A stretch of 64,000 bases of DNA from Polytrichum commune (taxonomy: Eukaryota > Streptophyta > Polytrichopsida > Polytrichales > Polytrichaceae): contig OX485808.1 in the NCBI GenBank assembly GCA_950295325.1, positions 22,090,527-22,154,526 on the forward strand, read 5' to 3'. This document shows, piece by piece, positions 1-64,000 of the stretch. Under the pieces are notes generated by a model. It made no database searches and had not been told where the DNA came from. It saw only the letters and a list, made by a program, of their open reading frames with translations. The translations under genes were made by a program, and so were the position numbers. Every line of letters starts with the position of its first letter. The stretch's first letter is position 1.

Positions 1-480
1 GTGCCTTGAGGTTTGGGTTGGGTGTGAAGGGTGGTTTATTTGTGGGCGGGGCTCCTAAGATGCATATTATATTGGGTCTAGGTCGAGCCGAGCATTTGCA
101 ACTTGCTAGATAGCATGTGCATAGGAGTAGCCATGAGGGTATGATGTTGTCAAGTGTGTGGTCTTTAATGTTACCGGTGTTGATTAGGGTAAAGCAACGG
201 GTTGTGGGGTGGGCTAGTAGTGTGTTCACCAATTGTATATTGCTTTATTGTGTTGGTTTGTCCTTAGATTGTTTATGTCTTTATCAGTGCAACATGATAG
301 TAGGTGAAGGGATGTGTCATTTTGATGGGATGTGTGTAGATTACATGTTGGGGATATGTCTTGTTTGAGGATGTGGTTTTTTCGGTAGTTCCCTAAGTAT
401 CTTCCATATCTAAGTCTGAGTGTTCATGTTATTTGTGCATTGGTAATCCAAGGGGCATCCCATAATAGATTTGACCATTT
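1..480 (-). mobile_element. LINE 3' fragment (antisense)
   Basis: Read on the minus strand, this stretch matches the C-terminal part of the LINE at 54.6-58.2 kb. Positions about 110-330 align by eye with the reverse complement of about 57,600-57,800, including matching translations of the shared strand such as HRSSHEG here against QGSSHDG there. The match continues with lower identity to about 480. Frameshifts and stops break any protein. The left side runs off the window, so more of the element may lie upstream. It represents an independent, opposite insertion of the same LINE family. Confidence 0.7.
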
Positions 481-1505
481 TAAGTGTATTTTTAAGCACA
501 ATACCATTTTATGTGTATGTGTATTGACATAATATCCAATATGTGAGTGTTTCATGAGATTTAGTACCTTGGATCTTTTTGGTTGTTTTAATTGATACCA
601 AAATTTTAAACACAAGGGCATTTTGGACCAAGTTGATCTACATGTGCAAAAAATCATGTGTGTCTTCCTATTATGAGCATGTCCAAGTCCATATACAATT
701 TCGGTTGTTGCATCAAATTGGGAATTGCCTCATCCAATTAGCAATTGCGAAACATACAAATTGTCATTTCAAATTTCAAAATTGGAGTTGCACTATGAAA
801 GTTTATAAGAAGTCAAAGTGGAGATTCTCTTTCCCTTAAAGTGATTCACATAGACCACCCCAACTACATTAACAAATAAAGCTATAACGATTTACAGAAT
901 TTGAACACATAGTCTAGTCTCAATGTAACACATGTTTTAATGATATACATTCTTGACCACGAACCTTGCCATATACCACTCAAGTATATGTGTCCAATGA
1001 ACAAGAGACCACGTAAGGCCCACATACCATAGTCAAGTGATAATTAGAGAATATTGTTGGATCAACCGTACGACCAATTTCCTTAAAAAAACACTTAGCC
1101 AAGTGTCCATAATAATAATCCCAAATACATGGAGAAGGGGCCTCCGTGAATCGTGGCATTAACTCTCCTAGATGTTGGCAATAGCAAAACTTCGAGCCGC
1201 AAATTAGTCTACCTTAGTTGTTGCCTCTAAGCAGATGAACTGATTTCTTGCCTTGAAATTTGGTGAAGTTGTGCTCGCTCTCAAAAACACGATTTCGTGT
1301 GAGGCAGATATTGCCATATATCCACTGCATTCACATGCGTGAGTGTCCTAGTTTTTGCTCTCTTTTTGGGAGCCAAATCGTACTACTACTGTACTAAACG
1401 AAATGTTCACCCAAGAATACGACAATATTTTCTCATTCTCATTCTAATTGTTGCTTCTAGGGAGTACCACTATTTTGCATAACGTAGATGGGTCCTAACC
1501 GGCTC
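481..1505. other. No recognised gene
   Basis: AT-rich sequence. The short open frames here have no recognisable domain. About 880-1100 faintly resembles the sequence around 34.9-35.1 kb (a region mentioning the same CACTCAAGTATA-like words), which suggests old repeat material. Confidence 0.4.
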
Positions 1506-1507
1506 TT

Positions 1508-1605
1508 TTTCTTAATCGATTCCCTATGTTTGATTAGTATGTGGTTTGGTGAGGATAGAGTAAACATCATAAAGACACATGTTTAAAAGAGATTGGACTA
1601 CAATT
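1508..1605 (+). repeat. Dispersed repeat S, copy 1
   Basis: The core reads roughly AATCGATTCCCTATGTTTGA, then AAGACACATGTTT, then AGAGATTGGACTA. Equivalent ordered cores occur near 33,015, 35,170, 38,490, 42,460 and 45,205. This is probably a piece of a larger interspersed element; no coding potential is seen. Confidence 0.5.
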
Positions 1606-1959
1606 TCAAATATTAATAACTACTCTACATTCAATAGTTAACATAATTGGGAGGACCTATGTATCCAATTTAAAAAATCAGCAATTATGTACTTTCAATA
1701 ATCATAACTTAAATTAGGGGAGGTCCAATTTTTGCATATATTTCATTGTAGATTTGCTTATGCAGATGAGTTTTGTAGAAGTTGGAGAACATGAAAAACG
1801 AACCAAATAGCACCCATATTTTTTAGGGCTCACATCCCGAGTATGACACTACTTGCTCAACTGAATTTGGCCCTGCGTTTATTGAAGTAGATGATGTTGA
1901 ACATGGATGTCATTAAACTATCAAACGAGAGGAATTTAGTTAGATATTATGGTTGGACT

Positions 1960-2372
1960 CATGGTGAGTTTCCATGTAGGCCGCTCGCCCACTTGAGTCT
2001 AGTGTGACTGAGGACAAACCCACCCATATGTAGAGGGAATATGGTGGGGTAGGGTTTTTATGTGCCAACTAGCTACTCAAATCCAGGCCCACCTACTAAC
2101 TTGCTCCTCCTGGTTACCAAGGATGAAGTTCTAGACAAACATTGGTTCTCTTGAGTCTTCAACCGATCTTAATCTTTTGATGATTGGCACTTGTAGGTTA
2201 ACGATTGTGAGTGGGCACATGAAAGTCTAGCAGTTTATGTCCACAACCCTCCACATTCTAGCGAATTGCCATAATGTGAATGGATGGTGGCTTTTGCTTA
2301 CCTACATGCAAACACCTCCAATCCACTATTATCTAGAATTTAGTGGGCTAGCGGCCTACATGGGAACTCACC
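1960..2372. mobile_element. Foldback (MITE-like) element
   Basis: The ends are inverted repeats. GGTGAGTTTCCATGTAGGCC at about 1965-1984 is mirrored by the complement at about 2345-2371 (GCGGCCTACATGGGAACTCACC read forward is its imperfect reverse complement). The roughly 350 bases between have no long frame. No convincing target duplication was found, so the superfamily is left open. Confidence 0.55.
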
Positions 2373-2382
2373 TTAATTAGGA

Positions 2383-2530
2383 GGTCAATGGTTCAATTCT
2401 CCGTGGTCTTTAGCCTCTAATCATCTACTTACTTGTCTCAATGGGAGGGCAAGGTTCGTGATCTTTGTAAAAAGAACATGTTTATTGGGTGTCGCGTCCT
2501 TGAAGTGATATGCCATGGTAATGAGGCCTT
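2383..2530 (+). repeat. SINE-like repeat G, copy 1
   Basis: It begins with GGTTCAATTCTCC, resembling a tRNA internal promoter box B. Then comes a shared body with TTTAGCCTCTAATCATC, ACTTGTCTCAATGG and a late GTGTCGC...GAAGTGAT block. Two further copies lie within 1.2 kb. A box A candidate (GGGCTAGCGGCC, about 2343) precedes it but overlaps the foldback arm, so tRNA derivation is only possible. Confidence 0.45.
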
Positions 2531-2589
2531 AAAGTAGCACCTTCCCTTTGGTGACACCTATTTTTAATCCTTAAGCCATCAACAAGTGT

Positions 2590-3110
2590 GTGCAACGATG
2601 CCATCAAGTAAGTCAATAATAAAAGCAGTTAATCCTATGTGGCATCAAGTATAAAATAGCACCACTTTGGCCATTCATAATAATGGTGTGAGAATGATGC
2701 AAGAAGTACACTTTCAAAAGAGCACCAACTTTGCCCAATCACAATGGCTAATTGGGGATCACTCAAAGAGGTGGTGTAAGAAATGATCCACAAAAGGTGG
2801 ACAACACCTTCAATTTATAGAAGATCCTCACCCGCAATAAGGTTGATTTTGTGGTGATTCTCACTTAACAATCCAACATTGATAAGCCCCTAATGAAGAG
2901 TAAAATACTCTTTCCTTAAGACAACTTTACAAATTTCTTAAGGTTGCATAATGATTTATTTAATTTTGTAGACTCTGTATAGATTTTGCTAATCTATGGA
3001 TTTTTCGTCAAAATTTTCAAGCTATCTAACTTGCCCGGAATAGCAAAGGTTTCTTAAAATGTTGCTTTAAGGACTTAGTACCTTAGCATGAGCCTTTGAT
3101 GCGGTATGTT
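2590..3110 (+). repeat. Repeat E, copy 1 (carries the empty site)
   Basis: About 500 bp homologous by eye to 28,250-28,800 plus 29,627-29,665. Shared blocks include AGAAGATCCTC, GCAATAAGGTTGATTTTG, TGGTGATTCTCAC and the end block CTTAGTACCTTAGCA. At 3054-3056 a single TTA lies where the other copy holds an 826-bp insertion. The copy is non-coding. Confidence 0.75.
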
Positions 3111-3175
3111 GTGTAGGTTGTATATGCTAAAAAAACTATTAAAAATTTCCGTTGTATGAAAAGTGATTCTAGACG

Positions 3176-3345
3176 AGATTTCCAACATCCGTGAACACAT
3201 CTTCTAAAGGTTTTAGGTTTGAATCTCCACAGCGGTACTTAGCCTTCAATCATCCACTCACTTCTCTAAATGGCACCCCAGGTTTGTAAGCCATGGCAAA
3301 ATAAAAACAAGTGTTACTTGAGTGTTTCCCTTGAATTATTATGTT
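3176..3345 (+). repeat. SINE-like repeat G, copy 2
   Basis: Contains GGTTTGAATCTCC (a box-B-like word), TTAGCCTTCAATCATCCACT and TCTCTAAATGGCACCCC, then a GTGTTACTTGAGTGT block. These follow the same order as in copies 1 and 3. Confidence 0.45.
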
Positions 3346-3435
3346 AGGGTAATGTCAATCCTTGTTGTATGTGCCCCCCCCCCAAAAAAAAAACAAAAAC
3401 AAAAAAATGAACCCAAAAAAATGATTCTCTGATGG

Positions 3436-3620
3436 AGAGAGAATTTGGACAAGTCCAATGTGTGTGAATGCTTCCTTAAGAAGATTGAATTTGATTCTTT
3501 GTGGTGGCCTTTAGTCTTCAATCATCCACTAACTTGTCTCAATGCCAACCCAACTTATAGTTCATCTGAAAATTTTATGTTACTTGGGGTGTCACACTTG
3601 GAGTAATGACATTCATTGTT
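3436..3620 (+). repeat. SINE-like repeat G, copy 3
   Basis: Contains GTGTGTGAATGCTTCCTTAA, TTGAATTTGATTC, CCTTTAGTCTTCAATCATCC, ACTTGTCTCAATGCCAACCC and TTACTTGGGGTGTCACACTT in family order. A further partial head (GTGTGAACACTTCCTTTAGA) lies near 3888-3935. Confidence 0.45.
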
Positions 3621-4126
3621 GCAAATTTATTAGAAGAAAACTTGTCCATTATAACCATCCATTGTCACCCAAAGACTTTTGGTTGCGGGTTTTTGGTAAT
3701 TGACTACCCAAACCCTCTAGTTGACAACCAATATGATTGATTTAAGTATTTTCTCGCCATGAATCGCAATGGCCAAGTTGCAACAGATGGTCGTATTGGA
3801 CAAGTTTTCTTCTAGTTTTCTTCAGCATGTTGTGTGGAATTCATTTTTACAAGAGAAGAAGGAGACGTTTTTATGAAAGGTGATATTGAACAAGGTATTT
3901 CAAAGATGTGTGAACACTTCCTTTAGAAGACTGGTGATATGTTGTTGTTGGTGTCAATGGTACTTTGGGTTTAAGTTATAAGGAGTGCCTTGGGGTTCGC
4001 TAACACTGAGGCCCATTCCAAATGTCAGCATCCATGAAAGATCAACTTCAACAAATTAAATGACAACAACTTGCAGGAGATCCTCCTAGAGCATAATAAA
4101 ATGTAGGCCATCGCGTTTGGACAACT

Positions 4127-4670
4127 TATAGGTTGTCCACACTTACTAGTGGTGGCTAGCAATGAACATGCGAACTCCGCTCAGTCCCATCATTAAGTGC
4201 GGGCAAAAATTCACTTGTTGGGAGCAGAGTGGCAACAAACTAGAAGCAAAATCAATGCACAGTTGTAATGATCATCCATTACATCTAGTCACCGTTGTTG
4301 GTGTATGTAAAGTGGCCCCCAGTTGGTGGGAGGCGTCCACTGGCCCCTTCACCAGTAGGTGTGGGCAAGCTATCAGAAAACAAACATGAATGTCTCTGTT
4401 ATAGGTTGTCCACACTTACTAGTGGTGGCTAGCAATGAACATGCGAACTCCGCTCACTACCACCAGTAAGTGCAAGCAAAATTCACTTGTTGGGAGTAGA
4501 GTGGCAACAAACTAGAAGCAAAATCAATGCACAGTTGTAATGATCGTTCATTACATCCAATTATTGTTGTTGGTGAATGTAAAGTGGGCCCATGTTGGTG
4601 CGAGGCGTCCACTGGCCTCTTCACCAGTAGGTGTGGACAAACTATTAGAAAACAAACATGAATGTCTATG
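4127..4670 (+). repeat. Two-copy tandem duplication, 273-bp period
   Basis: Copy 1 (4127-4399) and copy 2 (4400-4670) start with TATAGGTTGTCCACACTTAC and end with AACAAACATGAATGTCT. They differ by scattered substitutions and small gaps, so the duplication is not brand new. A short frame in copy 1 is not preserved in copy 2, which argues against coding. Confidence 0.85.
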
Positions 4671-6685
4671 TGAGGTGAGGCTCTAGATTAGATAATGTGA
4701 CGGTCAAGACAAGATTGAAGGTTGAAATCAATGTGCACAATGGATGGAAGTTTTACATATTACTCCTTTGGTAAGATGATTTCATGGAAGTGCAAAGTCA
4801 ATTTCATGAAGGTTCCGAGCTACTTCATGAACCTTCGAACCCATGTTACTCAGAGTGTTCTACTTATATCACGAGCCTTCTAAACTAGTTCATGATTCTT
4901 CTAAACCAACTTGACATGTGGCACACCTCAATTTCATGATAGTGGACCTTTACCTCTAGCAACTTCATGAATATTCCAAACCAAGCGGTTCTCGTATTCT
5001 CAACTTCTCGCCTCCTCGTTTTGCATTCGTTGCCTTCTTTTTTTGCAACATCTGGTTGTTGGTGAGAGTTTTTGTATTAGGTTTGATGTTATAACGGAGT
5101 TGGAAGCAATTTAGGTCGTGGAGTGCGTTCTATTTGTAGTTTCCCGCTCTCTTCGCAACCGTTAGTGCAAGAACACCTCAATCGTAGTTGAATTCCTTCC
5201 ATAAAGTCCATCACTTTTTGTGGAGGCAATAATAGATTGATAGGTAGACATTGTTTAGTTTAAGGGGATGAAGATGATCCACTTGCTTGTGATGCTCCTT
5301 CAAATGTTTTGTTGCGGACACGCAACATTTAGATCAACCGTTGAGAACTCAGTTGCCACATATTCTTGCTGAAGATTGTTGGAGTCTATAATTTAGTTTA
5401 CATGGCAATCTCCCTCTAAATTGGATAGCTTCGACCTATGGTAACCGGTTCTTCACCATTAGATTTGACATAACAATGTTATTCAACAATGATAAGAATT
5501 TGGCGTAAATGAAAGACATATGAACTTTTGTGCATGTAGGTCTTCTAAAGGTAGTGGTAGTAGGAGTATTATTCACCTTAGATAATCTCGGATGGCCAAA
5601 GCCATTCACCAAGGGAGGTTACTTTTTTTACTATAGTTTGTCTATAATAATTAAACAACACGAATTGCATCTAACACATAAGGTCCAAGTTGTCATTGAG
5701 AATTTTCTGTAGGGAGATTGTGTATGTGGTAGTTTTTACACCTCTAAAGATTGAAGGTACTCTTAGTCTCAAATTGCTTACAAATTTTGTTAGAAAATGA
5801 AGCTAATTATGTTGAATAGCTATGCCTAGTCATCTGCGTAGGGATAACTGCGTAGATGATGAACATCACTCATGAATCATACATTTTGTTGTTAATAATG
5901 GCTTATGTTTTATTGACACATGTGAATGTTACGGTTATCAAGAGTATAGCCAGTGACTTTTGAAGAAAATGGTCATTTTGTGCTCAAACATAGAGGCGGT
6001 GTTTACTAATCCAGTTTTCAAGACGAACACATTCAATGGTTAGTAGAAAGGCTTCATACAAATCTAAAGATCATCGTAGAATCTCTCCTTCGTTAGCTAA
6101 ATGGAGTTTTTAAAAACCCCACGCCATGTATCTATTTGTTGTGTTTCAAATGCCATTCAAAGTCAAGGTGGGTTTACGTTCAAGTTGATGTGCTATGAAT
6201 CAAATGATTATAACAATGAGGAACGGGAGCGAACATAGTCAAGTATACAGAAAAGGGCTATGGTATACTAAAACCATAAATTTTTGGTCAAATGCATGAA
6301 CATAGTAGAAATGGGTTGCTTAAATTGGATTTTTTTTTCAAGGTGCTCTATATTGTTGTGTTAGGTACTCAGATTTAGATTATCAAGATGAGATCTTCCA
6401 AACTTATCATTGAAAGTATTGCCCAAAAGGTAATGGCTAAGCTAGTTTTGGATGTAGATTTCATGACCCCAAATATTTTGAAGTTGGAATTTTTTCATTT
6501 TCCTTGAATTCATTATAAAAACTTGAGGGCACCATTACAAAACATCATTTTAATGTAACTTCGTCATATTTTTAACAAATTTTAAACAATTACATGTTCA
6601 ATATACCTACTTGTACCATCTTCTAAAATATGTAGACTATTCTTGAAAAAACATTTGTCAACATAAAATTGCATGGCTTTGTAGA
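4671..6685. other. No recognised gene
   Basis: About 2 kb of AT-rich sequence. Short words such as TTCATGA are frequent around 4780-4970 but do not form a regular array. No conserved protein domain was recognised in any frame. Confidence 0.4.
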
Positions 6686-6688
6686 TCG

Positions 6689-7426
6689 GTGTTTTGCAAA
6701 TGTTTAGGATTTTTTCCTTCACGGATTTCAAAGCTAGTATATAGTTTTGAATCACTTTCACTTAAACTTGTGCATGGTAATGGAGTTGTGTACTTGATCG
6801 TGTTTGCCCTTGAATGTCTTAGAGAGCATATAGAGTGGTGTCAAAAGTTTGTAAAACTCGGTGGCAGTATGGCTAATATTGTATATGTGGATGAGGTTGG
6901 TTTCAATGTACACTTGACACATCAATTTGGAAAGGCTTGTTGGGGGCAAAGATGCCAATGAATTCATCCAATTTAAAGAGGTCAAAATTTATCTTTGGTG
7001 GTTGCAATTGGTCGTGAAGGAGTCATTGCATTCAATGTCACACTTGGTGCCTACGATACATACAAGTTCTTAGAATTCATTTAAACCAAGGTCACTCCTA
7101 GCCTTGATAGACAAAGGTTCATTCTCATGTACAATGTCCCATTTCACAGACCTGGTGATTCCAAAAACCTTTTGAAGATGTTGGACACATCTACTTTTGT
7201 TTGCCATCATATAGTCCATTACTCAATGCTGCAAAATGGGTATTTTGGACACATCAAAAGACATGTTCATTGGAATGGTCTCTAGAATCTTCAAACATTA
7301 TTAGGTCACATTAATGATGACATATAAACAATCACTGCAAACATGGTCCACTGTTGGATAAGAGAGGTCAATCAATTTTTTGATAGAGCCAGTCGCGTGG
7401 GGCAATTAGGAGAATATTATACATGA
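6689..7426 (+). pseudogene. Tc1/mariner-like (IS630-type) transposase fossil
   Basis: A single frame of 246 codons reads as the catalytic half of a cut-and-paste DDE transposase. It holds NIVYVDEVGFN (first catalytic Asp, about 6876-6908), then SLVVAIGREGVIAFNV, then MYNVPFHR (about 7129-7152, where the family normally has Asp-Asn, here Tyr-Asn), then GYFGHIKRHVH. Five in-frame stops (about 6959, 6974, 7082, 7284, 7327) interrupt it, but there is no net frameshift. The N-terminal helix-turn-helix region is not recognisable upstream, and no terminal inverted repeats were paired. The element therefore cannot make transposase. The second Asp is changed and the final acidic residue is not identifiable. 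Family assignment is by motif recall and moderately firm; the subfamily is unknown. Confidence 0.75.
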
Positions 7427-7832
7427 TGTACCGTTCTTTGTGACATAAAGAAATTAAATTCAAGAAATTAAATTTTGTGAAGTTGTGAATTTGGATACCA
7501 AATCATGAAATTGTTTACAACATGTAGTGAAGCTGATTGAAAGTTCAAGTTAAGTTGATTGTCTATATAGTGAACTTGGTTCATGATTCCAATGAAATTG
7601 ATAGAAACTATTGCTAAATTAGTTTATAAAATCATGAAATTAAGTTTGCACTTCTATGCATTCGTCTTACCAATGGAGTGTCAACATGATTCCGCAAGTG
7701 ACTATTCCCTTTTCTTTCAATCACAAAGTATGATTGGATTGTTATGTTTTTTAATGGCTTAATACCATTTCCACGTAGAAGATTCACTCAGGTTCATATC
7801 CACTTCCCCACGGTGGACTTTAGTAGATACCA

Positions 7833-8031
7833 CTAAACATTGTATTTAGTGTCACATACTATTTGGGGTTACACAATGCCAAATTTTTTTACTATTAATG
7901 TAATTTCTTACCAAGTAAAGATGTTAACGTTCTATAATGTCCAAACAACCAATTTCATTTTTGTTGGCAAAACAATGAGATATATAGTTAATAGTTATAG
8001 CATTGGGTAATTCCAACTAGTAAGTGACCAT
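7833..8031. mobile_element. Family R foldback (CACTA-like MITE), copy 1
   Basis: The left end CACTAAACATTGTATTTAGT, followed by GTCACATACTATTTGGGGTT, is mirrored at the right by GCATTGGGTAATTCC and ACTAGTAAGTGACC. The middle contains the family core GTTCTATAATGTCCAAACAA, shared with 13.9, 14.4, 33.2 and 44.2 kb. It is non-coding. Confidence 0.65.
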
Positions 8032-8118
8032 GTTACAATTTTAGTGTAGATCTCAAACTTATTTCCAAGTTATAGCTATTATTTCACGATTAATTGAATC
8101 TATCCTTCAAGTGCCATG

Positions 8119-8253
8119 CACTAGTAGAAATAAGGTGGTTTCATGACACAACAATCTAACACAAAAGTGATCAAAATGACACCAACATGTGTCATTATGA
8201 TCACTTCATTTTAGATTGTTGTGTCATGAAACTACCACATTTCTACTACATTG
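8119..8253. mobile_element. Mini-CACTA foldback K, copy 1
   Basis: A 135-bp near-perfect hairpin whose arms contain GTTTCATGACACAACAATCT and its complement. It starts CACTAGTAGAAA and ends TTTCTACTACATTG. ATG directly flanks both sides (8116-8118 and 8254-8256), a 3-bp target duplication as expected for the CACTA superfamily. It has no coding capacity and must be mobilised in trans. Confidence 0.8.
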
Positions 8254-8654
8254 ATGATCCAGATTAGTGAGGGAGGGCTAATAGTGAGTGTGGGACATTA
8301 GTGGAGGTGATATTAATTTTGTTTACACTAAGAAATCAGTGCCATCAAAGATATAGGCAACATCTTCATTTGGACATTACTCATTGAAAGTAATACTCAT
8401 AGCAACACTATTCATTGAAAATGTTGGCACTATTCATTATGGCACTATTCACTAACAAGTATGGGTTTGCTATAAAAATATACATACTCTACAAGCACCA
8501 TAGAGCACGTACTAATTTATTTGAAATATATGGTAAATGAGCATGTATATATGAATCTAGTATCACTTGGTAAAAATTCCAGCCACCACTAATTTTGAGA
8601 CTTGGAATAGTTCATGATTTGGGAATTAGTACCACACACATTAATTGAAATAAT

Positions 8655-8789
8655 CAATTTAGCAAAAATGTGTTAGTTTCATGACATAATAATCTAATAT
8701 GAAGTGACAAGAATGGCACGGATTGGGTGTCATTTTGCTCACTTCATGTTAGATTGTCATGTCATAAAACTACCACCTTTCTATTGGTG
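8655..8789. mobile_element. Mini-CACTA foldback K, copy 2
   Basis: Same hairpin family as 8119-8253: GTTTCATGACATAATAATCT, GAAGTGACAAGAATGGCAC, then the mirrored arm. The right end is TTTCTATTGGTG; the left end has drifted to CAATTTAGCAAAAATG. No matching flank remains, so this copy is older. Confidence 0.7.
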
Positions 8790-8802
8790 ATGCACACCCT
8801 TG

Positions 8803-8814
8803 CCCCCCCCCCCC
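8803..8814 (+). repeat. Poly-C tract (12)
   Basis: Uninterrupted C run next to foldback K copy 2. Length is uncertain in any assembly. Confidence 0.9.
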
Positions 8815-8829
8815 GCCTTCCACAAATTA

Positions 8830-10100
8830 TTTAATGTGGTATCTCCTTTCAACATAAAGTGCAATTTTGGACAATGTAGGTGTTAAAATAGAGCCGAGAA
8901 TGAATGCCATGGAAATGTGCCACATTTTTTTCTACACTTATATGTGCAATTAGGTTGCCTTCATGAAGAGGTTGCTTCTCTACCCATGCAAATTACCTAG
9001 GATCAAAACCATTCTTTATTCATCCGTATCGCAACCATGCTACGAAAAATTCATGTATTTTTCTATTGTGGTAATAAATACTCAAAGTAGTGTGGAATAT
9101 TGAAAGAGTATCATGGGGCACCTTGATTGCACATGTCCATGTAGATGAAAATACATGTGCACACTATGTACAATATTTGTGGTAGTACACGTAATAGTCC
9201 TATTAGTGTGGGTGAAAAGTTAGCATGGGTCACACTAATTTTCTACGCAAGGTGGAATGACATGGGTGCAAGACCCTGGACCTTCCCCTAAGTTTTCATG
9301 AAGACTTCTTACCAACACATTGAATATTAGTTATAGGACAAAAGCAACACAAAATAAAATTAATCACCCACATTCATTTTCTAGAAATAAAAAAACAAAT
9401 CATATGTTCCGCTTTAAATTTCTAGTAGAAATTTAGCATGTGTTAACAATTAATGTGGCCCTTACTAATTCCCAATTCAAGAATTAGTGTGGGATCTGGA
9501 AAATTACTATGGCCCACAGTGTTAGGACTATTTAGTTTAGTTGCTATTCGTACACGTTATGGGGTATTGGTTCTTCTATGCTATTTTGAACATGAGATTT
9601 ATAGTTTTCTACAACCAATATTTACATATACTAAGAAGTTGATGTACTTGACATAAAAAATTTATTTTAAAAAAAAGTTTAAAAAAAAAAAATCGCACGT
9701 ATCCATGCACCGGCATGAATGTGAACCCGTTAGTCATATGTTGATCACAGTTAACCATGATGCGACATAGGGTGTTAATATTTCTTCATATACTTGACAT
9801 TAAAAAGTGAGACCTCATATGATCAATTCACAACCATCAAAGTTCACATAACTTAACAAAGGCAAGCTAAGATAATTGATTTTATGGTGACTCCGGCAAT
9901 TGGGAAGAAGGCGTATACCTCACACATGCTTGCCGACCAACATGCTTGCTTGTCATGACGTTTGAAGTAGGTAATGGTGCCTATTTTATTGATATAGTAT
10001 CATATACCGTAAGCAGCCTTATTATGGGGCGACTTCCAACTCCACCAAGAATTTCAGCCATTGGATCTTATTGAGGATTGTCTCATCTTGTTAGCTTTTA
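8830..10100. other. No recognised gene
   Basis: AT-rich; includes an A-rich patch at about 9655-9693. Short frames (for example around 9453-9656) show no domain. Confidence 0.4.
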
Positions 10101-10119
10101 CCCCCCCCCCCCCCCCCCC
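10101..10119 (+). repeat. Poly-C tract (19)
   Basis: Uninterrupted C run flanked by TTTTA and ACGAATT. It closely resembles the context of the C tract at 8803 (both followed by a CACGAATTA- or CACAAATTA-like word), so both may sit in the same older repeat. Confidence 0.9.
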
Positions 10120-10751
10120 ACGAATTACTTTTGCATTGCAGTATTAGTATCAAGATATAGGAAATTTATAAGAGGTCATAGTGAATAATCTCATTTTCTT
10201 GTGCCAAACACATAGGCCCTCCCAATTGTGTTCATCAATAAAACCTAGAATGTTGTCTACACATTGTCTATATTTTGAACACATGCTCCAATCTCATCGA
10301 AACATGAGTTTTTCTTTTCTTTTCCTTTTCCTTTTTTTAATGTTTGTTCCTGGCTACATTGATATGTGCAATCAAGTTGCCTTTGCAAATAGGTTGCCTC
10401 TCAAACTCATACAAATTACCTTGGATCCGAATGAGATCACAAGAACTTAGAACTTTGTTCATTCATCCATATAACATCCATATTAATAAAAAAAAATTGT
10501 GTTAAGATATTGTAATCATAAATATTATGTATAATGTGGAATGCCAATAAATTAGCGTGGGGCAACCTAACAGCACATATAATGTACAAGCCCTGCCAAC
10601 CACCTCTCAAACATAGGTGTCCAATTCAAAAAAATGACCACATAATGCTCACACACCTTAACCGTGGGGTCTCAATATAAAACCATGTACATAATTAATA
10701 CATGCTTCACCAAGCTCATAAATCATAGTCTATACATTTATTTGTTTGAAA

Positions 10752-11009
10752 CACTAGTAGAAAACTATTCCCAAAAAAACCACAGCCGAAATCGGATGCA
10801 GTTGTTTTGACCAACCTGATCTGCAGTAGCTAAATGACTACAATAACCTTTCCAACACTATATATTACACACCCCCAAATTCTTAAAATTTTAGCCGCTA
10901 AAACCTGAAAAACAAATATGAGGTCATTTAGCGACTGTAGATCACGTTGGTCAAAAGACCCACAATCGATTTCGGCTGCGATTATTTTTGACGTAGTTTC
11001 CTACTAGTG
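10752..11009. mobile_element. Mini-CACTA foldback (258 bp)
   Basis: Begins CACTAGTAGAAAACTA and ends TAGTTTCCTACTAGTG. The long arms pair (GCCGAAATCGGATGCAGTTG against the complement of the right-hand CAATCGATTTCGGCTGCGA region). AAA flanks both ends, compatible with a 3-bp duplication but of low information. The middle contains ATATATTACACACCCCCAAA. A related half is nested inside the element at 24.9-26.0 kb. Confidence 0.8.
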
Positions 11010-11245
11010 AAACCTGAATTATATGCATTGTCCTATGTGAAAGAGAAAATAAAAAATATGCTCATACTAGATGATCACAATTCAATGTATGTCTTTGCAT
11101 CCAAGGGCACCCAAGCTGCGTTTTTGAACCCAAATCTTTAATTGCATCAAGCTGTTTAACTTCTTCAAATAATACAATTGAAGAATGAGTTGATTTTAGA
11201 TAAAATCACTTTTGACATGATCAGCTCAAATACGCTACTTTTTGC

Positions 11246-11506
11246 TTGGAGAGGCCTAGTGTGGGCCACTTAGACAATTACGGGTTAATTCAAGCTTACA
11301 TTGATTGCCACTACTATCACAACCACTCCCGCAACCCCCGTGCTCTTGTGAGTGGTATTGGATTGCTTGTCACTTATCGCACATGCCATCCTTTGACTCC
11401 TTCCAAAGTATGGAAACATGTCTCAAAGGGGTCTCGAAGACCTTGTCGTGCCTTTGGATCATTTTTATGGCATGCAAGGGAAGTGGTTGAGGCAATTCTC
11501 AACTAA
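11246..11506 (+). other. Unassigned open frame (86 codons)
   Basis: Open from an ATG-less start to a TAA, directly upstream of foldback H. It has no recognised motif. Amino-acid composition is ordinary rather than low-complexity. It could be chance or a relic of a larger mobile element; it is listed only because it fills an otherwise unexplained stretch. Confidence 0.15.
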
Positions 11507-11647
11507 TTGGGCCCATACGAGTACTTCATATTTCCCTCTCACTCTATTGTGACATAGAGTGATTGTGACTACTCAACGGTTCTATCACATGGGCCAAACT
11601 CCAAATGAACTTTAGGTCGGATCACCGCTTAGGTATGGGAACTAAAG

Positions 11648-11998
11648 GGGAGGTCACGCGTTTGAAAGCGCCGGTTTTGAAATGGAAATTGTAGTAAAAG
11701 AAGTCCGGCCTTGATGTGTGCCTAACCTCGAGAAGCTTGGTTTGAAGGTTGGTCCTTCCATTTTTGGTTTAAATCGTGTGTTTTCAACTCCGATACGAAG
11801 TATAGCTTTTAAGCCTAACAAAACCGTTGTCTTGGATCATTATAAGAATGGATGTACGATTCCACCCAAGAAAAGAGGGATAACCTTTGAACCAAGCTCC
11901 TCAAGGTTAGGCACATATCAAGGGCCGAAATTCTTTTACCTTGACCCAATGATATTCGTTTCGAACCTGACGTTTTCAAACGTGTGTGGCATCCACAT
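11648..11998. mobile_element. Foldback H, copy 1
   Basis: The left arm (about 11,650-11,745: GAAAGCGCCGGTTTTGAAAT, AAAGAAGTCCGGCCTTGATG, CCTCGAGAAGCTTGGTTTGA) pairs with the right arm (about 11,885-11,995: TTTGAACCAAGCTCCTCAAG, CAAGGGCCGAAATTC, TTCAAACGTGTGTGGC). A through-running 99-codon frame covers most of it. The related copy at 31.5 kb shares only the arms, so the frame is probably a by-product of the palindrome. Confidence 0.7.
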
Positions 11999-12274
11999 AA
12001 GAGCAACTTCTCCTTGAATTATGTTCATTGTAAGCATATGATACTTGACCAAATGTCACACGTCACTAAAAGAATTGTCTTGCGGCACTAGAAATTGTGC
12101 AACTCTGCCACAATGGTACTTTTGCGTATTTCTTTTTCTTTCATTGATGTACGACAATTGCCTATGACTCATATGTTGGTCGTGGTTGCATCAAAGAAAA
12201 CCTTGGACTGATTAGGTGAGCACGAAAGGTTGGTTAATGAGATAAGGAAACCCTACATAATGGGAATTTGTCGA

Positions 12275-12735
12275 ATGCTCAAGACCTTGGACAACTGACC
12301 AACTAATTCAACTATTAGTATACTAGTTGCCTTTCGTAACTATAGTTGTTCGTGATTTGACATGCCAAAAATTCTAGTTACCTATACTTATATATATAGT
12401 TAACTAAAGTTGAGTGCATCCTATTCACGCAATTATGATATAGTGTTGTAGTGTCATTAGTGTGTTATTTGTGTTGGTGGTGTGCATGGAGGTTGTTCCG
12501 GAGCCCAACATTGTGAGTGATCGTATAAAGGCGTTCCTTAATGATCCTTAGTGGCCCAAGCATATTAAATCCCCTCAACTGAAGCAAATCAAGAGGCAAA
12601 CTTCTTCAAATATATAATAATACTTGAATTTTTTTCTAGTTAACTATACTTGTTCTCTAAGACATATTGAAAAAAATCTAATTAACTATAGTTATTTTGG
12701 CAGTTGTCCAAGGCTTGGAATGCTCCTCGATCACT
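12275..12735. mobile_element. Foldback X
   Basis: GAATGCTCAAGACCTTGGAC near 12,275 is mirrored by the complement at about 12,700-12,727 (GTCCAAGGCTTGGAATGCTC). Inner arms rich in AACTATAGTT-type words also pair. Between them is a short stretch around 12,485-12,600 with a broken coding look, not assigned. No target duplication is clear. Confidence 0.5.
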
Positions 12736-12967
12736 TGATTACATCGAAAGCTAGCTTAACCCCTAGGTGCCTTGGAAATCAAAATTGGCCTTCTTGATAG
12801 GGAGACCGGGTTTGCAGGGAAGCAATTCAATTGTTAATTTGGGGGGTTAAGTTAGATGGGGAGGCGAAGAGGTGGAGGGCCTTGTTGGGCATCTTTTAAG
12901 CCAACTTTCACTTCATTTGGTGTTGTTTTTTATTTTAAAGTTTATTTACTTAAAAATAAAATAAATT

Positions 12968-13056
12968 CCCCAAAGATCACAATATGTAACTAGTTGGGCT
13001 TGAAAACACTAGAATTTTGACCGATTATGCCCAAAAAAATCCTTGGACATTGGAAA
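12968..13056. repeat. Family Y arm fragment
   Basis: Matches one arm of the palindromic element at 58.8-59.4 kb: CACAATATGTAACTAGTTGG, AAAACACTAG, GACCGATTATGCCCAAAAA. It is cut off where foldback W begins. Confidence 0.55.
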
Positions 13057-13059
13057 TTA

Positions 13060-13913
13060 CTAGGATTGTGGGTACTAATACCACACAATTCCCATTTGAC
13101 ACATGCGGTCATTACAATATGACCTCATTTACATGTTATTAAAGGTAAATCTTGGATGGTAATAACAAGACCAATAGATAGTACTTGTAGTATGACCAAC
13201 AACGGCGGTACCAATAGTATTAGGAGTGGTATTGGTGTTAGGGTTAGGGTTAAGGTTACATAAATAAGAGGAGCCAACATGAGTAAGAAACTGTGGGGAA
13301 CACTTAGGACATGGACATAGTAGTTGGGTGAGAAATGGGAGTCCAAGGACAAAACTAGGACTTCAACCCTCATATGAGGATGGTGATTGTTGTATGAACC
13401 TTTATCATGAGATGTACCCTTGGGAGATGAAGTGTGGATCATTTGAATGTTTATGAGCATGTATATGTTCAAAGTCGTGTGAATTGCAATCCTTGTTTAG
13501 AGATGTGTAAAGACTAGGTTTGTGTAATTGAGGGGATGATCACACCGGTCACTTATGGCACTATCTATTAGCATCTCCGGCTATAATAGTGTGAAAAGTG
13601 GTGGGCTATCATTTATTTCTCAACATAATCCCCAACAATTGCATGACTAGAACCGGACCGAGACATTGGTGTGATCGGGGCATGAAGCAATACTTACAAC
13701 TCAAATGAGCAAATTCTAGATTGTGGAGTAGGGCTACCAGTAATAAGGAACCATTCAGGGTAGAAAACTCCCTTGACACATGTGTCGAGTCTAATCTACA
13801 ACTCTCATGGATTATTTGTACTCAACTCATGTAAATGGGGTCATGTCGCAATGGTTGCCCGTGTCAAATGAAAAATGTATGGTATTAATACCCACAATCC
13901 TAGTACAATGATT
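13060..13913. mobile_element. Foldback W with about 75-bp inverted ends
   Basis: The left end CTAGGATTGTGGGTACTAAT continues through CATTTGACACATGCGG and TGACCTCATTTACATG. It is mirrored by 13,829-13,913, ending ATTAATACCCACAATCCTAG. TA lies at both borders, which would fit a TA-targeting element, but this is weak. The interior contains two TTAGGG units at about 13,240. A 115-codon minus-strand frame inside has a repetitive, Leu/Thr-rich composition and is not accepted as a gene. Confidence 0.7.
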
Positions 13914-14134
13914 ATCCCAATGAATGCGTGTTACGATTGAGAGTTACATGGAGGTATAAATAATTCAATGAGAATGTAATAGTTTATCAAGCAAAAGTCA
14001 TTTATGTTCTATAATGTCCAAACAACTTATTGAATTATTGTTAGTAAAAATTGAACTCTTGAGTAAGACATTATTGCACCGCTTAACACTGAATAACAAC
14101 ATCTACTAATTGGGATAATCAATGTAGTGTCAAC
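13914..14134. mobile_element. Family R foldback, copy 2
   Basis: Ends ACAATGATTATCCCAATGAA and ACTAATTGGGATAATCAATG are inverted. The core TTATGTTCTATAATGTCCAA is present. AGT-like bases border both ends, a possible 3-bp duplication. It abuts foldback W with no spacer. Confidence 0.65.
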
Positions 14135-14351
14135 TGCTTAAGTGTAGTGGAGGTTATCTAATGATTGTGAAACACGTGTGTTTGTGATGTAAAAACCAAA
14201 TTAGTAAGGTTTTTTAAAATAATAATTTAAGAAGCATATGTTGGGAAGGGACTCACTTTTCCTTCAAAGTTTGGATCCCATAACTTAAATTGTGTCAAAG
14301 GCCAACAACCATGGTGAGCAAAGGACTCTCTGTCTCTCTCTCCATGTGGCA

Positions 14352-14590
14352 ACTAACACTAGTTATCCCAATTAGTGTGTGTTACTAATCGGAGTTACGG
14401 CATTGCTATAACTAATATAATACTTTGCCAAGCAAAGTCATTTATGTTCTATAATGTCCAAATCACCTATTGAACTTTCGTTAGTAAAAGTTGAACTCCT
14501 AAGTAAAACGTTATTGCATTGTGTAATTTCAAATGCATTGTGTAATTCCAAATAGTAGCACATACTGAATGGGATAATCAGTGTAGCACT
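14352..14590. mobile_element. Family R foldback, copy 3
   Basis: The left end CACTAGTTATCCCAATTAGT plus CGGAGTTACGGCATTGC pairs with the right end, where CATTGTGTAATTCC is followed by ACTGAATGGGATAATCAGTG. The middle core is TTATGTTCTATAATGTCCAA. The short stretch CAAATGCATTGTGTAATT is duplicated near the right arm. Confidence 0.7.
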
Positions 14591-15433
14591 CATTTGGTCC
14601 GAAATGACCCTAAACTACCGGATGGTAGTGGAGAGTTACCCACACCAAACAGAGAGGTTGGCAGTTCAATCCCCAACCGTGAAATCGTCTTTTTACTTGA
14701 CAGAAAACTAGCCAGGTGGTCAAGCGCCTCCAATGTTCCAAAACTAGTGTAGCCCTCGTTCATGACCCTTGTGAGAGGATGAACCACAACAGCAAATGGG
14801 TGGCATGTGTGATCAACAAAATGTTATGCACGTTGGGCTGGCATTGCAAATCAGATTGGTCATTTCATTTGGGTGTCAACTATCTCACAGACTTCACCAT
14901 TTCATGCTCGCAAATGCCGTTTTTGTAGCAATTTTCGTTCCCTCTGTCTACTGTTGCAAAGAAACTGAAGATGTCGAACCACACACACAAGTCTATCTGA
15001 AGCCCAAAAAGTAGTTCTTCGAATCCATTCTCTGCTTCAGAAATTGCACGCAAACGATGGAAATTGGGGGCTTACCCATGTCATTGAGGCGATATGAATG
15101 GAGGGTGTGGTTTCGTGGGCAGACAACATCATCCAAGCCATTCATTCACGGTGTCTCATCTTATGGTCTACGAAACTTCTCGGGCGGCCCGGAAAAAAAA
15201 ACTTTTGACAGATGAAATTTTAACAGATGAAAAAACAACGTTTGCAAGATGAAGGGGTTGATTGTTCATCCGGTTGTATGAGAACATTTGTGTGAGATTT
15301 TTTGAAGGTTCTCAAAGTTCCCAATGGAGTTCCCCGGAGGGTAAAGGCAAGAGTATAAATTAGCAGGCATCAAGACCGGAAGCCCCAACCGCTACTTTTG
15401 TGCAGCCACGTGGTGGGGAGGAAGAAGACTAAT
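14591..15433. other. No recognised gene
   Basis: Contains a box-B-like word (GCAGTTCAATCCCC, about 14,661) without a full tRNA fold. Short overlapping frames have no known domain. Confidence 0.35.
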
Positions 15434-15932
15434 GGCCACTTCACACACGAGACTAAGAGCCCGTGACCATTACACTACAAGCACTCTCATTGGTGAAAAA
15501 GGCGGAGCCGGTCCAAATTCGCCTCACACTACGCTTGAGGGACTGACGCAGTATGTGAATGCAAGATGGATGTAAAGTCTACATGGATTCTTACATGGCA
15601 TCGAATGGATCGTGCTTCATGATCACTTGGATTGTTTTCAAAAACCACCTCTTGGAGGAAGGCCTGACACAAAACCCAGAGACCATGGCACTCCGAATGC
15701 TCACAACCGTTGATTTATTCTATTTTATCATGTGTAAGGACCCGCATGAATGATTTATTCTATTGAAATAGCATTTGGTTGAGGGCCCGGTCACATATGA
15801 CTTCACACTCCACTTGAGGGTCCGTGACCACACTACATGAGTTTGGAGGTGTCTTGGGACGGCCTTTGGGCACTTTCTTTTGGGCTCTCACAATTTCATA
15901 GTCACGGCTCTTGGCTCATGTGTGAAGTGGCC
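15434..15932 (+). mobile_element. Harbinger-like MITE, family A copy 1 (forward)
   Basis: Starts GGCCACTTCACACACGAGAC and ends CTTGGCTCATGTGTGAAGTG then GCC. The 499-bp body matches the other family A copies throughout. It contains a 64-codon open frame with DGCKVYMDSYMASNGSC, which is also readable in several other copies. No clear flanking duplication. It carries no transposase and is non-autonomous. Confidence 0.85.
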
Positions 15933-18057
15933 AAGATTTGGATCCCATTGGTAGGCATACTCCAATCTCGATTTTTAGTTTCTTTGTTTGCAATGAGTGC
16001 ATTTCACTCCATACTATGATGTGGTGTGCGGAATATATAAAAATTGAAAAGAAATGATGTGTTGATGCCTTCTCATTCCCACCTTATGCTTTGCTTCCAA
16101 TTTAGTGGCATGTCTTCCAAGTTATTATTGGAATTTAGGGGGTAACCTCATTGAATTGGGTCTTCTTTGAATGGAATCCAAATGGGTGGGAACATGGGGC
16201 TATTTTTACTTGGATCTCAACATGTTTTCATTATGATTTTGGAATTTACGAGCTCATCAGAGGACTATAATTTTAAGAATACGTAATGTCCTTACATAGC
16301 ATTAGTCAAAAGGCTGAGCCTATTTTGTGGGTCAACATGCAGAGAATTAGAGTCGCAAATAAGACGTTTGGATCCTTGACATTGCAAACCCTTTGAGTCT
16401 GAATCTGAGTTAGCAAACGGATATCCACCATTAATATAACTTAAACACTGTAGATTGTGGAGGGTCCTACCCAATATTAAAAAAGAGAACAAGACACAAC
16501 TCTTAATAGTGTTATGTACCATGAGCACATCCCACATGCTTAAATTTTCAGTCAACTTCTAATTATTTTTGTTTGTTTTGAATTTACTTTTCCCATGCAA
16601 CTTTTTTACCCCTCGTCAATTAAGGATTACTAGAAACTCCAAATAGGAAAACATCTTGGTTCTTGAATACCTCACCTTGCCTCTTCGTTTGACCCCTCCC
16701 AAATCCTTGCATCAATTATGTGAGCATGAAGGTTATATACTTGACATATAGACATTCATATCACCCATAATTGGCAATAACCGACTCTCACGTTTTGATA
16801 CATCGTTTTCGCATGTGTTGATAACACCTTAAAGTTTCAACCATAACTTGTGTGATCACAATTTATGCAATTTTCATTCGAATTGAAACTTAACAATTGC
16901 TTACATGGAGTTCAACAAGTTATTTCATAACACTGATTGTATGGATATGAACTTTTAAGTTAGTATTTGCTCCCTAATTTTCTTGCTCTCTAACCTTGAT
17001 TTCATAACATAACTCAAGCCTACATGCTTGGTCTCCATACTATTTGGGGAAGGCTCGCAGGTCTAGTGCATCCAACATGTAAATACTCTCTACCCTACCT
17101 GGGATAATTGAGATTTTTTGATCAAATTAATCCAAAACCGTTGTGAGCTATCCAACTCAATTGAATATATTTTGAACATGGTTTTATTTTCTTATTTTAA
17201 ATTATTTTTGGTGGTCGGATGAGGGGAGTGGCCCAATTGGAGCCTTGCCCTTGTGAAGTGAATAGTGCTCAAGCCGAGCCAAGTACTATTCACTTTTGCA
17301 AGGATGGCCCAACATAACAGGATATAATTCTCATTAAATTCTCAAGATTCTTGGTACTAGGGAACAACACCCTAGTGTTGAAATATGTCATGTTGTAAAA
17401 CACATAAAAAATATCTATTACTATGTGAAGAAAGACTTGAACCTTGAGGGGGTTAACCATTAATCACTTAATTGCAGCCAAAGCTAACTTAAAAAAATGA
17501 TGCAACAAAGAAAACGGTTTGCATTCTTGAAGATCTCACGTTGTCTCGTTGTTTGACCACAAGCCGAAAATGACAAGATCAATCTCGTGCTAATCAATCA
17601 ACATTTTACATATGATTTTGACCTTGAGCATGCAACACATTATTCAACCACGTGGGTTGGTTCCACGACCCAAGAATATGTCAATTATATTCCATGGGCA
17701 CCCCAAACGTTCGTCTATTGTTCATACATTCAAACTAACACTTGAAAATTTGGGTGGAGTTTTACTCCCGGCATTATGCATAAGAATCATTGTTTATCCA
17801 TGCATCATTCACATGAAACATTGTTCATCCTAGTATAATTCCCTAAATACTATTCATAGTAGCACTATCATTGAAATACCGACATTATTCACAATCATTT
17901 GTACTATTCATATTGGCATCATTCAAGATTCGTACCAGTGTTAGTTCTTCGAATTTTCTAAGTTTCTTCCCATCAAGGTAAGATAGTGGAGGCCCCATGT
18001 CAAATGCTAAATATAGAATGGAACACAACCATGCAACTGGGTAATGTTATGTGTCAA

Positions 18058-18060
<3 letters not shown>
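15933..18060. other. No recognised gene; small hairpin near 17.23-17.31 kb
   Basis: Mostly AT-rich. At about 17,248-17,312 the words CCTTGTGAAGTGAATAGTGC and GTACTATTCACTTTTGCAAG form an imperfect foldback. Scattered TACTATTCA/GAATAGTG words recur near 17.86, 8.4 and 24.7 kb. Confidence 0.35.

Positions 18061-18061
<1 letters not shown>

Positions 18062-18117
<56 letters not shown>
18062..18117 (+). repeat. (GT)n then poly-T tract
   Basis: About 14 GT units (18,062-18,090) run straight into 27 T. The length is slippage-prone. Confidence 0.95.
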
Positions 18118-18122
<5 letters not shown>

Positions 18123-18655
18123 TCAAGTTTTGACATTTGGTATGCAAAAACTTGCACCCAAAAAATGCACATTAATTGACATTCATAATTTATAATTTGA
18201 CATATAGTGTGACTTGTGAAGAAACAAACCACACGTCAATTGACACGTTAGAAATTGAAATGACACATACTACATTCTTACCTCTTTAATACAACACTCA
18301 ATAGCATGACAACCTCAATATAATGATACAAATTTTGCAAACCGGACCTTCTAGTTAGAATCTACTTCTATAATACAACTTTGACATAGTCAATACAACA
18401 CTCTTGAACCCTAATATGTCATATTATAAAGGTAACAAATGCATATATGGCAGGTCCCACACATGTATAACTACATGGTTAATATGAAATTTATGTAACT
18501 TTCACATATGAAACGTGGATAATAGATAGTATAATGTAAAATGATGTTGAAGCATGGGAACGAAGGGAACTAGGTTCTCTATCTCAAAACCTAATCAAAG
18601 AGACTCATGGGTTTTTGTGTCTTTTGCAACAATTTTTGACCTAAACCCTAAACCA

Positions 18656-19002
18656 AGGTGCACAATTTGTTTTCGAGCATTTTAAACTCAAAATTTATCA
18701 TATTACATTTATTTGCATAGTGTTGGAAAGCCTATTGAAATTGCGCTTCTTTTGGTGGTAGTTTTGTTGTATTGGCAGTGTTATGACCGTTTGGAGGTTG
18801 GTCGAGGTTTAGAAGTTGATTTCAAGACAAGGATGTTCTTTTACACATTTTGAGGTCAATTCTGATTCAATAATTATGATATGCGTATTGTTGGAAAGCT
18901 ATTGAAACTGCGCTTCTATTGGTGGTAGATTTGCTCAATTATGAGTTGTATTAGCAAAGTTATGACCGTTTGAAGGTTGGTTGAGTTTTAAGAGTTCATT
19001 AT
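18656..19002 (+). repeat. Two-copy tandem repeat, about 173-bp period
   Basis: Copy 2 (from about 18,829) repeats ACACATTTTGAGGTCAATT-like, GTATTGTTGGAAAGC, TGCGCTTCTATTGGTGGTAG and GTTATGACCGTTTGAAGGTT in the order of copy 1. Identity is moderate, so the duplication is old. Confidence 0.75.
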
Positions 19003-19607
19003 AAAAAAAGTTAATTGACATACACCTCCTGTAAAAATAGAAGATGCTCAACATCATGCTCAATTGTTAGCTTCATTTTTTTAACAAAAATCCCGTTAAC
19101 TTTTACTCCCGTAAAAGTAATGCAATTGCAAGCCATATCGGAAAAGTTCAATAAGATATTTTTGTTGCCAAGTTGAAGTGACAACATCATTGGACGATTG
19201 ATTCCTTCTTCAAGCCCACATAGATTTCACGAGAGAAAAGACATGTGTTCATGAAACGCCTTGTATTTTTACGACAAAGAAGCTCAACTTGTCATATTAT
19301 CGAATATGTAACACCTCGATAACATGACAAGTTTCTCATTTCCCAAGCATGTCATATTAGAGAAGTAAGACTATATTGCACGCGACATGTGACATTCAGG
19401 CAACATTCTAGACGCAAATGTAGAAGTCGATTGACATCCATATTTGTTGTCAAAAGCATCACATGACACTTTGGATTTGAAGACGAACACCAAATTGAAA
19501 TTCGTCAAACATACACAGTGGTGTCAGTCGCATCATAATTGGAGAGATCACAACACCACCTACAAACACGCATACAGATCAGAGTTCGGGAAGTTTTTGA
19601 AGCCTTA

Positions 19608-20222
19608 GTGGCTAATTGCCGGTAGTTGCTACGAAGGGTCGGATTTTTCCCAATTTACATCGGCAACAGCCGGTCTTTTGTAAAAGCAATTGGCCAATTG
19701 CCTATATTTTCATATTTTCATTGGCCAATATCCGATTAAATGTAATTCATATCGGCACTAATTGTTTAAAAAAAGTATGAAAAGTTATTAGAAATCATTT
19801 CTTAGTACAAAATTTTGAATAAGTGAAAAGAAAGGCATGTTCAAAACTTTCAATTTGAAGAGTTAATATCCTTGGCAGGAATTGAACCTAGCAATGCCTT
19901 CACCGCTTGAAGGCCAAGGGTCCCCCAATTCTTCATAGAAGCAATTGGATTTGGTCATGGAAAGGTTGCATAATTCAAAAAGTTTAAGGTTTAGGGTACT
20001 TCTTCAAGTGCATCATCAGATGCCCCAAACAAATAACGTTGTGGATGCTTCCGGCTGAAATCCAGTAACTCACAAGAAGAATTGGCTACATTTCCGGGAC
20101 ATTTTATGGTCCATCGGCTAATTGCCGGAGGATTGAAATTACAGTCGGATTGCCATCCGATGGTTGGAAATTTGGACCGGCCATGAGGGAAATCCATCAG
20201 CTGATAATGAACTAGCCGTCGG
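19608..20222. repeat. Repeat Z with CGGCTAATTGCCGG palindromes
   Basis: Near-palindromic words GGCTAATTGCCGGTAG (19,611) and CGGCTAATTGCCGGAGG (20,114) occur with several related GGCCAATTGCC and CCGATGG words. The layout suggests a degraded mobile element with internal inverted repeats. A tRNA-like stretch sits at 19,868-19,932 (see rejected items). Confidence 0.4.
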
Positions 20223-20242
20223 TTTTCCCCAAACATAGATAC

Positions 20243-20271
20243 AGATAGATAGATAGATAGATAGATAGATA
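20243..20271 (+). repeat. (GATA)n microsatellite
   Basis: Seven near-perfect GATA units followed by TACACACGCACACACA. Confidence 0.95.
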
Positions 20272-20279
20272 TACACACG

Positions 20280-20627
20280 CACACACAGTCGACTCATGCT
20301 CATACACTAGTATACTAGTAGGGCAGGGCAGAAGGCTGCTGACACACTTGTTGTGCTTTTTGTGGGCGTGAGTATATATATGTGAACCTTCCATTTGTTG
20401 ACTGCTTCTCATAATTAGCACCAAGAACAAGAAGCAACATTCTTTGCTTTTGCCAGGTCCTGATGACTGCAGCTAGGGGAGTCCCATTTCCCAAGAGCAG
20501 AGCAGAGCAGAGCAGAGGATCGTCTCTTCTGTCGCCTTGGGGAATTAATGGTGTAAAATCAGCAAGTTGGAAATCAATCCACCTCACAAGCACCAGCACT
20601 GTGAGGTCACGCTGCCTCCTCCTCTAA
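20280..20627. other. Low-copy stretch with (AGAGC)n
   Basis: No match elsewhere in the window. GC is higher than the surroundings. TATATATA occurs at about 20,372. An AGAGC pentamer run lies at 20,494-20,516. Overlapping minus-strand frames (72-97 codons) run through it without a known domain. Confidence 0.35.
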
Positions 20628-21435
20628 GGGCCACTTCACACACGAGACCGAGAGCCCGTGACCATTACACTTCAAGCACTCTCATTGGTGGAAAAGGCGG
20701 AGCCGGTCCAAGTTCGCTACTTCACACTACGCTTGAGGGACCAACGCAGTATGTGAATGCAAGATGGATGTAAAGTCTACATGGATTCCTACATGGCATC
20801 AAATGGATCATGTTTCATGCTCACTTGGATTATTTTCAAAAACCACTTCTCGGATGTAGGCCTAACACGTAACCGGGAGATCATGGTACTCTAAATGCTC
20901 ACAACCGTTGATTTATTCTATTTTATCATGTGTGAGGACCTGCGTGAATAGAAATTCATTGAAATAGCATTTGGTTGAGGGCACAGTCACGTACGACTTC
21001 ACACTACACTTGAGAGTCCGTGACCACACTACATGATTTTGGAGGTGTGTTGGGATGGCGTTTGGACACTTTCTTTCATGCTCTCACAATTTCATGGTCA
21101 CAACTCTTAGCTCGTGTGTGAAGTGACCCTCACACATGATAGAATTGAATAAACCAACGGTTGTGAGCGTTCAGAGTGCCATGGTCTCCCGGTTTTGTGT
21201 TAGACCTACCTCCAAGAGGTTGTTTTTAAAAATAATCTAAGTGACCATGAAAACATGATCCATTCGATGCCACGTACGAATCCATGTAGACTTTACATCC
21301 ATCTTGCATTCACGTACTCCGTTGGTCCCTCAAGCGTAGTGTGAAGCGAACTTGGACCGGCTCCGCCTTTTCAACCAATGAGAGTGCTTGAAGTGTAATG
21401 GTCATGGGTTCTCAGTCTCATGTGCGAAGTGGCCC
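20628..21435. mobile_element. Compound family A element (copy 2)
   Basis: 20,628-21,129 is a full forward copy (GGGCCACTTCACACACGAGA ... GGCTCTTAG/CTCGTGTGTG). From there to 21,435 a partial copy follows in reverse orientation, starting inside the family sequence at CCCTCACACATGATAGAAT and finishing at GTGCGAAGTGGCCC. TAA flanks the whole 808-bp unit on both sides (20,625-20,627 and 21,436-21,438), and both outer ends are the same family end. The unit therefore behaves as one insertion. Confidence 0.85.
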
Positions 21436-21528
21436 TAAGGCAAGGCATGTGCGCCTCTTGTCATCACACTTCCTTCTTAGCCCTTGAATTGCCAAATTAA
21501 AGGGTGCATTCCCAATGGAGTTCTGTGA

Positions 21529-21960
21529 TAAAGTAAAGCAGATGAAACCATGGGTTTAGTCCTAAGTCACGAGTTTATGAGAATCAACACAATTGTCACC
21601 CAAGTTTTTTTTTAAAGGTTAGATTACACTGCACAAAAAGTTGTGTTGGACTATTAAACACTGGTTTTCTTATCTTGTTCTACTCAAGTAATTGGGTCAA
21701 GCTAGCCTTGAATAGGTTGATATGGGATTTAGGACAACAAGTCCCATGTGCATACCCTATTTAGATCCTAAAACTCTCTCAAAGTTTGAGGGGGTGGAAA
21801 GTGGAGGTCTCAAAAGTTCCACCCAATTTTCAAAAGTAGGTTCCAACACATGACGAGCTATTATGCTTTTGATAGAAAGTTTTATCAAAGGGGAATCGAA
21901 CCCACAGGTTCATCCCTCTTTCATGGAGTTTATGGACAACTCTAATGAAATTGGAACTTT
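21529..21960 (+). repeat. Dispersed repeat T, copy 1
   Basis: About 430 bp matching 46,378-46,800: TCAAGCTAGCCTTG, TTTAGGACAACAAGTCCCAT, TAGAAAGTTTTATCAAAG, GAATCGAACCCACAGGTTC. No coding frame is conserved. The internal part or LTR of a retroelement is possible but unproven. Confidence 0.7.
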
Positions 21961-23029
21961 CACACCACCCTTGATGTCGAGGGCCATAACGTTACTCAAT
22001 CCTATGTTGATGCACCGTAGGGTCGGGAGTTTTCGGACATGATATCCCTTTTATTTTGGTCTCTATTTAAAAATGAACAATTTTCCACATGAGTAATTTG
22101 TTCACTTCATCACTTTAAACTGACATGTGGCTAAGCTTGGGCTCAACCCTGGCTCAATGTTGTCGGTAATACATACCCAAACCCCCCCGAAAAAAATTGG
22201 TATCAATATGGAATTTAGGCCCCATGTGGCCGTTGGCAGGTGATTAGCATGTCAACATGAAATGTTGCCATAAAGTGAACGGAAATTAAGTCATGGGTAG
22301 CAAGGATTGTTCATCCTTCATATTGAAAGAGAGCACCAATTGTAGGCTTAGTAATGTTACGGGGATTCTACCACTATCATCAACATATTTATGATTAATC
22401 ACTTGTATGTGGAAACTAACTCCACTATGAGTATACATGAAGAAGCATTTCTTTATTTCAACAAATTTTGAGAAGATCCAACGGTCTCCGAGCCAAAGAT
22501 CCCAATCTGTAGCAACTCTTCTATGTTTTTCTAAATTTGGATACTTGGCTAGATGAGGAAGTTAATAAAATAATAAAAAAACTGTGTATGTTTAGAATAC
22601 ACACATTTGTGAAAATTTGGCTCTTCGTATTTGGAGTTCATATGTCTCTTCTAGAGGTGGTCAAAGTTCATTGATGGAGTGTCTCACAATGAGCTTGACT
22701 GTCAACTTTGAGACATTATGGTTTAGGGTGTTGCCCACGCTACTAAAGATGGGCGATCCTTGCAATGGACAATACCTCATGCATGAAATTTTTCTTCCTC
22801 CTTCAAGTCTTAGTGGCCTTCTACGAGTTTCAAAAAAAAAACTTTTGGACATCATCCTCCTTCAAATGAAGAGCAAAATCTAACGAGACTTGCACCTACC
22901 TATTCTTGAAACATCAAAGAATATTCATGACAAGTGAGAGTCCTAGATGAAAACATGAAGTGGCTCCATGCCCTGCTTCTCTTTTTTAGAAAGATCCCTT
23001 GGTTCCCTCTCTAAAAAGAAAGCGTTGAT
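21961..23029. other. No recognised gene
   Basis: Overlapping frames on both strands near 22,617-22,883 have no identifiable domain. Confidence 0.35.
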
Positions 23030-23360
23030 CGGATAATTGTATATGAGTGTAAATCTTATAGTTAAGTACACCAACATATGACACAATGCGATTGGACTAT
23101 GTGCTCAAAGTATAGAAATTGTTCTAGGTTCAATAGCTAGCACATTTAGAAGGGCCCACACGATCGTTTAAAGAGAAATAATATCTTTGCTTAAACATCT
23201 TATTACTTTTGTATACGAACTGCGATTCTGAATCTTGAAATGATCTTCTTCGTGATGTGCAATTGCTAGTCATATGAGACAATTCCCAGTCAAATCCAAC
23301 GACCAAAATTGTTTGTGGAGTTGGAAGTGCCGCAATCCCACTGCAAGAGGGCCACATACT
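23030..23360 (+). repeat. Dispersed repeat V, copy 1
   Basis: Ordered blocks (GTTGATCGGATAATTG, GCGATTGGACTA, AATCTTGAAATGATC, GCAATTGCTAGTCATATGAG, CAATTCCCAGTCAAATCC) match 42,466-42,850 and 42,880-43,330. It includes the core labelled repeat S elsewhere, so S is likely the left part of V. Confidence 0.6.
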
Positions 23361-24894
23361 TAGGATGACTTAAGCTCATGCTCACACCGGGGCGGTGGCA
23401 TTAGGAGCTTTGTGGCTAGGAATTATAGTGTCATCAAACCTTGGTGGCTTCTACGGTGACACTAGGTACTTGTAGCTCAAGCAACCAAGGGATGTGGACA
23501 AACTTTTGTCATATCATTGTGGGGGCAATGAGGTGGAACAAAATATCTTAGCTTAATAAATCATGTGAGGGTTGTTAGTAATCACATGGCTTACTATTGT
23601 TATTGAGATATGCTTTGTCCGGTGATGGATAATGAAATTCGGCCACTTTTGGAATAGGCATATGAACTCCAAATATGAATATGAATATTCTCACATGTTC
23701 ATATTTAGATTGTATAGCATTACGTCAAAATTCATTTTTTATTTCATGTTGCTTATTCATACATGTTGTCATTCGAATCTCAAAAAAGAGGTTTTCACTA
23801 GCAATTTTGACTTCTTGAGAACTCCACCCTGACGACGGTTTGAAGGCACTAGGCCATGGCTCTTTAATGACCATGATACCCCACTTTTTAGATGAGACGA
23901 TAGGGAACTCCATGGACTATAGCTCAAAGTCTTTTGGAGGTTAGATGCCCTTAGTGTAAACCCAAATCATGGCCATGCCTACCTTCAAGAGTTGTTCCGA
24001 GAAGCCCCCCTACAATACCGGCCAACATCATATATACTTGCCATGTGGGATTCCATGTAGATCTTTCATACAGTGAAAATTTTATGAACTTTAATGGTCC
24101 AACATTGTCCTCATGTAAATCCAAAGCAAGGGCCCATGACACTCTCAACTAATGAGAAATCAAGGCTTTTCAAGAGCTTGGCCTTAGTGGCTTCCGTGTA
24201 AACAAGGCCACCAGACATGTATGAAAGCTCCAAGTCACAAGTGCATTTGGAAATGCGCCGGGAATGGGTGGGCGGCATGGCAATCTCTTGTTTTATTTGC
24301 AATGACTCATGACCACATTCGACAAACGGTGGAGATGATGATGTTAGGGTTGGTTCACACGGGGTCCCAAGTCCCAAGTCCCACTCATGTCAGCAAATCC
24401 CAATATGGACGCAAAGCCCATCTTTTGAGCCTCAAGAAACCATTAAATACATGGTTTGTAAGGACATTAAAGTCAGATCTCGGTTGCTTTATGTGGAAAA
24501 TATCTCAAGCCTTGTGTTGCGAGTTGGGTCTAGTGTTTGGCTCGACCAACTCTCTCAACACAAGTCCCAAGCCCCACCTCACAAATCTAGCCAAATCTCA
24601 AAGTTACCGAGGGATGTAGTTGCTACTGAGTGACAACAACGTCACGCAAATGCTAAATTCTATGCTCTTTCACCATAAATTTCAAGAAAGTTAGTGTGTG
24701 CCACCTGATTGTCAGTGAATAATGCCGACACTTTCATGCCAAGTACCGGTACTTTGAGTGAATAGTGCCAACTTGTTGAGACGAACAATGCCTCCTAATC
24801 CTTTTGGTGGCACTAATGGATAGTATGTCATAAAAAAAAAGTTTGGTATCACCTTCACTAATTCCCCCACCCTCATGGTCACTCATTGATATAC
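23361..24894. other. No recognised gene
   Basis: The longest open frame here (24,221-24,619, 132 codons) shows no domain, is crossed by open frames on the opposite strand, and is not accepted as coding. Confidence 0.35.
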
Positions 24895-24897
24895 TTA

Positions 24898-26023
24898 GGG
24901 CCGGTTTACACTATGGACCATGACGGCAGACCATGGAAGATGGCCTTTGTCAATGGTCCGAGTTCATGGTTAGACTTTATAAAAAATTAGTTTTGAGAGC
25001 CTTGGGCCCCTCACTAGGTGTAAACCGAATACGAACCAAGAAGAATGACCATGCACCAACAAGTGAAGGTGCTGATTCTTTTAATACATGCCCAAAAAGG
25101 GCAATTTTCAAAAAAAAAATTCAAGTTTGACCATTCTCTCGTCTTCTCTTGGGCGTTACTAGTCTTCACTTCTTGTTAAATGTGTTGAAGATGTGGCTTG
25201 CAAATATTCTCACAAAAATTTTTACAAAAAAATGAGCGATTTAATTTATACATGTTTAATGTAATTTACATGTGACATGCATGTACCTTGTGTTGTCACT
25301 CCACTAAATAGGATATTTAGTGTTTGATTATATTTAACGGTGTTACCACCCTACCTTGCTCAACACTAAAGTTCAATTCTTTGATAATTAGTGTTAGAAG
25401 ATTTCCCATTGCGGTTCTTTTAACCACCTTGATCTACAACCACTAAACGACTACAATTTTTTCTTTTTCGTTTTGCAACTGTAAATTTACAAATTTTTGG
25501 GGCATGTAATATACCGTTCGAAAGATATTTTTAATATCTTTCCAACGGTATATTACAAACCCCCATATTCCAAACATTGCAGTTGGTAGAGAAAAAAACA
25601 AAAAACAAACCTGCACTCAAATTCTAGAGTTTTAGATGTCCCACGTTGTTTGGTGAAACACGTGGGAGCCGGTTTAAGGTATAGGGCAAGGAAGTAATGG
25701 TATGTCTCATGGGCTATGATATGATTAAGGCACATAGAGGTTAGATTCATTAAATTTTTATTAAAACAACATTTTATTGCCATGGGCCCTTGCCTTTTCC
25801 TACAAGACCACCTCTCATGCCTCTCTCACCGCAAAACCCGTCGGACCATGTCAATGCATTTATTAAGACTTTAAAATTATATTTTTGGGACCTCGACCTA
25901 AATGGTCCCTCTGACATTTATTCCTTAGTGTAAACCGAAGTTGTCCCGGGACAACTCCAGCAGCCAATCATCTGCCTTGCAAATCCCCGGTCCAACTTCA
26001 TGGTCCATAGCGTAAACCGGCCC
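24898..26023. mobile_element. Harbinger-like element, family B
   Basis: A 1,126-bp element with ends GGGCCGGTTTACACTATGGA and its complement; one mismatch in about 26 bases. TTA flanks both sides (24,895-24,897 and 26,024-26,026). This end sequence and duplication fit the PIF/Harbinger superfamily. There is no transposase. A partial mini-CACTA sequence is nested inside. A shorter relative begins near 48.26 kb, sharing GGACCAAGAAG and GCCCAAAAAGGGCA. Confidence 0.85.
25390..25620. mobile_element. Nested half of a mini-CACTA foldback
   Basis: GCGGTTCTTTTAACCACCTT followed by GATCTACAACCACTAAACGA resembles the left arm of the element at 10,752-11,009. Then comes an inner hairpin (25,510-25,553, ATACCGTTCGAAAGATATTT mirrored) and a second ATATTACAAACCCCCATATT block. 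The proper CACTAGTAGAAA ends are missing, so this copy is rearranged. Confidence 0.55.
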
Positions 26024-26026
26024 TTA

Positions 26027-26671
26027 GTGCAATACAAAACCTGACACGACCTGGGAGTAGATAATTGGGTTGGACGAAAATGGAAAGCTAATTTCTGCTT
26101 CCCTTGGGGCCGTGCCAGAGCTTCCTTCCTTCCTTCCTTCCTTCCTTCCTTGGCCTGAGTCAATATTTCGTGTGAATTGGGTATTTGGGCAGATTTCGAA
26201 AGCCTCAACGGGAAGCGGACCTTATTAGTCACCACCACCCTGACAAACACCCATCTACATACTGACTGAATCAGTTATAAGCTGGCAGCACCCAGATATA
26301 TATATATATATATATATAGACACAATTAGTGACTCACTCACTTAAGGTGGGAATAATTAAACTAATGCCTGGGGAGGAGAGAAGGAGGCCAGGGCCCTAC
26401 ACTACACTACAAGCACAGTAAGAAGGAGGTAGTAGCTAGCTAGGGTGGGAGGGGGTAAGCCAATTCTGTTAATATAATGAGCGAGGTGGCCACAACGTGC
26501 GGCCTAGGGGAGCCAATAGCAGCCCCAACTCTAGCATAAACAAATCACCACTATTTAATGACACATATATAGCGGCTCTTCTACTACTAGCTAGCCCCCC
26601 CCCCCCTAATTAGTGACCCACCCCGGCCCCCTGCTTGCTGCTCATTAATTTGTACATACAGTAGGGGTTTA
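26027..26671. other. GC-richer low-copy stretch with microsatellites
   Basis: No match elsewhere in the window. It carries (CTTC)n at 26,121-26,151, (AT)n at 26,296-26,318, TAGCTAGCTAGG at about 26,434 and poly-C at 26,595-26,606. No gene could be called; it reads like non-repetitive intergenic or former gene-flanking DNA. Confidence 0.4.
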
Positions 26672-27608
26672 GGGCCACTTTACACACGAGCCAAGAGCCG
26701 TGACCATGACATTGTGAGGGCCCAAGAGAAAGTGTCCAAACGCCGTCCCAACATCCCTCCAAACTCATGTAGTGTGGTCACGGACCCTCAAGCGTAGTGT
26801 GCAGTCATGCGTGATTGGGTTCTCAAACAAACGCCATTTCAATGAATTCTTGTTCGAGCGGGCCCTCACACATGATAAAATAGAAGAAACCAATGGTTGT
26901 GAGCGTTTGGAGTGCCGTGGTCTCCCGGTTTTGTGGTAGGCCTACCTCCTTCAAGAGGCGGTTTTGGAGAACAGTCCAAGTGACCATGACACATGATCCA
27001 TTCGATGCCATGTAGGAATCCACGTAGACTTTGCATCCATCGTGCATTCATCGGTCCCTCAAGCGTAGTGTGAAGCGAACGTGGACCGGCTCCGCCTTTT
27101 CCACCAGCGAGAGTGTTGGAAGTGCAACGGTCACGGGCTCTGAGCGCCACTTCACACACGAGACTGAGAGCCCGTAACCACTACACTTCAAGCACTCTCA
27201 TTGGTGGCAAAGGTGGAGCCGGTCCAAATTCGCTTCACACTACGCTTGAGGGACCGATGAATGCACGATGGATGTAAAGTCTACATGGATTCCTACATGG
27301 CATCGAATGGATCACGTTTCATGATCACTTGGATTATTTTCAAAAACCACCTCTTGGAGGTAGGCCTAACACAAAATTGGGAGACTATGACACTCCGAAC
27401 GTGTCATGATGTGAGACCCCACACATGTAGAAATTCATTGAAATAGCATTTATTTGAGGGCCTAGTCACACATGACTTCACACTACACTTGAGAGCCCGT
27501 GACCACACTGCATGATTTTGGAAGTGTGTTGAGACGGCCTTTGGACACTTTCTTTTGGGCTCTCACAATTTTGTGGTCACGGCACTTGGCTCGTGTGTGA
27601 AGCGGCCC
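26672..27608. mobile_element. Compound family A element (copy 3)
   Basis: A reverse-oriented copy (26,672 to about 27,144, from GGGCCACTTTACACACGAGC) is joined to a forward copy (about 27,145-27,608). The join keeps GCCACTTCACACACGAGAC of the second copy, while the first has lost its last roughly 20 bases. The whole unit is flanked by TTA (26,669-26,671 and 27,609-27,611). The outer ends are the opposite family end from the 20.6-kb compound. Open frames with the family peptide DGCKVY(V/M)DSYMASNGS occur in both halves. Confidence 0.85.
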
Positions 27609-27611
27609 TTA

Positions 27612-28249
27612 TATACAGTATAGTAGAGTATAGTCTAGTCTAGTATTTTATATTTATGGTTTATTTTTTAATGGTTTATTTTTTTGTTATTGTTGGAACA
27701 GAAGGCCCACCAATAATAAGGCGGCCAGGAATGAGTGAAAGGGAGTGTCAGGTGGTTAGGATTGGCATCATCTGAGGAGCCTGCTCCTGCTGCTGCTGCT
27801 GCATCATAATTATGATGCCATTGCTAACTACTTTCTTTTCCTGACTAAACTACAACTCTGACAAGGAGGAAACAAGGCTAAGGAGTAGGGGATGCGGTGT
27901 GCCTGCCTGCCTGGCCGCCGCCTCTCCTCTTGGCTTGGGCTTTGTGGCGTCTATGTGAACTTATCCATCGTGGATGAAGGGGCTTTAAGGTAATCGATCA
28001 TGTTTTTAAAGTAAACACCTTCCTTGTGGAGGTATTTGTTTTTGATTCTTCATCTGTCAACGAGTGAATGCACTGGTGTCATGCAGTAGTAATCTGCTCA
28101 CGCTGACTGGTGTGGGCCACCATCGAACGGGTGCTGCTAGCAGTGCTAGCAGGGGTTAGTTTTAGCTCCTTTTTGGTCAGTGGGAGCCGTTGGATGTAGC
28201 ATGTGGTGGTAGAAACTGTTCACTGGTGGCCCGCGTCCGTAAGTGTGGG
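27612..28249. other. GC-richer low-copy stretch
   Basis: Contains (CTG)n at 27,779-27,802, the palindrome CATCATAATTATGATG at about 27,802 and the C-rich word GCCTGCCTGCCTGGCCGCCG at about 27,901. GCTGCTAGCAGTGCTAGCAG at about 28,133 is an inverted pair. No gene is recognised. Together with 26,027-26,671 it forms one unique region, split by the compound insertion. Confidence 0.4.
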
Positions 28250-29665
28250 TGGGCATGTAAGCTGGTCATTGTTGAAAACAAATTAGTCGTATGATGCATT
28301 AAGTATAGAATAGCCCGACTTCGGTCATGCGTAGTAGAGGTGTAAGAGGGGTGCACAGAGTATTTTTAGAGGAGCATTGCATTTGGCCGATTGTAATGGC
28401 GAATCGGGGGTCTATGTGGTCGACGAGGTCGTGTAAGAAGTGATCCACAGTAGGGGGACAATGCCTTCGTTTAATAGAAGATCCTCGCCTGCAATAAGGT
28501 TGATTTTGTGGTGATTCTCACGTAGCAATCCGACATCAATATATCCTTTCCTTAAGTGATGGAGAGTAAGAGGCTATTTCCTTGGGACGATCTTGCGAAT
28601 TTCTATAGGTTGCGTAAGAATTTTGTATTTTTTTGGGAAATTTTAATGTAGACTCCCATATTCCGTGGAAAACTGTCAGTCCCACATAACACTATTATGG
28701 AACTGAATAATGTTATTGGAGTATAGATTCTTTAATCTATGGATTTTTTTTAATATCTTCCCAAGCTATGTTAGATGCTTGAAAGAGCGAACATTTCTTA
28801 GGGCCAAGTTCCATGTGCCGGTCCCGGTCCGTTTTTTAAATGGGTGAGAAACGGGTGACATCATCCAAAAAATGGGTGATGTCACCCATTTTATGGAGGG
28901 TACTTCTATGTGGTGTGCCAGTTTATTTCGTTTTCCTACTTTTTAACTAAATTTGGTGAGTGATAAGACATGACACTTTATGAAGGTCACCGACAATGAA
29001 GGTCATCATCATTTAACTTTTCATATTTGATTTGCACATCAATTTCCATACATTTATTGAATGAATTCCAAATTATGTGTTGTTGATATGCGTAGGTTGG
29101 TAATACTGTCATCTATGGAAATATGTAAATATTTATATATATTATTTTTTAAAGTTGAAATTGTCATTGTACGTTTGTTTATAAGTGATTTTAACTGTGA
29201 CACCTAAATGATACCAAAATAGTCTTTTAAATATTTCATGAGTGTTTCCTTTGGTTTGTTTACCTTATATATATATAGTTAAGATCTAGATTCTAAAAAC
29301 ATCATAAAATACACGTTCCCGAAGAGTACTCCTCAAAAGAGAGGACTTGAAAAACAAAGTGGCCTTTAGTATCCAAGGGTGTACCCTAGGTGACCGGCCG
29401 ATCCGGTCAGCGGAGCTTTCTAACCGGCAAATGTCCTTCTTGTGACCGTTAGGACCGCCGGTCCTTTGGCACCCGTTCTTGCACAACACAAAATGTGGGA
29501 CACCCATCCATGGGGGGTACCGGTCCTTGGGTGAGAGGGATGGGCACATGGCACCACCCTCTTTTCACCGGCCCACCCATTTATTTTGAAAAAAACGGAC
29601 CGGGACCGGCACATGGAACTTGGCCCTTAAAGTGTTGCTCTAAGGCCTCAGTACCTTAGCAAAAA
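28250..29665 (+). repeat. Repeat E, copy 2 (interrupted)
   Basis: Homologous to 2590-3110, with the match broken at 28,800 and resuming at 29,627. Shared: AGAAGATCCTCGCCTGCAAT, TGATTTTGTGGTGATTCTCA, GTTGCTCTAAGG, CAGTACCTTAGCA. Confidence 0.75.
28801..29626. mobile_element. Harbinger-like element D inserted in repeat E
   Basis: An 826-bp insertion with about 37-bp perfect inverted ends beginning GGGCCAAGTTCCATGTGCCG. TTA is duplicated at the borders (28,798-28,800 and 29,627-29,629). The undisturbed site is seen at 3054-3056. The interior has the short palindrome AAATGGGTGATGTCACCCATTT and no transposase. Minus-strand frames of 64-87 codons near the right end are unassigned. Confidence 0.9.
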
Positions 29666-31440
29666 TATGTCCCCTACAAAATTGAGGGGCGAGTCCCAAC
29701 TCATTCATTTCAAGTGAAGTCCACTAAAATAATTTAGGGTATTTAATACTATTTTTGGAGTTTCACTATCTATAAACAATTTTGTCTAAAATTATAAGAC
29801 AATTCATTGCATTTTCACCTTGCTAACATATGGGTTTACATAGATATCATGAATCCCTAACCCCTCCTCCTCCTCCTCCTCCTCCTTTTCTACTAGCTAC
29901 AGTAGTACATAGTGCTACAATCTACCCTCTATAAGTATATAGTTACCTCTTTGTAGCATATAGTTTGTAACACTTCATAGCATTACTCAAAACTATGGTG
30001 TTGATAGTTGCACCCCTAGTGCCATGAATTTCGTTAGGATGAATCCCCACGTATGTTGGACCATCATTGCAAAATGAATAGTACTCAACATAAGTGTTTA
30101 CTTTGCAAGGGTGAATGTACACATGGGTTTTTCTCTTTGGGTTACAATTAATGTTTAGTTTTGATTAATCACTGGCATGAGTGCTAGTTGACCGGCTGTG
30201 TGGGGCTTGGCTCCGGCTGAGAAGGTCAGGCATGTTGCCATATTGAGGTGTCATGATTAAACTTGTGAGAGTTCCTAGGTCAAGTATAGGGTTTCCCATT
30301 TAGAAAAGGGACCCATGATCATAGGCTTTGTGATGTTATGTCATAGATTTCTAACATAATATCACTAAGAGAGGGTGAGAATTTTTTAAATAAAAATGAT
30401 ACATGTAATAATTATGTAGTAAAAATAAATTCATTAGTAACACTTATAAAATATTGTCACATATACTATTAAAATTAATCTTACACTTACTTAGTGATCA
30501 AAACAAGATTTTATTATTGTTTGATGAGACTCTTGAATACGGGATATAGTGATGGAATTCTCTAGAGGACTTGATCTCATAGCAAAACCAAGGCCTATAA
30601 AAGATACTAGTGGCTACTCTCCACCACTCTCCAACACAATCTATCATTGGCTCACTCTCCACCCTCTAACATTGTCATTTCCAATAGTATTCATAATTTT
30701 ACAACATTAAATTATATATTTTATGGATTTTGGTGCAAGTTACAATTATACAATGTGAAAATCAACAAAGATGGGAGACATGTTTTTATAACAAAGTAAC
30801 ACATAACACTTGCTAATGTATTTTCAAGGGAGTATGAAAGATGTAATAATTATGATAAGATAACACTTGATAAATGAATAAATAAATAACACTTAGAGAG
30901 GGCATACTATAGTTGATTGCTAGTCCTTTATGTTGTTTGCTCTCGTTGCAATGTGTAGGGAGAAAGCCACACATGTTTGCAAAAGCCAGTTTCAAAACCG
31001 AGTTCGGTAAAAGCATGCCCACACTAGGAATTATTGTATACAAGTGTACCTCCCATTCATCCAACATAAAAACCCTAAAATAGTGTATAGTCTAGAGGTT
31101 CACTTTTAAAGTTCATATGAACTTGGAATTATGTTTTAAATACCTTGAATTAATCTAATCCAAGTCATTTGAGGCGAATCAACCACAAAACTATAGGGGG
31201 TCGAGTTTTTATGTTGGATGGACAAGGGGTACGCTTGTATGCTTCAAGGTAGGAGAGTTTCCATCTTGATAGAAGTTTATGTCTTGTACGCAATGAAGTG
31301 AACGGGCAAAAGTACAGTTGATTACATCCAATGAGATCATCGTGAGTAGGACCAAAAAATGTTTATTGATGGCAGTAAGTTTCGGAAAGAGATGAATTTT
31401 TCCTATCAAGAAAGACTCCTCAATCTGTCAAGGAGTGACA
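29666..31440. other. No recognised gene; (CTC)n microsatellite
   Basis: (CTC)n at 29,862-29,886. The remainder is AT-rich with no domain in any frame. Confidence 0.4.
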
Positions 31441-31443
31441 GTT

Positions 31444-31765
31444 GGCCCTAGTGTGGGCATGCTATAAGCCAAGATAGAAGAATATTGGCCATGGCATGTG
31501 CCTAATTTCAAGGAGCTTAGTTTTTAAGGTTGGTCCCTCTCTTTTTATTTTATTTTAACAAAAACGGAGGTTTTTGAGCCTTCCAAAACCATCATCTTGG
31601 ATTGGAGTTGGAAAGGAACATTTTATACCCAATAAAACAGAGACCAACCTTCAAATCAAGCTCCTTGAAGTTAGACACATGTCAAGGCCACAATTCTTTT
31701 ACCTTGGCTTACTAAACTCCACTTCAAAACTAGTGCTTTCATTGGTATGTGGCCTCCACACATGT
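31444..31765. mobile_element. Foldback H, copy 2
   Basis: The arms ATGTGCCTAATTTCAAGGAG and CAAGCTCCTTGAAGTTAGAC, followed by GGCCACAATTCTTTTACCTT, match those of 11.65-12.0 kb. Borders are approximate. Confidence 0.6.
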
Positions 31766-33014
31766 ATGCAATTATTGGTACTAATGAATATCATACCAGA
31801 TTTGCAACTTTGTTGGTTGGGTATGTCAATAATATGTATTAGGGTTTCAAGGATTGTTTACACTACAAAGATGGTTATGGTTTTGGGCAACCACAATTAT
31901 GGTTGTTTTCACTGAGAATTTGATTGCTAGGCTCAGCTAATTCCATACGAAGTAGTGCCAAGAAGCATGTACCCCATTACTCTGGCAAGGGCACCAAAAT
32001 TGCAACAAGAGAGTCCCTATATCTTTGTGGGTTGTGGAAAACAACCAACTTTTTGCAAAATTGGTAATTTCAGAACGCCATCTTACAATAAGACCATGCT
32101 TTGTTGAACTAGTTTTGAATGAATTTTTTCACAATTTAGAAAAGCAAAACTCATCACAAAGTTACTATCTTCACTTATAAATTGTCGTGAGAATGTATGT
32201 AGGTGAATTAGTCTCCCACACTGACTTTCATGATGGGACCATCATCGTCCAACTTATATGACAACGCCAGAGATGGTCATAACCTGCACTCTGACGTGCA
32301 TGTTTGAACACACATCGAACACATGGGACCCACCACCCAAAACTTGTGGCCTACCCACATGGCCCAACTGAAAACAAACAATGACCAAGTGAGAGAGGAG
32401 TCGTAGCCGTTGAAGACACTGACTATACCCAAGTCTTTGTCTACCATTTTATCAAAATTAAGTCGACTTATGATGTGAATATGGGTTGGGAGAGAATCAC
32501 GTCTTTGAAAATTTACTGTCAATTCAACTACTTCTAAAACACATTATGATTTTTTGTTGTTAAACATTATGATGCCAATTTCCAAGCCTGTGAAAAGTCA
32601 CTACAGTATACACATGTACCACACTTATGCGAAATTGCTCAAGTCATCAGAAATAGATCCGTCTATCTTAGAGTGAACATGTGAGACATATAAGGAGACT
32701 TCTCCCTCTAAAATATTGGTACCCGATTTAGCGCCCCTTTGTGTTTGTGTTTTTGTTAGTGCTTGGTGAACAACCTGTGTTCATGCTCATAGGGTTTCGG
32801 TCCCTACTGCTGGCATCAATTCTTCACCAGTCAGGCTGCTAACTTATCATCTCCATTTAGAAAACAATTAGTTGAATGGCAATTATAGTTATCATAAATG
32901 GGGTAATCTGTCAATGAAGGCCAACGGCAACTAGGCTTTGAAATTTGTGCACATAATGATCGACTTTGCATTTGAAACAACACTAAGGTATATGTGGGTG
33001 TTATGCAACTACTT
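31766..33014. other. No recognised gene
   Basis: AT-rich; nothing matched to other parts of the window except the start of repeat S near 33,015. Confidence 0.35.
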
Positions 33015-33104
33015 TTCTTAATCGGACATCTATATTTGACAAGTGTGTGGTTAGGTGAGGATCAAAGAACAAAATACCATAAAGACATCTATTTGAAAGA
33101 GATT

Positions 33105-33352
33105 AGACTACACCATTTATGGTATTGAGTGTCACCCACTGTTTGGAGTTACTAATGCTAAAACGTTTTGCTAAGAATGTAACTTTTTACCAAGCATTGT
33201 AACTTATTAACAAGCGTAGTCATTTATGTCGTATATTGTCCATACAACCTATTTAATCTTTATTGCTAACAAATGAAATCTATAGTGAAAAGTTCTATTC
33301 TTGCACGATTCCAAATAGTAAGTGTCCCTAAATACCATAAACGGTGTGCAGT
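33105..33352. mobile_element. Family R foldback, copy 4
   Basis: The left end CTACACCATTTATGGTATTG with AGTGTCACCC is mirrored by ACTATTTGG-type words and CCTAAATACCATAAACGGTG on the right. The core CATTTATGTCGTATATTGTC is diverged. Repeat S (33,015-33,104) lies immediately to the left. Confidence 0.6.
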
Positions 33353-33739
33353 TTAAATTAATTAACTGTCTTACACTCAATGGTGAAAAAAACTGGAAGG
33401 GTTTATATATTCAGTTAAGGAATCAACAAACATGCAACTCTCATAACCATTACTACATGACAAGGGGTCAAATTTACATTCTGATTGGTTTTTTTCTACT
33501 TTAAAACTCTTTTATGCTTCATCGTAGAATTGCTAATGCAACACATATTTCGTTGTGTAGAAATGCTTGGTAGGAGAGTTGAAGAACCTGGAAAATGAAC
33601 CAAATAACATCCATATGCCTTAATTGAACTCTTGAAGGTTTGGTTATAGCAAACGTTACTTTATCACACTAGTTTGCAAAATGACATGTTAGTTGGGATA
33701 TTTCAACTTTATTAGGATTTCAGTCAGGTGCCAACTCAT

Positions 33740-33800
33740 GCCACTTTATACATAGACCAAGAGCCGTGACCATGAAAACCTTCCAAGGGCCATATTGTAG
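33740..33800 (-). mobile_element. Family A end fragment
   Basis: GCCACTTTATACATAGACCA then AGAGCCGTGACCATGA is a diverged family A end. The rest of the copy is missing. It lies 45 bp from full copy 4. Confidence 0.55.
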
Positions 33801-33843
33801 GATATAGAGATCCAATTTTGTAGTTGATGGGTCCTTAAGCTTA

Positions 33844-34342
33844 GGGCCACTTCACACGCGAGCCAAGAGCCATGGCCATGACATTGTGAGAGCCCCCCAA
33901 AAGTGTTCAAAGGCCGTCTTGGGACACTTCCAAATTAATGTAGTGTGGTCACGGGCACTCAAGTGTAGTGTGAAGTCATATGTGACCGGGCCCTGAACCA
34001 AATGTTGTCTCATTGAATTTCTATTCATGCGAGGTCCTCACACATGATAAAATAGAATAAATCAACGCTTGCGAGATTTTGGATTGCCATATTCTCATGG
34101 TTTTGTTTTAGGCCTATCTCCAAGAGGTAGTTTTTGAAAATAGTCCAAGTGACCATAAAACATGGTCCATTTGATGCCATGTAGGAATCCATGTAGACTT
34201 GACATCCATCTTGCATTCACTTACGCCTTTGGTGCTTGAAGCGTAGTGTGAAGTGAACTTGGACTAGCTCCGCCTTTTCCACCAATGAGAGTGCTTGAAG
34301 TGCACTGGTCACATGCCCTTAGTCTCGTGTGTGAAGTGGCCT
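33844..34342 (-). mobile_element. Harbinger-like MITE, family A copy 4 (reverse)
   Basis: GGGCCACTTCACACGCGAGC to CTCGTGTGTGAAGTGGCCT, flanked by TTA at 33,841-33,843 and 34,343-34,345. A 63-codon minus-strand frame carries the family peptide (DGCQVYMDSYMASNGPC). Non-autonomous. Confidence 0.88.
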
Positions 34343-34379
34343 TTAGTGTAAAGAAAGCAAATGATGTCGAGGGTTTGGA

Positions 34380-34665
34380 TCCCCACCATGGCAATATGAT
34401 TTTTGTAGGAGCCGATAGCCCTTAGTTTTTGCGTTAAACCCACCTCTTCTTGGTGGTCCTAATGCAAAATCCAGTAGACTATGATATATTATCCACTTGT
34501 TGCCATGTAAGCGCCATGTAGATTATTCACCCATTTGATGTATTTGGTTCTCATGCCTTCAAGGTCCAGTGTGAAGTGAACTTGGACCAACTTCGGCTTC
34601 TCAACCAACCACACCATTTGTATATCACGGGTCAAGGGCCCTCAAACTTTAGTGTAAAGTGGCCC
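34380..34665 (-). mobile_element. Diverged family A relative
   Basis: Shares ACCCACCTCTTCTTGGTGG, CCAGTAGAC, GCCATGTAAGCGCCATGTAG, TGAAGTGAACTTGGACCAAC and the end GTGTAAAGTGGCCC. A similar version ends at about 51,469, so this is a distinct subfamily. Confidence 0.55.
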
Positions 34666-35165
34666 TATGGTAAATGGGCCTTGAACAAACACTTATACCT
34701 CTACACCCACATTTTGTAGGATGCAAAACACACAGTTAGTGCGAGTTGGTTGCCCATTCCAAACTGTGTCCATAGTCATTTTCCTTATAAACTTTGAGAG
34801 CCCATATAAATATCTTATACATCATCAAAAGTGAAGATTCTTGAGCTCATTGGATGGTCATACAAATCTTCCCAACCATACTGACTATTGGGTCTAGAAC
34901 GGTTAACCAATTTTGAGCACGTAGTTCAATCTATTTAAACACATGTATTCTTGACGTTTGTTCCTAAATCCACGCTTAACCACACACCACTCAAATATAG
35001 GTGATTGATCAAGAAAAATATTCAAGTACAACTTGCATACCTTCGTTGTTGTTGAGTTGCATCTAGCGTTGATTATATTGATATAGAAAATTCTAGTTGA
35101 ACTATGGTGGTTACATAACATCTTATAGTGAACTATCCACACTATGCGTTGTGAACCTTATGTGG
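34666..35165. other. No recognised gene
   Basis: AT-rich; the minus-strand 79-codon frame at 34,903-35,142 has no domain. Repeat S copy follows at 35,166-35,265. Confidence 0.35.
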
Positions 35166-35289
35166 TCACTCTTCTTAATCGGACACCTATAAATTTGAGT
35201 GATGTTTACGGCTTGTAGTTAATAACAAACATTAGGAAGACACATATTACAATAAGAGTGATATGCCCAACCTTTAGGTTCAATTGATG

Positions 35290-35745
35290 TCACATCGACT
35301 ACTTGCAAAGGGCCTAAACTAGATACCTAGAGGTCTCAAAGCGTTACCTCTACTATTTGCCAATATGATATTACTTGTCAACATAAGTACTTTCTTCAAG
35401 TGAAAATATTTACATAATGATATTTAGCATATCACATGTGATACTTGAGATGATAGTTTTGCGTTTTAGAATGCAAGAGGAAGATAACCTTGAGCATACT
35501 AATATCAAGTGTCAATTTTCTACACTTTTGTCAACTTGTAGACCACTGTACAACATAGGCACACACCTCAAAACATTATTGAACATACACATTACAAGAT
35601 ATTAGCAAGTGGACTTGAACACCACATGTCATGAGGTGACACTACTAGTGAAGTTGTTGATTATAAGTGTAACCTAACATACGTCTCATAATAGGGTAAG
35701 TGACACTATTACTCATGAGACACTATATACCATAAACGGTGTAGT
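35290..35745. mobile_element. CACTA-like element U, copy 1
   Basis: Homologous to 50,250-50,808: GAGGTCTCAAAGCGTTACC, TTTGCGTTTTAGAATGCAAG, GTCAACTTGTAGACCACTGT, CAAGATATTAGCAAG. The right end TACCATAAACGGTGTAGT resembles the inverted left end of copy 2. The left border is unclear. Confidence 0.6.
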
Positions 35746-35910
35746 ATAGCTGAAGGGGTGAGGAGTTAATGGGTTTAGAGCTGGAGCCCTTTCAATACCA
35801 AGTGTAACTTATTGGAAGTTGGAACCGTCCTGAGAGCAAACGTGACAACTATAGAATGCTATGTATCTTAAAAGCTTAAATGCATGTAGTGCTAATATAT
35901 TTCTACTTTA

Positions 35911-36408
35911 GGGCCACTTCACACACGAGACTGAGAGCCCGTGACCATTACAATTCAAGCACTCTCATTGGTGGAAAAGGCGGAGCCGGTCCAAGTTTGC
36001 TTCACACTACGCTTGAGGGACAACGGAGTGTGTGAATGCAAGATGGATGTAAAGTCTACATGGATTCCAACATGGCATCGAATGGATCATGTTTCATGGT
36101 CACTTGGACTACTTTCAAAAACCATCTCTTGGAGGTAGGTCTAAAACAAAACTTGGAGACCATGGCACTCTGAATGCTCACAACCGTTGATTTATTCGAT
36201 TTTATCATGTGTAAGGACTCGCATGAATAGAAATTTATTGAAATAGCATTTGGTTGAGGACCAGATCACATATGACTTCACGCTACACTTGAGAGTCCGT
36301 GACCACACTACATGATTTTGGAGGTGTGTTGGGATAGCCTTGGGACAATTTCTTTTGGGCTCTCACAATTTCGTGGTCACGGCTCTTGGCTCGTGTGTGA
36401 AGTGGCCC
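35911..36408 (+). mobile_element. Harbinger-like MITE, family A copy 5 (forward)
   Basis: GGGCCACTTCACACACGAGA to GGCTCGTGTGTGAAGTGGCCC. TTA is on the left but AAT on the right, so the duplication is lost. Inside, TTCACACTACGCTTGAG (36,001) and TTCACGCTACACTTGAG (36,277) form a direct subterminal repeat typical of all copies. Confidence 0.85.
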
Positions 36409-36424
36409 AATGGGACTTACAATC

Positions 36425-36660
36425 CATTAAACAGGGAGAACTGGCTACTAGTTATAGATGAACTGGTTGAGTTTGAAAGATGATTGGTTGAACTTCAAGA
36501 CTTCAGAAAAGTTATTGATCATTTTAGAGGAATTGATAGAATATACCCCAATTTAATAACGAAAAACCGAAAGATGTGAACATGTAATTGGTTGGACTTT
36601 GCAAACACTAGGATCTTGACCAATCATGCCCAAAAATCTCCCCGGACACTGTTAAAATTT
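36425..36660. repeat. Family Y half element
   Basis: One arm of the palindrome seen at 58.8-59.4 kb: GGGAGAACTGGCTACTAGTT, TTTTAGAGGAATTGATAGAA, ACACTAGGATCTTGACCAAT, CAAAAATCTCCCCGGACA. It begins within 20 bp of family A copy 5. Confidence 0.65.
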
Positions 36661-37194
36661 TAGACTAATAATATCGTGTCAATTTTTTTGCTCCTTTCTA
36701 AGTTGGAGTATGTCAACAGTTTTATGATTTGAGTCCCTGTGGTGGAGCTGCTTCATCAGTCATTAGCAGACGCTACACTAAATAGTGTCACCAATTCTAT
36801 TTGTCTTGCTTAACACTAATTGTAAACCCCAGTGTAGTGTCACCAACTCTAAAAGTTAACCTCACATTCTTTCTCATTCCTTGTAATCTTTTTTGGGGGA
36901 TTATAGATTTACAGTGTTGCAATTGCTTGTCACTTACTAAGTGATTTTTCATCCAAATTTCAATCATCCATGACAATATGAATTTGTAGGGTTTTGGCCA
37001 TTGAACGAACTTCAAGTTTTCATCCATCATCCATGATAGCATTTGTACACTTATTCATAAGAAGTGTCATCATAAAGGCTGCAATAGAGACTTAGAATAC
37101 CATATGACACTAAATACAATATTTACACTTTGCGGTAACATTTTCATGATATCTAGTATCATAATTTCTTTATCAGAGGTAACATAATTAGCTA

Positions 37195-37640
37195 CATTGA
37201 TTATCCCATTTAGTGTGTGTGGTATTAATCCCCGAAACACGCACCATTTTGCCAAATCTCAAAATAAGTGAAGGCTGAAATTTGTATTGAGTGATACTAA
37301 ATTCATGAATACATGCTCATTTACCATACTTATCAAGAAAATTAGCGTGTGCTTTAAGGTGTTTATAGAGTGCATAATTCGTTCTGGTGAGTTCAAAGAG
37401 GCTTCTTATCTTCTTTTCGATCAACATCACTCACTCCTGAGGCATCTCCTAAACACAAAGGAAATAAAGAGAGCATGCATTGACAGTTTCCAACACTTTG
37501 ACACTTTGGGTTCCAAAATCTTGCATCTTTTGGTGGGACTAATTTTATAGCATAAAGAGATTTAGAATCACCTTCGCTAATTTCCCACATGCACTATTAG
37601 CCCACCCTCACTATATGGGACAATCAATGTAGTATGCACA
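37195..37640. mobile_element. Family R-like foldback
   Basis: The left end CATTGATTATCCCATTTAGT is mirrored by the right end ATATGGGACAATCAATGTAG. The interior differs from other family R copies, so this may be a sister family using the same ends. Confidence 0.5.
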
Positions 37641-39043
37641 TAAAGGAACATAACATTTGATTAAAAACATACTTTATTAAAAACAAATTGTTGCTCTCAG
37701 TATAATGCCATAGCAACACATACCTCCAAATGATAAACCACACTAATACATAATATCCATGTAGTTGCTACATCCAATGCTACTTTCATCCAATACTAAC
37801 TTCATTCATCTGTCATCTCCACTTAGAAATGTTTGTTTTTGATAGGTGCAATTAGATTAACCCATTCAAATTTATCAGCATTCCAAACTATTTGAAGTAT
37901 TTATTACCACAATAACAAAATACGTGATTTGTGTTTAAGCAGTTGCTAGAGGCATTGATTTCAAGAACATTATAAGAATTTGTGAAATAGTTTTGACCCA
38001 AGGAATTTGCATCGGTAAAGAGTCAACCTATCCACAACGTCAACCTAATTGCACGTACTATTGCATTTAAACAGTGCTGGTTATCATAAAAACAATGTTG
38101 GTTATCAGAAACACAATATATAATGCATCACCTGAGGTGGAATAACTTTGATATTTGTGCACACAATTATAATCTTGGCTGATATGTGGTATGATATCTA
38201 CATTCAAAAGAAGTATAACTTGAAAGTTCCTGGATGAAGCACAAGGTGACTCTCGCGGTTCTTTACCATTGGATGGTTTTATGATCTATTACAGCAATAG
38301 ATTTCTAATCCATATTCATAGATTTCAAACTTTGCTTAGTGGAAGAGAACCGGTGGTAAGGAACCGCGATCCATGTAGCAAAGGGAAATGTTACTTACAA
38401 TATCCAACATTTAACGGGTCTCGCTGTGGTTCATGGTGGTGGCGGTGCTTCATCAATCATGCACTTAGATAGATGCGTTTAATTCTAATACAACTTTGAA
38501 TAGGTGTGGATTAAGAACGGACACCAAAAAAGACATGTGTTTGAAAGAGATTAAACCAAGTGCTCAAAGCCTGTGAACCAATGTGGGTGTAAGCAAACTA
38601 AAATGTCACATTGCAATGTTTACAACACATTCTTAAGTTACAATATATCCTACACTTTATGGTCTTTACATCATATAAAATAGGACTCATATGTATGATA
38701 TGATGTTAATAACAATAGGTTTAGAAGAATAAAAATATTTTCATACCAAATGTTTACATCAAATAGGGGATTTTTGTATCACTTACATATCCAAAGTAAC
38801 AATCCCTATGAAATATGTATATGGACTTATTGTTTTCAAATGGTGCAGTAAAAATGTACACTATTCTCTTTAAAATTCATGAATATAGTATGGGTTATAT
38901 GATTGATGTTTGTAGACAATTTTGAGGATGATCATTCATGAGAGTTTTCACTTTGGTAATGAATCAAATATTCACATGAGCCCTGAACATATGTGGCAAA
39001 TGGCTATAGGCATAATTTGGATTTGCTAATTAGCTCACATTAA
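37641..39043. other. No recognised gene; repeat S at about 38,490-38,560
   Basis: AT-rich. The S-like core (AACGGACACC, AAGACATGTGTTTGAAAGAG) is near 38,515. Otherwise unmatched. Confidence 0.35.
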
Positions 39044-39390
39044 GGGCCACTTCACACACGAGACTGAAAGGGCGTGACCATTGCATTCTAAGATATCCCA
39101 TTCATAAAAAGTAAATAAAAAACAAAGATCATCCAAGCTCACTTCTCACTAGAAGATGAAGGCCTATGGGTCCTTTTTTTTCTTTTAAAAAAATCATGAA
39201 TGAAAGTATACTTAAATTCCTACATAACATACTATGGATAATGTTTCATGGTCTACCGAAATTTTGCATCAAGCCCACCTCCAAGAGGTAGGCTTGACAC
39301 AAATTCCAGCAGACCATGCCAGAGTCAAGGGCCTTAGATAGCTAGTGTGGGCTTTGGGTGACAACGAAGGACCCTCATAGTATGAGTGTG
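39044..39390 (+). mobile_element. Degraded family A copy 6
   Basis: A clean left end GGGCCACTTCACACACGAGA after TAA, then a heavily diverged body (CTACATAACATACTATGGAT, CAAGCCCACCTCCAAGAGG). The right end is not found; the copy is replaced by LINE sequence at about 39,395. Confidence 0.6.
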
Positions 39391-39394
39391 GGCC

Positions 39395-40885
39395 AAAGTT
39401 TTTGAAAAAAAATTCCATGGACAGCCCGTCGTGTCCCGGCCTTTCCTTCAACCACAAACATTACTAATATGGACAATTCCCTTTGCATGATTTCCTTCAG
39501 CAAAGAGTCATTCATAACCTTGCTAATTAAACTAGAAAACCTTCTAAAACCTCATAAAACCCGATTTGGGCGAACCAACCCATACACTCATTTCTTGTTG
39601 GATGCCTAGACCCTTGCCTCCAAGGGACCAATGTATGGGTTGTTTTGCCTTAGCCATAAAGCGCTTCCTCTTGAATGTTTTTTTTGCTTGTAAAGTGTTG
39701 TGTAGAAATCAAAGCATATCCTCTCAAGATCCTCTCTCTAAGTAAACGACTTCCCATGACTGTCTTTGAGTTATGAGATTAGTAATGTGGAGTTCCGTTG
39801 TCGAACTGACTTACAAAATTCCGTGGTGCACTTATCCCCTATTTGTTGCCGTTTGATTCTAGAGTGAATTGTTGCTTCTCTAACCTTCTTGGTAATAATT
39901 TGATCCAATGCAGATTTAAGTCTGCTAACCTTCCATTTCTTCTCACTGTTATTGATATCATTATGCAAAGTGGAATAGCCACTTCAAGGTTAGTCCTTTT
40001 GTCGAGTTCCTATTTTCTGAATGCCTTTGCATGTTTTTTTGCTAAATTATCTATAGAGTCTAGAAGTGTGGCTAAGTTTGAAGAAAAAGGAGGCATCCTC
40101 TAGAAGACTTGTCCATCTTGTCCGTAGTTCATCCGTAACTTCTCCCTTAAGATGTGTAGCATTCCATTTGAATGATGATTTTCTAATTTCTTCCTTGCCT
40201 ATGGATAGCTCCAATTGGACAAGCGCATGATCTAATCCCTTGAATATATGTTCGTAAAATATGATTTGTAGCTATTATCTTGCATGTTGGTATGGGAATT
40301 TAAAATCTATCTAGCCTAGCCAACCTATGCGCATGACGACCATACTGCCCATTGTTCCATGAGAACCTTGGACCCCCTTGATAAATGAAAGAATGATGAA
40401 GTTGAAGAGTTGTGAGAAGTCTATTCCAGCTAAACCTTTCTAAGTCATTAATTTCCCTACCACATTTGCTAGACTTATCCTTGATTCTTTCAATCATATT
40501 AAAATCACCTCCCATGACCCAATTGCAATATCTCGAAAGAGAGTCAGCCATGATGTGCCATAGGTGTCTCTAGTCAATATGGATATCGAGGCATAAACAC
40601 ATGCAATCCCAAGGTCACCCCCCTTAGTTCTTTCAATTTTAATCCAAACTACTCTATCTTCGTAGAGTGACCCATGGTTAGTGACTGATTCCTATAGAGA
40701 AGTATCCCCACTCCCCCCTTTCCTACAGCATGTGGGTTAATCTAACTTCTTTCACCGGGAGTACCCAACTAGCAATTAGTCTAGAACCAATGCTTCTAAT
40801 AATCTACCTCCAAACTTGCGTTTTTGTAACAAAACCACATCCGGTTTTGGAGTTAATGTGTTCAAGAAACTTCATTAAAGGGATG
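39395..40885 (-). pseudogene. L1-type LINE fossil: endonuclease to start of RT
   Basis: On the minus strand, from high to low coordinate, about 40,880-40,300 encodes pieces of an AP-type endonuclease. They include a GVGILL-type block, WIKIERTKGGDLGIACVYA across a frameshift, then VMGGDFNMIE (about 40,490-40,512) and GPRFSWNN with a following RLARLDRF. The linker is at 39,771-39,968 (LKSALDQIITKKVREATIH; QQIGDKCTTEFCK). The conserved start of the reverse transcriptase is at about 39,400-39,457 (ERPGHDGLSMEFF). Stops and frame changes separate these blocks, and the RT core is absent because the copy ends at 39,395. In plants such elements copy their own RNA into nicked DNA; this one is dead. 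Assignment to the L1 clade rests on the endonuclease plus the PG-DG motif. Confidence 0.8.
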
Positions 40886-40985
40886 GGAAGTTAGTGTCGC
40901 CCAAGGGGTGATTCCCCCATAAACTCCAGTGAGTGTCTTGGTGTTACGGCTAGCGAGTCAAGCCACGGGCTACTGCTAATTCTTG

Positions 40986-41585
40986 TACAATACAGTCTCC
41001 CTCCTATGGGCTTTCAATGCGAGTTTCACCTCCAGGAGGCCGAATAGAAGAGGACGGTGGGCTATCTAATCCAATTTCGACAAGCATTTATCTATGGATT
41101 TTAGAGATGGGTAAATGGCTCCCATTAATGTGCTTCCCATTACCTTGGTCAAGATGTTGGGTCCCGGGAATTAGGTTTTGGTGGTTTCCTAGGCATAGTG
41201 ATCCTCTCTCTTGCCAATTGTCCCTCTTCACGCTCGGGTTTCCGCACTCAACATATCCTCATCCTGGGAATTTTCACTCTCGATCCTCCTGAAATTCCTC
41301 CTCTTTGTCATGTACGTAGCTCTATTTCGGGCTTCTCTTGCTCACTATCTCATGCGGCCCCTTCATCCCCTTTTTTTTTTCCCTTCTTCGTCGTCATCTT
41401 TAATTTTCTTCATCTTCTTCTCCTTCCTCTCCTGACTCACTTTGGCCTTCATCCTCTTCTCCCTTATCATATCACCATAATTGCTCACATCCCGAGTTCC
41501 CCCCCCCCCCCCCCCAACCATGCTTGTGAGGTCACCATTGCATATTGGAAGTCTCACCTTCTCCATTAATTGTTTGTGCACCTAG
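40986..41585. other. Pyrimidine-rich stretch with poly-C
   Basis: Strong T/C bias on the plus strand (about 41,190-41,500), with C17 at 41,499-41,515. The low-complexity open frames here (rich in Ser/Phe/Pro) follow from that bias. It may be the 5' end of the adjacent LINE or simply low-complexity DNA. Confidence 0.4.
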
Positions 41586-42290
41586 CCCAATGATGAATAG
41601 TGTGGGCCACACTAAGTTAGTTGTTTAGTGTGCTAATTATCCTAGAGTGCTAACTACCTCCACTACTAATACGTCAGCCAAGGTGGTGCAACTTTAACAC
41701 TTCCAAAAATTCTAAGTTGAACGTAAGGTAGAGGGTGCTTAAACCAACACTTTAAGGGTTTTGCACATACATAAGGCTATGTGGATGATATAAAAATATA
41801 TGTACTCATATTAGTTTAGGGCAAAAACATAGGTATAAAGAAAGAAAAAATGTTTTTAGACTCAACTTAATACTTGATGAATATTCAAAGTCAAAATCCC
41901 TAGCTTCCTTAAACTAATCTTTGGGCCTTTTGTATGACAACCTTGCATATGATGACGGCCCCCACCTTCATTGTCTAGAACCAACACAACATAGCTGATT
42001 ACTACACCCAAGCTAGATCAAAGTTGAACATGGCCACCGACCCCTTTATACCCATAACCAACTCCCTTGGCTTTGCGGGCCTACCTTCTTGGCTTTGTGG
42101 GCTCAAACCGTCCCCCTCCCCTGAATAGAATGGCTGGAACATGCATTCATAAGCCACCCTAAACCCAACTTGAACCGACCCGAGATAGAGTAGAGCCTGT
42201 TACCTACCCTATATGGAGGTAGTGGAGGCTAGTTCCATTATATTTATGACCATGCCATTGCCATCGTGTTAAAGTGTGTGGCCTTCTCAT
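41586..42290. other. No recognised gene
   Basis: Ordinary AT-rich intergenic sequence. Confidence 0.35.
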
Positions 42291-42293
42291 AAA

Positions 42294-42452
42294 ATTATTA
42301 AGCAGTGCACGTTAGTTCATGAGGGCCCCGATCGAGAATATAACCATGGGATGCCGCAACTAGTGTGCATTTAGATGAATGTGCACTAGTTGTCGCATCC
42401 CATGGTTACATTCTTGGGGCCCATGTGAACGCACGCACACTGCATAATAATG
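42294..42452. other. Long perfect-like hairpin
   Basis: The arms contain AACCATGGGATGCCGCAACT against the complement of TTGTCGCATCCCATGGTTAC, then GGGCCCC/GGGGCCC, and outward GCAGTGCACGTTAG against GCGTGCGTTCACAT. The apex is at about 42,372. No target duplication was found, and it matches no other copy in the window. The RNA from either strand would fold into a roughly 75-bp stem, so it could be a MITE or a small-RNA precursor. Confidence 0.75.
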
Positions 42453-42465
42453 CTATGCTTAATTA

Positions 42466-42850
42466 CACACCTATATTTGAGTAATATATTCCAAGGCTTG
42501 TAGTTATGATTGAACATTAGAAAGACACATGTCATGATGAGATTGGATTAGAAGCAGTCAAAATGTAGACAACCATTATCGGTTCAATGAACAACATTTG
42601 AGATCACTCAAAGAGAGAGAACAAATCGTCACTGTGATGTCTTGTAACTTTTGCATCTCAACTATGATCTTGAAACTTGAACAATGTCATTCTTCCTATT
42701 TAACAATTGCTAACCAAATGAGACAAGTCCCGAACCAATCCAATGGTCAATTTTTTTCTTCTGGAGGTGGATTTAATTGCCCACAATAGAGCCAAGTTCC
42801 TCACTGAATGTTTGTGGGTAATTGAAGATTTAGTTCACTAACCTAAGGAT
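42466..42850 (+). repeat. Repeat V, copy 2 (carries the empty site)
   Basis: Includes the S core at its left. Then TTGTAACTTTTGCATCTCAA, GATCTTGAAACTTGAACA, AACAATTGCTAACCAAATGA, GACAAGTCCCGAACCAATCC and GGAGGTGGA. ATGA at 42,718-42,721 is intact where copy 3 has an insertion. Confidence 0.7.
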
Positions 42851-42879
42851 GTTCAATCAAGATCATTTCAGCTTATCAA

Positions 42880-43330
42880 TAGAGAGGATGTGGGATCATT
42901 TAAAGAGAGAGAGAGAGAGAGAGAGAAAAAAAACTCTGCAACTTTGACTCCTCGTAACTTTTGCATTTCAACTCCAATCCTGAAACTTGAAATGTCATTC
43001 TTCACAATTGGCAATTGCTGATCAGATGAAGGGAGGCCCACGCAGGTTAAAAAAACGCCGGTATTGAAACGAAGTCACCCAAGGTTATATAAGCACGAGT
43101 CAAAGTCCGGAAATTCTTTTACCTCAGCGTTTCGAACTGCGTTTCGAAACCAGCGTGTTCCTCCCTCGGCCGTGTGGGTGGCCTCCACATGAGACAACTC
43201 CCAAACCGATTCAATGATATCATAACTGTTTTGGTGGAGGTGGAAGAAGCGCCCACGATAAGTTACAGCCAAATTCCTTACTGGGATGTTTGTGGGTACC
43301 TGTGCATTTAGTTCAGTAACCTAAAGGAAT
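42880..43330 (+). repeat. Repeat V, copy 3 (interrupted), with (GA)n
   Basis: A direct repeat of copy 2, with a (GA)n run at 42,904-42,925, CGTAACTTTTGCATTTCAAC and CAATTGGCAATTGCTGATCA. After an insertion it resumes at GAGACAACTCCCAAACCGAT and GGTGGAGGTGGAAG. The short V2-V3 spacer suggests local duplication. Confidence 0.7.
43030..43188. mobile_element. Foldback H-like insertion (159 bp)
   Basis: Splits repeat V copy 3. ATGA is present on both sides (43,026-43,029 and 43,189-43,192). The ends GGGAGGCCCACGC and GTGGGTGGCCTCCAC are inverted; CGCCGGTATTGAAACG pairs with CGTTTCGAAACCAGCG. The words CCGGAAATTCTTTTACCT link it to the foldbacks at 11.65 and 31.5 kb. Confidence 0.75.
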
Positions 43331-43439
43331 TTCCAACAGTGGTATCGCTCGGATCAAACCTTGAAATTAGCCCTGTTTTTGGCCCCACTCACCCAGCCCA
43401 CGGATGAGCCTAAAACCATCGCCCCTGCCATACATTCTG

Positions 43440-43640
43440 TGCCAATCTGTGTCTGGGAGATTTTGCGACACAATCGGTTGAGATACTCGTGTTTCCAAGA
43501 TAAACCGGTTACCATATGTTGACACCTTTCGGTTTTTCAACGAATGTACTTTAAATTCCCATTAAATAGATCAGTAAGTTCCTCTGTAGTCTTGAAGGTG
43601 ACCAGGTTAATTTCTCAGACTCGACCAGTTCATTTGTGAC
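43440..43640. repeat. Family Y half element
   Basis: The other arm of the 58.8-kb palindrome: GGGAGATTTTGCGACACAAT, CGGTTGAGATACTCGTGTTT, ACCGGTTACCATATGTTGAC, CTCGACCAGTTCATTTGTGA. It is cut by the family R element that begins at 43,642. Confidence 0.6.
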
Positions 43641-43716
43641 TACACTGATAATCCCAGTTCAGTGCGTGTTGCTATTTGAAGCTATGCAGTGCTATAACTG
43701 CTTAATGAGAATGTAA

Positions 43717-44220
43717 GGGCCGCTTCACACACGAGCCAAGAGCCGTGACCATGACATTGTGAGGGCCCAAGAGAACATGTCCAAAGGCCGTCCCAAGGCA
43801 CCTCCAAAGTCATGTAGTGTGGTCACGGATCCTCAAGTGTGGTGTGAAGTCATACGTGATCAGGTCCTCAACCAAATGCTATTTCAATGAATTTCTGTTC
43901 ATGCGGGTCGTCATGAATGGTAGAATAGAATAAACCAACTGTTGTGAGCGTTCGGAGTGCCATGGTCTCCCACTTCTGTGTTAGACCTACCTCCTTCAAG
44001 AGGCGGTTTTCAAAAACAATCCAAGTGACCGTGACACATGATCCATTCGATGCCACGTAGGAATCCATGTAGACTTGACATCCATCTTGCGTTCACGTAC
44101 TGCGTCGGTCCCTCAAGCGTAGTGTGAAGCTTGAACTTGGACCGGCTCCGCCTTTTCCACCAACGAGGGTGCTTGAAGTGCAATGGTCACGGGCTCTCAG
44201 TCTTGTGTGTGAAGTGGCCC
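43717..44220 (-). mobile_element. Harbinger-like MITE, family A copy 7 (reverse)
   Basis: GGGCCGCTTCACACACGAGC to CTTGTGTGTGAAGTGGCCC, 504 bp, with TAA on both sides (43,714-43,716 and 44,221-44,223). Carries the family peptide on the minus strand (MDSYVASNGSC). Confidence 0.9.
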
Positions 44221-44269
44221 TAATATTGTACCAAGCAAAGTCACGTATGTTCTATAATGTCTGAACTAA

Positions 44270-44773
44270 GGGCCACTTCACACACGAGACCGAGAGCCCT
44301 TGACCATTCCACTTCAAGCACTCTCATTGGTGGAAAAGGCGGAGCCGGTCCAAGTTCGCTTCACACTGCGCTTGAGGGACCAATGGTGTATGTGAATGCA
44401 AGGTGGATGTAAAGTCTACCTGGATTCTTACATGGCATCGAAGGGATCATGTTTCATGGTCACTCGGACTATTTTCAAAAACCACCTCTTGGAAGTAGGC
44501 CTAACACAAAACTGGGAGACCATGGCACTTTGAATGCTCAAAACCATTGGTTTATTCTATTCTATCATATATGAAGATCCGCATGAATAGATGTTCATTG
44601 AGATAGCATTTGGTTGAGGGCCCGGTCACATATGACTTCACACTACACTTGGGGGTATGTGACCACACTACATGATTTTTGGAGGTGTGTTGGGACAGCC
44701 TTTGGACACTTACTTTCTTTCGGGCTCTCACAATTTCATGGTCACGGCTCTTGGCTCGTGTGTGAAGTGGCCG
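44270..44773 (+). mobile_element. Harbinger-like MITE, family A copy 8 (forward)
   Basis: GGGCCACTTCACACACGAGA to GGCTCGTGTGTGAAGTGGCC plus G, 504 bp, flanked by TAA (44,267-44,269 and 44,774-44,776). It lies 49 bp from copy 7 in opposite orientation. The separate duplications show two independent insertions. Confidence 0.9.
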
Positions 44774-44860
44774 TAAGCTATAAACCTTATGAGGAAGACA
44801 CTAATTTCACTCTGTAATCTCCCAAGAGTAACATGCACTGATTCGGGATATGATCGGTGC

Positions 44861-45194
44861 ATTGGCCATTTCTCCCTGTGTCTTTATTACTGGATGCTTG
44901 TAGTGGACCTTACTGTATGTTTTGTTCACCAGCTGGGATTTAGTTATATTAACTAGCTAGCAGCCCGAAGATAGCGTCAAGTTGGGACTCCGTTCCATGG
45001 CTAATCGCAGGGGTGGCCACTTGATAATGTAACTTATTTCAACTTGAAGCCGTGGTGGATGCATGCTTGCACGACTTCTAGTTATATTTGCATCCCCGAG
45101 GTTAATATGGCCCAACAACCATGATTTGTAGCCGTAGTGAGTGTGGGTTTTGAACACGGCCTAGCTAACTTAAGGAATGTGGACTGGGCCTTTA
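44861..45194. other. No recognised gene
   Basis: Short frames only. Confidence 0.3.
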
Positions 45195-45510
45195 TGCCGT
45201 CACCATCCTCAAAACGGACGTTTATATATTTGAGTGGTATAGTATAGGGCGGGGCGTGGCTTTGTAGTTTGGAACGGAGATTGAAATCGACACATGTCAC
45301 GATGAGATTGGACTAGTCACGTAGAATATAGAACTTCATGGTTTAGGGTTATTCTTAGCTCACACGATTTCGAGCGCTCAAAGCCTACATGATCGATTCT
45401 AGAGAGTGGTGACCTCTCATGACTTCTACACCTTGATCATCCTCCTGAAACTTGAATTAACAATCTTCATGATTTGCAATTTTTAACAAGATAATATGAA
45501 ACTCGGTCGA
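45195..45510 (+). repeat. Repeat V/S, copy 4
   Basis: AACGGACGTTTATATATTTG, ACACATGTCACGATGAGATT, GGACTAG, then TCCTGAAACTTGAATTAAC and ATGATTTGCAATTTTTAACA in family order; well diverged. Confidence 0.5.
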
Positions 45511-46377
45511 AGCCAAGCATGTTTGATCTAGTCTTGTCATGTCTTCAAGATATCCACCCGTTGATACGAGGTTGTTCAATTTTAGCTCAAACAATTTAGA
45601 ATTCAAATCTCACGATGCGATTGATTTGGGCGGCACATGCAGGCTTGCTCCAAACATATCGAACATGCAATGCAAAATTCTGATTAGTTTCCAGGAGAAT
45701 TATGAGTGTGTTCTCAGTTACTTCTACCCCACTAGGCTCCCACAGAACATTACTCAGCTGACGAGTTGTGTTCAAGGGTCCCATAGTAGATTCGAGAATA
45801 AAATCTCATGTTGGAATCCCAATGCTTCAGACTGAATCTGAAGTCATGGCGAGTGAATATAACTCATCAACCGAGTAATGTTGTGCAAGTGAGTAGGCGT
45901 CGAAGGGATTAGACAATGATGATAACAATTCATCATCTTAGGTTGGTACACTAAATGTCCGGATGTAGTGTGGCCCACATTGTTCGTCATCAACCCACAC
46001 AAACAACTAGACACCCCATTTGCCTATGAGTTGGATGCCCCCCCCCTCCCTCCACCCCCCAAGGTGAAAACACAATCAATTATTTTATGGCATGTATTTG
46101 TCGTTTCTTTTTGGAAACAATTTGACCTTAGAATTAGCATAGAATCCTCAAATTTAGCCTAGAGACCCACTTGAAATGGATCAACCATAAAGGTAGAGGA
46201 GTTGTATTTTAAGTAGACCCCCTATATCTCGATAATGTTGGTGGGTGTCTAACCTCCTTGGCCACACAAATTGTTGTACAGTCGTTGGGTGGCAACTAGA
46301 GAGGGTGTCATATGATCGTGAGGACATCACTTCAAATAACACGACACACCAATTTTAATACTACAATAGAGTTATCT
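45511..46377. other. No recognised gene
   Basis: A plus-strand 98-codon frame (45,539-45,835) and its minus-strand shadow have no domain; they are not accepted as coding. Confidence 0.35.
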
Positions 46378-46800
46378 ATAAAACAAAGCAAATGAAATCA
46401 TGGATTTGGTCCCAAACCCTAAGTTGATGAGAATTAACACAAAGTCACCCAACTTTTATTAATGCTTGAATTCCATACACAAAAGAGTGGTGTCGGACTA
46501 TTACAATTCAACTGTCTAGCTTGCCTTACTTGGATGGGTGGGCCAAGCTAGCCTTGCATAGGCCAATCCGGAGATTTAGGACAACAAGTCCCATGCACAT
46601 ACCTTATTTTAGATCTTACAATTCTCCCAAACTTTGAGAGGTGGAGAGAGGAGGTCCCAAAAGCTTCACCCAACTTTCAAAATAGGCTTCGATCAACGAC
46701 AAGCTTACGAGCTCTTCATAGAAAGTTTTCTCAAAGAAGGATGAAACCCACAATTTCGTCCCTCGTTGGAGAGAGACTTTATGAATAACTCCAATTAATC
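46378..46800 (+). repeat. Dispersed repeat T, copy 2
   Basis: Homologous to 21,529-21,960 across its length (CCAAGCTAGCCTTGCATAGG, TTTAGGACAACAAGTCCCAT, CATAGAAAGTTTTCTCAAAG). Both copies are non-coding. Confidence 0.7.
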
Positions 46801-48255
46801 ATATGTTTGGTGTAGTAATAATGAACAAAGGACATAACATTATTTACCTTGGGGAGAGTTATGGACGGGACCAGGATTATGTCATAGAAAATTCTTGGAT
46901 AATTCCCAAATGGTACTCTAGTTCTCTAGATTCAAGTTGCAAATGTATGCCTCACCACAATGAATTCACTTCCAACTATATGTTCACATTAGGTTGCGAA
47001 CCCAAGACCACATGTTAACTATACTCAGATTGCTAAGCCAACTACATTGAGTTAGTGCATGCTAAGCTGCCTAGTAAGCAATGAATCAAATGTTGGCTAA
47101 TAGGGAGTCACTTGCTAGGATTGGTTAGATGTGATGGTTGGGATAAGTTGGATGGCCTTGACTACCAATGTCCTTGTGTCTTTGATTCAACACATTTTTT
47201 ATCAAGTTCAAGCGGCGGTTGGTTAAATTAGATGTATGAGACACTTGACAACTTTCACCTACTAATAGGTTCATATACTAACCGGTTGCGGGTTTACCTA
47301 AACACACATACAACTTGTCATATTAGTTGATTTTGTGGACCCTATACTACAACAAGTTGGGAGTCTACCCATTTTTGGAAGTGGAACTCACAACCGAAGC
47401 TGAATAATGGCATGGAACTTTGAACATCCGTAGCCTAAGTTAATACTTGTAATTGGATACATGGAGAAGCACTTGGCCAGCAAACACCTCAAAGGTGGGC
47501 AGTAAATCGACAAGTTTATTCCCCCACCTTCTCACATGATCTCTAGTAACCCCACGTCCCCCGTGGTATCGGCCACTTGGCCATTCCATTTGTAGACGCC
47601 TTGTTTCCGAGCTTCCCCTCCACTCGAGCCTTAACCCACCGGCCACTTTGAGCACTATGTATGGGTTTCTATAATTAAAACCGAGTACAATTTGAGAAGT
47701 TACTTGTTAGCAAATGAAAGGGGATTCCAACGCACCATAGTATGTCTTGTTTGGATTCCATATTCAAAGTTTTATTGGCAGATTACTCAAATCTGTTGGG
47801 AGGGACTTGATCTAAAGGTGGCGGACATCCTCAGCATCGAATGCTACGATCTCAAAATCCATCTGTACCTATTATGGAAGATTTTAGGGTGTTGGTTTTA
47901 GCACCTCCTTGGGGTGGGCATGTGGCTCGGGCTTCCATAGCTTGGGTGGCCTTTGGAGGACCTAGGTTGTAATAGTAAAAAGCATAAAAAAAAAATGAAC
48001 ATGACAATACAAAAGTGAAGTAATTTTTTTTTTTGCTTTCGGGTAGAACACAAGCAATGTGTTTATTGCATTGGGGTAAAATATATTTTGCATTTATATT
48101 GCATTTTGTAACATGTGAGATGGCTTGCCTTGGCTGCAACCAAATTTTTGAGTTGTGCTGAACAACCGCTCTCTTGGCCGCCCAACCTCCCCAACGCCAA
48201 AAACAACAACATGGCAACAAAAATGGACCATGTGGCCAGATCTTCTACCTTAGAT
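46801..48255. other. No recognised gene
   Basis: Overlapping short frames (for example 47,852-48,220 minus, 122 codons, with a Phe/Tyr-rich middle from an A/T tract) lack any known domain. Confidence 0.35.
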
Positions 48256-48510
48256 GTCTTAGGGTTGCTTTACATGCGAACCAATGGCCGTGACCATGAA
48301 ACTCTAAGGGGTTGTTAACATCATGGACCACGAAGTTGTCCCATGTCAAATGCCCTTTCTCATGGTCAAATTTATGAAAAATGCAAATTTAGAAGCCCTT
48401 CACTAGGTGTAACTTGAATGTGGACCAAGAAGTGCAACCTTGCACTCAAAAGTGGTTGTGATGATTTTTTCAATTGTATGCCCAAAAAGGGCATTTTTGG
48501 ATTTTTTTTT
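48256..48510 (+). mobile_element. Family B / family A related fragment
   Basis: Starts AGGGTTGCTTTACATGCGAA, CCAATGGCCGTGACCATGAA. It then shares CACTAGGTGTAA, GGACCAAGAAG and TGCCCAAAAAGGGCA with the 24.9-kb element. The right end is not found. Confidence 0.5.
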
Positions 48511-50246
48511 CCCACGTATTTCCTCCTTCCCTTCTTATGTGTTACTCATAAGCTGGGTGGCACAACAATGGAGGCAAAATTCCTCTTAGATGTCTTGGAA
48601 TGAACATCGATTTGGAGAACATGGACCTTCAGTAGGAACTAGAAATTTCAATGCATTCCAAACTATGGTGCCTAACACACAATCTCCTCATTGTAGCTCG
48701 GTCCTGAGAAGAGAAGAGAAACCAATGTCAGGCAATTTGACATGAATTTTGAGTCCGTTGGCCCTACCATGCTCAAGAATCCCCTTGGTGCAAGGTGGGG
48801 TTTACTGCCTACCTTGCGGTGGGTGCGCTCTTGTTTGTAAAACCTTATGTAATAAAATGAAGTGATAATACATTATATTGATACCTATTTCCTATGTGGG
48901 GGGGGGGGGGGGGGGAAGAGTACTGGTTCTTGTTTATTATCGAGTTTTCTCTTATTAAGTATTAGGTATGTGAGATATTTGATGGCTATTTGGTGGATGG
49001 TTTTCATTGTTTTTTTTATAAGTGATCTGGGAATATGTACATCCTTAAGGAGTTCTACACTTCTTGTGTGAATGACTCTCCTTACCCTTGTGGTGATAAC
49101 TATGAGGGGTCTAATATTCTAGCCATGTGTTCTTATTGCGTCTATTAACAGGTTGCATTTGTCTTCTTTTGTAACTCGGTCCTTATGTTATAAAGATACA
49201 GTGTTGCAAAAAACAAGATCTCAACTACCTCTAATGGCAATGTAGGTGGCTGTGAAGAAGAAAAGAGAAAGGCCAACGATTGCGAGGGCAGATCTAAAAC
49301 CCAAGGTATTGCTAAAGAAGGAGTGAAAGATGGCAAGAAAGATGATGAAGTAATTGAGTTTGGAAGATGATGTACTTGTCAAATGGCAAGATTATGAGCT
49401 TGAGATTCTCACTGCAATTTGCGGAAGGGCATAGGAAGAATTTATAAACGAACAAGAAAATGAGGTAATGTTTTTGCAAAATGTTTGTATTTTAATTTGG
49501 TCATTTCAAAAATGATTCCCACCTCTCTTTTAAAACTTCGAAGGCATTTTTTTGGTTTTTATTTAACACACATTAGAGTAGAGCTTTGTAGGCTTGTAGC
49601 CAACTAATCCATTCTTATGACCCTTAAATGGATAGGAAATTCATGCTCACACCGGGTAAGCACAATAACCTATCAACTTGTAAAGAAAAATATGTATATT
49701 TCATGCATTTTCTTCACGCCTTTGTAAGCTTGAATGTTTTCTAATCTTGTATACTTCTAGTTCATTTGAACTCATATCCCTTAAAACACAAATTTAATGT
49801 CTACAATGCCTTGAAGCAATGCCGAATGGAACGACTTTTAGAAATAAAAATCATGTCCTCCAATTTTTGGGGCAAGATTTGGAATGTGCGATCCATGAGT
49901 TGCTCCCACTAATGTGAGGTATTCCATGGAGTATTTCAAACTCCTATGCCAACATTGAACTTTTATTGATTTGGAGATTTGGCAAAAAATATGCCACAAA
50001 TGTTTCCTCGCCGATTTACAAAACTCTCATAATAATGAAAATTGTGTTTTTTGCCACTTCATGTACCTCTCCAACAATGGACAATGGATCTAGGTGCCCC
50101 TAGTATTTACAATGACAGTGCAATCCAATTCCAACGATATACACACTCTCATCCTTGTATAAATCTTTTGAATATAAGGACCAATTTTCACAAAGGATTT
50201 GGAATGCCCTATGACTCACAAAAGTTCTCTTCTTAAGTATTTCTTC
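48511..50246. other. No recognised gene; poly-G tract
   Basis: G18 at 48,898-48,915. The rest is AT-rich with no domain. Confidence 0.35.
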
Positions 50247-50249
50247 ATT

Positions 50250-50808
50250 GTAGGAACCCACTACACCGTTTATGATATTTAGTGTTAGATACATTATTTG
50301 CGAAGGCCTGAACTAGATGCCTAGAGGTCTCAAAGTGTCATGCCAATTAATTGCGCATATGATTCCATTTGTCAACATAAGTAACTTCTTTAAGTGAGAA
50401 AATATCTACATTATGACATTTAGAGTAGCACTTTGGGATACGTTAGATGTTAGTCTTGCGTTTTAGTATGCAAGGGGAAGACATTTTTTAGCATATTAAT
50501 GGGCAGTGTCATGTGTTTACATTTTAGTATGCAGGAGGAAGATATTCTTGAGCATACTAATGGCAAGTGCCATATGTGTACACTTTAGTCAACTTGTAAA
50601 CCACTGTGTAACATAGGTATGCACCTCTTAACATTATAAAACATACTCATGCCAAGATATTAGTAAGCGCACATGAACGCCAAATGTCATGAGTTGACAC
50701 TTATGGTAAAGTTGTTAATCATCAATGTAACCTAGCATACACCTCAAAATAGGGTACGTGACACTATTGTGCATGTGATACTAAATACCATAAACAATGT
50801 AGTTGACT
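50250..50808. mobile_element. CACTA-like element U, copy 2
   Basis: The left end CACTACACCGTTTATGATAT, TTAGTGTTAG is mirrored by ACTAAATACCATAAACAATG, TAGT on the right. The body is homologous to 35,290-35,745. It contains an internal tandem duplication: TTTTAGTATGCAAGGGGAAG at about 50,461 recurs as TTTTAGTATGCAGGAGGAAG at about 50,523. No coding frame. Confidence 0.65.
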
Positions 50809-51204
50809 ATTGGTAAACTCCACCATTCTCTCATATGCCCTACATTCTAGTCTCTCAAATTGTTCATTTTTATTAAAAGACATACTAAAAATCAACACAT
50901 TCTCCCACTCCCCATTGAGAGCCAATGTTTACATATCAAGCAAATGTTATGCATCATGTGCATACACGAAGACAAAGCCAACCAAAATAAGAATTATCCC
51001 TCTTCTCTCATGTTTAATCCACTATGAAAACTAAGAAGCACAAGAAACTTCAAACCTTTTTTTAGAAGTTTATTGTAGAAGTTACATGGATAAAGGGGCT
51101 TCATTTTCAACATGTTCATTAACTATGTTGTGGTCCCTCATTATGGTCAAAGTTCTCTTTAAGCATGAGGGCATATCAATTACAAAATTGCATTTTCACT
51201 TTCC

Positions 51205-51469
51205 ACTGTACGGCCTTTGGATGATTTTCAAGGGCTAATAGAAACTCATGGTTGTGGCTCTTGGTTTGTTTGTAAAGAAACCCTTAGATGTCTAAAATTA
51301 TCCACATCTTGGCATGTAGAGATTTTCACCCATTCAAAATTCTTTGGTCTTGTAGGCCTTCAAGACCTATTGTAAAGTGGCCTTGAATTGTGTTTGGCTT
51401 CTTGAACAATCACATTATTTTTATATCACGGGTCAAGGGCCCTCAAGCTCTAGTTTAAAGTGACCCTTA
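51205..51469. mobile_element. Old family A fragments, two subfamilies
   Basis: 51,205-51,283 is a decayed family A right end (GGCCTTTGGATGATTTTCAA, GGTTGTGGCTCTTGGTTTGT, TTGTAAAGAAACCC). 51,284-51,469 matches the diverged relative at 34,380-34,665 (TATCACGGGTCAAGGGCCCT). Confidence 0.5.
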
Positions 51470-52640
51470 CTCTTTGAATTGGGCCATCACCAACCAAACA
51501 TAGTAAAAGGTGACAGCAAAGTCACTTATATTATAACATAGAGATTCCCAATGTTGGGCGGATTTTTATTTTATTTTTTTCCTTTCTAAAATCTAATGGG
51601 TTGAGTTATTTAGCTCCTTCAAAATTGGGAGGTCCTTTATAAACCAAATTTTCTACTTTGTGTTGATAAATGGGAGGGTTAGCTTGAGTGGATTGAGACA
51701 AAATTTGGACCATGTGTGGGAAAGCACCACTTCAATCTTTTAAAATTTACATCTTGAGACCACAATATAACAATGCTCACATTTTGTGTTAAAAACCTCT
51801 TTTGTTAACTTTGATAACATTGGAGCTAATACCAAGGGATGTTTAGTGGAAAGTATCTATGATGCTAAATGTTGATGCAAGAGGTATGTGGTTCAAGCCA
51901 CAAGGTAACTCCGCTCTGCAAACGACCATAACAAGGTGCATTATAATAATGCCTAAGTTATCGTAACTCTATTGGCAACATTGATGAAAAACCCTTGAAT
52001 GTTGAGCCAATGACATCAACAAGCCCCATTTAATGTTAACCCAATGATATTAACAAAGTTTGGATACAACATGCAAATTCAAGTGGGATTCATGCACATA
52101 CAAATTGACCCCTAGTGATATTGGTGGCATTCACCTAGTCATATTTTACTATTACTACATATGTTGCAATTCCTCTCATCTAGAATCAAGCATCTCCTTG
52201 CAAACTTAAGCAACATGATGCAATGCACAAGCATGTATCATGTCCTACCAATGGTGAGTACGAGGCTCTGACTCCCTGGGGGAGTCACATGCATCATATT
52301 AGGAAACTAGGTGAGTTTAAAGATAGGGTGTCATAATTACGTAAAATTTAGAAAAATCTTGGTTCTAACAAAGAATACATTATCTGATATGTGGGGAATA
52401 GTGAGTAAGCTAGGCTTATATTAATTTTTGATATTATCTATAGTTTGAAAGTAATATAGCCTAGTGTTAATTGTAGCATGAAAAAAATATAATGAAGGGG
52501 GTCCAAACTAAACCCCCATGGCAACTTAGATGTGAATTGGATGATAAATGAACCAAGATCATCCAAAATACATGAATGAAAAGAAGATGTAAGTGATTTG
52601 CACTTGGTAACAACGAAGCCAGGGTTTGTAGTTGTTGTGG
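51470..52640. other. No recognised gene
   Basis: AT-rich; the minus-strand frames spanning 52,438-52,912 arise across the tandem repeat and are not accepted. Confidence 0.35.
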
Positions 52641-52650
52641 TAGTTGAGTG

Positions 52651-52836
52651 CACACTCCATTTGTGCAAACGCTTTGGTTTTTGTGCATGGCTTTTCCTGT
52701 AGGTGCTCCAATTCTAGCCATGACTTCAATGTTAAAGGCACATCACACGCTCCATTTGTGCAGACGCTTTGGTTCTTGTGCATGGTTTTTCTTGTAGGTG
52801 CTCCAATTTTAGCTATGACTTCAATGTTAAAGGTGT
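52651..52836 (+). repeat. Two-copy tandem repeat, about 95-bp period
   Basis: CTCCATTTGTGCAAACGCTT, GGTTTTTGTGCATGG, GTAGGTGCTCCAATTCTAGC and ATGACTTCAATGTTAAAGG are each repeated once with a few changes. Confidence 0.85.
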
Positions 52837-52889
52837 TCCACTTGTTGTGGCATGTGTTCAAGGGTTTTTTGAGCTTACATTGATTCATA

Positions 52890-53105
52890 ATTGGTTGAGA
52901 GTTGGGGTTCAAGAGGGATTGAGGTTTGATTGAGAATTGGATTTCAGAGAGATTGGGGTTTGATTGAGAGTTGGGGTTTCAAAAAGGTTGAGGTTCGGTT
53001 GAGAGTTGAGTTTCGGAGAGATTGAGGTTTAACTCTGAGTTGGGGTTCAGATAGATTGAGCTTTGTCTAGGAGTTGGAGTTTCACAAAGACTGAGATTTG
53101 GTTGC
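52890..53105 (+). repeat. Minisatellite, about 36-bp unit
   Basis: About six imperfect units of the type GATTGAGGTTTGATTGAGAG then TTGGGGTTTCAGAGA. Units vary in length by a few bases. Confidence 0.8.
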
Positions 53106-53351
53106 ATCTGGCCATGCTATTCATCCTCCTTGCCTCCTTTGAACATGAAGAAGGGTTTCAAACCACGTGGGTCTCTCATTCAACCCCTTTCATCTTATTT
53201 GCTTTTTATTGTGCTTCTTCGTCTATGTGCATGGTTTAGGTTATTGGGCAGTTGTTGATGTGGTGAATGTTGTTCTACATGTTAAAGTCGCTCGAGTTTC
53301 CTTTTGCTCCCTACACACATTAAGGACTATGAGTATGACTTTCAAATTATA

Positions 53352-53378
53352 GTCTCTCTCTCTCTCTCTCTCTCTCTC
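53352..53378 (+). repeat. (CT)n microsatellite
   Basis: About 13 CT units immediately before the coding-like stretch. Confidence 0.95.
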
Positions 53379-53900
53379 AAGTATGTGCACAACTTGAACT
53401 CTTAGAACCAATAAATGGTGTTCCCAATGAGTCATTGTTGTCACTTAGGCTAAGGTTGGAAGAAGTTGGTGCAATAGACTTCCCCTTTGAATTTAAAGAT
53501 CACGATGATGAGGTCCACATTAAGTTGAAGATGGAAAAACTCACTATTGCTCAATTAGACGTGTATGTCATTCCTTCTAAGGAACCCAACAATGGTGTTT
53601 CCAAGTGTTTGCGCTTGGAACCATCTACTGTGTTTGATAGTGTTGACACTGCATTTGGGACCTCAAGAAGAGGAGTTACTATATAATTTAAATAAATTTT
53701 CCTTTTGTCCCCAGTATATTGTGTCCAAAGTTAGTGATTCAACAGAGGTCGTAGAATTGACCGTATCTGATATGAAGAGTTCCACATTAACACCAGAGGT
53801 GCTCAAAATATACTTTAAAGAAGAGGGGGATTTAATAAGAGAATTCAAAAGTATCTCCCTAGAAGATCATGAGTGAAACCCAAAATCTTGGGATCAGGTA
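53379..53900 (+). pseudogene. Coding-like fragment, unidentified
   Basis: Two overlapping plus-strand frames have globular, charged composition unlike the rest of the window. The first runs from about 53,379 to the stop at 53,686 (RLEEVGAIDFPFEFKDHDDE, VHIKLKMEKLTIAQLDVYVI). The second continues one base out of phase to 53,876 (PQEEELLYNLNKFSFCPQYI, DSTEVVELTVSDMKSSTLTP, EVLKIYFKEEGDLIREFKSI). The handover near 53,650 looks like a one-base frameshift. Alternatively TTTTGTCCCCAG at about 53,711 could be a splice acceptor. CAG/GTAGGT at about 53,894-53,899 is a strong donor, but a TGA precedes it in frame. The second part has the spacing of an RRM-like or similar alpha/beta fold, which is only a guess. 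It is most likely an exon or gene remnant captured among repeats. Confidence 0.4.
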
Positions 53901-54639
53901 GGTATTTCCATTGTCAAACTCTACCACCAAGAGTGCACCTCTGGTTTGTTGGTCAGCAACCCTCATCACTAGGAGGAGGGATTGACCTACTCAGTCATTG
54001 AATTATGTCGGGAAATACTTGTTGAGGTCATTTTCCTTTCCTTGGCCTAAAGACGGTGTAACCCGTTGCTGGTTGGTTTACATGAACATCCCTCCTACAA
54101 GAATGTGACTTTTGAAATACTCTAAATAATGTAAAGGTAAAAAATTCATATTGGTGTTGAACTTAGGTTTTTTTCTTGCATGGGTTGGCACTCAAGGATC
54201 TCAAGATTATATTCCCTTAAACTTCTAATGTCACAGTTAAGTGTATTTGGAGTATTCAGACTCTTGCATATCCACCATCATTCATGATATGAATTTTCAA
54301 TTACAAATAATTTGCAAAGTGTAAGTTGCGAATTTTGGTAAGTAATCTCAAAATTTAACCACTTTGATTTTGAGTGCTCATCCCATGCTTGTTTGGTTTA
54401 TGTACCTTGCTCTTAAACAATCCTTTCTATTTGGATGAGTCCTCAAGTCCCATGTGTGTAGTCTCAACTATCCAATTTTCTCAGATTTCTTTCATGCCTA
54501 TCTCAAGTGCTTATATTCCTTGAATTTCTTCGTAAGTGTCAAGTAACCAACTTCTTCAAATTTTCCTTGAATTGTTTTAAGTAATTAAGTCCTAATCTAA
54601 TTGATCTGGTTGATCAATTTTGCCTACAATGCTACCACA
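53901..54639. other. No recognised gene
   Basis: AT-rich spacer between the coding-like fragment and the LINE; no endonuclease domain of the LINE is visible here. Confidence 0.4.
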
Positions 54640-56951
54640 AAAAATTCATAACCCAATATCACCATCCTTCTCCACAAAAAGGATAACCCAAAAATAATAA
54701 CCAACTACAAACCTATAGCACTTGTAGAGATACCAACTACAAACTCTTCACACGCACTCTAACACCTCTACTAACTACCTTTGGTGAACAACACAAAATC
54801 CTTCATCACAATCAAGACTACTTTTGCCCGTGAGAAACACCGCCAGACAAATTCAAGGCATTACAGCCGCCTTGGAAGATGCCAAATCCACAAATAAAGA
54901 TATATACATCACATCCATAGATTTCAAAAATGCATTTGGCTTAATAATCACCCATGATTATTGGCCACAATGGAATACCTAAGATACCCGCTAGACGTGA
55001 TAGAACTAGTAGGTAACGTATAATCCGAATCATCCACCTCCTTCCATAGAGCACACTTCACCACCACACCCCCAATAGAAATTAGCAGAGGCATTATTCA
55101 AGGAGACACCCTTAGCCCAAAATTTTCATCATTCATCATTTTCTTTGAACCTGTTGTTAGGTGGCTAGAATAAGACAAAAGGGGTTATAAATTCAACGCA
55201 TCACTGAATACCATGACCACATATGCCTACACCAATGACCTCGCAATACTAATAGAGGACATCACATCCATACAACCCCAACTCAACAAGCTTAGACTAT
55301 ACCTAGACTGGGCTCATATGGACCTCGGCATCTCTAAATGTGCAATCATGGGTTGCCCTAACAATTTTAAACTCCAACCCCTCACATTCACCACAAGCAT
55401 CAAAGCTCAAAACATCAACTACAAGAACCAACAACTCCCTATCTTATCTCAAACCTAACAATACACCTACCTAGGAATACGACTAGTCCCATCACTTAAA
55501 TGGACAATCCAAAAAGAAACCATCCAAGCAAAAATTAAAATCCTCAACACCTCAATCTGCCTTGGCATAGAATATGCATTCTATGCCACCCCCTTATCAA
55601 TCCCGAACATTTGCAAAATGGACATAATGGGCTAAATGACCTCATGCAATTGGGCCACATCTACCAAGGACCTGTCAAATTTATAACCTCCAAATAGTGA
55701 ACATCTCCCCCTTCTTGAATACCAAACCTACACTAGGTCCCCCACATCTAGAGCATTATTCATCCTCAAAAAACAGTTCCATATCCATATATACATATAT
55801 ATTCAATGGAAACAACCTTCATACTCAAGAACTCACTTCTCCAAGAAGAATGATACAAAAGCCCTTTCTACCCCACCCTCACCCACTCACAAAAATTTAA
55901 CACATAAACAATTCATCAACAAACTAGCCACACTTAATACCACAACCCTCCCTCAAATACATGATAACATGTGCACCCGCATCCTAAACTTCCAAGAATT
56001 TCAGGCAAACTACACTAAATCCAAAATAATAAAAAGCGCTAACTTTCTTCCCATCACAAAACTATAACAAAATTAGAGACATAAATCCATAACTACAAAA
56101 CTCCTCATCACACAAAAAACCTATAATCTAGAGATAGAAGGTTTGTTTGCCCAAGTCTCACCATACCACAACTTAGACTACAAACCCAAGAATGCAATCC
56201 TAACAAAGATATCATAGCAAGCGCACACACCATCCAAATCCACCCACCACTCACCGAAATACACAACCACGAAGAAAACTACCAAACATACATAACACTA
56301 GACAAACTCTATTGGCTATGGGAAAAATACCCCATCAACAGAAACAACCCCTCCCTCAACCTCAACCCACCTCCACAAGACGTCGCAACATAAATCCTAC
56401 TACTAATCAACATATATATTAACTCACTACCACAAAACCACCAACCTCCATTTCCCCCCTACATAATCACCAGGCCCTACCTCAAACAATCCCCGAAAAC
56501 TCAATCAACACCTTCAACCTAACACACTATTACTCCTCAAGCCCTCTAACATGTCCCATTGCATTCACACAATATCATCCCCCACATGAGAGAGACAAAA
56601 TCTTCAACTCCCTAGGCCATGCCTTCAATTCACAATGGTGTGGCCACATTACCGACATTGACCTTATCCCTAAAGACATCAATTGGGCCAAAATCACACA
56701 ACAAACTAACTCAAACAACATCACCATTATTGTCATCACACATGATGATTAGACCAACAAAAAAATTGATCCTCTCCAACAACCCGACATAATCCCCAAA
56801 ATAACACCCCCCACCACCACCACCACCATACTACACATGTGGATCCTTTACACCTCCAAGTAATGAAAGGAATGGTAACATTGCAGAGTCGCGAGTATAT
56901 AATGTCCCACTCCAAATTCACATAGCAACTAAATATCCATGATACTTGAAT

Positions 56952-57240
56952 ATTCTCCATGCCAAACTTTACGCACTACTCTTGGCAGTAGAACACACTA
57001 GATCCCTAAACATGGACACATTTATCTTCATTAACAACCTCAATAGCATATACCTCCTACTCAACCGCATCAAACATCCTTCCTCATAATAGAACCACCC
57101 AAATAAACTACGTATCACACACATCATTGCATCCATTAACTCATCCAAACATAATGTCGCCATCCAAAAAGTTAGAGCATGCACAAACATAGCATGCAAT
57201 GACGAAGTAGATAAACTAGCCAAATAAGGAGCCCAAGATC
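56952..57240 (+). pseudogene. RNase H domain of the LINE
   Basis: HAKLYALLLAVEHTRS carries the helix with the catalytic Glu. TFIFINNLNSIYLL has Asn-Asn where the family has Asp-Asn. QKVRACTNIACNDEVDKLAK keeps the final Asp-containing motif but has Cys where His is usual. Two stops lie between. The catalytic set is incomplete, so the domain would be inactive even without stops. Confidence 0.75.
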
Positions 57241-57598
57241 CAAAAATACTAGTAACTCCCTTTCACCTGATAGGACACCAAACATCATATTGGCCCTCAA
57301 TACCTCCTACATCCACTCAACACGATGGCTATGTACACAACCTTAAGACATACATGCATAAAGAATACAAAATGCACTCACCGCCCTAGCAACAAATACC
57401 ATCCCATATGTCAACAAATGGCTCTCAAACGAAGATCTCCACCCAATAGGATCCAACATCTTATGGGATGCCAAATGGATTTCCAGCGCACAAATTCCAA
57501 TATGGCCAGAACATGGGCAGCTATAAGAAAAAGAAGTATGTATTGAAACACGACATTTCCCCATGATGCAGCCTTTGTAACCTTAGAGTACATGACAC

Positions 57599-58075
57599 AT
57601 GCCTCCACCTACTCTCTTGTTGCACAAATCAACATATAAATTAGCTTTGCACCAACCACCACAACAGAGGAGCCATGCATTGGCTAACACCCTAAGGGCA
57701 CACCCCAATACAGGATGCTTCACATTAATAAACGTCAGTAACCACAATGACCGTACACCAGATAATACTATCCCATCATGGCTACTACCTTGCACATGTT
57801 ACGTACCAAAATGTAAATGCCCATCCCACCTATGCTCGGACATCCTATGCCTAACAAGCGTCCCACCAAATGCGAAAACCTTGTTCACTCCCATACCCAA
57901 CACCAAAGTACAAATCTTGGAATTCACATACTGCAATGATAGATTCCATGAAGCCGCCACCACCCATAAACTAGATAAATACCCAATCATCTTTGCCGGC
58001 ATAAGAAGCCTCTATTCATACACCAACTATCAAACACCTAATAGAACTCAAAATACCCAGGTACAAAATCAATAA
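57599..58075 (+). pseudogene. C-terminal region of the LINE (158-codon open frame)
   Basis: The longest uninterrupted frame in the window. It contains CTCYVPKCKCPSHLCSDILC, a clustered Cys/His pattern that could bind zinc, then LEFTYCNDRFHEAATTHKLD and YPIIFAGIRSLYSY. It lies directly after RNase H and is duplicated in antisense at 1-480, so it belongs to the element and is not a host gene. Confidence 0.65.
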
Positions 58076-58160
58076 GTTAATGGAAAACATTTCACAAATA
58101 GCCATCAAATACCTAACACATATCATACTCAACAAAAGAAAACTGGAAAAGAAACAAGCT

Positions 58161-58830
58161 CCGGTACTACTAGATTAAAACACACTAAGCCAATAGCCCT
58201 AGGAGTAACACAACAATCTACTTATTACCAACAGGCATGGAGCCACTCCCACCCCCATATCCACGCAGACATGGGTTGGGAGTAGGTGAACAGACATCAC
58301 CGCATGTTGGTGTAATAAAACTTGACGTTCCAGTTTATGTTGTTTCTTACTAAAAACTTTGCATGTGAACTAAGTTAACTCCTTGCGAAGAAGCACTTGT
58401 AATATGCATGGATGTGGTCCCCAACTACTTACAAAACATCAACAACACCAAGTGCATATCTTTGACCACGTTAGTCGAATAAGAACCCTTGTTCCTTTCA
58501 ATCGCCTCATCCAAGGCTCAAGAATGAACGTGGTTGTTTTGTACATGCTAGCGAGAGGCTCCACTTGTGTGCCTAAAATGGCATGGTCACATGTGATTTG
58601 CACAAAACCAACATATGACCAACTCCACTGTGCTTAAAAACTCAATCGACAGTTTAACTAGTAAGCCGTATAAGACAAGTGACCACATAAGAGACACACA
58701 TACCTTATCACTTCCCTAACTTCAACACAAACCCTCCATTAATATATTCTAATACACGAGATGTGTGCCTTGAATAAATACAGCTTGAATAGCATCATGT
58801 TCTTTTTTAGACCAGGCGACCTCCAGTTCC
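58161..58830. other. No recognised gene
   Basis: May include the LINE 3' untranslated region; no poly-A tail is seen. Confidence 0.35.
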
Positions 58831-59363
58831 ATGACTGGGGAGAGCTGACTGCTAGTTAGTTAACCGGTTGAAGCTCATCAAGACTTCAAAACAATAACCA
58901 ACCATTTTAGAGGAATCTATGGAATATGCTTCAAATTATTAAGGAAAAACCGGAAGATCACAACATGTAACCAGTTGGACTTGGAAACACTAGGATTTTG
59001 ATTGATCATGTTCAAAAATCTCCCCAAACAGTGTTCCAATTTACCAAAACTTTGGCAAAGGACATCACGCAAGTTGGTGATGGTAGTATTAAATAACAAG
59101 AGTATGTGTATAGTTGAAACTTGAAGGTGAGGAGGAGGCAGTGATCGGGGAGATTTTGGGGCATAATCGATTGAGATCCTAGTGTTTGCAAGTCCAACTG
59201 GTTACACGTTGACATCCTCCCGGTTTTCCTTTATTAAATTGGGGTATATTCTATAAATTCCTCTAAAATGATCAGTAATTATCATGCAGTCTTGAACTTC
59301 AACCAGTTATTTCTTAGACTCAACCGGTTCATTTGTAACCAACTACTAGTTCTCCCCGATCAT
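58831..59363. mobile_element. Palindromic element Y (about 200-bp arms)
   Basis: The left arm (GGGGAGAGCTGACTGCTAGT, AACCGGTTGAAGC, ATTTTAGAGGAATCTATGGA, ATCACAACATGTAACCAGTT, GGACTTGGAAACACTAGGAT, AAAAATCTCCCC) is the reverse complement of the right arm from about 59,150 to 59,363. A central unpaired stretch of about 110 bp lies between. Single arms occur at 12.97, 36.43 and 43.44 kb. No frame is conserved. Confidence 0.8.
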
Positions 59364-59388
59364 TAGGAGGAGGCAGGACAAGCAATGA

Positions 59389-59869
59389 AGGCCACTTCAC
59401 ACACGAGCCAAGAGCCGTGACCATGAAATTGTGAGAGCCCCAAAGAAAGTGTCCAAACGTTGTCCCAACACACCTCCAAACTCATGTAGCGTGGTCACGG
59501 ACCCTCAAGTGTATTGTGCAATCATATGTGACCGGGCCCTCAACTGAATGCTATTTCAATGAACTTCTATTCATGCGGGTCCTCAACAACGGTTGTGAGC
59601 GTTCGGAGTGCCATGGTCTCCTGGTTTTGTGTTAGGCCTACCTCCAAGAGATGGTTTTTGAAAATAGTCCAAGTGACCATTTAACATGATCAATTCGATG
59701 CCATGTAGGGATCCATGTAACCTTTACATCCATCTTGCATTCACATACTCCGTTGGTCCCTCAAGCGTAGTGTGAAGTAGCGAACTTGGACCGGCTCCGC
59801 CTTTTTCACCAATGAGAGTGCTTGAAGTGTAATGGTCATGGGCTCTCAGTCTCGTGTGTGAAGTGGCCC
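59389..59869 (-). mobile_element. Harbinger-like MITE, family A copy 9 (reverse)
   Basis: AGGCCACTTCACACACGAGC to CTCGTGTGTGAAGTGGCCC, 481 bp, with TGA on both sides (59,386-59,388 and 59,870-59,872). It is shorter than other copies because the block around ACACATGATAAAATAGAATA is missing. Confidence 0.88.
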
Positions 59870-59872
59870 TGA

Positions 59873-62800
59873 GTTGGTGCTTGGCCATAATGTGCCAGGT
59901 GCGCTAAGTTACTGAAAATAGGCTCTGAGAAGATGAGAGACATCAGCTATAAATGCATGATGAGTTTCCTTCTTTGTTGTGTGGATGAAGAATGGATATG
60001 TGCTAATAAATAACCAAGGCGAATAATGGGGAATGGATGTCTTGTAAGGATACGAGCATGCCTCTCATTCATTCAACGTAATTTTTTTGAAATAGTATAC
60101 AGTCGAGATGATACTCTTTTTTTAAAGTCGATTTGACATCGAAAGTAGTTTGAAAAACTCCAAATTAGTTTGCTCGAGGTCATTTGAGATAAATTGGCAA
60201 CAAATCTATAGGCAGCCAAGTTTTTGTGTTGGATGGATGAGAGGTATGCTCATATATGATAATTCCATGTCTCCATCTTGTGTGATCACATGAATTAGTC
60301 CAGTGACATACAATTGAGATGAAAAAACCATAAACTTATGGGGGACGTGAAGTAGATAGATAAGGGATACACTCGTATGCATCAACTCCCTTTTTCCATG
60401 CAAAACAACCATGTTTTTTTTCTTTCTATACACTACAATACAAAGATGTCTTATAGCAATAGGCAAGATAAGACTTAGAAGGTATGTTAATGAATTATCA
60501 ACTCTTGTCATATTCTCCATCATCCATGTGATGATAATATCATGATGTTTTCCTCTTGTTGAAGATGGTCATGTTGGACTACAATTCAAGACCTTTCCAA
60601 CGTTATGTGGAATACATGATTTGGACTAATGTATTCTATGTGGAACATTCTTATTGACGTGTTTGTGATGTGTAATTAAAAATAAAAAAGGGTCAAAGAA
60701 TTGATACATTAAGTGTAAAAAGGTTTGATCAAGTCAAAGTTCTCATTTGGTTAAGTACAAAAATCAATTAACTGGATACGGCGACCTAGTCTTTGTAAAA
60801 TTTCCATGTGATTATGTGTCCATGAAATGCCACTCCAAGTAAAAGTTCACACTAGTCACACTATACAATGTACACACCGTAGCTTTCTAGTAGCTTGGGC
60901 CAAAATAAAATAAAATAGAAGGGCGCCTAATTTTCTAGGAAGTTGTTGATATGGTCAAATTATTGGTCAAGTCACAGAAGCTCAACTCACATGTGTTGTA
61001 ATTCAATAAATAACTTTTAGGTATCAATAGGTTTAAACAAACATTGTTGAGTTTTTTGTGAGTATTTTGTGAGTCTTTTGTCTCATCATTCTAACACTCC
61101 TAACCTACGATCTTTCACAAATGCAACATATCTCTCACAGATAACAAACCATGTCACATACAAGTTTAGAGTAACTAATGGGAGTTTCAGGATTGAAGGC
61201 AAGGATTTGGGGTAAATTAGCCACCTTAGATGAAATTAGCAATAGCCATCCAGAAACCGTAAGAGAAACTTGGATGAATGCCTAGTTTATTTTAATTATA
61301 TTTTGAAACTGCCCGACTTTGATATATAATTTTCCGGGTTGCCTAAACATTATTGGTTACTTCCATCGATTGTTAGGCAAAGACCCTCCCAAGTTGCTAT
61401 GAAACTATAGTAGTCTAATTTTTCTTTACATAAGATTTGAATGCTAAGAAACGTTGTGTGGAAGAGTATATAACATGTGTACGTATTCATTCCCATTCTA
61501 CAACCACTATAGGTGGATCTACAACACGGGGAGGTGACTATTGAAATTTTAGAAACCACGTGAGATAAAAAAATAAGGTCAATTTAATTCATCGAGGGTA
61601 AATTTTACAAATTCGTTAGATCTACCATAGCATTGGAAATATATCCTCTACATGATTATTTGTAAAATAAGGTGGTGAATAATTCCTCCATTTTAGTAAT
61701 CAATAGAAAAAAATAGGGTATTAGATATTGGATCCCCCCAAATGTGTGTAGTAGGATCAATAGAATAATTATGGGTTTGACTACTTGGATGAAGAATTGT
61801 GTAAATTTTGTCCAAATTTGAATGAAACGCGTTACTATGGAGGGAAATGTTGTGGATTTTTTGGGGGGAAGGAATGTTGTGACTTCTCAATGGCCCTTGG
61901 CTCGCTTAGGGTTGGGCAAGCACAGTGGCGTGAAGGCGGTGAAGCGTTCGGGTAGGAGGTCTTGCGTTGGTGAAGTGTGGCGCATAGGCGGTAGGTAAGA
62001 CACATTTTTTGGAGTTTTCTTATTTGCTTCATAACGTTCACACAAGGTGTTTCATGAGCACCAAAAATTCAGCTTACTCCGCTTGCATGCGATAAGAATT
62101 GATTTCAAACTCCAACTCCTTGATTTTTCCCTTCCACTGTCCATTTTTTGACAACATGCTATTGATTTCCGACGCCCTCCTAAATGTGAGATGTAGAAGA
62201 ATGAAGAATTACAAAACCTGAATGTGAGCATAGAAAGATGAGATGCTTTCCAGGTTATTATGTACTTGTATCTTGTTGTTTGAGACATCTATCTCAAGTG
62301 GGATGTTCTGATGTCGCTACCAATAGTTGTAAAAATGTGTACGTTTTGATGAGATGTGTCATTCGGATTTTGTGTAACAGGTGGTTTCGGAGTCAGAGGA
62401 CGAGGTCCTACTGGAAATTGCAGTGTCATTCCATGAGAGGCCAATTTTGTCATAGAACTGAAACTAATGTCGTGAAAACTAGGAGATTACTCAGATGAAA
62501 AAGAAATTAAGAAAGTTCGTGAGGTTTGAATTTGATTTTAGAAAGACCGATATTGGGATCATCTCGGAAATGTAAGCCAACTTTTCTCATATGACCATTT
62601 TCAACCCTAGAATTATAGGTTTTTTTCGAAGATTTCAAACATAAAATTACAAACTCCATTATGTAATCCTAGTAATGCTAGTAGTGTCCAATATGCCAAC
62701 ATTCTATTGATTGTATTTTTGCTACCACAATCTTTTGTAGATGATCGATGATGCGCTACAACATTTGGCAATGTCACCATGGTAGACGTAGAGGATTGCG

Positions 62801-64000
62801 CTTTGCCTTGCACTCTACCTTGAAGGAAGACTTGGTGGAGTGGTTGGAGACCTCAAAGGTTGTCCGCCTCATGCCATCAATTAGTTTTAGTTATTCGTCA
62901 TCATTGGTGTTAAGCAAATTTCTCCAATTTTTTTAGTCTTATCATGACATTGTAGAGGATATTGACATGTATTGGAGGGTGCATAGTTATATCCTAACCC
63001 TTCACATTGTAAATATTTGGTACAAGGTTGAATGTGTTTGTGAACACAATTGAAGTAAATGTTTTCAATTTGTGTATTTAGCTTTCTTTCATTTGAATGC
63101 AATCTTTTGTTTTTGGAGTACATAGCTGTGCAAAAAATCATGTTTTGTGATAATTGATTGTGTTTCTTGTTTTGTTCTATCCGTGTTTACAACTTGTCTA
63201 TGTTAGCTTGTACATTTTGTTATCTCCATGTTTATTGGTAACCTTTTCAATAATATCCAAGTGTTATTGATTGTGTTTTGAACGGCATTTTGAACGGTTT
63301 AGCATTGGTAAAACTAATTGAAACCGATTGAATGACAAGATGGATGCTATGGAACGTTTGTTGCTCACATAGTCAATTTTGCAATGCTATAGTATTCCGT
63401 CTACTATTTGGTACTTGTACGATTTATAAAAAAAAATATGATGCCAAAAATTAGCCTTTCTAAACAATTACAAATAAATATAGGGTGTTAAAAAATACGT
63501 CAAAGTAGCTTTATATCTACATATAGGGAGGGAAAAAATATTGAGAGGTGCATAAATATCCCCCCATTAAATACCCCATTATCGCACGTGGTTACAAAAT
63601 GTAAGGGGGTGTGATCCCCCGTGATCTACAACCACTATTGATTAGCAATCTTACTTTGAAGAATTTTATTTCAAAATATTTTTCTATCTCAAAATGTAGC
63701 TCAAAAATAGCTGGGTGAAATTTTTGGGACCCTCGAACCTCAGACAAAATCCCAAAAACACACATTTTATTTCTAAAAACTAACGTGTAAATTATGAAAG
63801 TTGATCTAAACACCTACGCTTTGTAGCATGATCAAGAAAGACTATGAAACGTGACATGTCTTATTATGACTCAAGACACCGCCTGACATTCTAAGCTTAC
63901 CTAGAGCAGAATCAAACTATTTCAACTACGTAGTACTTGAATTAGTGTGGAGATATATATGTCTTAAATCTACACCGCATAGACACATGATCACATTGGC
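59873..64000. other. No recognised gene
   Basis: About 4.1 kb of AT-rich sequence with no strong repeats matched to the rest of the window. Short frames (for example 60,206-60,523 minus, 105 codons; 62,748-62,936 plus) show no known domain. The stretch 61,835-62,041 is less AT-rich but also unassigned. Confidence 0.35.

Follow-up and report, generated by a model that had tools for sequence, protein, structure and literature searches.

The window analysed here, a stretch of 64,000 nucleotides of Polytrichum commune DNA, contains two compound units in each of which a pair of family A elements is joined head-on. Both units probably arose when one family A copy inserted into another, after which the tip of the outer copy was lost exactly to the terminal inverted repeat (TIR) boundary, with a later tract conversion in unit 2. 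Family A is a ~500-bp Tourist/PIF-like MITE that carries its own preferred target site close to one end.

Read base by base, unit 1 (20628-21435) begins with a full-length plus-strand family A copy (20628-21129; 6.2% from the consensus), the inner and later arrival in the proposed order. It is followed by the start-end part of a minus-strand outer copy (21130-21435, start end at 21435), from which about 194 bp on the stop-end side are missing. A lone, unstranded TCA at the inner join (21130-21132; consensus position 303-305 of the outer copy) is proposed to be one side of the target site duplication (TSD) of an insertion within the outer copy. Start ends lie at both outer sides of the unit, a TAA/TAA pair lies outside them (20625-20627 and 21436-21438, plus strand), and the join has no duplication.

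Unit 2 (26672-27608), read in the same manner, is also composed of two family A copies head-on. Its minus-strand outer copy runs from the stop end at 26672 through the target site (26672-27143) and is without the terminal about 21 bp of the start end. The plus-strand inner copy extends from start end to stop end (27144-27608), with GCGCC for GGGCC at the start end, and the lone, unstranded TGA of the inner join (27141-27143) occupies the target hotspot described below, at consensus position 22-24. Here it is stop ends that lie at both outer sides; one TTA/TTA pair is found outside (26669-26671 and 27609-27611, plus strand) and, again, no duplication at the join. The two arms share a private tract, a 9-bp deletion with a substitution on each side, at 27034-27058 in the left arm (minus strand) and 27250-27274 in the right arm (plus strand), both positions converted from genome coordinates.

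The preliminary description was correct in taking both compound units as real, with start ends outermost in the first and stop ends outermost in the second, and in assigning each a single outer duplication and no inner one. Its inner junction positions were right to within a few bases; what is added here is the one TNA at each junction, which is the expected trace of one insertion side. It had also suggested a recurring process, and that view is upheld, each unit resembling one insertion with identical-type ends. The inverted-repeat homology of both units is far beyond chance. Given TSD usage in the family, outer duplications would match by chance in 40% of cases for two independent ends and in 16% for both units, and the outer TSD match alone is therefore weak evidence.

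The assignment of family A to the PIF/Harbinger (Tourist-like MITE) group follows from its ends and its duplications. Terminal inverted repeats of the GGGCCACTTCACACACGAG type are present at both ends. Matching TNA duplications flank 43 of 64 intact-ended singles, the other 21 showing no match by the same test, and these comprise 23 TAA, 14 TTA, 4 TGA and 2 TCA (TGA/TCA thus making up 6 of 43, about 14%), in agreement with the 3-bp TTA/TAA duplications of the group. An extended palindromic target preference, C-TWA-G with A/T-favoured flanks, is also seen, in a training set that was partly biased and for which the ranking was redone without the chosen loci. Candidate DDE_Tnp_4 genes were recovered (150 of 990 were scored, all above the cut-off), and none of the five loci read had a family A TIR within 1.5 kb. 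The family is high-copy (5,421 and 5,816 first-look candidates, as rough counts), a circumstance in which the joins could conceivably be misassemblies of a repeat; that explanation is nevertheless very improbable, as the 408-Mb assembly lies in 64 contigs, the outer ends follow the TSD rule, and such joins recur elsewhere.

A target hotspot is found inside the element itself. The first target model had been trained on loci partly chosen by junction patterns and was rebuilt without them, from 43 TSD sites at loci not picked by the junction query. In the rebuilt model consensus position 22 still ranks first of 484 positions as a target (score 7.14; next 2.93), a level reached at only 0.08% of positions in the window. 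The hotspot motif, CTC-TNA-GTC, lies about 21 bp inside the family A start end, and the unit-2 join falls on this best target-like site. The unit-1 site, a weak TGA/TCA target in the central part of the element, moved from rank 10 to rank 16 of 484 on rebuilding, just under the 5th percentile of real targets. Genome-wide, the remnant-side pattern at the hotspot occurs at 27 places; a pattern of the same length placed on a different TTA of family A gives 0.

In the proposed order of events, a family A copy would insert in opposite orientation at a TNA target in an older family A copy, at the hotspot for unit 2 and at the weak mid-element site for unit 1. The outer piece beyond the insert, with one copy of the inner TSD, would then be lost exactly to the TIR boundary, and the product would be flanked by a single TSD pair, lack any duplication inside and have outer ends of the same type. 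Gene conversion between the arms of unit 2 would later have transferred one short tract or more.

Nests of this kind exist elsewhere in the genome. Two A-in-A nests, at C4:19.35 Mb and C6:37.71 Mb, retain both duplication pairs, the inner being TCA/TCA or TGA/TGA and the outer TTA/TTA. They thus have the TSD on both inner sides that marks a nested MITE, whereas the window units keep one side only; we infer that the latter passed through an intact-nest stage. An inner 3-bp duplication had been named in advance as a finding that would overturn the compound reading, and it is indeed absent in the window, but it is present in these intact nests, where both sides survive. Dismissal of nested insertion in the preliminary description is not sustained, since the unit-2 join lies at the preferred target of the family and the same join is seen in intact nests elsewhere.

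Among 23 loci read with a copy of family A or of another family at the hotspot, the tip of the outer copy is kept, at least partly, in 15 and lost in 8, a biased rate in that the loci were found by patterns and similarity and the remnant-side pattern finds tip-keeping nests only. The left-side hotspot pattern gave 189 matches, of which 100 were listed; 20 of those listed were read as loci, along with 16 more picked by eye, and many of the chosen loci are single copies or neighbours without an outer A copy. Also outside the count of 23 are C1:68.03 Mb (outer copy a fragment only), C6:20.33 Mb, where the hotspot is not the site of the join, and remnant-side matches taken without the outer body (L116, L140-L142, L144, L146-L152). 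Outer TSDs match in four of the eight tip-less hotspot nests (window unit 2, C5:19.05, C3:41.87 and C1:18.63 Mb, where there is one additional base), are unmatched in two, and in the remaining two an end is truncated.

The joins of tip-less inverted A-A compounds point in the same direction. Of six found by DNA searches, four carry TNA where the copies meet (P 7e-4 by chance) and two, C6:20.33 and C2:34.53 Mb, do not; L134 was excluded from this test, as the pattern that found it was built around TNA. The TAA at C2:33.24 Mb may come from an adjacent pair, and when this locus is dropped the count becomes three of five (P 6e-3). Two independent adjacent insertions, with the intervening TSDs decayed or deleted, might be imagined for the window units as well: end-to-end neighbours with one common TNA are present at 66 sites (up to 1 mismatch), and C2:33.24 Mb resembles such a pair with an internal deletion. 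This origin is nonetheless highly unlikely for the window, where both joins cut one partner at an internal TNA and the other partner begins on its terminal base or very close to it.

The same base can be struck more than once. At two loci a different element, 98% identical between them across its end and the remnant, occupies one and the same base of an A copy; the bodies of these two hosts are only 85% alike with 0 shared rare variants, which indicates that exact reuse of a site can be independent insertion. For unit 1, no intact nest was recognised at its site in 36 pattern matches (10 read as loci, 26 judged from printed letters). Given that result and the rank of the site, nesting for this unit would rest on the TCA and on analogy. 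At two of the ten loci read, C2:2.84 and C6:9.90 Mb, the TCA/TGA lies within the TIR itself.

Rare variants compared arm against arm bear on parentage. The preliminary description had favoured template switching in gap repair, or fold-back recombination, by which one element would have been copied in inverted form. The halves of unit 1 have 0 rare variants in common (7 and 8 per arm); they therefore had different parents, neither was copied from the other, and fold-back copying is rejected for this unit. Unit 2 is closer to what inverted copying predicts, as its halves have five rare variants in common, partly in the private tract and three of them outside it (columns 315, 344 and 362), and the 9-bp deletion with its two flanking substitutions occurs together at no other place genome-wide at 0 or 1 mismatch. 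The arms at C6:20.33 Mb, with four rare variants in common and a join that is not TNA, likewise speak for copying. The 144 cross-compound arm pairs have 0 common rare variants in 109 cases, one in 29, two in 5 and three in 1. Against copying in unit 2, the columns that flank the tract (51-100 and 151-250) hold unshared differences only, and the join lies on the target hotspot, with intact nests of that join known elsewhere. Inverted copying is accordingly an improbable origin; the common tract is best read as arm-to-arm gene conversion, although the five common variants are also compatible with a degree of shared descent between the arms.

Under nested insertion, the tip may have been lost by one of two routes. 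In the first, the composite would have transposed by means of its outermost TIRs, a reading to which we give about even odds and toward which we lean slightly. The alternative, only a little short of even in our estimate, differs in the loss step alone: the tip would be lost in place, by slippage or single-strand annealing between directly repeated TIRs of the inner and outer copies, and nothing would have moved as a unit. These repeats match at 17/21 and 19/21 bases in the two intact A-in-A nests, and the predicted product, exact tip loss with the outer TSD pair kept, is the observed form. The repeats would be 24 bp apart in unit 2 but about 197 bp apart in unit 1, where such a deletion is less easy, and there is no positive evidence favouring this route.

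Copy number is consistent with deletion in place. Among the best 40 of several thousand candidates per DNA search, no sister copy of unit 1 or unit 2 with the same partners at the join was found, nor the same compound in several copies with different flanks, as a Foldback or other stable compound would show; the junction search proposed earlier thus yielded no copies with different flanks for either unit, and unit mobility gains no support. Other loci with a similar join are tip-keeping nests, have other breakpoints, or show no excess of rare-variant sharing with the window unit. One identical A-end join occurs at 13 places. Shared ancestry of unit 2 and C5:19.05 Mb was considered and is unsupported (1, 1, 0 and 0 common rare variants in four cross pairings). 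The 1.3-kb flanks of eight compared compounds have no homology at E 1e-5 except a 34-bp match between C2:33 and C5:19, so that, this match aside, the compounds are not segmental duplicates. A test of unit mobility through other elements at the hotspot, with one pair, pointed to independent insertion.

Foldback elements have long inverted arms and one outer duplication, as do the units described here. They differ from these units in that no multi-copy element with a fixed join is seen in this genome, each window unit being found once among the best 40 candidates per search. Multimers of rice and maize MITEs (Jiang and Wessler 2001, as cited) are alike in the insertion of same-family elements into multi-element units; 11% of rice MITEs are cited as lying in multimers, and MITEs as transposing alongside another MITE. 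What sets family A apart from those multimers, as they are cited, is a hotspot mapped about 21 bp inside its own end, with tip-less same-ended forms traced there. Tourist-like MITEs of the PIF/Harbinger group share short TIRs, TTA/TAA duplications and a preference that extends beyond the 3-bp TSD, as outlined in parts of PMC2213677 and PMC2836001, against which the TGA/TCA fraction of family A is a difference. Among the carrot DcSto elements described in PMC3695323, an element can bear at one end a further terminal segment from a second copy, a structure interpreted there as nested insertion; these elements are of the Stowaway type, with TA duplications, and such forms were found as single PCR products.

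The window units are probably a tidy case of a known type of event, self-nesting, most clearly at a favourite site, followed by loss of the outer piece. That a built-in landing site repeatedly makes palindromic same-ended composites, which transposase then moves as units and whose arms are partly matched by gene conversion, is a broader proposal that we advance tentatively, as somewhat doubtful in its entirety. In place of an unusual repair-based origin there would be a simple predictive rule: an element whose end holds its own target motif self-nests at a single base pair. The same join at several loci is then not necessarily the mark of one spreading element. Intact nests and tip-less ones form a natural series in this genome, and the decay of a self-nest into same-ended palindromic units may serve as a guide to foldback-like structures in other genomes.

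Family A, a non-coding Tourist/PIF-like MITE, has a consensus of ~499 bp built from 93 single copies and terminal inverted repeats (TIRs) reading GGGCCACTTCACACACGAG. The assembly searched comprises 408 Mb in 64 contigs, seven of which measure 42 to 78 Mb. The 93 singles diverge from the consensus by a mean of 5.1% in a sample biased to close copies, since it was mostly drawn from best hits. Matched TNA duplications flank 43 of 64 intact-ended singles from loci picked without any junction query (TAA 23, TTA 14, TGA 4, TCA 2), and the remaining 21 are unmatched by the same test; PMC2213677 gives the PIF/Harbinger target duplication as TTA/TAA. The PIF/Harbinger transposase domain is plentiful in the genome (at least 150 candidates scored), and none of the five transposase loci read carried the family A TIR within 1.5 kb.

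Base-by-base reading bore out the two compound units of the preliminary description. Unit 1 (20628-21435) consists of a full plus-strand copy at 20628-21129, preceded by TAA and with TCA at the inner join, and a partial minus-strand copy that opens with TCA and ends at its own start end, 21435, followed by the outer TAA. In unit 2, a minus-strand copy runs from its stop end at 26672, with the outer TTA on its left, to TGA at 27141-27143, and a plus-strand copy occupies 27144-27608, with the outer TTA on its right. Under family A duplication usage two independent ends would match by chance with probability 0.40, and both units would do so with 0.16; taken alone, the matched outer duplications mean little. 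A suggested genome search for further copies of the compound junctions returned a second copy of neither unit among the best 40 of thousands of candidates per DNA search. Elsewhere in the window, 49 bp separate two oppositely oriented full copies of family A at 43717-44772, which look like separate insertions rather than a compound. Strand bias is strong across the 4 kb at 54500-58500, where GC skew reaches -0.63 and AT skew +0.39, A and C being abundant on the plus strand; a Pfam search at E 0.01 matched nothing in the 158-aa ORF at 57599-58075.

The preliminary description favored template switching or fold-back over nested insertion. To judge from their sequence, the joins of the two units are insertion target sites. 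Positions were scored with a palindromised target weight matrix, retrained without junction-query loci. The unit 2 join, at consensus position 22 (CGAGAC-TGA-GAGCCC), ranks 1 of 484 with a score of 7.14 (runner-up 2.93), near the 75th percentile of real targets and equalled by 0.08% of window positions. The unit 1 join, at position 303 (CATGTG-TGA-GGACCC), is a permitted but poor target, ranking 16 of 484 with a score of 0.99 against a 5th percentile of 1.09 for real targets; 4% of window positions equal it. DNA similarity searches yielded six inverted A-A compounds that lack the tip, i.e. the outer copy's piece beyond the inserted copy (units 1 and 2, and C5:19.05, C6:20.33, C2:33.24 and C2:34.53 Mb), and four of these have TNA immediately at the join (P 7e-4; background TNA 8.7% of positions). 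The TAA at C2:33.24 Mb may have its origin in an adjacent pair; with that compound left out, the count is three of five (P 6e-3). Position 22, the hotspot, resembles the maize PIF motif CWCTTAGWG. Joins at C2:2.84 Mb (L100) and C6:9.90 Mb (L102) use TCA/TGA within the TIR itself (ACT-TCA-CAC), which suggests a second self-target closer to the tip. Family A-type ends also abut across one shared TNA (GGCCC-TNA-GGGCC) at 66 sites genome-wide, so the duplication, too, serves as a target.

The unit 2 join recurs in intact nests at C4:19.35 and C6:37.71 Mb, where the far side of the insert carries a second TCA or TGA, the outer copy's last ~21 bases and the outer TTA. This remnant-side pattern occurs at 27 places genome-wide, all read across the junction, and a pattern of equal length at the TTA of position 38 of the same element at 0. 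Inserts at these places belong to family A or its relative B, or else end in GTGTAAAGCGGCCC or GTGTAAACCGGCCC; hence several families use the hotspot. Both partners were read in 23 hotspot nests, with the tip kept whole or in part in 15 and lost in eight, counts that are not a rate, the nests having been found by similarity and pattern. The tip is kept at C4:19.35, C6:37.71, C1:44.05 (part only), C2:28.56, C2:43.03, C1:38.36, C1:60.79, C6:6.54, C6:38.16, C1:55.46, C3:6.90, C5:32.96, C7:13.13, C4:29.53 and C1:4.61 Mb. Four of the eight tip-less nests have matched outer duplications: TTA at unit 2 and C5:19.05 Mb, TAA at C3:41.87 Mb (B with A), and TTA plus one extra base at C1:18.63 Mb (B with A). 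Outer duplications are unmatched at C2:9.89 and C7:35.99 Mb, and one end is truncated at C1:71.49 and C6:9.81 Mb. Between the two units, window 24898-26028 holds a different TIR element with GGGCCGGTTTACAC ends and TTA/TTA flanks; elements with ends of this kind nest in the family A hotspot at loci L145/L154 and L143/L155, and at L146 (by remnant side).

The origin of the arms, the two inverted halves of a compound, was approached through rare variants, present in at most two of the 93 singles. The unit 1 arms carry seven and eight with none in common, and none is common to the arms of the intact inverted nests at C4:19.35 and C6:37.71 Mb or the tandem nest at C2:28.56 Mb. Arms share one at C2:33.24 and C2:34.53 Mb, two at C5:19.05 Mb, four at C6:20.33 Mb and five in unit 2; among 4,278 pairs of singles, at least five are shared in one pair and at least four in two. 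Because the arms of unit 2 and C6:20.33 Mb are rich in rare variants, two stricter controls were added: when both singles of a pair had 15 or more rare variants (136 pairs), the maximum shared was four (one pair), and among 144 pairs of arms of different compounds it was three (one pair). Sharing in unit 2 centers on a 9-bp deletion flanked by one substitution on each side, a combination found genome-wide only in its two arms (the deletion alone occurs at one other place). Between the arms, one of 41 positions differs in consensus columns 101-150, with 23 column changes from consensus summed over both, and in columns 51-100 and 151-250 all differences are private to one arm. A common tract between unshared flanks points to gene conversion between the palindrome arms, as whole-arm copying would share the full length. 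Three more shared rare variants, at columns 315, 344 and 362, count against a single tract and may reflect another exchange or a partly common descent of the arms. The case at C6:20.33 Mb is weaker: its exact variant is likewise unique to its arms, but there are nine places at one mismatch.

An identical join can arise from independent insertions. At C4:29.53 and C1:4.61 Mb a non-A element, 98% identical over 248 bp (its end plus remnant), hit the same base of host A copies that are 85% alike with no rare variants in common; for this pair, exact site reuse reads as recurrent insertion, not one composite spreading. Unit 2 and C5:19.05 Mb have an identical join, and their arms share just 1, 1, 0 and 0 rare variants in the four cross pairings. 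At thirteen places (e.g. C3:39170303, C5:23525206 and C7:39215084) a family A-type end meets one outside sequence in an identical join (GGCCC-TAA-ACCATGATA); either another repeat may contain a hotspot there, or a composite may be spreading as a unit. At C1:5.21 Mb (L104), a family A copy followed by four more direct copies of its stop-end part, ~130-160 bp each, is a small array of element ends.

PMC10664404 and PMC3695323 cite Jiang and Wessler (2001) for the frequency of MITE multimers and for MITEs landing in copies of their own family; PMC2836001 and PMC12368964 report, respectively, a 9-bp target preference and tandem MITE insertions in cod. A literature search of partial coverage (titles, abstracts) found no account of this exact case. 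In the route we consider most likely, an older family A copy would receive a second one, inverted, at one of its TNA targets, a step seen in family A and one that we infer for the window units. The piece of the outer copy beyond the insert would then be lost exactly to the TIR boundary; the product is seen, and the loss would be the event behind it. In unit 2 only, conversion between the arms would follow. The tip could be lost if transposase paired the outermost good ends still present (stop with stop in unit 2, start with start in unit 1) and moved the composite, with one new duplication, or if directly repeated TIRs, which in intact A-in-A nests are identical at 17 of 21 and 19 of 21 positions, recombined in place. 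The two fit the sequence equally well; because the deletion in unit 1 would have to span ~197 bp, we lean slightly toward transposition of the composite.
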